Positions 1 through 56,545 of a stretch of DNA of 56,545 nucleotides are shown here, one piece after another. The stretch comes from Bacteroidota bacterium (GTDB taxonomy: Bacteria; Bacteroidota; Bacteroidia; Bacteroidales; UBA7960): positions 1 through 56,545 of the forward strand of contig JAGXRQ010000060.1 of assembly GCA_018335675.1 (NCBI GenBank), written 5' to 3'. The translations under genes were made by a program, and so were the position numbers. A model generated the notes under the pieces. It worked only from the letters and a program-made list of their open reading frames with translations, did not search any database and had not been told where the DNA came from. Each line of letters starts with the position of its first letter. Position 1 is the stretch's first letter.

Positions 1-144
1 AAAACGAACAGGCTCTCCTCCAATAAATTTGCAGTATAACCTGCAATTTATATAGGGGGTGGCTTTTAAAAATAAAATCATAATGCCTGTTTATCTGGTA
101 GTTACGTTTGAAAAAGAATAAAATTACTTTTTAGTCGGATAATA
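1..144. promoter_or_regulatory. Leader region upstream of ddl with hairpin and candidate promoter
   Basis: No gene is visible here. Bases 23-51 form an imperfect inverted repeat (ATAAATTTGCAG, loop TATAAC, CTGCAATTTAT) with one bulged T. It lacks a following T-run, so it is not a clear terminator. Bases 103-110 read TACGTTTG and match the Bacteroidota -7 consensus TAnnTTTG, about 65 bases before the preferred ddl start. No good -33 TTTG is seen at the right distance, so the promoter call is tentative. Confidence 0.35.
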
Positions 145-174
145 GTGAAAAACAATAAAACAAATTATTTACGG

Positions 175-1173
175 ATGAAAAAAAAGATTGCAGTAGTAGC
201 CGGCGGAGACTCAGGTGAATATGAGGTTTCGATAAGAAGTTCCAAGAATATTGTTAATTCATTAGACCATGATAAGTTTGAACCATACTTAATAGTAATG
301 AGAAATACTGATTGGTCGCTGCATCAAAATGATGGGAAAATATTAAATGTTGACAAAAACGATTTTTCTGTAATTATTAATGGAGAAAAAATAAATTTTG
401 ATTGTGCATTTATTACTATACATGGTACACCCGGAGAAGATGGCAAACTTCAAGGGTATTTCGACTTGATGAGAATACCTTATACCAGCGCCGGACAATT
501 ACAATCGGCAATAACTTTTAATAAGCATTTTGCCAATCAGTTGGTTGCTCATTGGGGGTTTCCGGTTGCCCGGAATTTAAAAATAAGAAAAGGCGAAAAT
601 ATATCTTCAGATTATATTCTGGAAAATGTTACTCTTCCGGTTTTTGTGAAACCTAATAAAGGGGGCTCCAGCCTTGGGACTACCAGAGTTGATTTGAAAG
701 ATGACTTAATTAGGAATATCAAGTTGGCTTTAGAACATGATGATGAGGTTTTAATTGAAGAATACTTGCCGGGAACAGAACTTACTTGCGGCACAATTAG
801 ATATAACAATGAAATTAGAACATTTCCGGTTACGGAAATTGTAAGTAAAACAGCAAGTAAGTTTTTCGATTATGAAGCTAAATACACAAAAGGTGCTTCT
901 GATGAAATTACACCGGCTAGAATATCTATTGAACTTTCAAATAAAGTTCAGCAGTCTTCCAAGTTTCTTTATGAAAAGTTTGAACTGAGCGGCATAGTCA
1001 GATTTGACTACATTTTTTGTCGTGATATTTTGTATTTTCTTGAAGTAAATACTGTCCCGGGTATGACTGACGAAAGCATTGTCCCTCAGCAAGCTGCTGC
1101 TGCAGGGGTGAATATAACCGAGCTTTTCTCAATGACAATCGAGGATGCAATGAACAAATTAAAGACTGTTTAA
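175..1173 (+). CDS. ddl: D-alanine--D-alanine ligase
   Basis: ATP-grasp ligase that joins two D-alanines in the cytoplasm to make the terminal dipeptide of the peptidoglycan stem. Visible family signatures are the N-terminal AVVAGGDSGEYEVS loop, the ATP-grasp glycine-rich segment KPNKGGSSLG, the EEYLPGTELTCG strand, and the metal- and substrate-binding C-terminus RFDYIF...LEVNTVPGMTDESIVPQ. From the ATG at 175 it has 332 residues, normal for the family. An in-frame GTG at 145 would add ten residues with no family match, so the ATG is preferred. Its 3' end overlaps the convergent rdgB by 15 bases. Its product is the substrate of the MurF domain encoded at 28.8 kb. Confidence 0.95.
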   Translation: MKKKIAVVAGGDSGEYEVSIRSSKNIVNSLDHDKFEPYLIVMRNTDWSLHQNDGKILNVDKNDFSVIINGEKINFDCAFITIHGTPGEDGKLQGYFDLMRIPYTSAGQLQSAITFNKHFANQLVAHWGFPVARNLKIRKGENISSDYILENVTLPVFVKPNKGGSSLGTTRVDLKDDLIRNIKLALEHDDEVLIEEYLPGTELTCGTIRYNNEIRTFPVTEIVSKTASKFFDYEAKYTKGASDEITPARISIELSNKVQQSSKFLYEKFELSGIVRFDYIFCRDILYFLEVNTVPGMTDESIVPQQAAAAGVNITELFSMTIEDAMNKLKTV

Positions 1174-1734
1174 AAAATCGACAAGCTTTTTTACTGCTGC
1201 TGACCTGTGACTGAGAAGATTCTTTTCTTCCATAGTCATTTCTGCAAATGTTTTGTTAAATCCATTTGGAATAAATACAGGATCATATCCAAATCCATTT
1301 GAACCCTTCTCTATATCTATAATACGGCCATTCACAATTCCTTCAAAATAATATTCTTTGTTATCCAAAATTAGAGATATGACAGTTCTGAACCTTGCAT
1401 TTCGATTGGCTTTGCCGGAAAGCTCATTTATAAGCTTTTTAATATTTTCTTTATCTGACTTTGATTCTCCTGCATATCTGGCTGACATTACACCGGGTTT
1501 TCCATTCAGTGCTTCAACCTCCAACCCTGTATCATCTGCAAAACAATTAATGCAAAATCTATTATAAATGTGACGGGCTTTTGCTAATGCATTTTCATGC
1601 AATGTATCAAATGGCTCAGGGATTTCATCAAAAAAAGCAACATCGTCAAGGCTTACCAATTCGATGTTGCTTTTAATTATGGATTTTATTTCCCTAAGCT
1701 TATTAATGTTGTGAGTTGCAAAAATAAGCTTCAT
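1159..1734 (-). CDS. rdgB: RdgB/HAM1 non-canonical purine NTP pyrophosphatase
   Basis: House-cleaning enzyme that hydrolyses dITP, dXTP and their ribo forms to monophosphates, keeping deaminated purines out of nucleic acids. The 191-residue product starts with the family signature KLIFATHNINKLREI, then has FADDTGLEVEALNGKPGVMSARYAG, the GYDPVF loop and the C-terminal LSHRS motif that contacts the base. A TTG at 1737 is in frame, but the ATG at 1734 gives the standard N-terminus. The stop codon of the upstream biotin carrier gene lies only three bases before this ATG, so the two are very probably co-transcribed. The 3' end overlaps ddl tail to tail. Confidence 0.95.
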   Translation of the reverse strand: MKLIFATHNINKLREIKSIIKSNIELVSLDDVAFFDEIPEPFDTLHENALAKARHIYNRFCINCFADDTGLEVEALNGKPGVMSARYAGESKSDKENIKKLINELSGKANRNARFRTVISLILDNKEYYFEGIVNGRIIDIEKGSNGFGYDPVFIPNGFNKTFAEMTMEEKNLLSHRSAAVKKLVDFLNSL

Positions 1735-1737
1735 CAA

Positions 1738-2079
1738 TTATTTCATTTCTATTAATACGAATGCCTTAGGCACCATATCTCCTAATTTGACATTGATCGA
1801 TTTTATATGTCCGTCAAAAGGAGCAATTATGATATTTTTCATCTTCATTGCTTCTAGTATAAGAAGTTCTTGTCCCTCTTTTACCTCATCTCCCTTTTTT
1901 ACAAAAATCTCAGGAATGCTGCCGGGCATAAATGCTTTTATTAATTTAGGATTTCTCGGAACATAAGGCTTTCTTTGAGAGTGCATTTTATTATGTAAAG
2001 TAATATATGCAGCATCATCTATAACCAATTCCGAATAAATGATTTCCTCTTTTTCTATTGTTTTTTTCGTTTTAGCCAT
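1738..2079 (-). CDS. Biotin carboxyl carrier subunit of an acyl-CoA carboxylase or decarboxylase
   Basis: Small (113 residues) swinging-arm protein that carries CO2 on biotin between active sites. The C-terminal half is a biotinyl domain with the motif EAMKMKN; Lys79 is the expected biotinylated residue. The N-terminal 45 residues are charged and have no alanine/proline-rich linker as in classical AccB. The gene lies downstream of the carboxyltransferase at 2241-3788 on the same strand, but 161 bases of repeats separate them. This carrier could serve propionyl-CoA carboxylase or a methylmalonyl-CoA decarboxylase; a biotin carboxylase subunit is not present in the window, so the exact complex is not settled. 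Confidence 0.85.
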   Translation of the reverse strand: MAKTKKTIEKEEIIYSELVIDDAAYITLHNKMHSQRKPYVPRNPKLIKAFMPGSIPEIFVKKGDEVKEGQELLILEAMKMKNIIIAPFDGHIKSINVKLGDMVPKAFVLIEMK

Positions 2080-2100
2080 TTTCTAGTTTTAATGATTCTT

Positions 2101-2240
2101 ATAAATCTTAAATCTTACAAATCTTAAATCTATTTTGCCCCCCAGCCCCCTAAAGGGGGAGCTACAGAATCTTGTCCACTATCCACTATCCACTTAGCAC
2201 TTAGGACTCAGGACTCAGGACTGTTTACAAATCTTCAATC
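2101..2240. repeat. Spacer of short tandem repeats and a GC-rich palindrome between carboxylase genes
   Basis: Three elements follow one another. Bases 2102-2130 hold degenerate AAATCTT heptamers. Bases 2144-2163 read AGCCCCCTAAAGGGGGAGCT, an imperfect palindrome that recurs at 53368-53387 with two changes. Bases 2173-2221 are seven contiguous 7-bp units (TGTCCAC, TATCCAC twice, TTAGCAC, TTAGGAC, TCAGGAC twice). A final AAATCTTCAATCCT (2228-2241) runs into the stop of the carboxyltransferase gene and recurs at 51647-51660. Confidence 0.85.
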
Positions 2241-3788
2241 CTAAAACGGAGGAATACCATGCTTTTTAGTTGGAATCAACTGCTCTTTTGTTGCAGAAAT
2301 CTCAAGTGCATGAAGAACAAATTTTCTTGTATCATGTGGTTCAATTACTGCATCAACATAACCATGGGCGGCTGCAACATAAGGATTGGCAAACTTCTCC
2401 TTATACTCTTCAACTTTTTTCTTACGCATCTCCTCTGGATTCTCAGCATTTTTTATTTCACTTCTGAAAATAATGTTAGCAGCTCCTTCAGGACCCATTA
2501 CTGCAATTTCAGCTGTTGGCCAAGCAAACACAAAATCCGCTCTTAAATGTCTAGAACACATTGCTATATATCCACCACCGTATGCTTTTCTTAATATTAT
2601 AGTAACTTTTGGAACGGTAGCTTCAGAGTATGAATAAAGAATTTTTGCACCATGACGTATTACACCTGCATGTTCTTGGTCAATACCAGGTAAATAACCC
2701 GGAAGGTCAACCAAAGTAACAAGTGGAATATTGAATGCGTTGCAAAAACGAATAAACCTAGCTGCTTTATCAGACGAGTCAACATCAAGAACACCTGCCA
2801 GAACCATTGGCTGGTTGGCAACAAATCCAATTGTTTGTCCGTTCAATCTTCCAAACCCAACTACCATGTTAGCTGCAAATAGCTCCTGTACTTCAAAAAA
2901 CTCGCTATTGTCGGAAATTGATTTTATAACGTCTCTTACATCATATGGCTGCCTAGGATCGGCCGGCATAATTTTGTCAATCTTAAACTCTTCAGTTTTA
3001 GGTGCTTTCTTTGGAAATGGTTCAGCTTTTTTAGAATTATTCCATGGAATATATGTTACAAGCTTTTTTATTTGCTGGAAACATTCTGCTTCACTTTCTG
3101 CAAAGAAATGAGCATTTCCTGTAATTTCAGAATGAACTCTTGCCCCTCCAAGCTCCTCCATGCTAATCTCTTCTCCGAGTACAGATTTTATAACTTCAGG
3201 ACCGGTAATAAACATCTTGGAAATCTTGTCTACTACAAACACAAAGTCTGTTAGAGCAGGCGAATATACAGCACCACCAGCGCAAGGACCTAAAATTACC
3301 GAAATCTGAGGAATTACTCCGGAAGCCTGAGTATTTCTAAAGAATATCTCTCCATAACCTGCCAAGGAATTAACTCCTTCCTGAATTCTAGCTCCACCTG
3401 AATCATTAATTCCAATTATTGGAATTTTAAGATTCATTGCTAAATCCATAATCTTAGTGATTTTACGCGCATGCATCAAACCTAATGAACCTCCTGCTAC
3501 TGTAAAATCCTGAGCATAGATACAAACAGGATAGCCACTAATGGTGCCGGTACCGGTTATTACACCATCGCCAGGAAGCTGCTTCTTATCCATGTCAAAA
3601 TCCTTTGCTGCATGTTCAACAAATAAATCGTATTCATGAAATGAATTGGGGTCAAGCAATGAAATAATCCTTTCTCGGGCTGTCATTTTTCCCATTGCTA
3701 CTTGTTTTTCTATCGCCTGAGCGCCACCACCCTGCAATGCGTCCTGCATTCTCTTTTTCAGATCAAGAGTTTTTTGCTTTATTGACAT
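2241..3788 (-). CDS. mmdA: Acyl-CoA carboxyltransferase beta subunit (propionyl-CoA carboxylase / methylmalonyl-CoA decarboxylase alpha)
   Basis: Transfers carboxyl between biotin on the carrier protein and an acyl-CoA, most likely interconverting propionyl-CoA and (S)-methylmalonyl-CoA in propionate metabolism. The 515-residue product is full length for the family and has both crotonase-like halves: N-terminal GDGVITGTGTISG, AQDFTVAGGSLG, INDSGGARIQEG and GPCAGGAVYSPA; C-terminal VDLPGYLPGIDQE and RKAYGGGYIAMCSRH, which includes the second oxyanion-hole glycines. The start ATG is followed by the usual MSIKQKTLDLKKRM helix. The likely partner carrier is at 1738-2079. No membrane decarboxylase subunits are in view, so propionyl-CoA carboxylase and sodium-pump decarboxylase roles both remain open. 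Confidence 0.93.
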   Translation of the reverse strand: MSIKQKTLDLKKRMQDALQGGGAQAIEKQVAMGKMTARERIISLLDPNSFHEYDLFVEHAAKDFDMDKKQLPGDGVITGTGTISGYPVCIYAQDFTVAGGSLGLMHARKITKIMDLAMNLKIPIIGINDSGGARIQEGVNSLAGYGEIFFRNTQASGVIPQISVILGPCAGGAVYSPALTDFVFVVDKISKMFITGPEVIKSVLGEEISMEELGGARVHSEITGNAHFFAESEAECFQQIKKLVTYIPWNNSKKAEPFPKKAPKTEEFKIDKIMPADPRQPYDVRDVIKSISDNSEFFEVQELFAANMVVGFGRLNGQTIGFVANQPMVLAGVLDVDSSDKAARFIRFCNAFNIPLVTLVDLPGYLPGIDQEHAGVIRHGAKILYSYSEATVPKVTIILRKAYGGGYIAMCSRHLRADFVFAWPTAEIAVMGPEGAANIIFRSEIKNAENPEEMRKKKVEEYKEKFANPYVAAAHGYVDAVIEPHDTRKFVLHALEISATKEQLIPTKKHGIPPF

Positions 3789-4203
3789 AATTTTTTTTGT
3801 TATATTAAACTATTGAATTTCTTAAATATCACAATATTAGACTTTTACCTGATAGGAAAATTGTATTAAAAAAAAGTCCAAAGTAATAAAAAAAAAATGA
3901 AAGAATAGCCGTTTTTATAAACCATTTTTTTTATTCTTGATTATGCTTATACAATATTATACATGTATAATGTCTGGCTAACACTACTCTTAAGTTTATC
4001 TAAAAATCGCATTTACATGGGATGTCAGATGCAATATTTATATAAACATACTGCTGCATGTTGTTTTTTTTCATTTTTTTTCATTAAATTTGTTTTGCAT
4101 TATAAATATTTCCTATATTTGCTGCATAAAATATGAGTTGAAATCAACAAAACTCCTTAATTTTAAACTTTTAATTAATTCATTAACTAAAACAAAAAAA
4201 ATC
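3789..4203. promoter_or_regulatory. Divergent control region between the carboxyltransferase and a T9SS protein gene
   Basis: No gene is visible in these 415 bases. A perfect 16-bp palindrome, ATTATACATGTATAAT, lies at 3956-3971. A good Bacteroidota promoter for the rightward gene is at 4089-4121 (TTTG, 21-base spacer, TATATTTG). The leader motif ATTAACTAAAA is at 4182-4192, eleven bases before the start codon. No convincing promoter is seen for the leftward gene. Confidence 0.6.
4089..4121 (+). promoter_or_regulatory. Promoter of the T9SS protein gene
   Basis: TTTG at 4089-4092, a 21-base spacer and TATATTTG at 4114-4121 match the primary-sigma consensus of Bacteroidota (TTTG, about 19-21 bases, TAnnTTTG). 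Expected transcript start is just downstream, giving a leader of roughly 75 bases. Confidence 0.6.
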
Positions 4204-6126
4204 ATGAAGAAAATTTTTACATTACTATTGGTTTTCGTTGCGGCAATTACTTTTGCACAACGTGGTGCTGAAATTTCTTTGCAACAAGAATTTGATTCTC
4301 AGAACACTACTGTTCAAATTAAATCAGCTGACAAAGAAAATGAAGTAATACTTCCAGGAAACTGGGCACAGGTTACAACAGTTGGTACATACAGATGGAT
4401 GAATGGCGATACTCCAATGGGTTGGATTTTTGGTAACAATGGTTATGGTGCAGTTGGTGCCGGAGCAAAATTCAACGCAACTACTCCTTATCAGATAGTT
4501 GGTGCATATTTCTGGTTCGGCGCAGCAGCCGCAGGTGCATCAGAAATCACATTCTCTGTTTATGAGTTTGCAAGTGATGCAGTTGGCGATGTTATTGCCT
4601 CTAAAACACTTACTCTTGACGACCTATGGGCTCTTCCAACTTCAGGTGCTTCTCCAAGTGCATACGAAGATGCATTCTATTTTGAATTTGATGCTCCTGT
4701 TTCTGTTTCAGGTATGTATTTCTTAGGTTTTGACGCTTCTGGCGTTACCTGGGGTGCGCATGGCGACGGTGTAGGCTTAGGATCTAACACTATTGGTTCA
4801 GGTGGCGGCGGCGCTGGCATTGCTTATATTCTTCACACAGATGACGGATGGGAACCAGCTACAGCTTGGAATGCTGCTCTTAACCTTGACCTTGGAATTT
4901 TCCCTGTTGTTACTTACGGACCAAGTGATTATCATGAACTAACTCTTATTGTTAACATGACAGGTGCTGTTGCTGCCGGTGATGTTACTTTCGACCCTGC
5001 TGTACATGATGTTTATGTATCAGGTACTTTTGCTGGTTGGGCACAACCTGGTTCTGACGAAGCTTTCAAACTAGAACCTGTTGTTGTTGCTAAAGAAGGT
5101 GGTCTTTATGACTTCTTCGAAAGCTGGGAAGCCTATGCAGACTGGACTGTTGCTGGTGGTGATGCTGCCGGAACTAACTCTCTAGGAGCTTGGACTGTTA
5201 TTAACAATAAAGCAGGTACCAACAACTGGGGTTCTGCTGATTATACTTTTGCTGGCGAAGGTACAGATTATGGTTTGATTATTTTCAACCCTACAACTTC
5301 TGATCCTGCTGCAGATGCACATACTGCATACGATGCTGTTAAATATGCTGCTTTCACTCAGGCTAATGTTCTTGGAGATGACAAATGGTTAATTTCTCCT
5401 GCATTTGAAGTTACTGCAACTTCTGAACTTTCTTTCTGGGCAAAAGCTTGGACTCACGCTTACGGTGCTGAAAGATTCAAAGTTCTTGTTTCTACTTCAG
5501 GTCCTGCTCCAGCAAACTTTACAAAAATTTCTGCCGGTGATTATCTTGAATCAGCTACTGATTGGACTGAGTATACATTTGACTTAAGCGAATATGATGG
5601 TGAAACTCTTCATTTTGCTATTCAATATGTATCTTATGATGCTTTCTTCTGGTGTATAGATGCTATTACTGTATCTGACGTAGTTGCTCCAACTGAGTAT
5701 TTCTATACAATTACTCTTAATGTTGAAGAAGGAACTCATAATTACAAGTATTTCCTAGTTGAAGGTGCTCCATCTTGGGACATGGGAGAATGGGCAGGAG
5801 ATCCAAACCGTACGATTGTTGTTACAGAAGACATGACTCAAGAAGATGTTTGGGGTTACTGTGAAGATTGCGTTTCTGTTCCTGTTGTTAACGTAAACGA
5901 ATTCGTAGTATATCCAAATCCTGCTCGCGACATTATCAATGTTGTTTCAGGATCTCAAATCAACAATGTTAGAGTATTTGACCTAAGCGGAAGATTAGTA
6001 TTCAGCCAGTCATACAATGCTAACCAAGTTGTTCTTGATATTAACAACTTCAAAAACGGATTATACATTATGCAAATCGCTACTGGCGAAGGCATCCAAA
6101 ATGTAAAATTCAGCGTTGTGAAGTAA
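4204..6126 (+). CDS. T9SS-exported protein with cleaved-adhesin domain nested in a carbohydrate-binding-like sandwich
   Basis: A 640-residue secreted protein of unknown exact role. The ATG at 4204 opens a clear signal peptide (MKKIFTLLLVFVAAITFAQ); upstream in-frame codons would bury it. Residues about 60-265 are an unassigned beta-rich region with many Gly and Ala. Residues about 269-295 (DVYVSGTFAGWAQPGSDEAF) and about 495-535 (YTITLNVEEGTHNYKYFLVEG, then GEWAGDPNR) look like the two halves of one glycan-binding-like beta-sandwich. Between them, about 299-490, lies a cleaved-adhesin/choice-of-anchor-J domain (FFESWEAYADWTV ... DDKWLISPAFEV ... FDLSEYDGETLHFAIQY). The C-terminus (VYPNPARDIINVV ... 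GLYIMQI) is a type A sorting domain, so export to the cell surface by T9SS is expected. A strong terminator follows. Confidence 0.85.
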   Translation: MKKIFTLLLVFVAAITFAQRGAEISLQQEFDSQNTTVQIKSADKENEVILPGNWAQVTTVGTYRWMNGDTPMGWIFGNNGYGAVGAGAKFNATTPYQIVGAYFWFGAAAAGASEITFSVYEFASDAVGDVIASKTLTLDDLWALPTSGASPSAYEDAFYFEFDAPVSVSGMYFLGFDASGVTWGAHGDGVGLGSNTIGSGGGGAGIAYILHTDDGWEPATAWNAALNLDLGIFPVVTYGPSDYHELTLIVNMTGAVAAGDVTFDPAVHDVYVSGTFAGWAQPGSDEAFKLEPVVVAKEGGLYDFFESWEAYADWTVAGGDAAGTNSLGAWTVINNKAGTNNWGSADYTFAGEGTDYGLIIFNPTTSDPAADAHTAYDAVKYAAFTQANVLGDDKWLISPAFEVTATSELSFWAKAWTHAYGAERFKVLVSTSGPAPANFTKISAGDYLESATDWTEYTFDLSEYDGETLHFAIQYVSYDAFFWCIDAITVSDVVAPTEYFYTITLNVEEGTHNYKYFLVEGAPSWDMGEWAGDPNRTIVVTEDMTQEDVWGYCEDCVSVPVVNVNEFVVYPNPARDIINVVSGSQINNVRVFDLSGRLVFSQSYNANQVVLDINNFKNGLYIMQIATGEGIQNVKFSVVK

Positions 6127-6145
6127 TATCAATACTGAAATAAAT

Positions 6146-6179
6146 AAAAAAGGCTGGTACATTGTATCAGCCTTTTTTT
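6146..6179 (+). terminator. Rho-independent terminator after the T9SS protein gene
   Basis: A long stem of AAAAAAGGCTGGTACA with its complement (one G-T wobble) closes on a three-base loop and ends in seven T residues. It lies about twenty bases after the stop at 6126. The A-run at the left makes it potentially bidirectional, but the facing gene ends about 290 bases away. Confidence 0.85.
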
Positions 6180-6478
6180 ATTTTAAGTCCTGAGTCCTGA
6201 GTCCTGAGGAATAGCGAGCGTCATCTCGAGCGTCAGCGAGAGATCCGGTTGTTAAGCGCTCATCGACGGGATCTCTCCCTTCGTTTCACTTCGGTCGAGA
6301 TGACACATTTTCATTCGCGGTGGCTTCGAGTTCCTCAGCCACCATGCTCTCGCTCTCAGCCCTTCGCAATGTCACCCGCATATCACCATTTCCTATCACG
6401 TTTCTGTCACTCTACTGTCACTCTTCTGTAACTCTTCTGTAACTCTACTGTAACCCTACTGTAACTCTCCTGTCACCC
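6180..6478. repeat. Repeat-filled spacer between two convergent T9SS protein genes
   Basis: No gene is supported. In order: three GTCCTGA heptamers at 6187-6207 (the reverse complement of the TCAGGAC units at 2208-2221); a long imperfect inverted repeat at 6219-6305 whose arms share TCATCTCGA and GAGAGATCC; a GC-richer unassigned stretch at 6306-6390; and eight head-to-tail 11-bp units at 6391-6478 with consensus THCTGTMACYC. The last unit runs through the stop codon of the leftward protease gene at 6473. Confidence 0.85.
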
Positions 6479-9400
6479 AATCTTAACCCATTTAACTACT
6501 CTTACCTCAGCATCAGTTTCAATAATAATGAAATACAAACCTGGAGTCAATGGATAATTATTTATATCTCTAACTATTAAACTTTGGGTAGCGTCTTTTA
6601 AAAATTCAGCTACAATAACCCCTGTAGATGAAACAATTTTAATTCTGGCATTAGAAATATTGTCGGGAAAGCTTATTGTGATAATTCCATCCGAAGGGTT
6701 TGGGAACACTCTTATTTCACTTTCATTATATTCATTTATAGAAACTGGATCGTAAGGCTTAAATACTGCCGTTAACTCATAGTTTTCTTCAGGCATTATA
6801 AATTCATACTTACTAGAGTTATGTATGCTGTCTGATAAGTTTCTCCATTCTAAAAACCTATAACCAACATTTGGGTATGCTTCAACAAAAACTTTTTCAC
6901 CTGCAATGTACTGCCCAAAACCGTAAACTTCACCCGAATTAGATGGAAACAAAGCCAAGCTCAATTTGTAAGTGTCATTTGCTGCTTCAAATATTTCAAT
7001 CATATCTATTGTCGCATATGCACCTTCTTGACCATTGAAAACAAAAGCAATTTTAATTACTTCTCCATTAAAAAGGCCTAAGTCTATAATTACGTTATTC
7101 CATTCAGATATTTTTAAATTAAGATGTTCTGAGTATGATGAATAATCCCAATATTTTACAAATGAATTATTGTTTTTACTTATATAAACTTCTAGATTAA
7201 CATTGTTTTTTTCCAACTGATTGTCTTCTAAAATATAACTGAACTTCAGAGCAGGTTTATTAATTTCTGTAATATCAATTTTAGGAGTTACTAGCCAATT
7301 ACCAATTTCATTGTTTTCATTTGGAATTTCTGTATAAATGAAATATCTTCCATTTTCGGGCATAACTGCAATATTGCCAGATTGATAATAATCTAAAGCA
7401 AACCATGAGTTTAGAGGTTCTGTGTGCCAGCACTCAGGGAGATCTGTTGTTTCAAAAGCCTCAAAATATGGGAAATTGCTAATTGTCTCTTCACAGAAAT
7501 CTCCGTAGAATAGCAATACTTTATTAGATGCTTGAGATTCTACATCGCCATGATATACCGCTGTAATATAAAACACATCATATTCATTAGCTTCAGTGTC
7601 GACAGAAAATACATAAGATAATTGCGGATTCTCAGATACATTAAATAAGTATGACATTACGTCATTTTTATAAAGCTTATAAAATAAAGGTGTATTTTTC
7701 CAATTAATAGGAGCATAACCTTGAGATGCAGACAAAACAGTCGTAGAATCAAGCACTTTTGATTTTTCGAATAAAATCTCCTGATGTTTAAACTGAGAAC
7801 CTTCCACATAAATACCTGTTATATATACACCTTGATTATACTCATTACCTTCAGGTTTCCAGCTCTCATTATTTCCATAAAAAGACAATCCATTTCCAAG
7901 GTTTACCATATTCATTGCAGAGGAAGGGTGCCCGCTGCTGTGTATAGGCTGAACACAAACATAAAATTTATTATTAAATGTTATAGGGTAGATCATTTCA
8001 TGAATTACTTCATTTAATTTATCAGCCAGTAAAATTGGCGACTGATATACCAAATAATAGCCGGTATGGTCATAAATTTTAAAACGGAAAGTATTTCCAA
8101 GCCATGGATTTGATGGCAATTCAGAAAACAAGTGCGACAAATGGGTTACTTTTGCCGGATAAGAAAACCCCAAAACAGAAGCATCAAAAACAGTTGCTCG
8201 TTCCGGACCGCTCCAGCTAACATTAGTATATGTTTCTGAATAAACGTGCCAGCCTTCTCTGTTAGGAATTTGCCCTGGTTTCATCCATTTAAGCTCAACT
8301 TGATTCTCACTTATAAAATCAGCTTTTACAAATCCGGGTGGTGGGTAATTCTCGAAATTCGGATCCCATCCCTGAAGTTCAGTAACCTCGGTGTTGTTTG
8401 GGTCTAAAAAACATGAAAGTCTTTCGCTGCAAATCATTCCATTTTTATCCCAATGATGGCTCATTTTTCCATAGAAGTCGGGGAAGGAGGGAGTTGAGCA
8501 GCCGGATGCACCACCTGATAAAGTTCCAATAATAAATCCATTAGAGTCGAATATTGGAGAGCCGGACGACCCCCCTTGAGTAACACCCCATCCATTTTCG
8601 GTTTGCGACCATGTTACCCTCCAGGCTGCATTATCTGCCATCTGTTGTCCGCTAATAACAGGTGAAGCTGATATCAATGTCTGAGTATATGTAGATATTT
8701 TTTTTGCATCACCCGCAGGGTGATGAATAGTTACCCCTGAATTTGAAGGAATATCTAATCTGTTCCATCCATTAAAATAAACATTATATGAAGGAGGTGG
8801 ACTTTGAATAAGCTTAAGTAGTTTGAAATCAGATCCGAAAAGCATAGGACCTTGCGACATTAAGAGGCATCCATATAATACTTTAAAATCCGGATTTCCT
8901 ATATTGTCACAAACAGGCCTTTCAAAATTGAAATAAAACTGCCACAAACCCATATCTTCGGGTGTAGCATTTTTCCCGCAATGAGCTGCTGTAAGAAAGT
9001 AAGGAGTTCCATCCTGAAGTGTGTTGTTTACAAGTGAGCCTGTGCACCAATAATAGCTGCTTCCAACCCTCATTAGCATTCTTGCAACGCCTCTTTTTTG
9101 ATTTTGCCAAATTGTCCCTTCCTCGCAGTTGATATTTACTTGGCACGGACCCGAATTACCCAAGTTTTTTTCTTTAAAAATATCAATGCCTGCCTCAGTT
9201 ATATGAATAATCTCAGTAATAGTAAATGATGAAGAAATATTTGAAATATCTTCAGCTTTTTCAATAAATTCTATAATAATTGCATCGCCCGCAATTAGCT
9301 GACAAGATAATATATTAAAATCGTTATTGTTTTTATAATTGAATTCTCCTATATAATGGCTGGCATTTCGGTTGTATATATTGATTGCTGCAGTTTCTGA

Positions 9401-9772
9401 AAGATTAAAGTTATTAAAAATCACTCCAATTGCATTTGCATCAGGCGACTCTATCATAATTCTCCAGACAAAATGGTTTTCTCCGAGTATTTCCCAGCTA
9501 CCACTATTATTAATGTCGAGTTGTGTTTTTATAGAAAATCCGGCGTACATAGTTTCTCCTGCTTGAGGAGTGTAATTTGCATGGTATTCCCTCTCCTTTA
9601 ATTGATTTTCATTTAGTTTTAGAATTACTTTATGATGTTCAAGTAACTTATGTTGATTTTGTGTTATTGCAAAATCATATCTTGAAGTATGTTGTATTTG
9701 AGAATACAGCCTAGAAAAAGTTATTGTTAAAACAAATATTGCGATAAAAACTATTGGGAGTTTTTTATACAT
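6473..9772 (-). CDS. T9SS-exported trypsin-fold (lysyl endopeptidase-like) protease with cleaved-adhesin and InlB-type repeat domains
   Basis: A 1099-residue secreted serine protease. A signal peptide (MYKKLPIVFIAIFVLTITFS) is followed by a pro-region of about 180 residues. The S1 protease domain runs from about 205 to 445 with the triad visible: His264 in LTAAHC, Asp315 in GSDFKLLKL and Ser403 in GGSSGSP. It resembles the Achromobacter lysyl endopeptidase group. Next come an Fn3-like stretch (about 480-560), a cleaved-adhesin domain (about 770-960), an InlB/Flg_new-like beta repeat (FVEAYPNVGYRFLEWRNLSD, about 970-1030) and a type A sorting domain (IRVFPNPSDGIITISF). Likely role: extracellular protein breakdown at the cell surface. 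The 3' end lies inside an 11-bp repeat array, so its final residues are repeat-encoded. Confidence 0.88.
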   Translation of the reverse strand: MYKKLPIVFIAIFVLTITFSRLYSQIQHTSRYDFAITQNQHKLLEHHKVILKLNENQLKEREYHANYTPQAGETMYAGFSIKTQLDINNSGSWEILGENHFVWRIMIESPDANAIGVIFNNFNLSETAAINIYNRNASHYIGEFNYKNNNDFNILSCQLIAGDAIIIEFIEKAEDISNISSSFTITEIIHITEAGIDIFKEKNLGNSGPCQVNINCEEGTIWQNQKRGVARMLMRVGSSYYWCTGSLVNNTLQDGTPYFLTAAHCGKNATPEDMGLWQFYFNFERPVCDNIGNPDFKVLYGCLLMSQGPMLFGSDFKLLKLIQSPPPSYNVYFNGWNRLDIPSNSGVTIHHPAGDAKKISTYTQTLISASPVISGQQMADNAAWRVTWSQTENGWGVTQGGSSGSPIFDSNGFIIGTLSGGASGCSTPSFPDFYGKMSHHWDKNGMICSERLSCFLDPNNTEVTELQGWDPNFENYPPPGFVKADFISENQVELKWMKPGQIPNREGWHVYSETYTNVSWSGPERATVFDASVLGFSYPAKVTHLSHLFSELPSNPWLGNTFRFKIYDHTGYYLVYQSPILLADKLNEVIHEMIYPITFNNKFYVCVQPIHSSGHPSSAMNMVNLGNGLSFYGNNESWKPEGNEYNQGVYITGIYVEGSQFKHQEILFEKSKVLDSTTVLSASQGYAPINWKNTPLFYKLYKNDVMSYLFNVSENPQLSYVFSVDTEANEYDVFYITAVYHGDVESQASNKVLLFYGDFCEETISNFPYFEAFETTDLPECWHTEPLNSWFALDYYQSGNIAVMPENGRYFIYTEIPNENNEIGNWLVTPKIDITEINKPALKFSYILEDNQLEKNNVNLEVYISKNNNSFVKYWDYSSYSEHLNLKISEWNNVIIDLGLFNGEVIKIAFVFNGQEGAYATIDMIEIFEAANDTYKLSLALFPSNSGEVYGFGQYIAGEKVFVEAYPNVGYRFLEWRNLSDSIHNSSKYEFIMPEENYELTAVFKPYDPVSINEYNESEIRVFPNPSDGIITISFPDNISNARIKIVSSTGVIVAEFLKDATQSLIVRDINNYPLTPGLYFIIIETDAEVRVVKWVKIG

Positions 9773-10134
9773 AAAATATTAATTTTCTGAAGTGTAAAAA
9801 TACTCAATAGTCAAATAAAAACTGAAATAAATGTCTTTTTTTTGACAATAGTTTTAATTATTTTTATAAATAATTAACAAGTTGTATTTTCTTCGTAAAA
9901 CATTGACCTTCAATAAAAAAAACAAAAATTAATTAGAAATAATATTATACACCTACTTTTATAAACCAATGTATATCAGTTATTTATTAAAGAGAAGATG
10001 TTGACTTAAGTCTAAAACCCATAAAAAATCAAGCATTTGGTTCAAAAACTTATGTGTAATTCAAATTATTTACTAATTTTGGACGATATTTTAATTATTA
10101 TAAACAACATCAATTAACTAAAAAACGAAACAAT
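9773..10134. promoter_or_regulatory. Divergent AT-rich control region before the first SusC gene
   Basis: No gene is visible in these 362 very AT-rich bases. TAATTTTG at 10074-10081 matches the -7 element for the rightward SusC operon; a convincing -33 is not found. The leader motif ATTAACTAAAA occurs at 10113-10123, again eleven bases before the start codon. I see no clear promoter for the leftward protease gene. Confidence 0.45.
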
Positions 10135-13080
10135 ATGAAAAGAATCTTTATTATTGCTGGGATTCTATTGTTTGCTTTCTGTAATTTAACAGCTTTTGGG
10201 CAAACAATTAGAATTTCAGGGACAGTAACTGATGCTGCTGACGGCAGCGGAATTCCAGGTGCTTCGGTAGTTGTAAAAGGCACCACAGTTGGTGTTATTA
10301 CTAACATAGATGGACGCTATGAGCTAAATGCTGCTCCGACAGCTACTTTAGTGTTCTCTTTCGTTGGTTACACAACTCAGGAGATACTTGTTGACGGAAA
10401 AAACATTATTAATGTTTCTTTGGCATCAGCAATGATTGGTCTGGAAGAAGTTATAGTAATGGCTTACGGTACTCAGAGACGTGACGCTATTACCGGCTCA
10501 GTGGGTATTGTATCAGCTGAAAAATTAGAGCAGATTCCAATCGCCAGCTTCGACCAAATTCTTCAAGGTCAGACAGCAGGTCTGTCATCTGTATCTACAG
10601 GTGGACGCCCGGGATCTCACTCTGTTATTCGCATCAGAGGTACAGGCTCTATTTCAGCAGGTAACACTCCATTGTACGTAATAGACGGAGTTGCTTTAAC
10701 AGAACATACCGGAAGTATTTATGACAACCCACTTTCAGGTATCAACCCAAATGATATTGAGAACATTTCTGTTCTTAAAGATGCATCTGCTGCAGCACTA
10801 TTTGGTTCAAGAGCTGCAAACGGTGTTATTATTGTTACAACAAAAAGGGGTAAAGCTGCTGATCGCTCAAATCTTACTTATAGAGGGATGTATGGAACTT
10901 CAACTCAAGCTCGTGACAATTTCAACATGATGACAACTGAACAGAAACTTCAGTTTGAAAGAGACAATAAAATCTATACTCGTCCTGACGAAGTATGGGA
11001 TTCTCTTGCAACCATTAATACAAACTGGAGAGATGTTATGTTTCGCGATGCTGTAACACAATCTCATGAAATTTCTTCAAGCGGTGGTACAGGAAAAACC
11101 AACTATTTCGTGAGCGGTGCTTACTTTAATCAAGAAGGTATTCTTTACAGATCTGATTATGAAAGAATTTCTGGTAGGTTAAATCTTGACCATTATATCA
11201 CTGAAAAAATCAGATTTGGTGCATCAACAAACTTAAGCTACGAAAAAAGTAATTATGCAGTTGCAGAAGGTGGTTATGGAAATAACGTTTATAACCCTAT
11301 TTTTGCTGCATATTTAATGAATCCTTACGAACAACCAACTGATGAGGATGGCGAATGGATTACTCAGTTTGCTACTTACTTTGGAAACCCACGTAGAGAA
11401 TTAGAATTAAACCAAGACTTTAACAATACTCTAAAAATTTTAGGTAATGTTTATGCAGAATGGGAGCCGATTAAGAATCTACAGTTCCGTTCTAATTATG
11501 GTACAGACTTCTTCGATTATACTTACGACGACTATCTGCATCCTGAATCAGTTTGGGGTACAAGCTCTAATGGTTCTTTAACAAGAGGTTTGAGAAGGGC
11601 AAATACAACTACTTTCACTACTACAGGTAGATATAACTACGTTTATGCTACTAAGCATGTTACAAACCTTATGTTAGGTTTTGAAACTACTGAGCACTAT
11701 AGCGAAAGCTTTGGTGGCGAAGGTATTGGCTTTGCAAGTGATAAAGTTAGAGTGCCAAGTGCTGCATCAACTCCAAATGCATTCTTTGGATCAAAAACAG
11801 AGTTTACTGTACTTTCTTATTTATCTCAATTTACTTACTCATATGATAATAAGTATTATATGGATGCAAGTTTCAGACGTGATGGTTCCAGCCGCTTTGG
11901 TAAAGAAGTTAGATATGCTAATTTCTGGAGCGTTGGTTTGAGTTGGAATCTGAAAAAAGAAAGTTTCCTTGCTGACATTGATTTAATTAATGAAATGAAA
12001 CTTAGAGGAAGTATCGGTACTACAGGTAACTATTCAATTGGTAATTACCTGCACCTTGGATTATATAGCACTTCTGTAAGTTACAACCAAGTTCCTGGCT
12101 CTGTTCCAATTCGTCCGGCTAACCCAAATCTTACATGGGAAGAAAGTGATATATGGAATGTTGGTTTGGAATTTAGAGTATTAGACAGAATTAATGCTAC
12201 TGTTGAATATTACAACAGATATACCAGCTCTATGCTTCTTGGTATGCCGGTAACATTAACTTCAGGGTTTGTTACTGAAACGAGGAATATTGCAGAAATG
12301 TCTAATAAAGGTATTGAAGCTACATTAGAATTTGATATCGTTAGAACTGATAAGTTTGTTTGGGATTTCAACGGAAACTTTACTTACAATAAAAACAGAG
12401 TAGAAGCTCTTTATGGTGAAATTGAAGAACTTCCATGGGGCTCTACAATTCTACAGGTTGGATTACCTTTGGGTACTCTTTACTATAACCAATATGCCGG
12501 TGTTAACCCTGCAAACGGAAAACCATTATGGTATGACCAATATGGCAATGTAACTCCTACTCACAGAGGTGATGATAAAGTGCCACTCGAAGGAAAATCA
12601 TATTTAGCTCCATATTTTGGTGGTTTTTCAAGCAACATGACATACGCAGGTTTCCAATTAAATGCATTCTTTACATACAGTCTTGATAGATGGATGTTAA
12701 ATAATACTGCATACTTCCTATCAAACCAAAGTAACTTTGGTGCTTATAACCAAAATGCTGCAGTTCTTGACCATTGGAAAGAGCCCGGAGATAATGTACA
12801 TTATCCACTTTATGGAACTGTTCCTCCATCTTTGTTCGACACAAGATTTATCGAAGATGCATCTTATTTGAGATTAAGAAATATTACTCTATCTTACAAC
12901 TTACCATCAAAAGTATTACAGACTATAAAATTGCGTAATATTCGCCTTTATGTTCAGGGACAGAACCTTTGGACTTGGTCTGATTATACAGGATGGGATC
13001 CTGAATTCCCAGGTGCCAGTGAGTTAAATGCATATCCTGCAGTTAAAACATACACATTTGGTATTGATATAGGATTATAA
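10135..13080 (+). CDS. SusC/RagA-family TonB-dependent outer-membrane transporter (locus 1)
   Basis: A 981-residue 22-strand barrel protein that imports a nutrient across the outer membrane with its SusD lid, powered by TonB. A signal peptide (MKRIFIIAGILLFAF) is followed by a carboxypeptidase-regulatory-like domain (ISGTVTDAADGSGIPGASV, about 25-105), a TonB-box-like segment (EEVIVMAYGTQRR) and a plug (about 115-225, with LYVIDGVAL and FGSRAANGVIIVTTKRG). The rest is barrel, ending in TFGIDIGL. There is no STN domain, so sigma/anti-sigma signalling through this protein is unlikely. It is first of a three-gene operon with the SusD at 13138 and a lipoprotein. The substrate cannot be told; no hydrolase is in the operon. 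Confidence 0.93.
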   Translation: MKRIFIIAGILLFAFCNLTAFGQTIRISGTVTDAADGSGIPGASVVVKGTTVGVITNIDGRYELNAAPTATLVFSFVGYTTQEILVDGKNIINVSLASAMIGLEEVIVMAYGTQRRDAITGSVGIVSAEKLEQIPIASFDQILQGQTAGLSSVSTGGRPGSHSVIRIRGTGSISAGNTPLYVIDGVALTEHTGSIYDNPLSGINPNDIENISVLKDASAAALFGSRAANGVIIVTTKRGKAADRSNLTYRGMYGTSTQARDNFNMMTTEQKLQFERDNKIYTRPDEVWDSLATINTNWRDVMFRDAVTQSHEISSSGGTGKTNYFVSGAYFNQEGILYRSDYERISGRLNLDHYITEKIRFGASTNLSYEKSNYAVAEGGYGNNVYNPIFAAYLMNPYEQPTDEDGEWITQFATYFGNPRRELELNQDFNNTLKILGNVYAEWEPIKNLQFRSNYGTDFFDYTYDDYLHPESVWGTSSNGSLTRGLRRANTTTFTTTGRYNYVYATKHVTNLMLGFETTEHYSESFGGEGIGFASDKVRVPSAASTPNAFFGSKTEFTVLSYLSQFTYSYDNKYYMDASFRRDGSSRFGKEVRYANFWSVGLSWNLKKESFLADIDLINEMKLRGSIGTTGNYSIGNYLHLGLYSTSVSYNQVPGSVPIRPANPNLTWEESDIWNVGLEFRVLDRINATVEYYNRYTSSMLLGMPVTLTSGFVTETRNIAEMSNKGIEATLEFDIVRTDKFVWDFNGNFTYNKNRVEALYGEIEELPWGSTILQVGLPLGTLYYNQYAGVNPANGKPLWYDQYGNVTPTHRGDDKVPLEGKSYLAPYFGGFSSNMTYAGFQLNAFFTYSLDRWMLNNTAYFLSNQSNFGAYNQNAAVLDHWKEPGDNVHYPLYGTVPPSLFDTRFIEDASYLRLRNITLSYNLPSKVLQTIKLRNIRLYVQGQNLWTWSDYTGWDPEFPGASELNAYPAVKTYTFGIDIGL

Positions 13081-13137
13081 TAAAAGTTGGTAAAACAAGC
13101 TATATAAAATATGCAAAAAATGAAAATTTTAAAAAAT

Positions 13138-14586
13138 ATGAAAACAATCAAAATATTTGTTGCAATAGTTACTGTCTTTTTTATGACAGCTTGCGGAGAT
13201 GATTTTCTTAATCTGACGCCGCCTGACGCAATTTCTGATCAAGAGGCTTTTGAAAGTCTTGAAGATTTTCAAGCCGGTCTTATTGGTGTTTATGCTACAA
13301 TTAGGGGTGGCGGATACTATGGTAAAAACATGATGGTTAATTTTGACGTATCAGTTGATGATTTATACGCTGTTGAAGGATTTACTAACCAATATGGTAC
13401 TCAGTATGGATGGACTCAAAGTTCAGAAACAGGTGAAGTATATTCTCTGTTCCTTACTGCCTATAGAGTAATTACTCGTTCATCTAATTTGATTAATTTC
13501 TGGCCGACTCTAAATGAAGGCACTGAAGCAGAAAGAAATCAAATTCTTGGCGAAGCAAAACTTCTTAGAGCAATGGCTCATTTTGATCTTGTAAAAGTTT
13601 ATGCAAAATCATACCGTGCCGGTAACCCTGCTACTGATCTTGGTATTCCAATTGTTACTAAGGAAAACCTAGAGTTTAAAGCAAGAAATACTGTTCAGGA
13701 AGTTTTTGATTTTGTTATCGAAGAAGCAAAAGAAGCACTTTCACTAATGACTGAAAACCGTGCAGTATTTTATGTTGGACCTACTGCTGCAAATGCTTTG
13801 CTTGCAAGGGTATATCATGAAATGGGCGACTGGCCAAATGCTATTACTTATGCTTCTGCTGTAATTGCAGATACAAATTTCCCTCTATCTACAGGTAATA
13901 ATTATATCGATATTTGGAGAAGAGATGCAGGAAATGAAATTATTTTCCGCACAGCTATTCATCAAACTGAATTTTCTAATGATGTAAACATTGGCTCTAA
14001 TTACGTTGGTGGTAACCCACCTGTTAGCAATGTTTGGCGTATAGACTACATTCCTTCTCTTGAATTGTTAAATTTGTACGATGCTAATGATATCAGACTT
14101 ACTGCATTCTATCAGGAAAATGTTTCTACTCCAGTTGGAACTCAGGTTGTTACTATTAAGTACAATCCTTTAAATCCAAATTATACTCAGCGCGGTATGA
14201 ATCAGGTTAAGATTTTCCGTACTTCTGAAGCTTATTTGATTAGAGCGGAAGCTTACTCATATTCAAACGAAGGTCTTGCAAATGCTGATCTTCAAGCACT
14301 TAGAACTGCACGTATTTCAGGATATACTCACACGACTCTTGCCGGAGACGCTTTGAAGCAAGAAATCTACAAAGAAAGACGTCTTGAGTTTGCTTTTGAA
14401 GGACAGAGATTCTTTGATCTTAAGAGAAGAGAGCTTGGTTTTGCTCGTACTCCACAGCCTGGTGCTGGTCCATTTGGTAATTTAGCAATTGAAGCTACAG
14501 ATTATCGCTGGATATGGCCGATACCACAGCATGAAATGGATGCAAATCCTTTGATGGTTCAAAACCAAGGATACGTTAGCGAATAG
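13138..14586 (+). CDS. SusD/RagB-family surface lipoprotein (locus 1)
   Basis: Nutrient-binding lid for the SusC at 10135. The preferred start at 13138 gives a standard lipoprotein signal (MKTIKIFVAIVTVFFMTAC) with lipidated Cys19; an ATG at 13111 would add nine residues before it. The 482-residue mature family features are the early DFLNLTPPDAISDQEAF segment, the TPR-like helical core and the conserved C-terminal motifs ERRLEFAFEGQRFFDLKR and WPIPQHEMDANP. It follows SusC by 57 bases from this start. Aromatic substrate-site residues cannot be assigned by eye. Confidence 0.92.
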   Translation: MKTIKIFVAIVTVFFMTACGDDFLNLTPPDAISDQEAFESLEDFQAGLIGVYATIRGGGYYGKNMMVNFDVSVDDLYAVEGFTNQYGTQYGWTQSSETGEVYSLFLTAYRVITRSSNLINFWPTLNEGTEAERNQILGEAKLLRAMAHFDLVKVYAKSYRAGNPATDLGIPIVTKENLEFKARNTVQEVFDFVIEEAKEALSLMTENRAVFYVGPTAANALLARVYHEMGDWPNAITYASAVIADTNFPLSTGNNYIDIWRRDAGNEIIFRTAIHQTEFSNDVNIGSNYVGGNPPVSNVWRIDYIPSLELLNLYDANDIRLTAFYQENVSTPVGTQVVTIKYNPLNPNYTQRGMNQVKIFRTSEAYLIRAEAYSYSNEGLANADLQALRTARISGYTHTTLAGDALKQEIYKERRLEFAFEGQRFFDLKRRELGFARTPQPGAGPFGNLAIEATDYRWIWPIPQHEMDANPLMVQNQGYVSE

Positions 14587-14617
14587 TATTTATTAACTAT
14601 AGAAAAAAAAGATAATT

Positions 14618-15079
14618 ATGAAAAAACTGATTTTAATATTCGTATTATTCTCTATTCCAATGTTTATAAGTTCTTGCGGAGAAGAACAAATTATTCTTCC
14701 TGCTGACGAATTTTTCATTGCTTTTGAAAAAGAGACTTATACAACAACAAAAAATGCTGCAAATCCTTTAAAAATTCCTGTATATATTGCAGCGGAAAGA
14801 GGTGCAGCAGTTACTGTTACCGTAGGGATTAATAGTGAAATTACTACTGCAGTTACTGGTACCGATTTTGAATTTATCAGAGGACCACAATTGAATTTCC
14901 CTATTGGTGCAGGTTACGATTCTATTATTATTCAGCCTAAAACAGGCGGAACCCCCGGTAATCTTTTGCTGAATTTATTCCTTGAAAGCAATTCTGCAGG
15001 TTATAAAATGGGATTCTTCTATGGAGAGCAAGCTGACTCTACATCACATGATAAATGTAATGTAAAGATTAATCAGTAA
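14618..15079 (+). CDS. Small surface lipoprotein in the SusE position
   Basis: A 153-residue lipoprotein (MKKLILIFVLFSIPMFISSC, lipidated Cys20) followed by a single beta-rich domain. The pattern of a hydrophobic strand, the phrase ITTAVTGTDFEF and a regular alternation of strands suggests a Calx-beta-like fold, but this is by appearance only. It sits 31 bases after the SusD stop and before a strong terminator, so it belongs to the SusC/SusD operon, where small accessory glycan- or peptide-binding lipoproteins (SusE/F-like) are common. I do not recognise a specific family and assign no substrate. Confidence 0.7.
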   Translation: MKKLILIFVLFSIPMFISSCGEEQIILPADEFFIAFEKETYTTTKNAANPLKIPVYIAAERGAAVTVTVGINSEITTAVTGTDFEFIRGPQLNFPIGAGYDSIIIQPKTGGTPGNLLLNLFLESNSAGYKMGFFYGEQADSTSHDKCNVKINQ

Positions 15080-15101
15080 TAAACTGTTAATCTAATATTT
15101 C

Positions 15102-15139
15102 AGAGCAGGATAAGATCTTCTTATCCTGCTCTTTTTTTT
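15102..15139 (+). terminator. Terminator of SusC/SusD operon 1
   Basis: A perfect 13-bp stem (AGAGCAGGATAAG, loop ATCTT, complement) is followed by an uninterrupted run of T residues. It ends the operon that starts at 10135 and separates it from the next SusC. Confidence 0.92.
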
Positions 15140-15175
15140 GGCTTGAACAAATAGTTAACAAAAGTTTAATAATAC

Positions 15176-15206
15176 TTGCGTTTTAAAAATTTCATACTTA
15201 AATTTG
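15176..15206 (+). promoter_or_regulatory. Candidate promoter of SusC/SusD operon 2
   Basis: TTG at 15176-15178, a 20-base spacer and TAAATTTG at 15199-15206 match the Bacteroidota promoter consensus. It lies just after the operon 1 terminator and about 65 bases before the SusC start. Confidence 0.55.
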
Positions 15207-15271
15207 ATGCAGAATTCTTGTATTCTATAATCCAACTCCAGGAATTTTTTATTAACTAAAACCAAAATGAC

Positions 15272-18200
15272 ATGAAGAAGATTTACGTTTTTCTGAGTTG
15301 TATGCTACTAATCGGCTCAACTCTATGGGGTCAAGAAATACGTGTTACCGGTAAGGTCACGGATTTTAACGACGGCTCCACGCTACCGGGGGTTACCATT
15401 CTTGTAAAGGGTACAACCCAGGGTACTATTACCGATGCAAACGGTAATTATTCAATCTCAGTTAATCCGAACGGAACACTTGTGTATTCATTCCTAGGGA
15501 TGACAACAGAAGAAGTTCCTGTGCAGGGCAGAACAACAATCAACATTGAGCTTATGCCCGACATTGCTACTCTGCAAGAGCTTGTTGTAACTGCTTACGG
15601 TATCTCAAGAGAGAAAAAATCTCTTGGGTATTCAGCTCAGGATGTGCTTGGAGAAAGTATTTCTGAGATTAAAAGTCAAAACCTTATCAGTTCTTTGTCT
15701 GGTAAAGTTGCCGGTGTGCAAATCACTACAGCCAGTGGTGCAGTTGGTTCATCAGCTCGTATTACAATCAGGGGTAACAGTTCGTTTACAAACAACAACC
15801 AACCACTGTTCGTTGTAGACGGAACACCCATAAGTAACTTCTCAACAGGAGCTTCTCAATGGGGTGGTGCTGACTTTGGTAATGCTGCTATGGACATTGA
15901 CCCTGCAAACATTGAGTCAATTACTGTACTTAAAGGTGGTGCTGCATCAGCTCTTTACGGACAATACGCCGCTAATGGTGTTATCCTTATCACAACTAAA
16001 GACAGAAGTAAAAAATCTGAGCCAATGGGAGTTAATATCAGCAGCTCTGTTACTTTTGATGAAGTTTATATTCTTGCTAATATGCAGAATAAATACGGAC
16101 AAGGATACAATGGAGGAGAATATGAGTATAGATTATATCTTCAAAATAATGGCCTTACTGAAGCAGAATACAGCTATCAACAGTATGCTTTAGATCGTGG
16201 ATTCCGCTATTATAATGGTTTAGGTGGTGGAAAAAATGATGGTACTGATGAGAGCTGGGGACCTAGACTTGACATTGGTCTTAACCTCCCTCAATTCAAT
16301 AGCCCTTATACTTTAGATGCAAGTGGATTGCCTATTTACGAAGCTACTCCTTGGGTATCTAATCCTAGTAATACAAAAGATTTTTTCCAAACAGGTATAA
16401 CATATGATAATACTATTGAAATTTATGGTAGCACTGACATTTCTACTACCCGATTGTCGGTTTCTAACATGAATGTTAAAGGAACTATTCCCAATACGGA
16501 TTTAACTAGAAATTCTGTTAACTTCTCAGGTAGTATAAGTCCTTCGAAAAAGTTCAACACTAGAGTTGTTATGAACTATGTAAACAACAATAGTGATAAC
16601 CTTCCCGGAGGAGGATATGACGAAAATAACGTTATGCAATCTATCGGCGGTTGGTTTGGTCGTCAGGTTGATATGAACGCCCTTAAAGAAAATTGGGATA
16701 AAGATGATCCATTTGGAAGACCATACAATTGGAATCAAAGTTATTTCAACAACCCTTATTGGGTAGTTAATAAAAATACTATTTCACGTAACCGTGATAG
16801 AGTTTTTGGAAACATTACAATGACATATAACCTCACTAAATGGTTAAGCGTGATGGGTAGAGTTGGTAACGACTACTTTACTGAATTTAGAAAGGGAGTT
16901 ATTGCTAACAGATCAATTGCCTCAACTTATGGTGGTAGTTTCTGGCAAAGCAATAGAGAAATGAATGAATTCAACGCTGATTTAATTTTCAATTTCGATT
17001 ACAAATTCACTGATGACATTCGCGTTGATGGTCTTGTTGGCGGTAACTATATGGACAGATCGTTCAAAAGCTCATCACTTGAAGCTCAGGAATTAACAGT
17101 TCCTGATTTATATACAATTGGAAACGTCCGTGGAAACCCACTGACAGGAATGTACAACTATAATATGGTAAGTAATAGTGTTTTTGGCGCTATCAACACT
17201 TCATTCAGAAATTATGTATTCTTAAATGGTACATATCGTGTTGACTGGTCTTCAACTCTTCCTCAAGAATCATGGGCTTATCCATATTATTCAATTGGTG
17301 CAAGTTTTGTATTCTCAGAAGCATTCAAGCTTGAGTCTAACTCATTCTCTTTTGGTAGAATCAGAGCAAGTTATGCAAAAACAGGTATGGCAACATCTCC
17401 ATACAGAATTCATCCAACATACAGAAACCGCGATCCATATGCAGGAAATACTTTGTTCTTTATTAGCAGAGAATATCCGGTATCAAATCTTGTAAATGAA
17501 GATATGTACACTTATGAAGGTGGTTTTGAATTGAGTTTCTTTAATAACAGATTAGGTATTGATGCTACATACTTTGATAACACAACTGTGAACCAATTGA
17601 TTGGTGTTAACGTTCCTTCATCAACAGGATTTAACTCAATGCTTATCAATGCTGGTGAAATTCAGAATACTGGTTATGAATTATTGTTAAGACTTGGTAT
17701 TCTTAGAAAATCCGGAGGATTAAATTGGGATATGGTTGTTAACTGGTCTAAGAGTAAAGATATGGTTAATGAGCTTTACGGAGATCTTGAAAGATATCAG
17801 ATTTCTCGTTCTTGGGGAGCTGTTACTATCGATGCTATCCCCGGAGAAGCTTATGGTGTTATCAGAGGTATTGGTTATATCAGAGATGATCAGGGTAGAG
17901 TTGTTATCAATCCTAATACAGGTCTTCCAATGAGAACCCCAATCCCTGTAGAAATTGGAAACATTACTCCTGATTGGGTTGGAGGTGTTACAAATACATT
18001 CTCATATAAAAATGTTAACTTCAGTTTCTTAATTGATGGTAGAAAAGGTGGCGACATCTTTAGTGTCACAAAAATGTTTGGTGCATACGCAGGTGTAAGT
18101 GCTGAAACTGCTGAAGGCGACATCAGAGAAAACGGTCTAATTATCGGACAAGATGTTCTTTCAGAATGGGGCGCTGTGTTTGCAGCAACCAACGAAAGTG

Positions 18201-18580
18201 GTGTGATTTTATATGATGAAGATGGCTTTGCTATTGCTGGTACTGAAGAAAATGATTACCGTATTTCTGCTCAGAAATATTTTGCAGATTATTATGGAAT
18301 TCATGAAGCTTCAATTATCGATGGTTCTTTCATCAAACTAAGAGAAGTTGCACTTGGATATACTCTTCCTAAATCACTTGTTAATAGAGTTGGTTTTGCA
18401 AAAAGTATTTCTATCTCATTAATTGGTAGAAATCTAGCACTACTTTATACAGACAAGTCGAATAATATTGGTATTGATACTGAAACTGCCTTTGGTATTG
18501 GCAATGACGGTCTTGGTCTTGAACAATATCAACTACCACCCGCCAGAAGTATTGGTTTTAGAATTAACATCAGCTTATAA
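15272..18580 (+). CDS. SusC/RagA-family TonB-dependent outer-membrane transporter (locus 2)
   Basis: A 1102-residue TonB-dependent transporter with the same plan as the locus 1 protein: signal peptide (MKKIYVFLSCMLLIGSTLWG), carboxypeptidase-regulatory-like domain (VTGKVTDFNDGSTLPGVTI), TonB-box-like LQELVVTAYGISREKKS, plug with the LFVVDGTPIS and YGQYAANGVILITTKD motifs, then a long barrel. It is about 120 residues longer than locus 1, mostly in barrel loops. The signal-peptide coding DNA is almost identical to that of locus 3, though the rest has diverged. It pairs with the SusD at 18604. The substrate is unknown. Confidence 0.93.
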   Translation: MKKIYVFLSCMLLIGSTLWGQEIRVTGKVTDFNDGSTLPGVTILVKGTTQGTITDANGNYSISVNPNGTLVYSFLGMTTEEVPVQGRTTINIELMPDIATLQELVVTAYGISREKKSLGYSAQDVLGESISEIKSQNLISSLSGKVAGVQITTASGAVGSSARITIRGNSSFTNNNQPLFVVDGTPISNFSTGASQWGGADFGNAAMDIDPANIESITVLKGGAASALYGQYAANGVILITTKDRSKKSEPMGVNISSSVTFDEVYILANMQNKYGQGYNGGEYEYRLYLQNNGLTEAEYSYQQYALDRGFRYYNGLGGGKNDGTDESWGPRLDIGLNLPQFNSPYTLDASGLPIYEATPWVSNPSNTKDFFQTGITYDNTIEIYGSTDISTTRLSVSNMNVKGTIPNTDLTRNSVNFSGSISPSKKFNTRVVMNYVNNNSDNLPGGGYDENNVMQSIGGWFGRQVDMNALKENWDKDDPFGRPYNWNQSYFNNPYWVVNKNTISRNRDRVFGNITMTYNLTKWLSVMGRVGNDYFTEFRKGVIANRSIASTYGGSFWQSNREMNEFNADLIFNFDYKFTDDIRVDGLVGGNYMDRSFKSSSLEAQELTVPDLYTIGNVRGNPLTGMYNYNMVSNSVFGAINTSFRNYVFLNGTYRVDWSSTLPQESWAYPYYSIGASFVFSEAFKLESNSFSFGRIRASYAKTGMATSPYRIHPTYRNRDPYAGNTLFFISREYPVSNLVNEDMYTYEGGFELSFFNNRLGIDATYFDNTTVNQLIGVNVPSSTGFNSMLINAGEIQNTGYELLLRLGILRKSGGLNWDMVVNWSKSKDMVNELYGDLERYQISRSWGAVTIDAIPGEAYGVIRGIGYIRDDQGRVVINPNTGLPMRTPIPVEIGNITPDWVGGVTNTFSYKNVNFSFLIDGRKGGDIFSVTKMFGAYAGVSAETAEGDIRENGLIIGQDVLSEWGAVFAATNESGVILYDEDGFAIAGTEENDYRISAQKYFADYYGIHEASIIDGSFIKLREVALGYTLPKSLVNRVGFAKSISISLIGRNLALLYTDKSNNIGIDTETAFGIGNDGLGLEQYQLPPARSIGFRINISL

Positions 18581-18603
18581 GCAATTATAAAAACATACAT
18601 ATC

Positions 18604-20070
18604 ATGAAAAAGAAAATAATAATTTTATCAATAATTGCCGGGTTTGCTTTAGTATTTTATTCCTGCACAAAGAACTTTGAGGAAATAAATACTGACCCGA
18701 ACAATCCGCTTGACGCGCCCTCAGCCAATGTTATGGCTCATGCTATTTTCAACTTTACATGGAACTATTTTGATCCATGGGGAGATATGAACGAACCTTC
18801 ATCATACTCAGGTCAAATTACTAAAATTCAATATATTGATGAAGCACGCTACCAGTATCGTGAAAGTGTTGTTAATATGCTTTGGAGAGCATCTTACAAT
18901 AACATAAACGATATGGAAAAAGTAATTGTTAAAGAATCATTGGAAGGTGGAAATCCTAATCTTGTCGGAATGGCAATGGTTTGGAGAGCTTACATGTATC
19001 TTGTCACAACAGACAGATGGAAAGATATTCCTTATTCAGAAGCATGTAGGTTGCCTGAAATTACACTTCCAAAATACGATTCCCAAGAATCTATTTACAA
19101 CGATCTTTTATTGCAATTAAAAGATGCAAATGAATTTTTCACTACTGCAGCTGCTTACAATGTTGGAAGTACTGACATTCTTTTCGCAGGAAATGTTACA
19201 AAGTGGAAAAAGTTCTGCAACTCTTTAAGATTAAGAATTGCTATTAGAGCATCAAGCGCCGACTCAAATTTGGCAAAACAACATATTGAAGAAATTCTTG
19301 GAGATTCAAGTAAATATCCAATTTTATCATCTAATGCTGAAAATGTATTCCTATGGTGGCCAGGAACTCAACCTTATGTTGAGCCATGGCAACAAGATAG
19401 AAATACTAGAGATGACCATGCAATGTGTGAAACTTTGATTGATATGCTGCTTGATTTGAATGACCCAAGATTGCCAATTTATGCAAAACCTGCTCAAAGC
19501 GATGGTCAATACAGAGGTCTTGTACATGGTGCTACGCCGGGTTCTTTTGATAGAAAAGACATAAGTAGAATTGGCAGTATATTCAGAGATAATCCTGCCG
19601 GGTTCTCTCCGATAATGAGATACTCTGAAGTGCTTTTCATTATTGCAGAAGCTGCACATAAAGGGTATAATACCGGAGGTGTTACAGCTGCTCAAGCTTA
19701 TGAGGCCGGTGTTATAGCGTCTATGACTGAGTATGCAGTTGTTGCAGCAGATTATGATGCATACCTTGCTCAGGCAGATGTTAATTGGGATGGAACAGGT
19801 AGCTTAGTTAAGCTGTATCAACAGAAATATATTTCTCTTGTTAAGAATGGACAGGAAGCATGGGCGGAAACTCGTCGTACTGACTTCCCACTTATGGGAC
19901 CTGCTCAAGCGTCTGTTTATCAAGGACATAATCGCCAACCTTTCCGTTATCCTTATCCAACAGATGAAATCAACCTTAATTTTGACAACATTGAACCTGC
20001 AATGTCAGGTATTGTTGACCAATTCTGGGGACAGCAAATGTGGTGGGATAAGAGAACAGGCGTTAATTAG
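18604..20070 (+). CDS. SusD-like lipoprotein, SusD_2 subgroup (locus 2)
   Basis: A 488-residue lipoprotein (MKKKIIILSIIAGFALVFYSC, lipidated Cys21) that should cap the SusC at 15272. Unlike the SusD proteins of loci 1 and 3, it begins with FEEINTDPNNPLDAPSANVM and ends in FWGQQMWWDKRTGVN, features of the SusD_2 (SusD/RagB-like, PF12771) group. It also has the helical TPR-like core with LVGMAMVWRAYMYLVTTDRWKDIPYSEA. It starts 23 bases after the SusC stop. The different SusD class suggests a different ligand from its neighbours. Confidence 0.9.
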   Translation: MKKKIIILSIIAGFALVFYSCTKNFEEINTDPNNPLDAPSANVMAHAIFNFTWNYFDPWGDMNEPSSYSGQITKIQYIDEARYQYRESVVNMLWRASYNNINDMEKVIVKESLEGGNPNLVGMAMVWRAYMYLVTTDRWKDIPYSEACRLPEITLPKYDSQESIYNDLLLQLKDANEFFTTAAAYNVGSTDILFAGNVTKWKKFCNSLRLRIAIRASSADSNLAKQHIEEILGDSSKYPILSSNAENVFLWWPGTQPYVEPWQQDRNTRDDHAMCETLIDMLLDLNDPRLPIYAKPAQSDGQYRGLVHGATPGSFDRKDISRIGSIFRDNPAGFSPIMRYSEVLFIIAEAAHKGYNTGGVTAAQAYEAGVIASMTEYAVVAADYDAYLAQADVNWDGTGSLVKLYQQKYISLVKNGQEAWAETRRTDFPLMGPAQASVYQGHNRQPFRYPYPTDEINLNFDNIEPAMSGIVDQFWGQQMWWDKRTGVN

Positions 20071-20093
20071 AAGGTTTTATTATTCCTTTAATG

Positions 20094-20133
20094 AAGCAAG
20101 GGCTGGGTGTTTTACCGGCCCTTGCTTTCTTGT
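20094..20133 (+). terminator. Terminator of SusC/SusD operon 2
   Basis: A 10-bp stem AAGCAAGGGC / GCCCTTGCTT encloses an inner partly paired loop and is followed by a T-rich but interrupted tail (TCTTGTTT). It lies 23 bases after the SusD stop. Confidence 0.7.
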
Positions 20134-20179
20134 TTATACTACTTAAATTTGGAATTGATTTTTTAAAACTATATATTTG
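20122..20179 (+). promoter_or_regulatory. Candidate promoter region of SusC/SusD operon 3
   Basis: Two -7-like elements are present: TAAATTTG at 20144-20151, with a TTG nineteen bases upstream that lies inside the terminator stem, and TATATTTG at 20172-20179, whose nearest TTG is too close (14 bases). Which is used cannot be told from sequence. Confidence 0.4.
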
Positions 20180-20237
20180 GCCTGGAAAATACCACACATA
20201 GCAATTTATATTTTTTACTAACCAAAATTAAATCAAC

Positions 20238-23200
20238 ATGAAGAGAATTTACATTTTTCTGAGTTGTATGCTACTCCTAAGCGCAACTCTTTGGGCTCAG
20301 GATATTCGTGTGACAGGTAAAGTCACCGATTCCATGGATGGCTCAACACTTCCCGGTGTTACTATTTTAGTAAAAGGGACTACACAAGGAACAATTACCG
20401 ATTCAAATGGTGATTATTCTATTACTGTTAATCGTAATGCAACTTTAGTATTTTCTTTTATGGGAATGGTTGCTGAAGAAGTTGCAGTAAATGGACGTAA
20501 TATTATAAATGTTGCAATGATGCCAGATGTTGAAGTATTACAAGAATTTGTTGTAGTAGGTTATGGTGTGATGCAGAAAAGAGATGTGTCCGGATCTATT
20601 GCCTCAATCAGTGGAGATGCTATCAAAACTATTCCTATTCAGAGTTTTGACCAGGCCCTTCAAGGTAAAGCTGCAGGGGTAAACATGACTCAGCCTAATG
20701 CATTATTAGGTAACCCACCTGTAATTAGGATTCGTGGTTTCAATTCAATTTCAGGAAGCTCTAGCCCGCTAATTATTGTTGACGGTATTCCAATTTTTAC
20801 CGGAGAAATGGGAAGAACTTCAGCAGCGGTAAACCCACTTGCCGACATTAATCCATCAGATATTGAATCAATTGATGTCTTAAAAGATGCTTCTGCTACT
20901 GCAATTTATGGTTCACGTGCTGCAAATGGTGTTATTATTATTACTACCAGAAGAGGTAAAGAAGGTGATCTTAAAGTTAATTATGATGTATCTACAGGTT
21001 GGTCAAGTCCTTATCGCCTTTATAATATGGCTAATGCAGAGCAATATGTTCATATAAAAAACACAGCAAGAGCTAATGCCGGATTGGCAGATGCTTACTT
21101 CCTTGCTTATGATTCTGATGGAAAGCTAATTGACACCAACTGGGCAGATTATGTTTACAGAACAGGATTCCAACATTCACATAGTCTTAATATTTCCGGT
21201 GGAACAAGCAAAACATCTTATATGTTTGGTGCGAATTATTCAAATATTGAAGGTATTCTTAAAACCAATGATTATGAGAGAAAAGGTGCTCGTATGAATA
21301 TTGACCATAAAGCAACTAAGTGGTTAAGTTTTGGTGCTAATGTTAATTATACAAATACTTTTATCAACTCACCTTCAAGCGGTTCCTTGCCTGGTGGCCA
21401 GTTTCATACATCGGGTGCAGGTCGTTTAGCTTTCGTAACAGCTCCTAATGTTCCTGCATTTTTAGAAGATGGTTCTTATAATATAAATTGGGATGGTAAT
21501 ACCGTTGGAAGATTAGAAAATCTTCAGAACGTTGGATTTTTTCACCCTGTTTATTTGCAGGATCATAATTATGCAAACTCTCAAGGAGATAGGATAATAG
21601 GTACAGTTAATTCAACTCTTAACTTATTTAAAGGGTTATATTTTAGAACAGTATTTGGAATTGACTATAACAATCTTGAATCTAAACAATTTTGGAATGC
21701 AGAACATGGTGATGGCGTAACCAGAGGTGGCGATGTTTTCAATTATTTCGACAGAAGAAATCGTTGGAATTGGACAAATACATTAAACTATATGTTTACT
21801 GCTGCAGAAAAGCTAAATGTTAATATGCTAATTGGTTCTGAAGAACAACATACAACATGGAACGGTTGGAGTGCTTGGAGGTCGGAACTTGGAGATCCAT
21901 TCTACAGAAACTTCCAGGGTACTTGGGTTACCGAAATGGCACCTCCTAGTGAAATGCTTTTTGAAGATTATTTTGTTTCTTATTTTGGACGTCTTAATAT
22001 TAATTGGGCTTCAAAATATTACTTAGAGTTTAATGGTAGAAGAGACGGTTATTCCGGACTTGCAGCCGGTAACAAATTCGGTAATTTTGGAGGTGCTTCT
22101 ATTATGTGGAATATCTCTAATGAAGGTTTCTTTAAAGAAAGCAATGTAGCTGATATTATTTCTGACTTAAGATTAAAAACTAGTTATGGTAAAGTTGGTA
22201 ATATTGATGCTGTAAGTGCATACGCATCTCTTTCATTATATAGTGGCTCTACTTATAATAACGAATCTACATTGTATTTTGACCAGGCTGGTAATGCTGA
22301 CTTAAGGTGGGAAACAAGTAAGAAGTTTGATGTAGGTTTAGCTTTTGGATTATTAAGAGATAAAATGCAGTTTGAAATAGGGTATTACCATAATAATATT
22401 GATGGTCTGGTTCTTTTGGTTCCTCAATCTCCTTCTAAAGGTATTCCCGGAAATGTTTTACCAATGAACATCGGTAGTATGTTTAATAAAGGGCTTGAAT
22501 TTTCATTGACAAGCTTTAATTATGCAACTAAAGATTTTTCATGGACAACTAATTTCAACCTAACATATCTAAAGAATGAGGTAACAGCTCTTACGGATGA
22601 TACGCCTTATCTTACAGGAGGTAATTCGCTTGAAACTTCAAATATAACTATGGTTGGATATCCAATTGGTATGATTTGGGGAGTTCAAACTGTTGGTGTT
22701 TGCCCTGATACTGGCCGTAGAATGTTCTTGAGATTAAATGAAGATGGAACTACTACTGTTGTTTATTATGGATTTGGAAACGCAGCTGCATGGGCTCCGA
22801 TTGGTGAAAACCTTCATGGTTGGAGAGAAGCCGATGGTACAATTTCAAGACCTCTTACATTAGATGAAGACGGTGTTCCACTTGGAAGTCCGATACCAAA
22901 ATATTACGGTGGTTTGGATAATACTTTCATTTTTAAAAACTGGGACTTAGGTATAGGATTAACATATGCTTATGATTTTGTTATTTATAACGGAACAGTC
23001 TCAGGACTAAGAGACCACCGTGCTGTTTGGAATTATGAAGAATATGTTTATAATAATTATTGGAGAGAGCCAGGTCAGGAAACAGATATTCCTAGACCGG
23101 TATGGGGTGATAATATTTCCAATGGAAACACTTTCGTGCAATCTCAGAATGTTGAAAGAGGAGATTTCTTAAAAGTTAGAAATTTAAGCCTTGGTTATAC

Positions 23201-23405
23201 TATGAAGAATGAACTATTAAAAAGAGCTGAGATAACTAGTGTCAGATTATATGTTCAAGTATTCAATGCTTATACTTTCACAAATTATTCAGGTGCTGAC
23301 CCTGAGATATCTTCAATGGGAGATGCCAACTTAGCTCCTGGGGTAGACCGTAATACGATACCGCAGGCTAGAACAATTGCTGTTGGATTAAATGTTTCAT
23401 TCTAA
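20238..23405 (+). CDS. SusC/RagA-family TonB-dependent outer-membrane transporter (locus 3)
   Basis: A 1055-residue TonB-dependent transporter. Order: signal peptide (MKRIYIFLSCMLLLSATLWA), carboxypeptidase-regulatory-like domain (VTGKVTDSMDGSTLPGVTI), TonB-box-like LQEFVVVGYGVMQKRD, plug (LIIVDGIPI, IYGSRAANGVIIITTRRG), and barrel ending in AVGLNVSF. The N-terminal region is a close paralogue of the locus 2 protein, whereas its plug motif QSFDQALQGKAAGVN resembles locus 1. It is followed by its SusD partner with almost no gap. No enzyme gene is linked. Confidence 0.93.
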   Translation: MKRIYIFLSCMLLLSATLWAQDIRVTGKVTDSMDGSTLPGVTILVKGTTQGTITDSNGDYSITVNRNATLVFSFMGMVAEEVAVNGRNIINVAMMPDVEVLQEFVVVGYGVMQKRDVSGSIASISGDAIKTIPIQSFDQALQGKAAGVNMTQPNALLGNPPVIRIRGFNSISGSSSPLIIVDGIPIFTGEMGRTSAAVNPLADINPSDIESIDVLKDASATAIYGSRAANGVIIITTRRGKEGDLKVNYDVSTGWSSPYRLYNMANAEQYVHIKNTARANAGLADAYFLAYDSDGKLIDTNWADYVYRTGFQHSHSLNISGGTSKTSYMFGANYSNIEGILKTNDYERKGARMNIDHKATKWLSFGANVNYTNTFINSPSSGSLPGGQFHTSGAGRLAFVTAPNVPAFLEDGSYNINWDGNTVGRLENLQNVGFFHPVYLQDHNYANSQGDRIIGTVNSTLNLFKGLYFRTVFGIDYNNLESKQFWNAEHGDGVTRGGDVFNYFDRRNRWNWTNTLNYMFTAAEKLNVNMLIGSEEQHTTWNGWSAWRSELGDPFYRNFQGTWVTEMAPPSEMLFEDYFVSYFGRLNINWASKYYLEFNGRRDGYSGLAAGNKFGNFGGASIMWNISNEGFFKESNVADIISDLRLKTSYGKVGNIDAVSAYASLSLYSGSTYNNESTLYFDQAGNADLRWETSKKFDVGLAFGLLRDKMQFEIGYYHNNIDGLVLLVPQSPSKGIPGNVLPMNIGSMFNKGLEFSLTSFNYATKDFSWTTNFNLTYLKNEVTALTDDTPYLTGGNSLETSNITMVGYPIGMIWGVQTVGVCPDTGRRMFLRLNEDGTTTVVYYGFGNAAAWAPIGENLHGWREADGTISRPLTLDEDGVPLGSPIPKYYGGLDNTFIFKNWDLGIGLTYAYDFVIYNGTVSGLRDHRAVWNYEEYVYNNYWREPGQETDIPRPVWGDNISNGNTFVQSQNVERGDFLKVRNLSLGYTMKNELLKRAEITSVRLYVQVFNAYTFTNYSGADPEISSMGDANLAPGVDRNTIPQARTIAVGLNVSF

Positions 23406-23418
23406 AAACGAAAAGATC

Positions 23419-24903
23419 ATGAAAAAGTTATTTAAAATATTTTTTATTATAACAGCGCTTACAATTTTTAATTCATGCTTTGATGAATTGCTAGAGCCTG
23501 TTCCCGAGACATTTATGTCTGATCTGTCTGTATTTGATTCTAAAGAAAGAATCGAATCTCAAGTAAGAGGAATTTATTCTTCTTTTAAGTCTGGTAGTTA
23601 TTTGGGTGGTCGTTTTCAGGTTTATAATGATATTCGTGGAGATGATTTTCTAAATCTACAATCAAACGGTGTAACTGGCTATCAAACATGGAGTCATAAC
23701 GTTGACCACCAGTCTACAGAAGTAATAACTTTATGGAGAAGCATCTATATTGCAATAAATAGAGTTAATCTTTTTATAGATGGCTTGGAAGACAATAAGG
23801 ATAAGATACTAACAGAAGAAATTCTTACTCAAGAAGAATTTAATCAGTACAAAGGCGAGTCTCTTGGATTAAGAGCAATTGCTTATCATAACCTTATTCA
23901 ATTATATGCACAGCCATTTAATAAAGACCCACAGGCTTGGGGTGCAATTCTACGCCTTACAGGACAAAGGTCTTCTGCTGATAATGATATGGCTAGATCT
24001 ACTCTTAAAGACACATATATTCAGATTCTTCAAGATTTAGATGATGCTGAAACATTACTTCCAACTTTAACCGGCAATAATAAAGCTGAATATATAACCC
24101 GTGTTCATAAAAACACAGTTATTGCTTTTAAAACAAGAGTAAAGCTTCACATGAATGATTATGCTGGTGTTATTGAAGAAGGTAATAAAATTGTTTCAAC
24201 AGCGGCTCCATTTAGTTCTCCAACCGGAGTAAAGCTTTCTTTGAACGCTAACTTCCAACAGATTTTCACAGATTATACAACACCTGAATCTATAATTTCA
24301 ATGCCTATGTCGGCTGTTGAGCTTCCTGGTACTCAGAATGGTTTAGCTCATTATTTTTCTGTTTCTAAGTCAGGAATGCAAATTGGAAATAATGAATATG
24401 CAATAAATCAGGAGAGTTATTTGTGGACAAGTGGAGTTTTTGCAGATAATGACGCAAGAGTTCAGCTAGTTGACTCAGTAACTTTGCAAGGTAATGATAG
24501 AATTTTCATTAAGAAGTATCAAAATTCACCTCATTCAGACTGGGCTCCGGTTATGAGATATGCTGAAGTTCTTCTTAATCTTGCAGAAGCAGAAGCAAGA
24601 GTTAATGGATTTGGTGATGCTAGTCGCGCTGTTGCTTTGCTAAATGCTGTTTATCTTAGATCAAATCCTTCAGCTCCAGCGCTTTCAGGATTTACTACAA
24701 TTGATGCATTTATTACAAGATTAATGCTAGAGCGTAATATGGAATTTCTTGGAGAAGGTCTTAAGAATATGGATATTCAGAGAACACTCGGAACTCATCG
24801 TGCAAAAGACAATGTTGAAGCTGTGGGTCCTGATAATCCAAAATATGTTTGGCCAATTTCTCAGGAAGAAATAAATACAAATCAATTGGTTCAACCTAAT
24901 TAA
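23419..24903 (+). CDS. SusD/RagB-family surface lipoprotein (locus 3)
   Basis: A 494-residue SusD protein partnering the SusC at 20238. The ATG at 23419 gives a proper lipoprotein signal (MKKLFKIFFIITALTIFNSC, Cys20) and starts 14 bases after the SusC stop; an ATG at 23392 would overlap SusC and spoil the signal. Family features are ELLEPVPETFMSDLSVFDS, the TPR-like core, and the C-terminal LMLERNMEFLGEGLKNMDIQR and YVWPISQEEINTN motifs. A strong terminator follows. Confidence 0.92.
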   Translation: MKKLFKIFFIITALTIFNSCFDELLEPVPETFMSDLSVFDSKERIESQVRGIYSSFKSGSYLGGRFQVYNDIRGDDFLNLQSNGVTGYQTWSHNVDHQSTEVITLWRSIYIAINRVNLFIDGLEDNKDKILTEEILTQEEFNQYKGESLGLRAIAYHNLIQLYAQPFNKDPQAWGAILRLTGQRSSADNDMARSTLKDTYIQILQDLDDAETLLPTLTGNNKAEYITRVHKNTVIAFKTRVKLHMNDYAGVIEEGNKIVSTAAPFSSPTGVKLSLNANFQQIFTDYTTPESIISMPMSAVELPGTQNGLAHYFSVSKSGMQIGNNEYAINQESYLWTSGVFADNDARVQLVDSVTLQGNDRIFIKKYQNSPHSDWAPVMRYAEVLLNLAEAEARVNGFGDASRAVALLNAVYLRSNPSAPALSGFTTIDAFITRLMLERNMEFLGEGLKNMDIQRTLGTHRAKDNVEAVGPDNPKYVWPISQEEINTNQLVQPN

Positions 24904-24917
24904 GAATCAGTTGTTGT

Positions 24918-24952
24918 AAAAAAGGCTGTCTAAATTCAGACAGCCTTTTTTT
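24918..24952. terminator. Bidirectional terminator between SusC/SusD operon 3 and mqnC
   Basis: A perfect 14-bp stem (AAAAAAGGCTGTCT, loop AAATTC, complement) is flanked by A- and T-runs, so it can end transcription in both directions. It fills the space between two convergent genes. Confidence 0.92.
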
Positions 24953-24955
24953 ATT

Positions 24956-26044
24956 CTAAGCTGTGTAACTGTATTGTTGGTCTCTTAACACCGGCTCAAA
25001 CCCTGCGTCTAAAATAGTTTTCTTCATATCTTCAACACCCATGCGGTAATTAGCGCCGGCAGAAGAAACAACGTTTTCTTCAATCATAATACTACTCAAG
25101 TCATTTGCTCCTGAATGAAGACAAACCTGAGCAATTTCCCTTCCTACTGTTAGCCAGGAAGCCTGAATGTTGTCAATGTTATTAAGTACAAGTCTGCTAA
25201 TTGCAATAAGCCTTATATATTCATCAGGCCTGAATCCTGAAACAATTCCCAATCTTTTGTTTAAAATAGTCCCCTTGTGTTGAAATGGCCAAGGCGTAAA
25301 GCTTATAAATCCTTTGGAATTTGCTGGTTTAATTGCTTGAACATCTCTAATCTTAATTAAATGAATCAGCCTTTCTTCTAGGGTCTCAATATGGCCATAC
25401 ATCATTGTTGCGGAAGTTGTTATTTCAAGTTTATGTGCTATTTCCATTACATCTAGCCACTCTTGTGTATTGCACTTGCCTTTTGAAATAATATTTCTAA
25501 CTCTATCTGAAAGAATTTCTGCGCCTGCACCGGGTAAAGAATCTAACCCCGATTCTACCAAAATTCTCAAAACATTTTCATAACTAATTTTTTCAAGCTT
25601 TGCTAAGTGAACAATTTCAGGAGGACCAAGAGCATGAAGCTTAATGTTAGGATAATAAGATTTTATCGTTTTAAAAAGATCAGAATAAAAATTTATTCCA
25701 AGTTTTGGATGTAATCCTCCTTGCAATAGCAATTGATTGCCGCCAATTTTTTGTAGCTCGGCAATTTTGGTTCTATACTCTTCAATAGATGTTATGTAAG
25801 CGTTTTCAGATTTTGTTGAGGTGTAAAAATTGCAAAACAAACAGCCTGAGCAACAAACATTAGTAATATTGATATTTCTGTCTATAATCCAGGAAACTTT
25901 TCTGGGTATTGCTTTTATATTCCTTAGATTATGTGCTGCAGTCATCAATTCACCTAAAGATGCGTTATGCCATAATTCATTAGCATCATTAAGGGAAAGC
26001 ATTTCTCCATTTAACGATTTATTTATGATGATATTTATCTTCAT
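24956..26044 (-). CDS. mqnC: Cyclic dehypoxanthine futalosine synthase (menaquinone synthesis)
   Basis: Radical SAM enzyme that cyclises dehypoxanthine futalosine in the futalosine route to menaquinone. The 362-residue protein has the CxxxCxxC iron-sulfur motif at Cys64, Cys68 and Cys71 (NVCCSGCLFCNF), then GGNQLLLQGGLHPKLGI, HALGPPEI, GAGAEILSDRVR and TMMYGHIETLEERL. The LLQGGLHP and PWPFQ segments separate MqnC from its relative MqnE. It stands alone: no mqnA, mqnB, mqnD or mqnE gene is in the window. The start lies back to back with the aminopeptidase gene. It implies that this organism makes menaquinone by the futalosine path rather than by MenFDHCEB. Confidence 0.92.
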   Translation of the reverse strand: MKINIIINKSLNGEMLSLNDANELWHNASLGELMTAAHNLRNIKAIPRKVSWIIDRNINITNVCCSGCLFCNFYTSTKSENAYITSIEEYRTKIAELQKIGGNQLLLQGGLHPKLGINFYSDLFKTIKSYYPNIKLHALGPPEIVHLAKLEKISYENVLRILVESGLDSLPGAGAEILSDRVRNIISKGKCNTQEWLDVMEIAHKLEITTSATMMYGHIETLEERLIHLIKIRDVQAIKPANSKGFISFTPWPFQHKGTILNKRLGIVSGFRPDEYIRLIAISRLVLNNIDNIQASWLTVGREIAQVCLHSGANDLSSIMIEENVVSSAGANYRMGVEDMKKTILDAGFEPVLRDQQYSYTA

Positions 26045-26089
26045 TTAAAAACAGTTTATCTGATTACTTACGACTGCCAACTATTTTTG

Positions 26090-26097
26090 TACATTTG
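26090..26097 (+). promoter_or_regulatory. Promoter -7 element of the aminopeptidase gene
   Basis: TACATTTG (followed by C) is a textbook Bacteroidota -7 hexamer region. A second match, TATTTTTG, is at 26082-26089. No exact -33 is seen. The start codon at 26114 would leave a leader of only about a dozen bases. Confidence 0.5.
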
Positions 26098-26113
26098 CAA
26101 AAATTTTTCACAT

Positions 26114-27562
26114 ATGAACCTACAATTAAACAAAATTAAGCAATTACCTTCAAATCAAAACACCCTATACTTTGTCAATAATCCAAAAGAAATTGAAAAG
26201 TGTGGAATTGATAAAAAAGAAGCAGCTTTTATTACAAAGAAGTACCCAAAGGAAAAAGTTGAAACCTTTTATATCAACAGATATGGATACTGGATTGTTT
26301 TGGTTATAATTCCTGAAAAAAATAAAATTGAAAGTTTTGTAATGAATGAATACTTGAGAAAGGAAGGGCATAAGGTCTCTGAATTTCTTAAGAAGAATAA
26401 AGAAACTTTAATAAATATTGTTGGAGGAAAAACGTCTAAAGATTCAATACTCGCACTTGCTGAAGGAATTATTCTGTCAGCGTATTCATTTAAAAAATAT
26501 AAAACAAAGGATAAGAAAGCTGAACTATCAAAAGTTTCGGTTTTTCATAATGAGATTTCAGCAAATGAATTGAAAGAGCTTTCCAATTTAGCTGAGTCTG
26601 TTTTTATTTGTCGTGATTTGGTTAACGAGCCCGGTGCATCGCTAAACGCGTCGCTTCTAGCCTCAACTTTCAAAGAGGAATGTTTAAAGGCTGGCATAAA
26701 GGTAGAGGTGTTAGGTAAGTCTAAAATAAAGACTCTAAAAATGGGAGGGTTGCTGGGTGTAAATCAGGGCAGTTTTAATGAACCGACATTCACTATTGCT
26801 GAGTGGAAACCTAGCGGTGCCGTAAATAAAAAGCCTATTGTTTTGGTTGGTAAAGGTATAACTTTCGATACAGGTGGTCTAAGTCTGAAGCCGGCTCAAT
26901 ATATGGAGGGCATGAAGAGTGATATGGCCGGTGCAGCAGCAGTTTTCGGCTGTTTAAGAGCATTAGCCCTAAACAACATTAAATTGCATGTAATAGGTTT
27001 AATGCCCGCAACAGATAATATTCCTGGTCAGAAAGCATTGGCTCCAGGAGATGTTATTACCATGGCAAATGGCAAAACAGTTGAAGTTCTTAATACCGAT
27101 GCAGAAGGACGTCTAATTCTGGCCGACGCCTTGTCCTATGCTGAAAGATTTAAGCCCGAATTAGTTATTGATATTGCAACTCTTACGGGTTCAGCCTCGG
27201 CTGCTATTGGAAAATATGGCATTGTTGGCATGCAGCATAATGCGAAAAAGCATATCGATAATCTGATTAAATCTGGATTTGATGTTTACGAAAGAATAGT
27301 TGAATTTCCGCTTTGGGAAGAATATGACAAAGAAATTGAGTCTGACATTGCAGATATAAAAAACATAGGCACTTCTAGAAATGCCGGTGCAATTACAGCC
27401 GGTGCTTTCTTAAAACATTTTGTTTCCTACCCTTGGATTCATCTTGATATTGCCGGAATGGGGTTTATGGATGGCACTGAAAGTTATCTTGGGAAAGGCG
27501 GAACAGCTATTGGAGTAAGATTGTTATACAACTATTTTAAAAACAAAATGAGCCAAAAATAA
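26114..27562 (+). CDS. pepA: Leucyl aminopeptidase, M17 family
   Basis: Cytosolic two-metal aminopeptidase that removes N-terminal residues from peptides. The 482-residue product has the M17 catalytic motifs VGKGITFDTGGLSLKP, MKSDMAGAAAV and NTDAEGRLILADAL, which supply the zinc ligands and the catalytic Lys and Arg. The ATG at 26114 is chosen because a promoter-like element covers the only upstream alternative (26087). The N-terminal domain is poorly conserved, as is normal. The gene lies 79 bases before pdxA. It may recycle peptides brought in by the uptake systems upstream, but this is inference. Confidence 0.93.
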   Translation: MNLQLNKIKQLPSNQNTLYFVNNPKEIEKCGIDKKEAAFITKKYPKEKVETFYINRYGYWIVLVIIPEKNKIESFVMNEYLRKEGHKVSEFLKKNKETLINIVGGKTSKDSILALAEGIILSAYSFKKYKTKDKKAELSKVSVFHNEISANELKELSNLAESVFICRDLVNEPGASLNASLLASTFKEECLKAGIKVEVLGKSKIKTLKMGGLLGVNQGSFNEPTFTIAEWKPSGAVNKKPIVLVGKGITFDTGGLSLKPAQYMEGMKSDMAGAAAVFGCLRALALNNIKLHVIGLMPATDNIPGQKALAPGDVITMANGKTVEVLNTDAEGRLILADALSYAERFKPELVIDIATLTGSASAAIGKYGIVGMQHNAKKHIDNLIKSGFDVYERIVEFPLWEEYDKEIESDIADIKNIGTSRNAGAITAGAFLKHFVSYPWIHLDIAGMGFMDGTESYLGKGGTAIGVRLLYNYFKNKMSQK

Positions 27563-27641
27563 TAGATTCTGCTCATTTTAAATTAAATTTGTAATTCTGA
27601 TTTTCTAAGCAAATTATTCTAATTATCAAATAGATAAAACA

Positions 27642-28799
27642 ATGATTGAACACGAAGACGACATCCTGAATGATGATAGCTCTCAAAATATAATTAATTC
27701 AACTCGGGTAGGTATTACTCATGGAGATGTTAATGGAATAGGTTATGAGGTTATTATAAAAACTCTGGCTGATATAAGGGTTATGGATTTCTTTACACCC
27801 GTTGTATATGGTTCTTCGAAAGTTGCATCTTATCATAGAAAAACATTAAGCGCAAGTGATTTTACTTTTAATATCATTAAAAGTGCAGATCAGGCTAAAG
27901 ATAATAAACCAAACCTTGTGAACGTTTATCATCAAGAGATTAAGATTGACCTTGGAGAGAGCACCGAAATTGCCGGACAAGTTGCTTATATGGCACTTGA
28001 ATCTGCTATAGAAGATTTAAAGAAAGGACATCTTGAGGCGTTGGTTACTGCACCTATTAATAAGCAGAATATTCAAAGTGCTGACTTTAAATTTCCCGGA
28101 CATACTGAGTATCTGGCTAAGAAATTTGGCGTTAACGAGCCTCTTATGCTTATGGTAAGTAATAATGTTAGAATAGGCGTTATTACAGGTCATGTGGCTC
28201 TTAAGGATGTTCCGAATATTATAACTGAAGAACTTATCTTGAGAAAAATCCGAGTGCTTAATCAATCTCTAAAACAGGATTTTGGCATTCAAAGACCAAA
28301 AATTGCAGTGTTGGGGCTGAATCCTCATGCAGGTGATAAAGGAATTCTTGGGATGGAAGAGATAAATATAATTACTCCGGCTATTAATAAGGCTTTTGAT
28401 GAAGGAATTTTAGCATTTGGCCCTTATCCTGCTGATGGTTTTTTTGGGTCTTCAACATTTAAGGAATTTGAAGGAATACTCGCAATGTATCACGACCAAG
28501 GCTTGATACCTTTTAAAACTCTTGCTTTTAAAAGTGGTGTGAATTTTACCGCCGGCTTGCCAGTTGTTAGAACTTCTCCTGCGCATGGAACTGCATACGA
28601 AATTGCAGGAAAGAACATGGCCTCGCCTGATGCTTTCAGAGAGTCAGTTTACTTGGCTTTGGATATTGTTAAGAATAGAAAGATATACGAAGAAATAAAT
28701 TCAAATCCTCTCAAAGCTTCATCTAAATTTGACGGGGATGATGATTCTGACAAACTAGACCTGAATTTGCTATCAGAGGCCGACGACAGTAAACTGTAA
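27642..28799 (+). CDS. pdxA: 4-hydroxythreonine-4-phosphate dehydrogenase
   Basis: NAD-dependent oxidation and decarboxylation step of the DXP-dependent route to pyridoxal phosphate. Motifs: GITHGDVNGIGYEVIIKTL at the start of the fold, LVTAPINKQNI, FPGHTEYLAKKF and MYHDQGLIPFK, which supply metal-binding histidines, and TSPAHGTAYEIAGK. The 385-residue protein carries about 15 extra N-terminal residues and an acidic C-terminal tail of about 40 residues (with GDDDSDKLDLNL) beyond the family core. It is followed after 13 bases by the PLP-dependent murF-alr gene, so cofactor supply and cofactor user are in one transcript. Confidence 0.93.
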   Translation: MIEHEDDILNDDSSQNIINSTRVGITHGDVNGIGYEVIIKTLADIRVMDFFTPVVYGSSKVASYHRKTLSASDFTFNIIKSADQAKDNKPNLVNVYHQEIKIDLGESTEIAGQVAYMALESAIEDLKKGHLEALVTAPINKQNIQSADFKFPGHTEYLAKKFGVNEPLMLMVSNNVRIGVITGHVALKDVPNIITEELILRKIRVLNQSLKQDFGIQRPKIAVLGLNPHAGDKGILGMEEINIITPAINKAFDEGILAFGPYPADGFFGSSTFKEFEGILAMYHDQGLIPFKTLAFKSGVNFTAGLPVVRTSPAHGTAYEIAGKNMASPDAFRESVYLALDIVKNRKIYEEINSNPLKASSKFDGDDDSDKLDLNLLSEADDSKL

Positions 28800-28812
28800 T
28801 TTGTAAATCACT

Positions 28813-31320
28813 ATGACATATTTTTCCGGCTGCTTTTCAGGAGAAATAATGGCATCTATATCCGGTAAGGTATGGGGTGAGAATTTTTCTGAAAGGTTAA
28901 TCAAGCATCTTTTAATTGATAGCCGCACGCTGGTGGTCCCGGAATCAAGCATATTTTTTGCAATCCGAACTCCCAATAATAATGGGCATAAGTTTATAAA
29001 TGAATTATATCTAAAAGGTGTTAGGGTTTTTGTTATCTCCGAAGATCCTCAGTTTTATTCAGACAGATTTCAGGATGCTGTTTTTATTTTTGTTGAAAAC
29101 ACTCTTACTGCATTACAAAAACTTACTGCAAATCATAGAAATAAGTTTTCATACCCTTTGCTGGCTATTACAGGCAGTAATGGAAAAACTATTGTTAAAG
29201 AATGGTTGTTCCAAATGCTTTACGATTCTGTAAAAGTAGTCAGGAGCCCTAAAAGTTACAACTCTCAAATAGGAGTTCCTTTATCAGTCTGGCAAATGGA
29301 CGAAGGGTTTGATATTGGGATATTTGAAGCCGGCATTTCAGCCATTAATGAAATGGAAAATTTGAAGGATATTCTTAACCCCGATTATGGAATATTTACG
29401 AATATTGGTCCGGCTCATGATGAGGGGTTTGCTAATATTCAGGAAAAAATTTGGGAAAAACTTAAGCTGTTTACAAATGTAAAAGAGCTTATTTATTGCG
29501 CTGATTACAAGGAGCTTAATGAGGAAATCAATAAGTGGTCTGTTAATCACCCTAATGTTAAATTAATTCCTTGGTCAAAAAGCAATACTGAGTATAATGC
29601 TTATATAATTAAATCTGATTTAATCAATGAGGGTTTGAGGGTTGATTTTTTTATTAATAATGAAATAATAAAATTTACAATTCCTTTTTGCGATGCAATT
29701 TCGCTTGAGAATGCTTTGCATTGTGTTGTGTTTTTATTTTTAAGAGGTTATTCGGGTGATTGGATTTTTGAGAAAACAACATCTTTGCAATCTGTAGCTA
29801 TGAGGATGGAGCTGAGGCAGGGAATAAATCAGTGCAGCATTGTTAATGATTCATATAATTCGGATTTACATTCATTATCTATTGCGTTGGACTTTCTTTC
29901 GGCACAGGTTCAACATCCGAAAAAATGTTTGATATTGTCTGATATTTTACAGACAGGAATTCCGGAAGATTTATTATACGAGCAAGTTGCAACTCTTCTA
30001 AAGTCTAAAAAGGTTGATAAACTTATTGGTATTGGTCCTGCAATAAACAGACAGTCATCAAAGTTTAGTATTCCTTGTGAGTTATACCCCGATACTGAAT
30101 CATTTTTGCAAAGCTTTAAGTTTTCAGAGTTATTTAATGAGGCAATTCTTATAAAAGGTGCAAGAGCATTTGGTTTTGAAAGAATTAGCAATTTTATTCA
30201 ACAAAAAGACCATCAAACAATATTAGAAATTAATCTGGATGCATTGGTTCATAATCTGAAAGTTTATAAATCGCTCATTTCTAGTCAGACCAAAGTTATG
30301 GCAATGGTGAAAGCGTTTTCATACGGTAGTGGCAGCTATGAAATAGCATCATTGTTGTCTAGACATCAGTGCGATTACCTCGCTGTTGCTTATGCAGATG
30401 AAGGTAAGGAGCTGAGGAATAATGGAATTACATTGCCAATTATGGTGATGAATCCTGAGATACAAAGTTTTGATATTTTACACTATCATAATCTTCAACC
30501 AGAAATATACAGTATTAGTCTTTTTGAAAGAATTGCAAGAAGTTCAAAGTTGTTTCTGGGAATTTCAGAAATAAATCCTTTCCTTGTACATGTAAAGCTA
30601 GACACAGGAATGCACAGGCTAGGTATATTGCAGGAAGATATTTTTGAGTTTTTAGATTTAGCTAAGAAAAACCCTCATATAAAGATAGTTTCAGTTTTTT
30701 CTCATCTTGCCGCAAGTGATATTCAACAATTCGATGATTTTACCAGAAATCAGATTAATGTATTTAAGCAAATGGCTGAGACAATCGAACAAGTAATAGG
30801 ATATGGGGTGTTGAAGCATATTTGCAATTCTTCAGCTATAAGCAGGTTTCCTGAGGCTCATTTCGACATGGTGAGGTTAGGAATTGGTTTGTATGGGTTT
30901 GATAATCATGATAAAATAATGTCGTTGCTTAAAAATGTCAGTTCATTCAAGTCTGTTGTATCTCAAGTGAAAAAAATCAAAGCCGGCGAAAGCATAGGAT
31001 ATTCAAGAGCTGCAGTGGCCGAAAGTGATTTAGAGATTGCAATTATTCCTGTCGGGTATGCTGATGGCCTAGGCAGGAGACTAAGTAATGGCAAGGGTTC
31101 ACTGCTTTTAAAGGGTAAACTTGCTCCAATAATCGGCAATATAAGCATGGATATGTGTTCTGTAAATGTAACAGGTCTAAATGTTGAAGAAGGAGATGAG
31201 GTGGTGATTTTTAATGATGATTTACCAATTACTAAATTAGCTGAGGATCTTGAAACAATTCCCTACGAAATACTAACATCAGTATCTCACAGGGTGAAAA
31301 GAATATATTTCAGAGAGTAA
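28813..31320 (+). CDS. murF-alr: Bifunctional MurF-like ligase / alanine racemase
   Basis: Fusion of two peptidoglycan enzymes. Residues 1-460 are a MurF (UDP-MurNAc-tripeptide:D-Ala-D-Ala ligase) with the ATP motif ITGSNGKT at 119-126. Residues about 465-835 are a fold-III PLP alanine racemase: Lys500 in AMVKAFSYGSG is the expected Schiff-base lysine, and Tyr730 in IGYSRAAVAES the opposite catalytic tyrosine; PVGYADGLGRRL and GNISMDMCSVNV complete the signature. The ATG at 28813 gives the family N-terminus; an internal ATG at 28849 is less likely. This fusion is known in Bacteroidota. Whether the MurF half is fully active, or another MurF exists elsewhere, cannot be told here. Its 3' end overlaps the convergent amidotransferase gene by 11 bases. 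Confidence 0.93.
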   Translation: MTYFSGCFSGEIMASISGKVWGENFSERLIKHLLIDSRTLVVPESSIFFAIRTPNNNGHKFINELYLKGVRVFVISEDPQFYSDRFQDAVFIFVENTLTALQKLTANHRNKFSYPLLAITGSNGKTIVKEWLFQMLYDSVKVVRSPKSYNSQIGVPLSVWQMDEGFDIGIFEAGISAINEMENLKDILNPDYGIFTNIGPAHDEGFANIQEKIWEKLKLFTNVKELIYCADYKELNEEINKWSVNHPNVKLIPWSKSNTEYNAYIIKSDLINEGLRVDFFINNEIIKFTIPFCDAISLENALHCVVFLFLRGYSGDWIFEKTTSLQSVAMRMELRQGINQCSIVNDSYNSDLHSLSIALDFLSAQVQHPKKCLILSDILQTGIPEDLLYEQVATLLKSKKVDKLIGIGPAINRQSSKFSIPCELYPDTESFLQSFKFSELFNEAILIKGARAFGFERISNFIQQKDHQTILEINLDALVHNLKVYKSLISSQTKVMAMVKAFSYGSGSYEIASLLSRHQCDYLAVAYADEGKELRNNGITLPIMVMNPEIQSFDILHYHNLQPEIYSISLFERIARSSKLFLGISEINPFLVHVKLDTGMHRLGILQEDIFEFLDLAKKNPHIKIVSVFSHLAASDIQQFDDFTRNQINVFKQMAETIEQVIGYGVLKHICNSSAISRFPEAHFDMVRLGIGLYGFDNHDKIMSLLKNVSSFKSVVSQVKKIKAGESIGYSRAAVAESDLEIAIIPVGYADGLGRRLSNGKGSLLLKGKLAPIIGNISMDMCSVNVTGLNVEEGDEVVIFNDDLPITKLAEDLETIPYEILTSVSHRVKRIYFRE

Positions 31321-31891
31321 TATCATTCACCCAGTTTTTTAATATCTGCTTTCCATATTGATTAAGAATACTTTCAGGATGAAATTGAACTCCTTTTACC
31401 GGATAATATTTGTGCCTAATTGCTGCAATTAAACCCAGTTTATCTTTAGCAATAATTTCAAGACACTGGGGGAAATCTCTTTCATCAATTACCCATGAGT
31501 GATATCTTGCTGTTTCAAAGCTTTCCGGACAGTTAGCAAAAAGATTATCTTTGGCAATTATATAAGTATCAATTGCCATGCCATGTATCACTTGCTCAAG
31601 ATTTTTTAATTTTCCCCGATACACTTCTCCAATAGCTTGATGCCCGAGGCAAACTCCCAGAATGCTTTTGGTTTGCCCATATTTTGCAATTGTTTCGCAT
31701 GTTATTCCGGCATCTTTAGGTAATCCCGGGCCCGGACTAATCACAATTTTATCAAAAAGTGCAATCTCATTTATATTTATCTCATCGTTTCTTTTTACCT
31801 TTAAAGACCATTTATTTGATATAACTGCCTCAATCATGTGATAAAGGTTGTAGGTAAACGAATCGTAATTGTCAATAATCAGTATTTTCAT
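31310..31891 (-). CDS. pabA: Glutamine amidotransferase of anthranilate or aminodeoxychorismate synthase
   Basis: Class I glutaminase (193 residues) that hands ammonia to a chorismate-amidating partner for folate (PabB) or tryptophan (TrpE) synthesis. The start IIDNYDSFTYNL, the oxyanion segment SPGPGLPKDAG, the nucleophile Cys81 in GVCLGHQ and the His171/Glu173 pair in FHPES are all intact. No pabB, trpE or other tryptophan gene lies nearby, which slightly favours the folate role, but TrpG/PabA proteins are often shared. CAAAATTA at 31913-31920 (TAATTTTG on the minus strand) may be its -7 element. Confidence 0.88.
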   Translation of the reverse strand: MKILIIDNYDSFTYNLYHMIEAVISNKWSLKVKRNDEININEIALFDKIVISPGPGLPKDAGITCETIAKYGQTKSILGVCLGHQAIGEVYRGKLKNLEQVIHGMAIDTYIIAKDNLFANCPESFETARYHSWVIDERDFPQCLEIIAKDKLGLIAAIRHKYYPVKGVQFHPESILNQYGKQILKNWVNDITL

Positions 31892-31964
31892 CTATGATTT
31901 GCAAAACATCATCAAAATTAACATTAAAACTAAATTTTTTTACTAACTAATAATTAATTCAGAT

Positions 31965-32342
31965 ATGAAAAAGATAATTAATACACCCAAAGCCCCAAAG
32001 CCTATTGGCCCATATAATCAGGCTGTAATGACAAACAATATGCTTTTTGTTTCCGGACAGGTTCCAATAAATCCTGCTACTGGCGAGTGGGCAAAAAATG
32101 ATGTTTCTGAGCAAACCAGACAAGTAATGGAAAATATTAAAGAAATTTTAAAGGCAGCCGGTATGGACTTTTCGAATGTTGTAAAGTGCAGTATTTTTAT
32201 TACCAGCATGAAAAACTTTCCTATTATAAATGAGGTTTATGGAAAATACTTCTCCGAAGATCACCCGGCTCGTGAAACAGTTGAAGTTGCTGGATTGCCT
32301 CTAGGAGTGGATGTAGAGATAAGTTGCATAGCAACAATGTAA
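31965..32342 (+). CDS. ridA: RidA family reactive imine/enamine deaminase
   Basis: Small trimeric enzyme that hydrolyses 2-aminoacrylate and other reactive imines released by PLP enzymes. The 125-residue protein has the full family pattern: INTPKAPKPIGPYNQAV, FVSGQVPINPATGE, VVKCSIFI and the C-terminal HPARETVEVAGLPLGVDVEI with the carboxylate-binding arginine. It is divergent from the amidotransferase gene across 73 bases. A leader segment ACTAACTAATAA lies about 12 bases before the ATG and resembles the ATTAACTAAAA leaders of other genes here. Confidence 0.95.
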   Translation: MKKIINTPKAPKPIGPYNQAVMTNNMLFVSGQVPINPATGEWAKNDVSEQTRQVMENIKEILKAAGMDFSNVVKCSIFITSMKNFPIINEVYGKYFSEDHPARETVEVAGLPLGVDVEISCIATM

Positions 32343-32466
32343 AGAGAACAAACGATCATTTAAAATAACGAATGTCTGGTGTGGATAATAATTATGTTTG
32401 TCCATATTATTTGTTTTTTTATTTGCATATATTTTTATTTTGTGTTTTTATAATGTAAAAAATAAT

Positions 32467-32474
32467 TAGTTTTG
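32467..32474 (+). promoter_or_regulatory. Candidate promoter -7 element of comM
   Basis: TAGTTTTG followed by C matches TAnnTTTG 35 bases before the start codon. The nearest upstream TTTTG ends 24 bases away, a little far for the usual spacing. Confidence 0.4.
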
Positions 32475-32508
32475 CATATTTTTATACTAAACGCAAATTA
32501 AATAGGAT

Positions 32509-34050
32509 ATGCTTACAAAAACATACGGCAGCGCTGTTCATGGTATTTCAGCAACTACAATAACTGTTGAGGTTGATGTTGCTCAAGGTGTGAATTTCTT
32601 TATGGTAGGATTACCGGATAGCGCGGTAAAGGAAAGTCATCATAGAATTGATGCCGCATTAAAGCACAACGGATTTAAAATTCCCGGAAAGAAAATCGTG
32701 GTTAATATGGCTCCGGCCGATATTAGAAAAGAGGGGTCGGCTTATGACCTCACTATTGCTATCGGAATACTTGCCGCAAGTGAACAGATTAAATCTGAAA
32801 ATGTAAGCAACTTCATTATAATGGGAGAGCTTTCATTAGATGGAACATTAAAACCAATTAAGGGAGCATTACCAATTGCAATTAAAGCTAGAAAACAAGG
32901 GTTTAAAGGTATTGTGCTTCCGAAGGTAAATGCTAGAGAGGCTGCTGTTGTTGCGGAAATTGAAGTTTATGGAGCAGAAAATATTAAACAAGTTATCGAC
33001 TTTTTTAACGGTGATGAAACTCTTGAAAGAGTTATTGTAAACACAAGAGAAGAATTTTATTCCAGATTAAATGATTATGAATATGATTTTTCTGATGTAA
33101 AAGGTCAGGAAAATATAAAAAGAGCATTTGAAGTTGCTGCTGCCGGTGGTCATAATATTATCATGATTGGACCTCCCGGTGCGGGAAAGACCATGCTGGC
33201 TAAGCGACTGCCGGGGATTTTACCACCACCCACTTTAAATGAAGCTTTGGAAACAACGAAAATTCATAGTGTCGCAGGAAGGCTAGAAGGTAATACGTCT
33301 CTTTTGCCTGTTCGTCCTTTCCGCTCTCCTCATCACACTATCAGCGATGTCGCGCTGGTAGGAGGGGGGTCTTTTCCTCAACCCGGAGAAATATCTTTAG
33401 CACACAATGGAGTGCTTTTTCTTGATGAGCTACCTGAGTTTAAACGAACTGTTTTGGAAGTGCTTCGTCAACCATTGGAAGAAAGGGTTATTACTGTCAG
33501 TCGGGCGAAGTTCTCAATTGAATACCCTGCAAGCTTTATGCTTGTAGCATCTATGAATCCTTGTCCTTGTGGGTATTACAATCATCCGGAGAAAAAGTGT
33601 GTTTGCCCTCCGGGTATGGTTCAAAAATATCTTAACAGAATATCAGGGCCTTTGTTAGATAGAATTGACATTCATATTGAGGTTACTCCTGTGCCATTCA
33701 AAGAATTGAGCAACTTTAAGCAAAGCGAGAATAACGAGTCTATAAGAACCAGAGTTATTGAAGCCAGAGAAATTCAGGCTAAAAGATTTGAGCAGCATAA
33801 GGGAATTTATTGCAATGCCCAAATGACTTCAAAACTTTTAAGGGAGGTTTGTCAGATAGACACCGCAGGCAGTTTGCTGCTAAAAACCGCAATGGAAAGA
33901 CTCGATCTTTCTGCAAGGGCATACGACAGAATTTTAAAAGTTTCACGAACAATTGCAGATATTGAAAAAAGTGAAAATATAAAACCGGAGCATCTTGCCG
34001 AAGCTATTCATTACAGAAGTCTTGACCGCGGAAGCTGGGCAGGCACATAA
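32509..34050 (+). CDS. comM: ComM/YifB-family Mg-chelatase-like AAA+ ATPase
   Basis: Hexameric helicase-like ATPase. In naturally competent bacteria ComM drives branch migration when incoming DNA is recombined. The 513-residue protein has an N-terminal Lon-like fold ([27 protein letters not shown]), the AAA+ core with Walker A GPPGAGKT near residue 221, FLDELPEF as Walker B, a cysteine cluster ([19 protein letters not shown]) of zinc-finger type, and the C-terminal [20 protein letters not shown] helical domain. Full length. An 11-bp repeat array starts within a few bases of the stop codon. Whether this organism is competent is not shown. Confidence 0.93.
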
Positions 34051-34052
34051 TA

Positions 34053-34110
34053 CCCTGTCACTCTCCTGTCACTCTCCTGTCACCTTTTCCTGTAACTTTT
34101 CTGTCCCCTT
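34053..34110. repeat. 11-bp degenerate tandem array after comM
   Basis: About five head-to-tail units of the CCTGTCACTCT type (the first three exactly 11 bp, later ones 11-12 bp with TGTAACTTTT variants). The same motif family occurs at 6391-6478 and 53431-53500. It begins two bases after the comM stop. Confidence 0.85.
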
Positions 34111-34186
34111 CTTACCATCCTAAAAATAGTATATATTAACAATAAAATCTCGGTACTTTACCGCCGAATGGTTTTAAAAATATTAC

Positions 34187-34194
34187 TACATTTG
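34187..34194 (+). promoter_or_regulatory. Promoter -7 element of glyA
   Basis: TACATTTG followed by C, the same octamer as before the aminopeptidase gene, about 64 bases before the glyA start. No clear -33 element is present. Confidence 0.45.
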
Positions 34195-34257
34195 CGTTTT
34201 AGGTACTATTGTACATTGAACTTTATTACAAAAAAAATCAGATAAAATCCTTAAAAA

Positions 34258-35538
34258 ATGGAAAAAGACAAACAGATATTTGATCTTATCAAACAAGAAC
34301 ACGACCGTCAGTTGCACGGTATTGAACTTATTGCATCAGAAAATTTTGTCAGCGAGCAAGTTATGCAAGCTATGGGCAGCGTTTTAACAAATAAATATGC
34401 TGAAGGTTATCCGGGGCGTAGATACTACGGAGGTTGTGAAATTGTTGACCAAACAGAGCAATTGGCAATTGATCGTCTAAAGCAATTGTTTGGCGCTGAA
34501 TGGGCAAACGTTCAACCTCATAGCGGTGCACAGGCTAATGCAGCTGTTTTCTTGGCTTGCCTCCAACCTGGTGATACTTTCTTAGGATTGGATCTTAGTC
34601 ACGGTGGGCATCTTTCGCATGGTGCTCCTGTGAATTTGTCAGGTATTCTATATCGTCCGGTTGCTTACAAAGTATCCGAAAAAACAGGACAAATTGATTA
34701 TGATGAGATGGAGAAACTGGCGATTGCTGAAAAGCCAAAGCTTATGATAGCCGGTGGTTCAGCTTATCCTAGAGATATTGATTATGCAAGAATGAGAGCA
34801 ATTGCTGATAAAGTTGGTGCCTTACTTATGGCTGATATAGCGCATCCTGCTGGATTAATCGCAGCCGGATTGTTAAATAATCCATTACCTCATTGTCATA
34901 TTATTACAAGCACAACTCACAAAACATTGCGTGGACCAAGAGGTGGTATTATAATGATGGGCAAAGATTTTAAAAATCCATGGGGACAAAAAACGCCAAA
35001 AGGTGAAATTAAAATGATGTCGGCAGTGCTCGATTCCGCAGTCTTCCCTGGTACTCAAGGAGGTCCGCTTGAGCACGTTATTGCTGCAAAAGCAGTTGCT
35101 TTTGGCGAAGCATTAAACCCATCATACAAAGAATATTGTAAGCAGGTTATGAAAAATGCACAGGCAATGGCCAAAGCATTTGTTGCTAAAGGATATCATG
35201 TTACTTCTAATGGAACAGATAATCACCTTATGTTGATAGACCTGAGAAGTAAATTCCCTGATATTACAGGCAAAAAGGCTGAAAACACTTTAGTGCAGGC
35301 TCATATTACAATTAATAAAAACATGGTGCCATTCGATAGTCGCTCTCCTTTTCAAACATCTGGTATTAGAATTGGAACTCCCGCAGTTACAACAAGAGGA
35401 TTGAAAGAAAACGATGTTGAAAAAATTGTAGATCTTATTGATGAGGTTATCAGTAATATTGATGATGAAAACGTAATACAATCAGTTAGAACCAAAGTGA
35501 ATAGTATGATGGAAAAATTCCCGTTGTTTGCGTGGTAA
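34258..35538 (+). CDS. glyA: Serine hydroxymethyltransferase
   Basis: PLP enzyme that interconverts serine and glycine while loading one-carbon units on tetrahydrofolate. The 426-residue protein is full length, with [46 protein letters not shown] and the PLP lysine Lys222 in [13 protein letters not shown]. The C-terminal [13 protein letters not shown] is intact. A 47-bp hairpin repeat family begins seven bases after its stop and fills the gap to the RelA/SpoT gene, so the two genes may be on one transcript separated by structured RNA. Confidence 0.96.
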
Positions 35539-35544
35539 ATTAGA

Positions 35545-35669
35545 TAGGGACAAGGCATTGCCTTGTCCCAACTGTCAACCCCAACGATTATTAGGTACAA
35601 GGCAATGCCTATTCCCAACTGTTAACCCCAACGATTATTAGGTACAAGGCAATGCCTTGTACCAACTGT
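35545..35669. repeat. 47-bp tandem repeat with a conserved hairpin (2.7 copies) between glyA and the RelA/SpoT gene
   Basis: Units at 35545-35591, 35592-35638 and 35639-35669 (partial). Each contains a 23-bp near-palindrome: unit 1 (35547-35569) has perfect arms GGGACAAGGCA / TGCCTTGTCCC; unit 3 (35641-35663) has perfect arms GGTACAAGGCA / TGCCTTGTACC; unit 2 (35594-35616) has a damaged right arm TGCCTATTCCC. The linker AACTGTnAACCCCAACGATTAT is shared. The last hairpin ends 15 bases before the next start codon. Confidence 0.92.
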
Positions 35670-35678
35670 AAAATAAAA

Positions 35679-37943
35679 ATGGCAAAGGAAGAATTAAAAA
35701 TAGACAAGGTACATCAGATATTCGATCAGGACGAGGAAAGACGTCAAATACTGAAAGAGTATAAAGGGCTTCTTGTGGCCTGCAAAAATCGAGTTGCTAA
35801 AGAAGACCGTAAAAGAATACGCCAGGCTTTTAACTTTGCTCTTGAGGCTCATAAAAACCATCGTAGGAAAAGCGGAGAACCTTATATTTATCATCCGATT
35901 TCTGTTGCAAAAATTGTTGTTCAAGATTTTCATCTTGGAGCAACGAGCGTAATTTGCGCCTTGCTTCATGATGTTGTTGAAGATACCGATTACACTTTAG
36001 CAGATATTAAAGAGTACTTTAATGAAGAAGTAGCCAAGATAATTGATGGATTAACAAAGATTTCAGGAATTTTTGACCAGACAAAATCTGTTCAGGCCGA
36101 AAATTTTAGAAAAATGCTTCTTACTCTTTCAGATGATGTTAGAGTTATTCTGATTAAGCTTGCAGACCGACTTCATAATATGCGAACACTGGAGTCATTG
36201 CCTCCTGTAAAACAGCAAAGAGTAGCAAATGAAACGTTATATCTCTTCGCTCCTTTGGCACACAGGCTTGGATTACATGCGATAAAAAGTGAGTTGGAAG
36301 ATCTAGGGTTAAAGCATACTGACCCGGCTATTTATTTTACCATTCAGCAAAAAATCAAAGAGTCTCAAGAAGAACGTAATAAATTTATTGCAAGCTTTAC
36401 TTTGCCCATAAAGAGAATCTTAAATGAGGAAAACCTTAATTATGCAATTACCGGCAGAACTAAATCTATAAGTTCTATCTGGGGTAAAATGAAAACTAAG
36501 GAAATTCCTTTCGAAGAGGTTTATGATATTTTTGCCATTAGAATAGTTGTTGATACTCCCGAAGAGAAGGAAAAAGCTGATTGCTGGAAGGTTTATTCCA
36601 TAGTTACTGATATTTACAGACCAAATCCTGATCGTTTGCGCGACTGGATTTCTACTCCCAAAGCCAACGGATACGAATCGCTACATACAACTGTAATGAG
36701 CAAGGCCGGGAAATGGGTGGAAGTGCAGATTAGAACAAAAAGAATGGACGACGTTGCTGAAAAGGGATATGCAGCTCACTGGAAATATAAAGAATCTAAG
36801 ACAACGGAAAGTGGAATCGACAGATGGTTGAAGCGTATTAAAGATATGCTTAAAACTTCTGAGAGCGACGCACTTGTATTTATTGATGATTTTAAGTTAA
36901 ATCTATTCTCTGATGAAATATTTGTATTTACTCCTAAAGGAGAATTGCGTACCTTACCAGTTGGCTCTACTGCTTTAGATTTGGCTTATAGCATTCACTC
37001 GCAAGTGGGTAATAATTGCCTTGGAGCAAAAGTTAATCACAAGCTAGTTTCTTTAAATCATGAGCTTAAAAGTGGTGATCAGGTAGAAATCATTACTTCT
37101 TCTAAACAAAGTCCTAAGCCCGACTGGCTAAACTATGCTACAACTGCTAGAGCTAAAGGAAAGATCAAAACAGCTCTGAAAGAGGAAAGAAAAAATAAAG
37201 CAGAAGAAGGGAAAGAGATCCTTGAAAGAAAACTGAAGCAACTTAAAATTGACAATAAAGCAGACAATATCCAAAAAATTGTCAGTTATTTCAAACTGCA
37301 ATCGCCACTAGATTTGCATTATGAAATTGCAATTGGGAAATTAGGTTTGAAAGAGTTGAAGTCGTATGTTGCTGATACTGATAAAGGTGGAATTTTAAAT
37401 TATTTAAAGAATCCATTTGGACGTTCAAAACAGCCAATTACAGACGTTCAGGAGCAGGATATTATCAGAAAGCAACTCAAAAAGAATCCGGACACTTTGT
37501 TGATTGGCGACAGCCTTCAAGAACTTGATTATACACTATCACCATGTTGCAACCCTATCCCCGGAGATGATGTTTTTGGATTTGTTACGGTTTCTGAAGG
37601 TATTAAAATTCACAGAAATAATTGCCCTAATGCTGTGCAACTTATGGCTAAGTTTAGCTACAGAATTATAAAAGCAAAATGGATTACTGAAAAATCAATT
37701 GCATTTTTGTCAGGGATAAAAATTACCGGGATTGACGACCAAGGTATAGTTAACAATATTACAAGCGTAATTTCAAGCGAATATAATCTTAATATACGAT
37801 CAATAAATATTGAAAGTAATGCTGGTACTTTTGAAGGCATAGTTATGATCTATATTTATGATACTCAAACTCTGAATAAACTTATAGATAAGCTCAAAAA
37901 AATCAAAGGTGTTCAGAAGGTTAGCCGTATTAGTAAGAGCTAA
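35679..37943 (+). CDS. spoT: Bifunctional (p)ppGpp synthetase/hydrolase, RelA/SpoT family
   Basis: Makes and breaks the stringent-response alarmone. The 754-residue protein has the long Rel plan: HD hydrolase domain with HDVVEDTD (near residue 100), synthetase domain with GRTKSISSIWGKMK, YDIFAIRIVVDT, STPKANGYESLHTTV and the catalytic-site segment VEVQIRT, a TGS domain (IFVFTPKGELRTLPVGSTALDLAY), a zinc-finger-like DYTLSPCCNPIPGDDVFGF helical part and a C-terminal ACT domain. Both active sites look intact. The ATG at 35679 is preferred because an in-frame ATG at 35652 lies inside the repeat hairpin. It is followed by fur and purA genes on the same strand. Confidence 0.94.
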   Translation: MAKEELKIDKVHQIFDQDEERRQILKEYKGLLVACKNRVAKEDRKRIRQAFNFALEAHKNHRRKSGEPYIYHPISVAKIVVQDFHLGATSVICALLHDVVEDTDYTLADIKEYFNEEVAKIIDGLTKISGIFDQTKSVQAENFRKMLLTLSDDVRVILIKLADRLHNMRTLESLPPVKQQRVANETLYLFAPLAHRLGLHAIKSELEDLGLKHTDPAIYFTIQQKIKESQEERNKFIASFTLPIKRILNEENLNYAITGRTKSISSIWGKMKTKEIPFEEVYDIFAIRIVVDTPEEKEKADCWKVYSIVTDIYRPNPDRLRDWISTPKANGYESLHTTVMSKAGKWVEVQIRTKRMDDVAEKGYAAHWKYKESKTTESGIDRWLKRIKDMLKTSESDALVFIDDFKLNLFSDEIFVFTPKGELRTLPVGSTALDLAYSIHSQVGNNCLGAKVNHKLVSLNHELKSGDQVEIITSSKQSPKPDWLNYATTARAKGKIKTALKEERKNKAEEGKEILERKLKQLKIDNKADNIQKIVSYFKLQSPLDLHYEIAIGKLGLKELKSYVADTDKGGILNYLKNPFGRSKQPITDVQEQDIIRKQLKKNPDTLLIGDSLQELDYTLSPCCNPIPGDDVFGFVTVSEGIKIHRNNCPNAVQLMAKFSYRIIKAKWITEKSIAFLSGIKITGIDDQGIVNNITSVISSEYNLNIRSINIESNAGTFEGIVMIYIYDTQTLNKLIDKLKKIKGVQKVSRISKS

Positions 37944-37982
37944 TTTTAATCATTATTCTTATTGCTTGAATTTCAGAACAAT

Positions 37983-38023
37983 AAAACTTTATTTAAAAAC
38001 ATTACAAATAAATAAAGTTTTTA
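37983..38023. terminator. AT-rich inverted repeat between the RelA/SpoT gene and the Fur-family gene
   Basis: A perfect 12-bp inverted repeat AAAACTTTATTT / AAATAAAGTTTT with a 15-base loop, followed by T residues. It may be a weak terminator for the upstream gene or an operator for the regulator gene that starts 65 bases later. Sequence alone does not decide. Confidence 0.5.
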
Positions 38024-38087
38024 TATCTTTACATTGTTTTAATAAATTCCTGCTTCAAGTTGAAGTTATATAGAAAAATGTCGAGTA

Positions 38088-38552
38088 ATGAAGAATATAA
38101 AAAGCAATAACCAGGTTTTCGATACTGTAAAGGGTATATTTACTGCATATCTTGAAAAAAACGGACACAGAAAAACTCCCGAAAGATTCAGCATTCTTAA
38201 AGAAATTTACCAAACGGAAGATCACTTCGATGTTGAGTCACTTTATATTCAGATGAAGAATAATAAGTACAGAGTAAGTCGTGCAACTCTATATAATACC
38301 ATTGAATTGCTATTGCAGTGTGGGCTTGTTATTAAGCATCAGTTTGGAAAAAATGTTGCTCAATTTGAGAAATCATATAAATATAAACAACATGATCATC
38401 TTATTTGTGGCAAATGTGGAGAAGTGTTTGAATTTTGCGACCCTCGTTTGCAGGAAATACAAAGCTCTATTGAAAATTTGATGGGATTTGCCGTAACTCA
38501 TAGAAGCCTTGTTCTTTATGGTGTTTGCAAAAACTGTAAAAGTTCTGAATAA
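38088..38552 (+). CDS. Fur-family metal-responsive transcription regulator
   Basis: A 154-residue winged-helix repressor. The N-terminal DNA-binding domain shows RKTPERFSILKEIYQTEDHFDVESLY and the recognition-helix region RVSRATLYNTIELLLQCGLV; the dimerisation domain has the metal-site HDHLICGKCGEVFEF segment. Structural zinc cysteines are Cys107/Cys110 and Cys147/Cys150. It could be Fur, PerR or Zur; the sequence seen by eye does not decide. It lies between the RelA/SpoT and purA genes on the same strand, an arrangement I recall as common in Bacteroidota. Confidence 0.88.
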   Translation: MKNIKSNNQVFDTVKGIFTAYLEKNGHRKTPERFSILKEIYQTEDHFDVESLYIQMKNNKYRVSRATLYNTIELLLQCGLVIKHQFGKNVAQFEKSYKYKQHDHLICGKCGEVFEFCDPRLQEIQSSIENLMGFAVTHRSLVLYGVCKNCKSSE

Positions 38553-38601
38553 TTCTTAATAACTTTATAATTACTTTCCCTTTAATTGCAAAAAAAATTT
38601 T

Positions 38602-38648
38602 TATTTTTGAATGCAATGATAATTAGTCGGTCTTTGGCCGCTTTTTTT
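38602..38648 (+). promoter_or_regulatory. Candidate purA promoter followed by a terminator-like hairpin
   Basis: TATTTTTG at 38602-38609 matches the -7 element. Bases 38628-38640 form a short stem (CGGTC / GGCCG, loop TTT, one wobble) followed by CTTTTTTT to 38648. The hairpin could end the Fur-family transcript from upstream, or act as an attenuator in the purA leader; the start codon is at 38674. Confidence 0.45.
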
Positions 38649-38673
38649 ATGTACTTTCTAAAACGATTATTAA

Positions 38674-39975
38674 ATGACAAATACAGCAAAAGTTGATGTA
38701 TTGCTTGGATTGCAATGGGGTGACGAAGGTAAAGGTAAAATAGTTGATGTGCTTGCTCCTAAATATCCGGTTATAGCTAGATTTCAAGGTGGGCCTAATG
38801 CGGGACATACACTTGAATTTGAAAATAAAAAGTATGTTTTACATACAATCCCCTCAGGTATCTTTCATCAGAATGCTGTTAATATAATTGGTAATGGTGT
38901 TGTTATAGATCCTGTTACTCTGCAGCTGGAAATTTCGAAAACAGGTCTTTCTTTTGAGCATATTTATAAGTCATTACTGATATCTAGAAAAGCTCATCTA
39001 ATTCTACCATCTCATAGGTTGCTTGATTTTGCTATGGAACAAATTAAAGGGGAAGCTAAAATTGGAAGTACGCTTAAGGGAATTGGTCCGGCATACACTG
39101 ATAAATACGCTAGAGCAGGTCTTAGAATTGGCGATATTGAGTTTCCTACTTTCATTGAGAACTACGAAAAACTCAAAAAAAATCATATCCAACAAGCAGA
39201 ATATCTAAATTGCAAATTGAATGATTTTGTAGTTGATAATGGCAGCTTTTCTGATTATGAGAAAAGATGGTTTGATAGTATTGAATATTTAAAAAAGCTT
39301 CAGTTTATTGATAGTGAAGTATATGTAAATGCTTTGCTTGAAAAAGGAATGCCTATTCTTGCTGAAGGTGCCCAAGGCTCTTTGCTCGATGTTGATTTTG
39401 GCTCTTATCCTTTCGTAACTTCTTCTAATACAGTTGCAGCAGGTGCTTGCTCTGGTCTTGGAATCGCCCCTTCAAAGGTTGGAAAAGTTTATGGAATATT
39501 TAAAGCTTATTGCACTAGGGTTGGAAGTGGACCTTTCCCTACAGAATTGTTTGATGAAGTTGGACAAAAAATGAGAGACATTGGCAGAGAGTATGGCAGC
39601 ACAACTGGTAGGCCTAGAAGATGCGGATGGCTCGATCTGGTTGCTCTTAAATATGCTGTTGTTTTAAATGGTGTTACTGACCTTATTATGACAAAATCGG
39701 ACGTCTTAAGTAGTTTTGAAACATTGAAAATTTGCACTTCTTACATTTTTAATGGAAAAGAAATTGATTTTATTCCTTATAGAATTGAAGAAAAGATGCT
39801 GCAGCCTGTTTATAAGGTTGTGCCCGGCTGGTTGAATGATATAACAAATTGTCGTGATTATAACGATCTGCCTGCTAATCTGAAAGAGTACGTTAGGTTT
39901 ATTGAAGAATTTGTAAATGTTCCTGTGAAAATAATATCAACAGGACCCGACAGGACAGAAATAATTTATAAATAA
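38674..39975 (+). CDS. purA: Adenylosuccinate synthetase
   Basis: GTP-dependent first step from IMP to AMP. The 433-residue protein has the P-loop-like GLQWGDEGKGKIVDVLAP, RFQGGPNAGHTL, HTIPSGIFH, GIGPAYTDKYARAGLR, EGAQGSLLDVDFGSYPFVTSSNT and TTGRPRRCGWLDLVALKYA signatures and is full length. In several bacteria this enzyme is inhibited by (p)ppGpp, which makes its closeness to the RelA/SpoT gene of interest. Only five bases separate its stop from the beta-mannosidase start, so purA and the two mannosidases very probably share a transcript. Confidence 0.96.
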   Translation: MTNTAKVDVLLGLQWGDEGKGKIVDVLAPKYPVIARFQGGPNAGHTLEFENKKYVLHTIPSGIFHQNAVNIIGNGVVIDPVTLQLEISKTGLSFEHIYKSLLISRKAHLILPSHRLLDFAMEQIKGEAKIGSTLKGIGPAYTDKYARAGLRIGDIEFPTFIENYEKLKKNHIQQAEYLNCKLNDFVVDNGSFSDYEKRWFDSIEYLKKLQFIDSEVYVNALLEKGMPILAEGAQGSLLDVDFGSYPFVTSSNTVAAGACSGLGIAPSKVGKVYGIFKAYCTRVGSGPFPTELFDEVGQKMRDIGREYGSTTGRPRRCGWLDLVALKYAVVLNGVTDLIMTKSDVLSSFETLKICTSYIFNGKEIDFIPYRIEEKMLQPVYKVVPGWLNDITNCRDYNDLPANLKEYVRFIEEFVNVPVKIISTGPDRTEIIYK

Positions 39976-39980
39976 GTATA

Positions 39981-42536
39981 ATGTTTGTCCGGAAGTTTTT
40001 AATCATATTAGCATTTCTGGTTTTACTTTCTTGCCGGACAGAAAAAAAAGACCTTATTCAAAGGTTTTTAATAGTTGATAATTGGTCTTTCTGCCAAGAA
40101 GGTGACACTACATTTTTCCCTGCATCAATACCGGGAACAATACATACCGACCTATTTAGAAATAAAATTATTGAGGATCCTTATTATGGATGCAATGAAG
40201 AAGCTCTGCAATGGATAGGAGAATGTAATTGGATTTATAAAACGGAGTTTGTTGTTGATAAATCACTTCTATCTAAAACAAAGATTTTCCTCGTTTTTGA
40301 AGGACTGGACACTTTCTCTGAAGTTTTCTTGAATGGAGAGAATGTGCTTGTTTCAAATAATATGCACAGGAAATGGACAGTTGATTGTAAAGATTTTCTT
40401 GTAATTGGTAAAAATACATTAGAGGTTAGATTTATTTCGGCGCTAAGCAAAGCTGCTGAAGATTCAATATCCTTAGGTTATAAAATCCCGGGCGGAAAAT
40501 GGGCTTTTTCTCGTAAAGCTGCTTATCATTTTGGATGGGATTGGGGGCCTAAATTTATTACGTCAGGAATTTTTAAACCTGTATATATTGAATCATGGGA
40601 TTACCATCGTCCTGGTGATTTTTATGTTTTCACAAAGGAAATTGGAGAAGAATCAGCGAATATTAGACTTTTATATCAGATTGAATCTGAAATTACTGAA
40701 AAAGCTGTTGTAAAAATCTCCGATACAAACACAGGTGAAGTTTTTACAAAACAAAAAGTTGACCTTGCGCCAGGAAACAATGAATACGTTATAGATTTTA
40801 TTGTCAAAAATCCAGCTATTTGGTGGAGTAATGGCCTTGGCGAGCCTAATATCTACGAGCTAAGCATTGAGCTTCACACTGAATCTGGTTATAGCTACAT
40901 AAAGGAGTTACCTTTTGGAATTAGGACATTAAAGGCTGTTTTAGAAGATGATGAGATTGGTCAAGCTCTTTATATTGAATTGAATGGTCAAAAAGTTTAT
41001 GCTAAGGGGGCAAATTATATCCCTCAAAATTCTTTTATTACGGAGGTGACTAAACAGAATTATCAGGATATTATAAATCTTGCGGTAGAGTCAAATATGA
41101 ATATGATAAGAGTTTGGGGTGGGGGTATTTATGAAAATGATATTTTTTACGAGTTATGCAATCGGAACGGAATAATGGTTTGGCAAGATTTTATGTTTGC
41201 CTGCTCTATGTATCCGGGGAATGATGATTTTGTTGAAAATGTCACTCAGGAAGCAACGCAGCAGGTTAAGAGACTTAGAAATCATTCAAACATTGCTTTA
41301 TGGTGCGGCAATAATGAAGTTGATGAAGGATGGCACAATTGGGGTTGGCAAAAATCTTATAGTATTTCATCTGGTGATTCTGCTATTATTTGGGAAGGAT
41401 ATAAAAAAGTTTTTCATCAATTATTGCCTGATATTGTAAATGAGATAGATCCGCAAAGGTTTTATCTTTCGACATCTCCTCTTTATGGATGGGGGAGAGC
41501 GAAAAGTATGACACACGGAAGTTCTCATTATTGGGGAGTTTGGTGGGGGTTGCAACCTGCTGAAATGTATCTTGAAAAAGTGCCAAGGTTTATGAGTGAA
41601 TTTGGCCTTCAGGCTTTGCCAACTTTATCAACAATCAGATCATTTCAAAATGCAGAGGATGATTATCTTTTTTCTCCGTCTCTTAATTGCCATCAAAAAC
41701 ATCCTACCGGATTTGAAAATATCGCCAAATACCTTAATATGGAAAGTTTAAAAGCTAACAATCTTGAAGAGTTAATTTATTATAGTCAGATAGTTCAGGC
41801 TAAAGGTATAGGATTGGCAATTGAAGCTCAGCGAAGAGCAAAGCCTTATTGTATGGGAACTCTTTATTGGCAATTAAATGATTGTTGGCCTGTTGTAAGT
41901 TGGAGTGGAACAGATTTCTTTGGGAATTGGAAGGCTTTGCAATATAGAATTAGAGATTTATTTGATGATGTTATGGTATCAATTGTTGATAATAAAGAAA
42001 TTCTTGAAGCATATGTTGTGTCTGATAGGTTGGAAGATTCTAATGGGAAATTTATAATTAGTATTGTGGATTTTTTTGGTAATAGAAAAGATGTCTTCTC
42101 AGAGGATTTAGTTTTGAAAGCAAATTCTTCAAAAAGCATTTTGTCAGAAAAATTAGATAAAATCTTTTCAGGGGTAAATATGAATGAAGTTATGGTTGAG
42201 GCTGTTTTTATTGATGAAAGTGGTAAGCGCTATATAAATCAAAAGTTTTTTGCTAAGCTAGGGAATGTCAAATTATATAAGCCAAACATCAAACATAAGG
42301 TTGCACCAACTGAAGGTGGATTTATCGTAACTCTAAATTCTGATATATTTGCTGCTTATGTTCAGTTATACTTATCTGAGGATAATGCACATTTTGATAA
42401 GAATTTTTTTCATCTTTTTCCGAATGAAGAAATTGTTGTCTTTTGCAAATCAGATTTATCATTAAGAGATTTTTTAAAACAGTTAAAAATATTTTGTTTG
42501 AACAATAACCAAACTATAGATTATGAAGCAAATTAA
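39981..42536 (+). CDS. Beta-mannosidase lipoprotein, glycoside hydrolase family 2
   Basis: Removes terminal beta-mannose, for example from mannan oligosaccharides or the core of N-glycans. The 851-residue protein carries a lipoprotein signal (MFVRKFLIILAFLVLLSC, Cys18), a GH2 jelly-roll sugar-binding domain (SIPGTIHTDLFRNKII, GLDTFSEVFLNGE, KAAYHFGWDWGPKF), an immunoglobulin-like domain and the TIM barrel. Glu446 in WCGNNEVDEG is the expected acid/base and Glu540 in RFMSEFGLQALP the nucleophile. As a lipoprotein it should face the periplasm or the cell surface. Its last 14 bases overlap the next gene. Confidence 0.93.
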   Translation: MFVRKFLIILAFLVLLSCRTEKKDLIQRFLIVDNWSFCQEGDTTFFPASIPGTIHTDLFRNKIIEDPYYGCNEEALQWIGECNWIYKTEFVVDKSLLSKTKIFLVFEGLDTFSEVFLNGENVLVSNNMHRKWTVDCKDFLVIGKNTLEVRFISALSKAAEDSISLGYKIPGGKWAFSRKAAYHFGWDWGPKFITSGIFKPVYIESWDYHRPGDFYVFTKEIGEESANIRLLYQIESEITEKAVVKISDTNTGEVFTKQKVDLAPGNNEYVIDFIVKNPAIWWSNGLGEPNIYELSIELHTESGYSYIKELPFGIRTLKAVLEDDEIGQALYIELNGQKVYAKGANYIPQNSFITEVTKQNYQDIINLAVESNMNMIRVWGGGIYENDIFYELCNRNGIMVWQDFMFACSMYPGNDDFVENVTQEATQQVKRLRNHSNIALWCGNNEVDEGWHNWGWQKSYSISSGDSAIIWEGYKKVFHQLLPDIVNEIDPQRFYLSTSPLYGWGRAKSMTHGSSHYWGVWWGLQPAEMYLEKVPRFMSEFGLQALPTLSTIRSFQNAEDDYLFSPSLNCHQKHPTGFENIAKYLNMESLKANNLEELIYYSQIVQAKGIGLAIEAQRRAKPYCMGTLYWQLNDCWPVVSWSGTDFFGNWKALQYRIRDLFDDVMVSIVDNKEILEAYVVSDRLEDSNGKFIISIVDFFGNRKDVFSEDLVLKANSSKSILSEKLDKIFSGVNMNEVMVEAVFIDESGKRYINQKFFAKLGNVKLYKPNIKHKVAPTEGGFIVTLNSDIFAAYVQLYLSEDNAHFDKNFFHLFPNEEIVVFCKSDLSLRDFLKQLKIFCLNNNQTIDYEAN

Positions 42537-45459
42537 GATTACCTATTTCGCTATAATCTCAATGGCGTTATGCTTTTCTTGCAAAACTGACACAAGAGTT
42601 GAACGCCCTGCAGATTATGTAAATCCATTCATTGGAACAGATGCTCACGGTCATACTTATCCCGGAGCAGCTATGCCTTTTGGGATGGTTCAGCTTAGCC
42701 CTGACACACGCCTAGGTGGATGGGATGGTGCATCGGGTTACCATTACTCTGATTCAGTTATTTATGGGTTTACACATACTGCTCTAAATGGAACCGGAGT
42801 TGGTGATTATGGAGATATTCTTTTAATGCCATGCATTGGGGAAGCAGCGCTCATAAACACCGATTATCTTTCTCCTTTTCAAAAGAAAAACGAAAAGGCA
42901 ATAGCCGGTTATTACAGTGTTTTTCTTGATAAGCCAGGGGTACTTGCTGAACTTACTACAACAACGCGTGTTGGTTATCATCGTTATACTTTTCCGCAAT
43001 CGTCAGAGGCAAATATTATTATCGACTTAGAACATAGAGATAAAGTTACTGATTCATGGATTGAGTTTGTTAGTGAAACAGAAATTAGAGGTATGCGACG
43101 TTCTTCTAATTGGGCAAACGACATGGTTTGGTATTTTCATATGGAATTTTCTAAGCCCTTTGTTAGAAAGGGAGTGGCTCTAAATAATCAGTTGCTTCAT
43201 GGAGAGAATTTCACAAGAGGAACTAATGTAAAGGCTTTTGTTGGTTTTGAAACCCAACACAATGAGCAAGTTGAAGTAAAGGTATCTTTATCAGCTGTCG
43301 ACTCTGAAGGTGCAATAAAAAATTTAAAGGCGGAAATTCCCGATTGGGGTTTCGATGAAGTAAAGCAAAATGCATTCAATGCATGGAATGATGAGCTAAG
43401 TAAAATTATTGTTACAGGAAATTCTGATGACCCAAAAACTGTCTTTTATTCAGCATTATATCATGCATTTTTACAGCCAAATACATTTATGGATGTTGAT
43501 AATCGTTATAGAGGAATTGACAAGAATATTCATTCTGCCAATGGATTTACAAATTATACAGTTTTCTCACTTTGGGATACATACAGAACATGGCATCCAC
43601 TAATGACAATTATAGAACAGAAACGCACAAATGATTTTGTTCGTGTGATGCTTGACATGTATGAAAAAGGTGGATTACTGCCTATTTGGGAGTTAGCGGC
43701 TAATGAAACTTATTGCATGATTGGCAATCACTCTATCTCTGTAATTGCCGATGCTTTTATTAAAGGTGTTGATGACTTTGATAATGAAAAAGCTCTTGAA
43801 GCTATGATTCATAGTGCTACACGTGAGCATTACGGACTTGGAGCTTATCAAAAATATGGACATATTCCCGGCGACAAAGAGCATGAATCTATTTCTAAAA
43901 CTCTTGAATATGCTTATAACGATTGGTGCATTGCTGTTATGGCAAAAGAAATGGGGTATGATGAAATATACCGCGAATACATTAAAAGAGCTCAATATTA
44001 TAAAAACATTTTCGACCCTGAGAGCGGTTTTATGCGGCCACGTCTCAACGGAGGATGGCTTACTCCGTTCGATCCTACTAAAGTAGATTGGCATTTCACT
44101 GAAGCCAACTCATGGCAGTATAGCTTTTATGTGCCTCATGATATTACAGGGTTTTATACGCTTTATGGTGGTAAAGATATTTTGGCTGCAAAAATTGATG
44201 AACTGTTTGATACTGATGCCAAAATAACCGGACGTGATATGAAAGATATTACCGGATTAATAGGCCAATACGCTCACGGTAACGAACCCAGTCACCATAT
44301 GGCTTATCTATATAATTTCTTAAACCAACCTTGGAAAACTCAAAAGCGCGTCCGTTATATTATGGATGAGCTTTATACAAATAATCCCGATGGAATTAGT
44401 GGAAATGAAGACTGTGGGCAAATGTCGGCTTGGCTCATTATGAGCGCAATGGGGTTTTATCCTGTTACTCCCGGCTCACCTGAATATATAATAGGAACTC
44501 CTTGGTTTCCGGAAATGGAAATTTTTCTGGAAAATGGAAATATTTTTAAGATCACTGCCAATAATGTATCTAAGAAGAATTTTTATATACAGTCGGCAAC
44601 TTTAAACGGAACAGATTATACTAAATCTTATCTTTCGCATAGAGATATAATGAGTGGAGGTCATCTCCATTTTGAGATGGGAAGCAAGCCGAACATAAAA
44701 TGGGGTAGTGGTGATAATGATGTGCCAGTGTCTTATATTTCTGATGAATTGTTGCTGCCAATTCCTTTCATTATGGCCGAAGAGCAAAGAATAAAAGATA
44801 AAATGGAAGTATCTATAAATACTATAATTGCTGATGTTGATATTTATTATACATTAGACGGCACTACGCCCACAATTGAGTCGGAAAAATATGTCGAACC
44901 CTTTGTTCTTACTTCTACTAAAACACTCAAAGCAGTTGCATATAAGGATGGTAAATATAGCTTCCCGGTTCAGGCTGATTTTGTTAAAATTGACATTAAT
45001 CGAAGTATTGAGATTAAGTCGCAATGGAGCCCAAGTTACCATGCAGGTGGGCCTGAGGCTCTAATAGATGGAGTTCGTGGAGCATCAAATTGGAGATTAG
45101 GAGGTTGGCACGGGTATCAAGCTACAGATTTTGAAGCAATTGTTGACCTTGGTAAAATTCAACCAATAAATTATTTAGCCGCCGGTTTTATTCAGGATAT
45201 ACGTTCATGGATATGGATGCCGAAAGATGTTACTTTCTTTGTGTCAAAAGATGGTGATGCTTTTACACAAGTTGCTAAGATTCTTAACAAAATCCCGTCA
45301 GATGATTATGATATATATCAGGAAGATCTTAAAGCAAATGTTAATACATCTGCAAGATTTATAAAGGTAAAGGCTACAAACTACGGGAAAATTCCCCATT
45401 GGCATTTGGGAGCAGGTGGGAATGCTTTTATTTTTATTGATGAAATAATTATAAATTAG
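42523..45459 (+). CDS. Alpha-mannosidase lipoprotein, glycoside hydrolase family 92, with C-terminal binding domains
   Basis: Calcium-dependent exo-alpha-mannosidase typical of Bacteroidota that trim N-glycans or yeast mannan. The 978-residue protein has a lipoprotein signal (MKQIKITYFAIISMALCFSC, Cys20), the GH92 N-terminal signature DYVNPFIGTDAHGHTYPGA, LGGWDGASGYHYSD, and the catalytic barrel segments TVFSLWDTYRTWHPL and GNEDCGQMSAWLIMSAMGFYP. After about residue 765 come a chitobiase-type Ig domain (VDIYYTLDGTTPT) and a discoidin/F5-8 type C domain (ALIDGVRGASNWRLGGWHGY). The start overlaps the beta-mannosidase stop by 14 bases, so translation is probably coupled. Together the two enzymes would remove alpha- and beta-linked mannose. 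Confidence 0.95.
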   Translation: MKQIKITYFAIISMALCFSCKTDTRVERPADYVNPFIGTDAHGHTYPGAAMPFGMVQLSPDTRLGGWDGASGYHYSDSVIYGFTHTALNGTGVGDYGDILLMPCIGEAALINTDYLSPFQKKNEKAIAGYYSVFLDKPGVLAELTTTTRVGYHRYTFPQSSEANIIIDLEHRDKVTDSWIEFVSETEIRGMRRSSNWANDMVWYFHMEFSKPFVRKGVALNNQLLHGENFTRGTNVKAFVGFETQHNEQVEVKVSLSAVDSEGAIKNLKAEIPDWGFDEVKQNAFNAWNDELSKIIVTGNSDDPKTVFYSALYHAFLQPNTFMDVDNRYRGIDKNIHSANGFTNYTVFSLWDTYRTWHPLMTIIEQKRTNDFVRVMLDMYEKGGLLPIWELAANETYCMIGNHSISVIADAFIKGVDDFDNEKALEAMIHSATREHYGLGAYQKYGHIPGDKEHESISKTLEYAYNDWCIAVMAKEMGYDEIYREYIKRAQYYKNIFDPESGFMRPRLNGGWLTPFDPTKVDWHFTEANSWQYSFYVPHDITGFYTLYGGKDILAAKIDELFDTDAKITGRDMKDITGLIGQYAHGNEPSHHMAYLYNFLNQPWKTQKRVRYIMDELYTNNPDGISGNEDCGQMSAWLIMSAMGFYPVTPGSPEYIIGTPWFPEMEIFLENGNIFKITANNVSKKNFYIQSATLNGTDYTKSYLSHRDIMSGGHLHFEMGSKPNIKWGSGDNDVPVSYISDELLLPIPFIMAEEQRIKDKMEVSINTIIADVDIYYTLDGTTPTIESEKYVEPFVLTSTKTLKAVAYKDGKYSFPVQADFVKIDINRSIEIKSQWSPSYHAGGPEALIDGVRGASNWRLGGWHGYQATDFEAIVDLGKIQPINYLAAGFIQDIRSWIWMPKDVTFFVSKDGDAFTQVAKILNKIPSDDYDIYQEDLKANVNTSARFIKVKATNYGKIPHWHLGAGGNAFIFIDEIIIN

Positions 45460-45583
45460 CACTTTATACAGCAGAAGTAAGACTATTCCCTAGAACCATT
45501 AAATATGTAGTTTTTTAGATATGCTATTTTTTTATAATTTTGTCAACACCGAAAAAATCGAATCAATCATAAATCAATAAAAC

Positions 45584-45590
45584 AAAGGAG
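45584..45590 (+). promoter_or_regulatory. Strong Shine-Dalgarno site of the rubrerythrin gene
   Basis: AAAGGAG seven bases before the ATG. It stands out because the other genes in the window have A-rich leaders without such a site. TAATTTTG at 45535-45542 may be the -7 element of the promoter. Confidence 0.7.
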
Positions 45591-45597
45591 ACTAACT

Positions 45598-46179
45598 ATG
45601 TCAGAAAAAAGTATCAAAGGAACAAAAACCGAAAAGAATTTATTAAAATCTTTTGCAGGCGAATCTCAAGCTGCCAGACGCTATGAAATGTTTTCAAAGA
45701 TTGCTAAAAAAGAAGGTTACGAGCAGATAGCTGCAATTTTTCAAGAAACTGCAGATCAGGAAAAAATGCACGCTAAAACTTTCTTCGAATATCTTGAAGG
45801 CGGAATGGTAGAAATTACTGCTGCATATCCTGCAGGTGTTTTAGGCACAACAACTGAAAACCTTAAAGCTGCTGCTGATGGCGAAAACGAAGAATGGACA
45901 GATCTTTATCCTGAGTTTGCCAAAATTGCCGAAGAAGAAGGATTTAAGAAAGTTGCTACTTCTTACAAACTTATCTCTCAGGTTGAAAAACATCATGAAA
46001 ACCGCTATCGCAAATTGTTATCTAATATTATAGACGACAAAGTTTTCAAAAGAGGCGAAAAGGTTCAATGGTCGTGCCGCAAGTGCGGATATATCCACGA
46101 AGGCGAAAAAGCGCTTAATGCTTGTCCAGTATGCCGCCATCCGCAGGCATATTTCGAATTGTTGGGTGAGAATTATTAG
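45598..46179 (+). CDS. rbr: Rubrerythrin
   Basis: Non-haem diiron peroxidase that removes hydrogen peroxide in anaerobes, using electrons from rubredoxin or an NADH reductase. The 193-residue protein has the ferritin-like four-helix domain with iron-ligand segments [14 protein letters not shown] (Glu22), [19 protein letters not shown] and [15 protein letters not shown], and a C-terminal rubredoxin-like site with Cys160, Cys163, Cys176 and Cys179. It is a single-gene unit: promoter-like and Shine-Dalgarno sequences before it, terminator hairpin after it. Its presence supports an anaerobic or microaerophilic host. Confidence 0.96.
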
Positions 46180-46201
46180 AAAAACTTTTTATAACAATCG
46201 G

Positions 46202-46232
46202 GAGGCAAGTTTATGTTTGCCTCTTTTTTTTT
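46202..46232 (+). terminator. Terminator of the rubrerythrin gene
   Basis: Seven-bp stem GAGGCAA / TTGCCTC with an eight-base loop followed by nine T residues, 23 bases after the stop. Confidence 0.88.
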
Positions 46233-46419
46233 GTCAAATTTTTAAGTTTTGTTTATCAAAATCTATCTATTAATATTTTTCTTCAGTATTTGTGTTTCAA
46301 GATTTATATTCGTTTCATCACAGTAATTGATCTTTGCTAGAACCTGAAAAAATCAGGTTTGTTAAGGGTTTGCTCTGCAAAGGCTCTGCTAATTGCAATG
46401 CTTTGAAAAAGAGTGCAAT

Positions 46420-46453
46420 TTTGAAAACTCTCATAAGAAAATCATTATCTTTG
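46420..46453 (+). promoter_or_regulatory. Promoter of rhuM
   Basis: TTTG at 46420-46423, 22-base spacer, TATCTTTG at 46446-46453. The same -7 octamer is used before the ATPase gene at 47574-47581. Confidence 0.55.
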
Positions 46454-46520
46454 AATTTTAAGATGAATACAAAACCAACTCCAAAATTATAAAACCTAAA
46501 ATTTTTAGTCAAAAAACAAT

Positions 46521-47501
46521 ATGGAGAAAAAGCACTCAGATTTTATTTTGTTTAAAACCGAAGACGAAAAAATAGCAGTAGATGTTCGTTTTGAGGAAGA
46601 AACAGTATGGCTTACCCAAGACCAAATGGCTACATTATTTGAAAGGGATAGGACTGTAATTGTTAAGCATATTGCCAACATATTTTCGGAGGGAGAATTG
46701 GACGAAAAAAGCAATGTGCAAAAATTGCACATTGCAAATTCAGACAAACCTGTGAAGTTTTACAATCTGAATGTTATTATTTCGGTGGGGTATAGAGTAA
46801 AATCACAACGTGGCACACAATTTCGTATTTGGGCAACCAAACGACTGAACGAATATATCCGCAAGGGTTTTACCATGGACGATGAACGCCTCAAAAATCT
46901 GGGCGGTGGTGGTTATTGGAAAGAACTACTGCAACGCATACGTGATATTCGTGCATCCGAAAAAGTATTTTATCGTCAGGTTCTTGATATTTACGCAACC
47001 AGTATTGACTACGACCCCAAGGCAGAAGTTTCAATTGAGTTTTTCAAAAAAGTGCAAAACAAAATTCATTATGCAGTTCATGGTCAAACGGCAGCAGAAG
47101 TTATTTTTGCCCGTGCTGATGCCGAAAAAGAATTTATGGGATTGATGACTTTCCCCGGTAGTCGTCCATACCTTAAAGATGTTGTGGTTGCAAAAAATTA
47201 TTTGGACGAAAAAGAGCTTCGTTCGCTTGGGCAAATAATATCAGGGTATCTGGATTTTGCAGAACGTCAAGCCGAAAGAGAACAAACTATGACAATGAAA
47301 GATTGGGCTGAACATTTGGATAAAATCCTGACAATGAGTGGTGAAAAGCTGTTAAAAGGAGCAGGCCCTATAAAACATGAAGTTGCCATCGAAAAGGCTA
47401 CCACAGAGTATAAGAAGTATCAACAAAAAACATTGAGTGAGGCAGAAAAAAACTATTTAGAAAGTTTGAAGTTTTTAGAAACTAAAACCAAAAAAAAGTA
47501 A
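46521..47501 (+). CDS. rhuM: RhuM family protein
   Basis: A 326-residue member of the RhuM family (Virulence_RhuM, PF13310), first seen in a Salmonella pathogenicity island and now found scattered in accessory regions; the molecular function is not established. Visible family features: the N-terminal helix-turn-helix-like segment ETVWLTQDQMATLFERDRTVI, the FYNLNVIISVGYRVKSQRGTQFRIWAT core, GGGGYWKELLQRIRDIRASEKVFYRQV, and IHYAVHGQTAAEVIFARAD. The C-terminal 60 residues are charged and helical. The coding region contains an 11-bp perfect inverted repeat (46711-46735) near its 5' end. It has its own promoter and lies next to an AAA ATPase gene; together they look like an inserted accessory pair. 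Confidence 0.9.
   Translation: MEKKHSDFILFKTEDEKIAVDVRFEEETVWLTQDQMATLFERDRTVIVKHIANIFSEGELDEKSNVQKLHIANSDKPVKFYNLNVIISVGYRVKSQRGTQFRIWATKRLNEYIRKGFTMDDERLKNLGGGGYWKELLQRIRDIRASEKVFYRQVLDIYATSIDYDPKAEVSIEFFKKVQNKIHYAVHGQTAAEVIFARADAEKEFMGLMTFPGSRPYLKDVVVAKNYLDEKELRSLGQIISGYLDFAERQAEREQTMTMKDWAEHLDKILTMSGEKLLKGAGPIKHEVAIEKATTEYKKYQQKTLSEAEKNYLESLKFLETKTKKK
46711..46735. repeat. Perfect 11-bp inverted repeat inside rhuM
   Basis: GCAATGTGCAA, loop AAA, TTGCACATTGC. In RNA this would be a stable hairpin within the coding region, about 190 bases into the gene; in DNA it could be a binding site for the helix-turn-helix-like N-terminus of RhuM. Both are inference. Confidence 0.8.
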
Positions 47502-47549
47502 GTTAAAAAACATAACATTAGGATATCGTAATGACTTTTGGTTATTATA

Positions 47550-47581
47550 TTTGGTCATTATAATTTTAATCTGTATCTTTG
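47550..47581 (+). promoter_or_regulatory. Promoter immediately before the AAA ATPase gene
   Basis: TTTG at 47550-47553, a 20-base spacer and TATCTTTG at 47574-47581 fit the consensus closely. The start codon at 47591 would then be only a few bases after transcription begins. Confidence 0.55.
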
Positions 47582-47590
47582 AAAGAAAAA

Positions 47591-48706
47591 ATGTTTCCTA
47601 GAATTTTAGAAAAAAGAATTAGAGAAAAAATTGGCGGAGGTAAGGCAATTGTCTTGGTTGGGGCTAGGCAAGTTGGAAAAACAACCATGATTAATAGCAT
47701 ATTAAAAGACCTCGACTTTTTATTTCTGGATGCAGATGATCCTACCACTAGGTCTATGCTAACAAATCCAAACACAGAGCAAATCAGGACAATATTAGCA
47801 GATAATAAAATAGTATTTATAGATGAAGCTCAAAGAATTTCTGGAATAGGACTTACTCTTAAGATAATCACTGACCAATTTAAAGAAGTTCAATTATTTG
47901 TTAGCGGCTCATCGTCATTTGACCTTGGTAATGAATTGAATGAACCATTAACAGGAAGAAAATGGGAATATGAAATGTTTCCTATTTCGTGGGAGGAATA
48001 TGAAAATAAAATCGGTTATGTTAAATCAGAGCAACAAATAGAGAATCGTTTGCTTTATGGGTTCTATCCTGAAGTAATAAATAATCAAGGAAAAGAAAAA
48101 GAAACATTGAAAAACCTTGTGAACAGTTACTTATATAGAGATATTCTAGCATTTTCTGATATTAGGAAACCAGAAGTTCTTGAAAAACTGCTACAAGCAC
48201 TAGCCCTTCAATTGGGAAGTGAAGTAAACTATAATGAATTAGCGCAAACTGTTGGAATAAACAAGGTTACGATACAAAAATACATTGAGCTTTTGGAAAA
48301 AGGTTATATTGTTTTCAGACTTAACAGCTTTAGTAGGAATTTAAGAAATGAAATAAAGCAAAATCGGAAAATATACTTCTATGATAATGGTATAAGGAAT
48401 ATGATTATTGGAAACTTCAATCCACTTGAATTAAGAGTGGATAAAGGAGCACTTTGGGAAAACTTTTTAGTTTCCGAAAGAAGAAAACAAAACCTCTATA
48501 AAGACACCTTCTCAAAAATGTATTTTTGGAGAACAAAGCAACAACAAGAAATTGATTTTGTGGAAGAAAACAATGGAAAGATTTATGGATATGAATTTAA
48601 GTGGAACAGCAAAAAATCAAGTTTTCCTTTGAAATTCATAGAAACGTATAATGCGGAAACATTTTTGATAAACAAAGATAATTTTAGAAGCTTTGTGAAA
48701 AATTAA
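47591..48706 (+). CDS. AAA_14 ATPase with DUF4143 (PD-(D/E)XK-like) C-terminal domain
   Basis: A 371-residue ATPase of the widespread AAA_14/DUF4143 group, whose cellular role is unknown. Walker A is GARQVGKT at 24-31, Walker B is FIDEAQR, and a sensor-like LFVSGSSSFDL follows. A winged-helix-like middle (ELAQTVGINKVTIQKYIELLEKGYIVF) leads to the C-terminal domain. There Asp322 (EIDFV), Glu335 and Lys337 (YEFKW) line up as a D...ExK motif of the PD-(D/E)XK nuclease fold to which DUF4143 belongs. The ATG at 47591 is chosen; an in-frame TTG at 47579 overlaps the promoter. It follows rhuM on the same strand but appears to have its own promoter. Confidence 0.88.
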   Translation: MFPRILEKRIREKIGGGKAIVLVGARQVGKTTMINSILKDLDFLFLDADDPTTRSMLTNPNTEQIRTILADNKIVFIDEAQRISGIGLTLKIITDQFKEVQLFVSGSSSFDLGNELNEPLTGRKWEYEMFPISWEEYENKIGYVKSEQQIENRLLYGFYPEVINNQGKEKETLKNLVNSYLYRDILAFSDIRKPEVLEKLLQALALQLGSEVNYNELAQTVGINKVTIQKYIELLEKGYIVFRLNSFSRNLRNEIKQNRKIYFYDNGIRNMIIGNFNPLELRVDKGALWENFLVSERRKQNLYKDTFSKMYFWRTKQQQEIDFVEENNGKIYGYEFKWNSKKSSFPLKFIETYNAETFLINKDNFRSFVKN

Positions 48707-48799
48707 ATACCAGTGCACAAGTATTATAACAAATTTGAGCTTTGAGGAATTATCAAAGAGTTAGAGGAAAAATCATAATGCCGTTTTAATCTTTCAATC

Positions 48800-51208
48800 T
48801 CAATAAATCCTCAAATATTTCTCAGGATTATACTCATGCATAATGCTATAAATTGCATCAAATACATCTTCTGCATTGGGATTTGAAAAATAATCTCCGT
48901 CGGTGCTGTAAGCAGCTCTGTGTTCTTTGGCTGTTACAGTTGCGGGATTAGCATCGAGATATTTATAGCCATGCTGCTCTTCCAATACGTTTTGCATCAT
49001 AAATGCAGTTGCTCCGCCAGGCACATCCTCATCAAAGAACACAATCTTGTTGGTTTTTTTCAATGATTCTACGATAGTGTGGTTTATATCGAAAGGCAAT
49101 AATGATTGAACATCTATTAGCTCAACGCTTATGTTGTAGTCTTTTAGCTGATTTACTGCATCTTCTGCTATCCTAACACAAGAGCCATATGTTACAAGTG
49201 TTACATCATCACCCTCTTGCAGAATTTCCGGAATACCAAGTGGAATAGTAAATTCTCCTATGTTTTTAGGCAGGGCTTCTTTTAGCCTGTAGCCATTTAG
49301 GGGCTCTATAATCAGCGCAGGGTCGTCGGATTTCAGCATAGTGTTATAAAATCCTGCTGCTCTTGTCATATCTCTTGGAACCAATATATGTATTCCTCTT
49401 ATGGAATTAATAACCATACTAAGCGGACTTCCTGAGTGCCAAATACCTTCAAGTCTGTGACCGCGAGTGCTAATAATCAGAGGAGCTTTTTGCCCGCCTG
49501 CTGTTCGGTAATGAGTTGTTGCCAAATCATCGCTCAACAACTGTAAGCCATATAGCAGATAATCAAAATACTGAATCTCAGCAATAGGTCGAAGCCCACG
49601 AAGCGCCATGCCAATTCCTTGTCCTATTATTGTTGCTTCCCTAATTCCGGTGTCACTTATCCTGATATCTCCGTACTTCGACTGAAGTCCTTCGAGAGTT
49701 TGATTTACTCCTCCAATTCCTCCTACATCCTCCCCGAAGATTAATACCTCAGGATATTTGCTGAAAATGTAATCGTAGTTTTTTAATAGAACTTCTCTTC
49801 CTGTTAAAATCTCAGGCTTTTCATCATAAATCGGTTTAATCTCTTTGATTTTTAAAGGCGACTTTTCTGATTCACTGTATAAATGAGAACTATATCTTTT
49901 TTGATTATCTTCAATGGCGTCATCCAGCCATTGAGTAACTCTTGCTTTTAGAGATTTCTCACTCGAGCAGCTAAAACAAATCAGGCGAAGTATTTTTTTT
50001 GCAGTTGATATAACGTCTTTTCTGGTTGGTTCGCCTATTCGACTAAGTTCCTGCAATAATGTGTCTATTTTATCAGATTTTAGACAGTTGCATGTAGAAA
50101 TATTAACCATTTCAATAAATTGCTTTCTTTTTTCAAGAATTGGATTTTGAAAATCCTTCCAAGCCTTTGCTTTAGCTTCCTTAACTGCTTGAGCAGCTTT
50201 TGTCTCAATTTCAGACAGTTCTTTCTCGGATGCAATTCCTTCCGACAATATCCATTCTTTCATCTTTAAGATACCATCAAAATCTTTTTCCCATTTAAGT
50301 CTTTCTTCCGATTTATATCTTTCGTGAGATCCGGATGTGCTATGCCCCTGAGGTTGAGTTACCTCTGTAATGTGGAATAAAACAGGCCTATGCTCATTGC
50401 GGCAGATTTCAATACCTTCTGTATATGTATTTATAAGACCAGGATAATCCCAGGCTTTTGCTTTGTATATTTTATAACCGTTGCTGTTTTTTTCAGCTTC
50501 AAAGCCTTTTAGAATTTCAGAAATACTTCCTTTTGTAGTTTGATATTTAATTGGAACGCTAATTCCGTAGCCATCATCCCAAACAGAAATTGCCATAGGA
50601 ACTTGCAATACGCCGGCTGCATTAATTGTTTCAAAAAAATGACCTTCACTTGTAGAAGCGTCGCCTATGGTTCCAAATGCAACTTCATTACCTGCGTTTG
50701 AGAACTTCTTTTGTCCCTTAAGAGCCCTTTCATTTCTGAAAACTTTTGACGCCAATGCCAAGCCCAACAATCTGGGCATTTGCCCGGCAGTAGGGGAGAT
50801 GTCGGCTGATGAATTTTTCTGCTTTGTTAGGTCTTTCCATTCCCCTTTTTCATCAAGACTTCTGGTTGCAAAATGATTATTCATCATTCTGCCTCCGTTT
50901 GCGGGATTTAATGCTATATCTGTATTCCCATAAAGCTGAGCAAAAAATTCCTCAAGAGTGAGCAATCCAATAGCCATCATAAAAGTTTGGTCGCGATAAT
51001 AGCCCGACCTCCAGTCTCCATCTCTGAATACCTTTGCCATTGCCAGTTGAGGTATTTCTTTGCCATCGCCGAAAATGCCGAATTTTGCCTTGCCGGTAAG
51101 AACTTCTCTTCTGCCCAATATGCTTGCCTGACGGCTTTCATTGGCTAAACGATAGTCTCTTAATATTTCTTCTTTGTTATATGGGGTTTTTGCTTTCTTC
51201 TGTGACAT
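48800..51208 (-). CDS. Fused alpha/beta E1 component of a 2-oxoacid dehydrogenase complex
   Basis: Thiamine-diphosphate decarboxylase of a branched-chain 2-oxoacid or pyruvate dehydrogenase complex. In 802 residues it holds the alpha part (about 15-360; GKEIPQLAMAKVF, the ThDP motif GDASTSEGHFFETINAAG, SVWDDGYGISVP) and the beta part (about 465-802; FGEDVGGIGGVNQTLEGL, RISDTGIREATIIGQGIGMA, HYRTAGGQKAPL, GIWHSGSPLSM). Fused E1 proteins are common in Bacteroidota. The linker has an unusual set of four cysteines (Cys373, Cys375, Cys411, Cys414). E2 and E3 genes are not nearby, so the complex type cannot be fixed. Confidence 0.92.
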   Translation of the reverse strand: MSQKKAKTPYNKEEILRDYRLANESRQASILGRREVLTGKAKFGIFGDGKEIPQLAMAKVFRDGDWRSGYYRDQTFMMAIGLLTLEEFFAQLYGNTDIALNPANGGRMMNNHFATRSLDEKGEWKDLTKQKNSSADISPTAGQMPRLLGLALASKVFRNERALKGQKKFSNAGNEVAFGTIGDASTSEGHFFETINAAGVLQVPMAISVWDDGYGISVPIKYQTTKGSISEILKGFEAEKNSNGYKIYKAKAWDYPGLINTYTEGIEICRNEHRPVLFHITEVTQPQGHSTSGSHERYKSEERLKWEKDFDGILKMKEWILSEGIASEKELSEIETKAAQAVKEAKAKAWKDFQNPILEKRKQFIEMVNISTCNCLKSDKIDTLLQELSRIGEPTRKDVISTAKKILRLICFSCSSEKSLKARVTQWLDDAIEDNQKRYSSHLYSESEKSPLKIKEIKPIYDEKPEILTGREVLLKNYDYIFSKYPEVLIFGEDVGGIGGVNQTLEGLQSKYGDIRISDTGIREATIIGQGIGMALRGLRPIAEIQYFDYLLYGLQLLSDDLATTHYRTAGGQKAPLIISTRGHRLEGIWHSGSPLSMVINSIRGIHILVPRDMTRAAGFYNTMLKSDDPALIIEPLNGYRLKEALPKNIGEFTIPLGIPEILQEGDDVTLVTYGSCVRIAEDAVNQLKDYNISVELIDVQSLLPFDINHTIVESLKKTNKIVFFDEDVPGGATAFMMQNVLEEQHGYKYLDANPATVTAKEHRAAYSTDGDYFSNPNAEDVFDAIYSIMHEYNPEKYLRIY

Positions 51209-51677
51209 AATCTAATCTGCTTTTGTCATTTTTAGTTTTTGTTTTGTCAGGAATTTTAATCAAATTTTCCTAATATTACTAAATTAACAAAAAAGCAGTC
51301 AAGTTGTTTTAAAAAGGACAATTTTGATTTTTTTTAAAGCGATGTTGATTTTTGCACTTTTCATCACGTCATGGAGACCACGAAGTAGCAGCGAAGCTAA
51401 ATCCCGTTGTTTCCCACACCGTCTTTTCGACCATCAGAGATTCTGTGTTAATTTCCAATTTTTAATTTGTGTAATAAGGTAATAATGTTGGTGGGGTGCT
51501 GGGTGCATGTTTTTATCGAGGTAATAAGGTTGGTTGCTGCAACCCCAGAAGCTGGAAGTCCCGCTAATGTGGAAGCTTCCAGTTCTTGCATGGAATTTCC
51601 AGCTTCTGCCTTAGCAGAACTGGAAACTTCCAAATACCATCTTCAAATCTTCAATCCTCCCAATCCTCTCAATCCTC
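51209..51677. repeat. Repeat-rich spacer between the E1 gene and pspC
   Basis: No gene is supported in these 469 bases. Two near-copies of GGTAATAAGGT lie at about 51476 and 51521. Bases 51546-51557 (CAGAAGCTGGAA) are repeated inverted at 51597-51608, enclosing the palindrome TGGAAGCTTCCA (51570-51581); 51571-51589 and 51614-51632 form a second, imperfect inverted pair. A 9-bp array (CAATCCTCC, CAATCCTCT twice, CAATCTGTA) spans 51652-51687 and runs through the pspC stop at 51678. Confidence 0.8.
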
Positions 51678-52832
51678 TCAATCTGTAATATCCGCACAAT
51701 CTTCTTCCTCTACCTCATTCAATTCTATCTTTACCGGTTCGCTATGTTTTTTGCACTCTGCGTTTGAAAAAGCATAAATAAAGCTGAATACGCAAAAAGA
51801 CAATCCTATTAGCCATAAGGTAAATGAAAATGCAGGCCAGAATTTACTTTTTGACCTTAGCCTGAATGTCATGCCTGCGCCTGCAGAAATTATCATGATT
51901 ATTGGGAGCCCCACTACCAGGGCAATGCCTACCATTGCAATGTTTGCAACCCATAACTCATTTATGAACATACTCAAAAACCCGGGAATTGATAGGAAAT
52001 TGGGCAGATTTAATAAAGTTGTGCTTTCTGTAAAAAATGAAAGTATAAAAATTGTCAAGGCAGTTATTCCGGCTATCATAAAGGCCAAGCCAAAAAAGAT
52101 TGCAAACACTTTGAACACTACCCGGAAAAATGATAAAATTGCGATTTCAAGTTTATCTTCAGACCCTTTTACTTCTGTTCCTTTTTTTTTTGACTTCCCG
52201 AAATTTTCTTCTGAGAATTTCTCGAATTGAACTTTTAGGTCTTTTATATCTTCTTTAATTGACTTTTCTATATTTGAAATATTAACTCTTTCGCCTTTCA
52301 TAGAAAGCTTTTCTGCTGTGGTTTCAGCTCTTGGCACTACTATCCACATAATCAAATATGCAAGTGGCCCAAACCCGTAAAAGAATGTAAACACAACGAA
52401 TGCTATTCTAACCCAAGTTGGGTCAATATTGAAATAAGCTGCCAATCCGCTTGCTACACCGGCAATATACTTGTTGTCTGGGTCGCGGTAAAATCTTCTT
52501 TCTTCGCGCCTTTCATATTTAGGCTCGCTTTTTTCTTCGGTTTTGGATTTATCTTTTGATTCTTTTTCATCTCCGTCAATCTGTCCGGGCTGACCTAATT
52601 GGGAAATTATATCATCAACATCATTGAGTGATACAACCTCTTTTCTCGAAGCGGTTTTTTCCTGAAACATCTCCGCAATTCTTGATTCAATGTCGGAAAG
52701 AATCTCATCGCCACCTTCTTCATTTGAAAAGTGTTTTCTTAGTGATTCCAGGTATTTGTTTAGTTTTTCAAATGCATCTTCATCAATGTGAAATATCAAT
52801 CCGCTGATATTTGCTGTTACTGTTTTTTTCAT
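51678..52832 (-). CDS. PspC domain membrane protein
   Basis: A 384-residue protein with an N-terminal cytosolic segment (VTANISGLIFHIDEDAFEKL, then a charged region rich in Glu and Lys), a PspC domain near 115-172 (NKYIAGVASGLAAYFNIDPT followed by a transmembrane helix LAYLIMWIVVP), a coiled charged stretch and several further membrane helices (about 230-260, 290-320, 335-365). Family members respond to envelope stress. It lies 30 bases downstream of a padR gene, and the PadR-PspC pairing is frequent in Bacteroidota. Its acidic C-terminus is encoded partly by a 9-bp repeat array. Confidence 0.85.
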   Translation of the reverse strand: MKKTVTANISGLIFHIDEDAFEKLNKYLESLRKHFSNEEGGDEILSDIESRIAEMFQEKTASRKEVVSLNDVDDIISQLGQPGQIDGDEKESKDKSKTEEKSEPKYERREERRFYRDPDNKYIAGVASGLAAYFNIDPTWVRIAFVVFTFFYGFGPLAYLIMWIVVPRAETTAEKLSMKGERVNISNIEKSIKEDIKDLKVQFEKFSEENFGKSKKKGTEVKGSEDKLEIAILSFFRVVFKVFAIFFGLAFMIAGITALTIFILSFFTESTTLLNLPNFLSIPGFLSMFINELWVANIAMVGIALVVGLPIIMIISAGAGMTFRLRSKSKFWPAFSFTLWLIGLSFCVFSFIYAFSNAECKKHSEPVKIELNEVEEEDCADITD

Positions 52833-52862
52833 TGTCTGATAATTTTATGGTTGCGATTATTT

Positions 52863-53189
52863 TTATTGGTTACACGCTTTTTTGACTGACTCAGAAAGCT
52901 CATCCCATGTTTTTTTAAGTTCTTCAAGAAACTGATTTCCCTCATCAGTTATTTTATAATATTTTCTCGGTGGCCCACTGCTGGATTCTTCCCATCGATA
53001 TGATAGCAATCCATCGTTTTTAAGCCTGGTAAGCAATGGATAAATTGTGCCTTCAACAACAAGAAGTTTGGACGCCTTAAGCTTTTCTAACAACTCCGAT
53101 GAATAGGCTTCATTATTTGAGAGTATAGCCAAAATGCAAAATTCTAAAACTCCTTTACGCATCTGGGCTTTTGTGTTTTCGAGATTCAT
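52863..53189 (-). CDS. PadR-family transcription regulator
   Basis: A 108-residue winged-helix repressor: MRKGVLEFCILAIL, SSELLEKLKASKLLVVEGTIYPLLTRLKNDGLLSYRWEES, GPPRKYYKITDEGNQFLEEL. The ATG at 53189 gives the standard short PadR length; the frame stays open upstream to 53327 but that stretch has no family match and covers the promoter. A 10-bp palindrome in the promoter spacer is a likely operator for autoregulation. The downstream pspC should be in the same transcript. Confidence 0.92.
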   Translation of the reverse strand: MNLENTKAQMRKGVLEFCILAILSNNEAYSSELLEKLKASKLLVVEGTIYPLLTRLKNDGLLSYRWEESSSGPPRKYYKITDEGNQFLEELKKTWDELSESVKKACNQ

Positions 53190-53210
53190 CTTTTTATAAT
53201 TAATTCGATA

Positions 53211-53240
53211 CAAAATTACAAAACATATAGTACTATGCAA
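53211..53240 (-). promoter_or_regulatory. Promoter and likely operator of the padR-pspC operon
   Basis: Read on the minus strand: TTG at 53240-53238, a 19-base spacer and TAATTTTG at 53218-53211. The perfect palindrome ATAGTACTAT (53227-53236) lies inside the spacer, where a bound repressor would block RNA polymerase. PadR proteins often repress their own operons. Confidence 0.6.
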
Positions 53241-53539
53241 TGCAAGGTACTTTAAATTAACATAAATTAACAAAGCTATTATAGTTGTTTTAGTCATAAG
53301 GCGACCGTCAATCGTGAACAATCCCATTCTCTAAGCTTATTCCTGTCACTTTTTTAATCAACACCCCAGCACCCTAGAGGGGGAGCTGATAACATTTATG
53401 CAAGTCCCTATACCCTATACCTTATACCCTCTTCTGTCACTTTCCTGTCACCATTTCCTGTCACTCTCTTGTCACTTTCCTGTCACCATTTCTGTAACTC
53501 AAAAAAAAAGTTGATATTTGCAATGGAAAGTTAAACGCA
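53241..53539. repeat. Repeat-filled spacer between padR and the CLC channel gene
   Basis: No gene is supported. The palindrome AGCACCCTAGAGGGGGAGCT is at 53368-53387, a diverged copy of that at 2144-2163. CTATACC-type repeats follow at about 53407-53430. Six degenerate 11-12 bp units of the TCCTGTCACTT family fill 53431-53500. GATATTTG at about 53514-53521, one mismatch from the -7 consensus, may serve the channel gene. Confidence 0.75.
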
Positions 53540-55318
53540 ATGAAGAAGAAAACCCCTATTGATTCCTTTCTTGTTTGGCGAATGAAGCATATAAGCGACA
53601 GAAATTTTATTCTTTTGCTTAGTATTGTTATTGGGATTATCGCTTCCATTGCTGCTGTTGTTTTAAAAACCGCAATTCATTACCTCGAATTTTGGGTGAG
53701 AAACATACCGGGCAAACACATGGAAAACTGGTTTTTACTTGTATTTCCTGTTATAGGTATTTTAATTACCGTTTTTTATGTAAGAGAGTTTGTAAAGGAT
53801 GACATAGGCCATGGAGTTTCTCGTATTTTGTATGCAATAAGCCGCAAGAAGGGAGTTATGAAACTTCACAATACTTATTCTTCAATTATTGCGTGCACAT
53901 TTACCGGTGGATTTGGTGGTTCTGTCGGAATGGAAGCTCCTATAGTTTCAACAGGTGCTGCCATTGGGTCGAATGTTGCACAGGTTTCCAGACTTGGATT
54001 TAAGCGCACAACGCTTCTTGTTGGGTGCGGAGCTGCTGCGGCTATTGCCGCTATCTTTAAGGCTCCAATTGCGGGGCTAATTTTTGCATTGGAAGTTTTG
54101 ATGCTTGATTTAACAATGGCTTCTATTATACCTTTACTAATATCAACAGTAACAGCAACAATATTCTCTACTTTCTTTTTGGGTGAAAAAGTAGAATTTT
54201 ACTTTACTCTTCAAGACCCTTTCTATTTTGGAAATATTCCTTTTTATATACTACTTGGAATTTTTACAGGTGCGGTTTCTCTTTATTTTACTTGGGTTAA
54301 TGGTAAAGTTGAATCCAGAATAAAACAGATTGTAAAGCCTTATAATAGAGTAGTAATTGGTGGAATTATACTTGGAATACTGATTTTTATTTTTCCGCCT
54401 TTGTTTGGTGAAGGATATATGGGAATGCGCTCTTTGTTATCAGGAAATCCCGGTGAGTTAATTGACAATAGTGTTTTTGGATATTTTGTTGATGATACAG
54501 GATTTATGTTTGTCGGGTTTCTTATACTCGTGATGTTATTTAAGGCAATAGCCACTTCTCTTACAACAGGAGCCGGCGGAATTGGTGGCGTTTTTGCACC
54601 CAGTCTTTTTATTGGAGGTTTGGCCGGATTTATTTTTTCAAGAACGGCGAATCTGTTAGGATTGCATAATATTTCTGAAAGGAATTTTTCTCTTGTTGGA
54701 ATGGCAGGGCTTATTGCCGGCGTTATTCATGCCCCACTTACAGCCATATTCCTTATTGCTGAAATTACCGGTGGATATGAATTATTTATTCCGCTCATCA
54801 TAACTTCTTCCCTTGCCTACATTACTGTTGTATATTTCCAACCTCATTCTCTTTATACAAAAAACCTCGCAAAAAAGGGACATCTTATTACACACCATAA
54901 AGATAAGGCTGTTTTAACATTATTGTCTGTTGATAATGTTTTGGAAACTAAATTTTCTAACTTAAACCCAGACCAATCATTAGGTGATCTAGTAAAAGTT
55001 ATATCTCAATCGAATAGAAATATTTTCCCTGTGCTTGACAGTGAAAATACATTTCTTGGAATGGTTTCTCTTGACGAGGTTAGAGAGATTATGTTTGATA
55101 GAGAAAAATACAATGAAATTAAGGTTAGTGACTTGATGAATGTTCCTAAATTGCTTGTAAATATTGACGACAGTATGGATACTGTTATGCAAAAGTTTAA
55201 AGAATCGGGCTTGTGGAACTTACCTGTGGTAGAAAACGGCAAATATCGTGGGTTTGTTTCCAGATCAAATGTGTTTAATATATATAGAAAAATGCTTGTA
55301 GAATTCTCTGAGGAATAG
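53540..55318 (+). CDS. CLC-family chloride channel or transporter with CBS domain pair
   Basis: A 592-residue integral membrane protein that conducts or exchanges anions. The transmembrane core (about 20-430) has the CLC motifs: GHGVS at 90-94 in place of GSGIP, the gating-glutamate segment SVGMEAP with Glu132, and GGIGGVFAPSLFIGG. Two CBS domains (about 455-590: LSVDNVLETKFSNL, VSDLMNVPKLLVNIDDSMD) may sense nucleotides. The altered first motif is seen in bacterial subfamilies; channel versus proton antiporter cannot be decided. The glycosyltransferase gene follows after 16 bases. Confidence 0.92.
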   Translation: MKKKTPIDSFLVWRMKHISDRNFILLLSIVIGIIASIAAVVLKTAIHYLEFWVRNIPGKHMENWFLLVFPVIGILITVFYVREFVKDDIGHGVSRILYAISRKKGVMKLHNTYSSIIACTFTGGFGGSVGMEAPIVSTGAAIGSNVAQVSRLGFKRTTLLVGCGAAAAIAAIFKAPIAGLIFALEVLMLDLTMASIIPLLISTVTATIFSTFFLGEKVEFYFTLQDPFYFGNIPFYILLGIFTGAVSLYFTWVNGKVESRIKQIVKPYNRVVIGGIILGILIFIFPPLFGEGYMGMRSLLSGNPGELIDNSVFGYFVDDTGFMFVGFLILVMLFKAIATSLTTGAGGIGGVFAPSLFIGGLAGFIFSRTANLLGLHNISERNFSLVGMAGLIAGVIHAPLTAIFLIAEITGGYELFIPLIITSSLAYITVVYFQPHSLYTKNLAKKGHLITHHKDKAVLTLLSVDNVLETKFSNLNPDQSLGDLVKVISQSNRNIFPVLDSENTFLGMVSLDEVREIMFDREKYNEIKVSDLMNVPKLLVNIDDSMDTVMQKFKESGLWNLPVVENGKYRGFVSRSNVFNIYRKMLVEFSEE

Positions 55319-55334
55319 ATAAAATAGTAATGTT

Positions 55335-56264
55335 ATGACAATGTTATCTTTAGTAGTGCCTGTTTTTAATGAAGAGGAAAATATTGAATTTCTTTTTAAA
55401 AAAATTGTAGAAGTATTTACAACCAACAACATCACAGATTATGAAATTATTTTTGTTGATGATGGAAGCATAGATAATACATTCTCAAAAACCAAAGAGC
55501 TATCTTCCTTGAATAATAGGGTTAGAGGAGTTTCATTATCTAGAAATTTCGGACATCAGATTGCTCTATTTGCCGGTATAGAATTTTCTAAAGGGGATGT
55601 TGTAATTACTATGGATGGAGATATGCAGCATCCACCTGAAGTTATTCCGGAATTGATTAGGCTTTATAAAAGCGGATTCGACATTGTGAATACTAAAAGA
55701 ATTGATGCAGAAGGAATAGGGTTTTTCAAAAAGGCTACTTCTAAATTTTTCTATAAATTTATCAACTTAATGTCTGATGTATATATTGAGCCTGCGTCTT
55801 CTGATTTTAGGCTTATGAGCAGAAAAGCAGCTGATGCATTTCTCGAAATGCCCGAAAATGACAGATTTACTAGGGGATTAATAAGTTGGATGGGTTTCCG
55901 TCAGGCTTTTTTTGAATACAAAGCCAACCCAAGATATAAAGGAAAGTCAAAATATTCAGTTAGAAAAATGATGAGGTTCGCATTCGATGGAATAACATCA
56001 TTTTCTACGAAGCCATTAAGAGTTGCATTATACTTTGGCTTTATCTTTTTTATGCTAGGAATGATTTATGCTGCTTATGCTGTTGTTCAATATTTTCAAG
56101 GGCATACAATTCAGGGCTGGACATCAATTCTTCTTAGCGTAATTATTCTTGGAAGTATTCAGCTGCTTAGCATTGGACTTTTGGGAGAATACCTCGCGCG
56201 AATTTCCAGAGAGGCTAAAAACAGACCGAAATATTTTGTTAAGGATATTACTTCAAATGGCTAA
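55335..56264 (+). CDS. Family 2 glycosyltransferase, DPM1/GtrB type
   Basis: A membrane-bound glycosyltransferase of 309 residues that most likely moves a sugar from a nucleotide to undecaprenyl phosphate. It starts with LSLVVPVFNEEENIEFLF, has the DDGSIDNT and MDGDMQHPPE metal-binding motifs, SRNFGHQIAL, the DFRLMSRKAADAF acceptor region and KGKSKYSVRKMMRFAFDGI, then two transmembrane helices (about 230-255 and 265-290) and the C-terminal EYLARISREAKNRPKYFV, as in GtrB/ArnC-like enzymes. It is downstream of the CLC gene, probably in the same transcript. Its stop overlaps the stop of the convergent transposase. Confidence 0.9.
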   Translation: MTMLSLVVPVFNEEENIEFLFKKIVEVFTTNNITDYEIIFVDDGSIDNTFSKTKELSSLNNRVRGVSLSRNFGHQIALFAGIEFSKGDVVITMDGDMQHPPEVIPELIRLYKSGFDIVNTKRIDAEGIGFFKKATSKFFYKFINLMSDVYIEPASSDFRLMSRKAADAFLEMPENDRFTRGLISWMGFRQAFFEYKANPRYKGKSKYSVRKMMRFAFDGITSFSTKPLRVALYFGFIFFMLGMIYAAYAVVQYFQGHTIQGWTSILLSVIILGSIQLLSIGLLGEYLARISREAKNRPKYFVKDITSNG

Positions 56265-56545
56265 GTTCTAATATTAACAGCATTATCTTTAAATTGCAAA
56301 AACAGCTCATATGCGTATGGCGTAGCAAGAATTGCGTAGAACCATTGTTTAATGGTTGACTTCGTTCCATATAGTTTATCTTTATATGCAAACCAGTTTA
56401 GATAGTTTTGTAGATATTTTGAACTTACACCATTAAATTGTCTTAGGAATTTACGCAGTTGAGCATGAAGGTTGTTTACATGTTGAAGGTGGATATTGTT
56501 ATTTTCCTTGCTTATGTGTTCCTTAGCCAATATAGACTTATGTTT
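56261..56545 (-). mobile_element. 3' part of an IS1595-like (ISXO2 group) transposase, cut by the window edge
   Basis: The frame is open to the end of the window, so the gene continues outside and only about 95 C-terminal residues are seen. The segment HLQHVNNLHAQLRKFLRQF followed by NGVSSKYLQNYLNWF is typical of the C-terminal end of DDE transposases of the IS1595 family. The TAG stop overlaps the TAA of the glycosyltransferase gene. I cannot see a terminal inverted repeat between them, so the element boundary is either in the last codons of that gene or lost. Intactness cannot be judged. Confidence 0.8.

Follow-up and report, generated by a model that had tools for sequence, protein, structure and literature searches.

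Intergenic heptamer arrays with a fixed core and a gene-edge polarity in a Bacteroidota genome

We sought to establish what kind of element is formed by a run of heptamers at positions 2173-2221 of a 56,545-nucleotide stretch of a Bacteroidota bacterium (the whole stretch, hereafter the window, is contig 60 of an assembly of 3.36 Mb in 150 contigs), and how its placement beside a gene end might have arisen. The run reads TGTCCAC TATCCAC TATCCAC TTAGCAC TTAGGAC TCAGGAC TCAGGAC in an unbroken 7-bp register, as a preliminary description of the locus had stated, and its lag-7 score of 28.5 exceeded the best (13.0) obtained when the complete window was shuffled 200 times under a first-order (dinucleotide) model. 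Read in a phase that begins with ACT, the array spans 2173..2222 on the + (ACT) strand (seven units to 2221 in the earlier phase) and its full units are ACTATCC, ACTATCC, ACTTAGC, ACTTAGG, ACTCAGG and ACTCAGG. It lies 18 bp from the stop-codon end of a carboxyl transferase gene of the acyl-CoA carboxylase type (2241..3788, - strand; Pfam PF01039, E 9.3e-198), and a biotinyl/lipoyl carrier protein gene borders the far side of the gap (1738..2079, - strand; Pfam PF00364). A palindrome, CCCCCTAAAGGGGG (2146..2159, no strand), sits beside the array on its gap-facing side.

Two further heptamer arrays were considered in the window. GTCCTGA had been reported three times in reverse orientation at 6187-6207 near another gene end, and we found it there: the array at 6186..6208 (- strand; unit AGTCCTG on +, ACTCAGG on -; lag-7 score 16) lies 59 bp downstream of the end of a gene for a protein with a C-terminal secretion-sorting domain (4090..6126, + strand; Pfam PF18962). 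The third array, of the unit CCCTATA and with an ACC core, lies at 53406..53428 (+ strand). Tandem repeats of other periods were also present in the window. Arrays of 11-base units (CTGTAACTCTA, CCTGTCACTCT, CTGTCACTTTC) occur at 6390-6476 (no strand; on the far edge of the gap in which the 6186 array lies), 34054-34110 and 53434-53500, and similar ones in other stretches of the genome (e.g. L035); a 47-base unit is repeated 2.7 times at 35545-35669; and a nonamer array, TCAATCCTC (51639-51683), stands at the end of the gene at 51678-52832 (- strand) with its G-rich strand pointing away from that gene. The segment 6209-6305, which follows the 6186 array and precedes the 11-mer array, contains the inverted parts GAGATC / GATCTC and CATCTCGA / TCGAGATG, and may perhaps be a dispersed palindromic repeat.

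The preliminary description had suggested a family of heptamer arrays spread in this genome, and this was borne out. Four consecutive ACT-N4 units gave 340 overlapping matches, against 43 for a reversed control. In 50 stretches (713 kb; a sample that includes the window and nine of 20 picked stretches, two of these nine, contigs 6 and 8, having ACT-N4 matches), we counted 28 period-7 segments versus 1 in shuffles, with period 8 next (13 versus 0). A sample of 81 stretches (1.25 Mb; the window itself, 20 stretches picked partly around ACT-N4 matches and 60 taken by contig number) yielded 79 heptamer arrays with a minimum length of 21 bp, so that 7-bp arrays plainly exist elsewhere. By core, 42 of these were ACT, 29 ACC and 8 other; this constancy is partly a product of the classing, since by a rough estimate some 44% of perfect heptamer arrays of random sequence would be expected to contain ACT, ACC or a complement in one phase or another, against the 71/79 observed. 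In an initial count over 388 kb that presupposed no core, ACC-type cores equalled ACT in frequency. Neither the constant ACT core nor the second class was noted in the preliminary description.

The arrays are intergenic: 73/79 lay outside ORFs, though 90.5% of bases were coding by a simple ORF caller. Codirectional gaps held 45 arrays, convergent gaps 17 and divergent gaps 8, in available gap lengths of 54.5, 12.9 and 27.7 kb, respectively (81 stretches), and arrays adjoined stop codons more often than start codons. The genes next to them had mixed functions (six proteins, Pfam). Octamer arrays that are degenerate and follow the pattern AATNNGNN (AATGTGCC, AATATGCC, AATTAGTT), likewise with a constant and a variable part, were also seen at gene 3' ends (L046 14241-14307 and 19235-19309; L226 9025-9076; L233 4389-4442; L244 5875-5928; L298 2758-2801).

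Units vary within the arrays of the genome sample, in agreement with the earlier view that the arrays have been remodelled. The further proposal, that the window array drifts stepwise from one sequence to another, held only in part. Its six steps involve 1, 0, 3, 1, 1 and 0 base changes; the passage from TATCCAC to TTAGCAC is a three-base jump. In the genome sample, differences of three bases were found in 16 of 361 neighbouring unit pairs, and differences of four bases in 3. TATCCACTATCCAC, representing the TATCCAC end, occurs once in the whole genome, at the 2173 array, and TCAGGACTCAGGAC, representing the TCAGGAC end, occurs 59 times, grouped into 26 places of which two are in the window; the two end units stand together nowhere but in the window array. 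With the TATCCAC pair unique and one step spanning three bases, we discarded the idea that arrays generally drift from one of these end units to the other.

What does recur is a division of the unit. Mismatches between neighbouring units at positions 1 to 7 numbered 11, 11, 2, 90, 53, 31 and 26 in the ACT class, and 1, 5, 4, 47, 31, 8 and 29 in the ACC class, positions 1-3 being nearly fixed and 4-7 variable in both. Neighbouring units were also more alike than in shuffled order (mean distance 0.95 versus 1.24; 0/2000 shuffles as low; 44 arrays), and single-base steps between them comprised 101 transitions and 18 transversions. This variation is what slippage and point mutation would give, and it accounts for the impression of drift.

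Degenerate seven-base intergenic arrays such as these are familiar from the STRR heptamers of cyanobacteria, and a genome paper on Geobacter metallireducens reportedly mentions heptanucleotide repeats. The present arrays also have the properties of long simple sequence repeats, in that seven-base units follow one another contiguously beyond chance and resemble each other locally as slippage products do. Such repeats, with units of 5-11 bases, were treated by Mrazek et al. 2007 as cited in PMC4679880 and PMC4692102, and the descriptions in the available portions of those two papers mention neither a core nor a polarity rule. MacGregor 2015 (PMC4679880), in the portion available, reports TAACTGA direct repeats that mostly stand immediately ahead of start codons in a Beggiatoaceae genome; the repeats also occur in Cyanobacteria and five Bacteroidetes, where they are partly mixed with other heptamers. 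Those repeats share with ours an intergenic position and a heptamer containing ACT, but they have one fixed unit and lie mostly at starts, whereas here units are mixed and arrays lie more at stop codons; no unit of the window arrays is TAACTGA. No literature on ACT-core arrays or their orientation toward gene edges in Bacteroidota appeared among the matches listed. Six 16-base repeat runs had no match in the literature searched. We consider it probable that the arrays belong to this known class of repeat and that slippage formed them.

Slippage alone does not predict a polarity, and a polarity was found. For each array we scored whether the ACT/ACC strand points to the closer of the two gene boundaries; ties of less than 15 bp were set aside. 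Arrays in ORFs, without a neighbouring ORF or without an ACT/ACC core (the last 8/79 in this genome and 59/187 at named-genome loci) were left out, two arrays sharing a gap counted as two, and gene ends came from a simple ORF caller, whose 5' edges are uncertain. In the 81 stretches of this genome the strand read toward the nearer edge in 49 arrays versus 8 (8 ties; p 2.7e-8), divided into 36 versus 4 at 3' edges and 13 versus 4 at 5' edges. The first 61 stretches gave 38 versus 6 (7 ties) and 20 held-out stretches 11 versus 2 (1 tie; p 0.022). Within the window the 2173 and 6186 arrays obey this rule, the ACT strand of each pointing to its nearest gene end, which fits their opposite orientations; the 53406 ACC array, whose nearer edge is on the opposite side, breaks it. 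In several codirectional gaps (L224, L035, L236, L244), two arms point opposite ways within one gap, so that neither transcription direction alone nor replication direction can set the polarity.

The same orientation was clear at loci of named genomes (67 versus 24, 8 ties; 46 versus 20 at 3' edges and 21 versus 4 at 5' edges; among the matches listed, 80 of 119 matching stretches used) and in a first set of 29 loci from the phylum (24 versus 4, 2 ties). These loci were chosen by an ACT-core pattern and so test orientation only. The named-genome loci came largely from Bacteroidota and Cyanobacteria, with single loci titled as other phyla and many metagenome bins. The rule was not shown in more distant Bacteroidota: 40 "blind" stretches, each taken from the very start (base 1) of contig 1 in genomes picked with the phylum pattern counts in view, gave 3 versus 3, and 30 further genomes of the phylum, whose loci were again picked by an ACT-core pattern, gave 12 versus 7 (5 ties; p 0.36, not significant). 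These counts weigh against our preferred explanation.

The RACT core was likewise not shown to be a privileged feature across the phylum. A five-unit RACT pattern had 213 overlapping matches in this genome and 0 in a same-genus genome (88% complete), and any match at all was found in 12/39 genomes searched, this one counted. In the phylum 171/395 genomes matched, but many genomes also matched the reversed control, which sometimes exceeded the pattern (in G217, 0 and 0 versus 320 and 185); part of this overlap comes from ACTCAGG units, which hold TCAG.

We also measured polarity independently of the core, as an excess of G over C on the strand leaving the nearer gene. This was found in 99/141 untied period-7 arrays at 3' edges and 67/92 at 5' edges (pooled), in 13/15 and 6/10 period-8 arrays, and in 10/15 and 5/7 arrays of other periods from 5 to 12. 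At array-free edges the skew of G over C was about 0 at 3' ends and 0.04-0.15 at 5' ends, so background contributes to the 5' figure. In the period-7 arrays of this genome alone, 5' edges gave 9 versus 6, which is not significant.

A polarity of this kind has a precedent. In the available portion of Rehm et al. 2015 (PMC4692102), G-rich heptamer repeats are described as GGGNATC in Xanthomonas and GGGGA(C/T)T in Nostoc PCC 7120, of which GGGAATC and GGGGA(C/T)T lie almost exclusively nearer the 5' neighbouring ORF, whatever the ORF orientation; quadruplexes are discussed there, and the repeats are given no identified role. By that account the two sets of repeats have much in common (seven bases, intergenic, genome-scattered, no more than 50 bp from gene ends, seldom between divergent genes, and with an identical polarity rule), the nearer ORF lying 5' of the G-rich strand in our 49 versus 8 arrays as scored by ACT/ACC orientation. 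They differ in that ours have an ACT/ACC core, ACT units without GGG, another phylum as host and four variable bases per unit that are mixed within arrays. A function or stability based on G-quadruplexes, as for the GGGNATC repeats, would draw on this shared rule and on those ACC-class arrays of the genome that carry GGG (ACCCTAT). However, units of the 2173 array contain at most GG on either strand, as does the main ACT class, and both follow the rule; with no GGG tracts in the ACT class, quadruplexes can explain the rule in part at most, and we regard this explanation as hardly credible.

Opposed arms within one gap raise a different alternative, namely that the arrays are the two hairpin stems of palindromic intergenic elements, single arrays having lost one arm. 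Neighbouring arrays no more than 600 bp apart were head-to-head, with ACT/ACC strands outward, in 12/13 pairs, the other being tandem and none having the opposite inverted arrangement. Predicted folding was better in the nine gaps with head-to-head pairs, where the median z was -3.0, than in array-free gaps, where it was -0.84 (n = 80, the first met of 100-300 bp, array gaps being 50-400 bp). Arms of one gap shared units more than shuffled partners did (0.68 versus 0.45; p 0.003), with class concordance in 9/12 (p 0.12). At L047 the first five units from the inside agree between the arms, and at L119 and L191 the pair surrounds an inner hairpin. By analogy, heptamers are known to build a stem: class II heptamers NNTGAGT form P6b of the Nostoc trnL intron according to the available portion of PMC4476775. 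They are degenerate with a fixed part, as ours are, and CCTGAGT, the reverse complement of ACTCAGG, fits them, but their stem is structured and lies inside a group I intron, whereas our arrays lie between genes.

Other observations weigh against this alternative. Single-array gaps fold no better than array-free ones (median z -0.4; n = 39), and on that ground a hairpin as the purpose of all arrays was not borne out. Arms are often unlike in their variable part (L035, L046, L113, L086, L138, L131, L096). No partner arm was seen for the window array at 2173-2221; the predicted fold of its gap (z -2.06; equally good in 10/200 shuffles) pairs the CCCCC/GGGGG parts of the palindrome, and GTCC with GGAC parts of the array. 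Apart from this question, no Rfam model matched anywhere in the window at gathering score. Outside this genome, one-gap pairs were head-to-head, opposite and tandem in 14, 2 and 7 of 23 cases at named-genome loci (among the matches listed). The first phylum set had seven such pairs, of which 4 were head-to-head and 3 tandem; the second had three, of which 1 was head-to-head and 2 were tandem; and the blind stretches had two, 1 head-to-head and 1 opposite. Separately, we observed at L119 (1293-1450) head-to-head ACT arrays flanking a near-perfect inner hairpin, so that the heptamers extend its stem.

Comparison with relatives also bears on the hairpin alternative. The carboxyltransferase beside the 2173 array has 94% protein identity in a same-genus genome (G001) and 86% in the genome G010, and the alignment shows no array of this kind in either; at the threshold applied, tandem arrays with periods of 6-12 were absent from the G001 locus. 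At another orthologous gene end (a single example), AAGGTAT heptamers in this genome are replaced by AATTGGTT octamers in G001, with the G-rich strand pointing away from the gene in both, and at a third orthologous gap the array has no counterpart in G001. These alignments indicate that the arrays turn over fast. That a relative differs in unit and period at a shared gene end counts against the palindromic-element reading, which we judge unlikely on balance. In one case (L047 12161-12442), synteny with G001 appears to break at a head-to-head pair, the two sides matching different contigs.

Selection on mRNA could impose an orientation from both sides, if C-rich sequence suits leaders before start codons and G-rich sequence suits the stretch after stops. 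It would agree with arrays adjoining both kinds of codon, with both edge types obeying the rule, and with the position of TAACTGA just before start codons in the Beggiatoaceae genome as given in the available portion of PMC4679880. Yet it needs a separate reason for each edge, the neighbouring genes are functionally mixed in the six cases inspected, and the 6186 array is probably outside the message because a terminator-like stem and T run precede it. We think this account improbable.

Spread by an IS200-like (Y1, REP-associated) transposase was examined across the 39 genomes. A Y1_Tnp match was present in 11/12 array-positive and 16/27 array-negative genomes (Fisher p 0.063), a presence/absence association that is not significant, and counts of Y1 and of arrays correlated (Spearman 0.52, p 0.0008, with no correction for either kinship or genome size). 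Palindromes of the form CCCCC..GGGGG, such as the one at 2146-2159, numbered 12 in the 81 stretches, 5 of them within 200 bp of a heptamer array, a zone holding 2.4% of bases. Against this, no common flank was visible in loci inspected by eye, and the array-positive genome G002 had no Y1 match, although it is only 68% complete. The transposase link is suggestive only, and spread of the arrays by this route seems very unlikely.

Our preferred reading is that the arrays are known slippage-grown heptanucleotide repeats with a fixed core, whose polarity comes from one-sided growth; we give this whole statement a probability of roughly 0.35. Whole units would be gained and lost by slipped or template-switched copying, the common core supplying the pairing that holds copying in register, and point mutations in the free bases would spread locally and read as drift. 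Units would be added at the gap-facing side of the G-richer strand, the gene side being fixed by selection on the gene, and no regulatory role would be required. The polarity part, growth out of gene edges, is tentative and rather doubtful: a gradient of age or rarity from gene side to gap side was absent (38 arrays, p 0.86), and arms growing independently are not predicted to share units as they do.

A bolder reading is that the arrays record telomere-like healing of breaks, in which ends are extended from genes by G-richer repeats and then joined without Ku. After an intergenic break, each side's 3' end would be extended away from its gene by RGTNNNN heptamers (elsewhere octamers), with priming on the three-base core and with other arrays serving in part as template; head-to-head arrays would then be the scars of such fusions, oriented as in fused telomeres. 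If true, this would account for the anchoring at edges, the polarity, the mismatched arms and the changed unit and period in the relative. No enzyme for it was identified, however, and the missing age gradient counts against it as well. Ku had no match in the 39 genomes, while the control matched in Bacillus subtilis; joining by Ku was rejected on this result, and any joining of broken ends would have to go another way. We hold break healing to be quite unlikely.

Overall, the arrays are of a known kind of repeat. The edge rule reported for quadruplex-forming heptamers recurs, strongly in this genome and clearly at the named-genome loci from several phyla, in arrays without GGG. This points to some process that favours the growth or survival of such repeats in one direction from gene edges.
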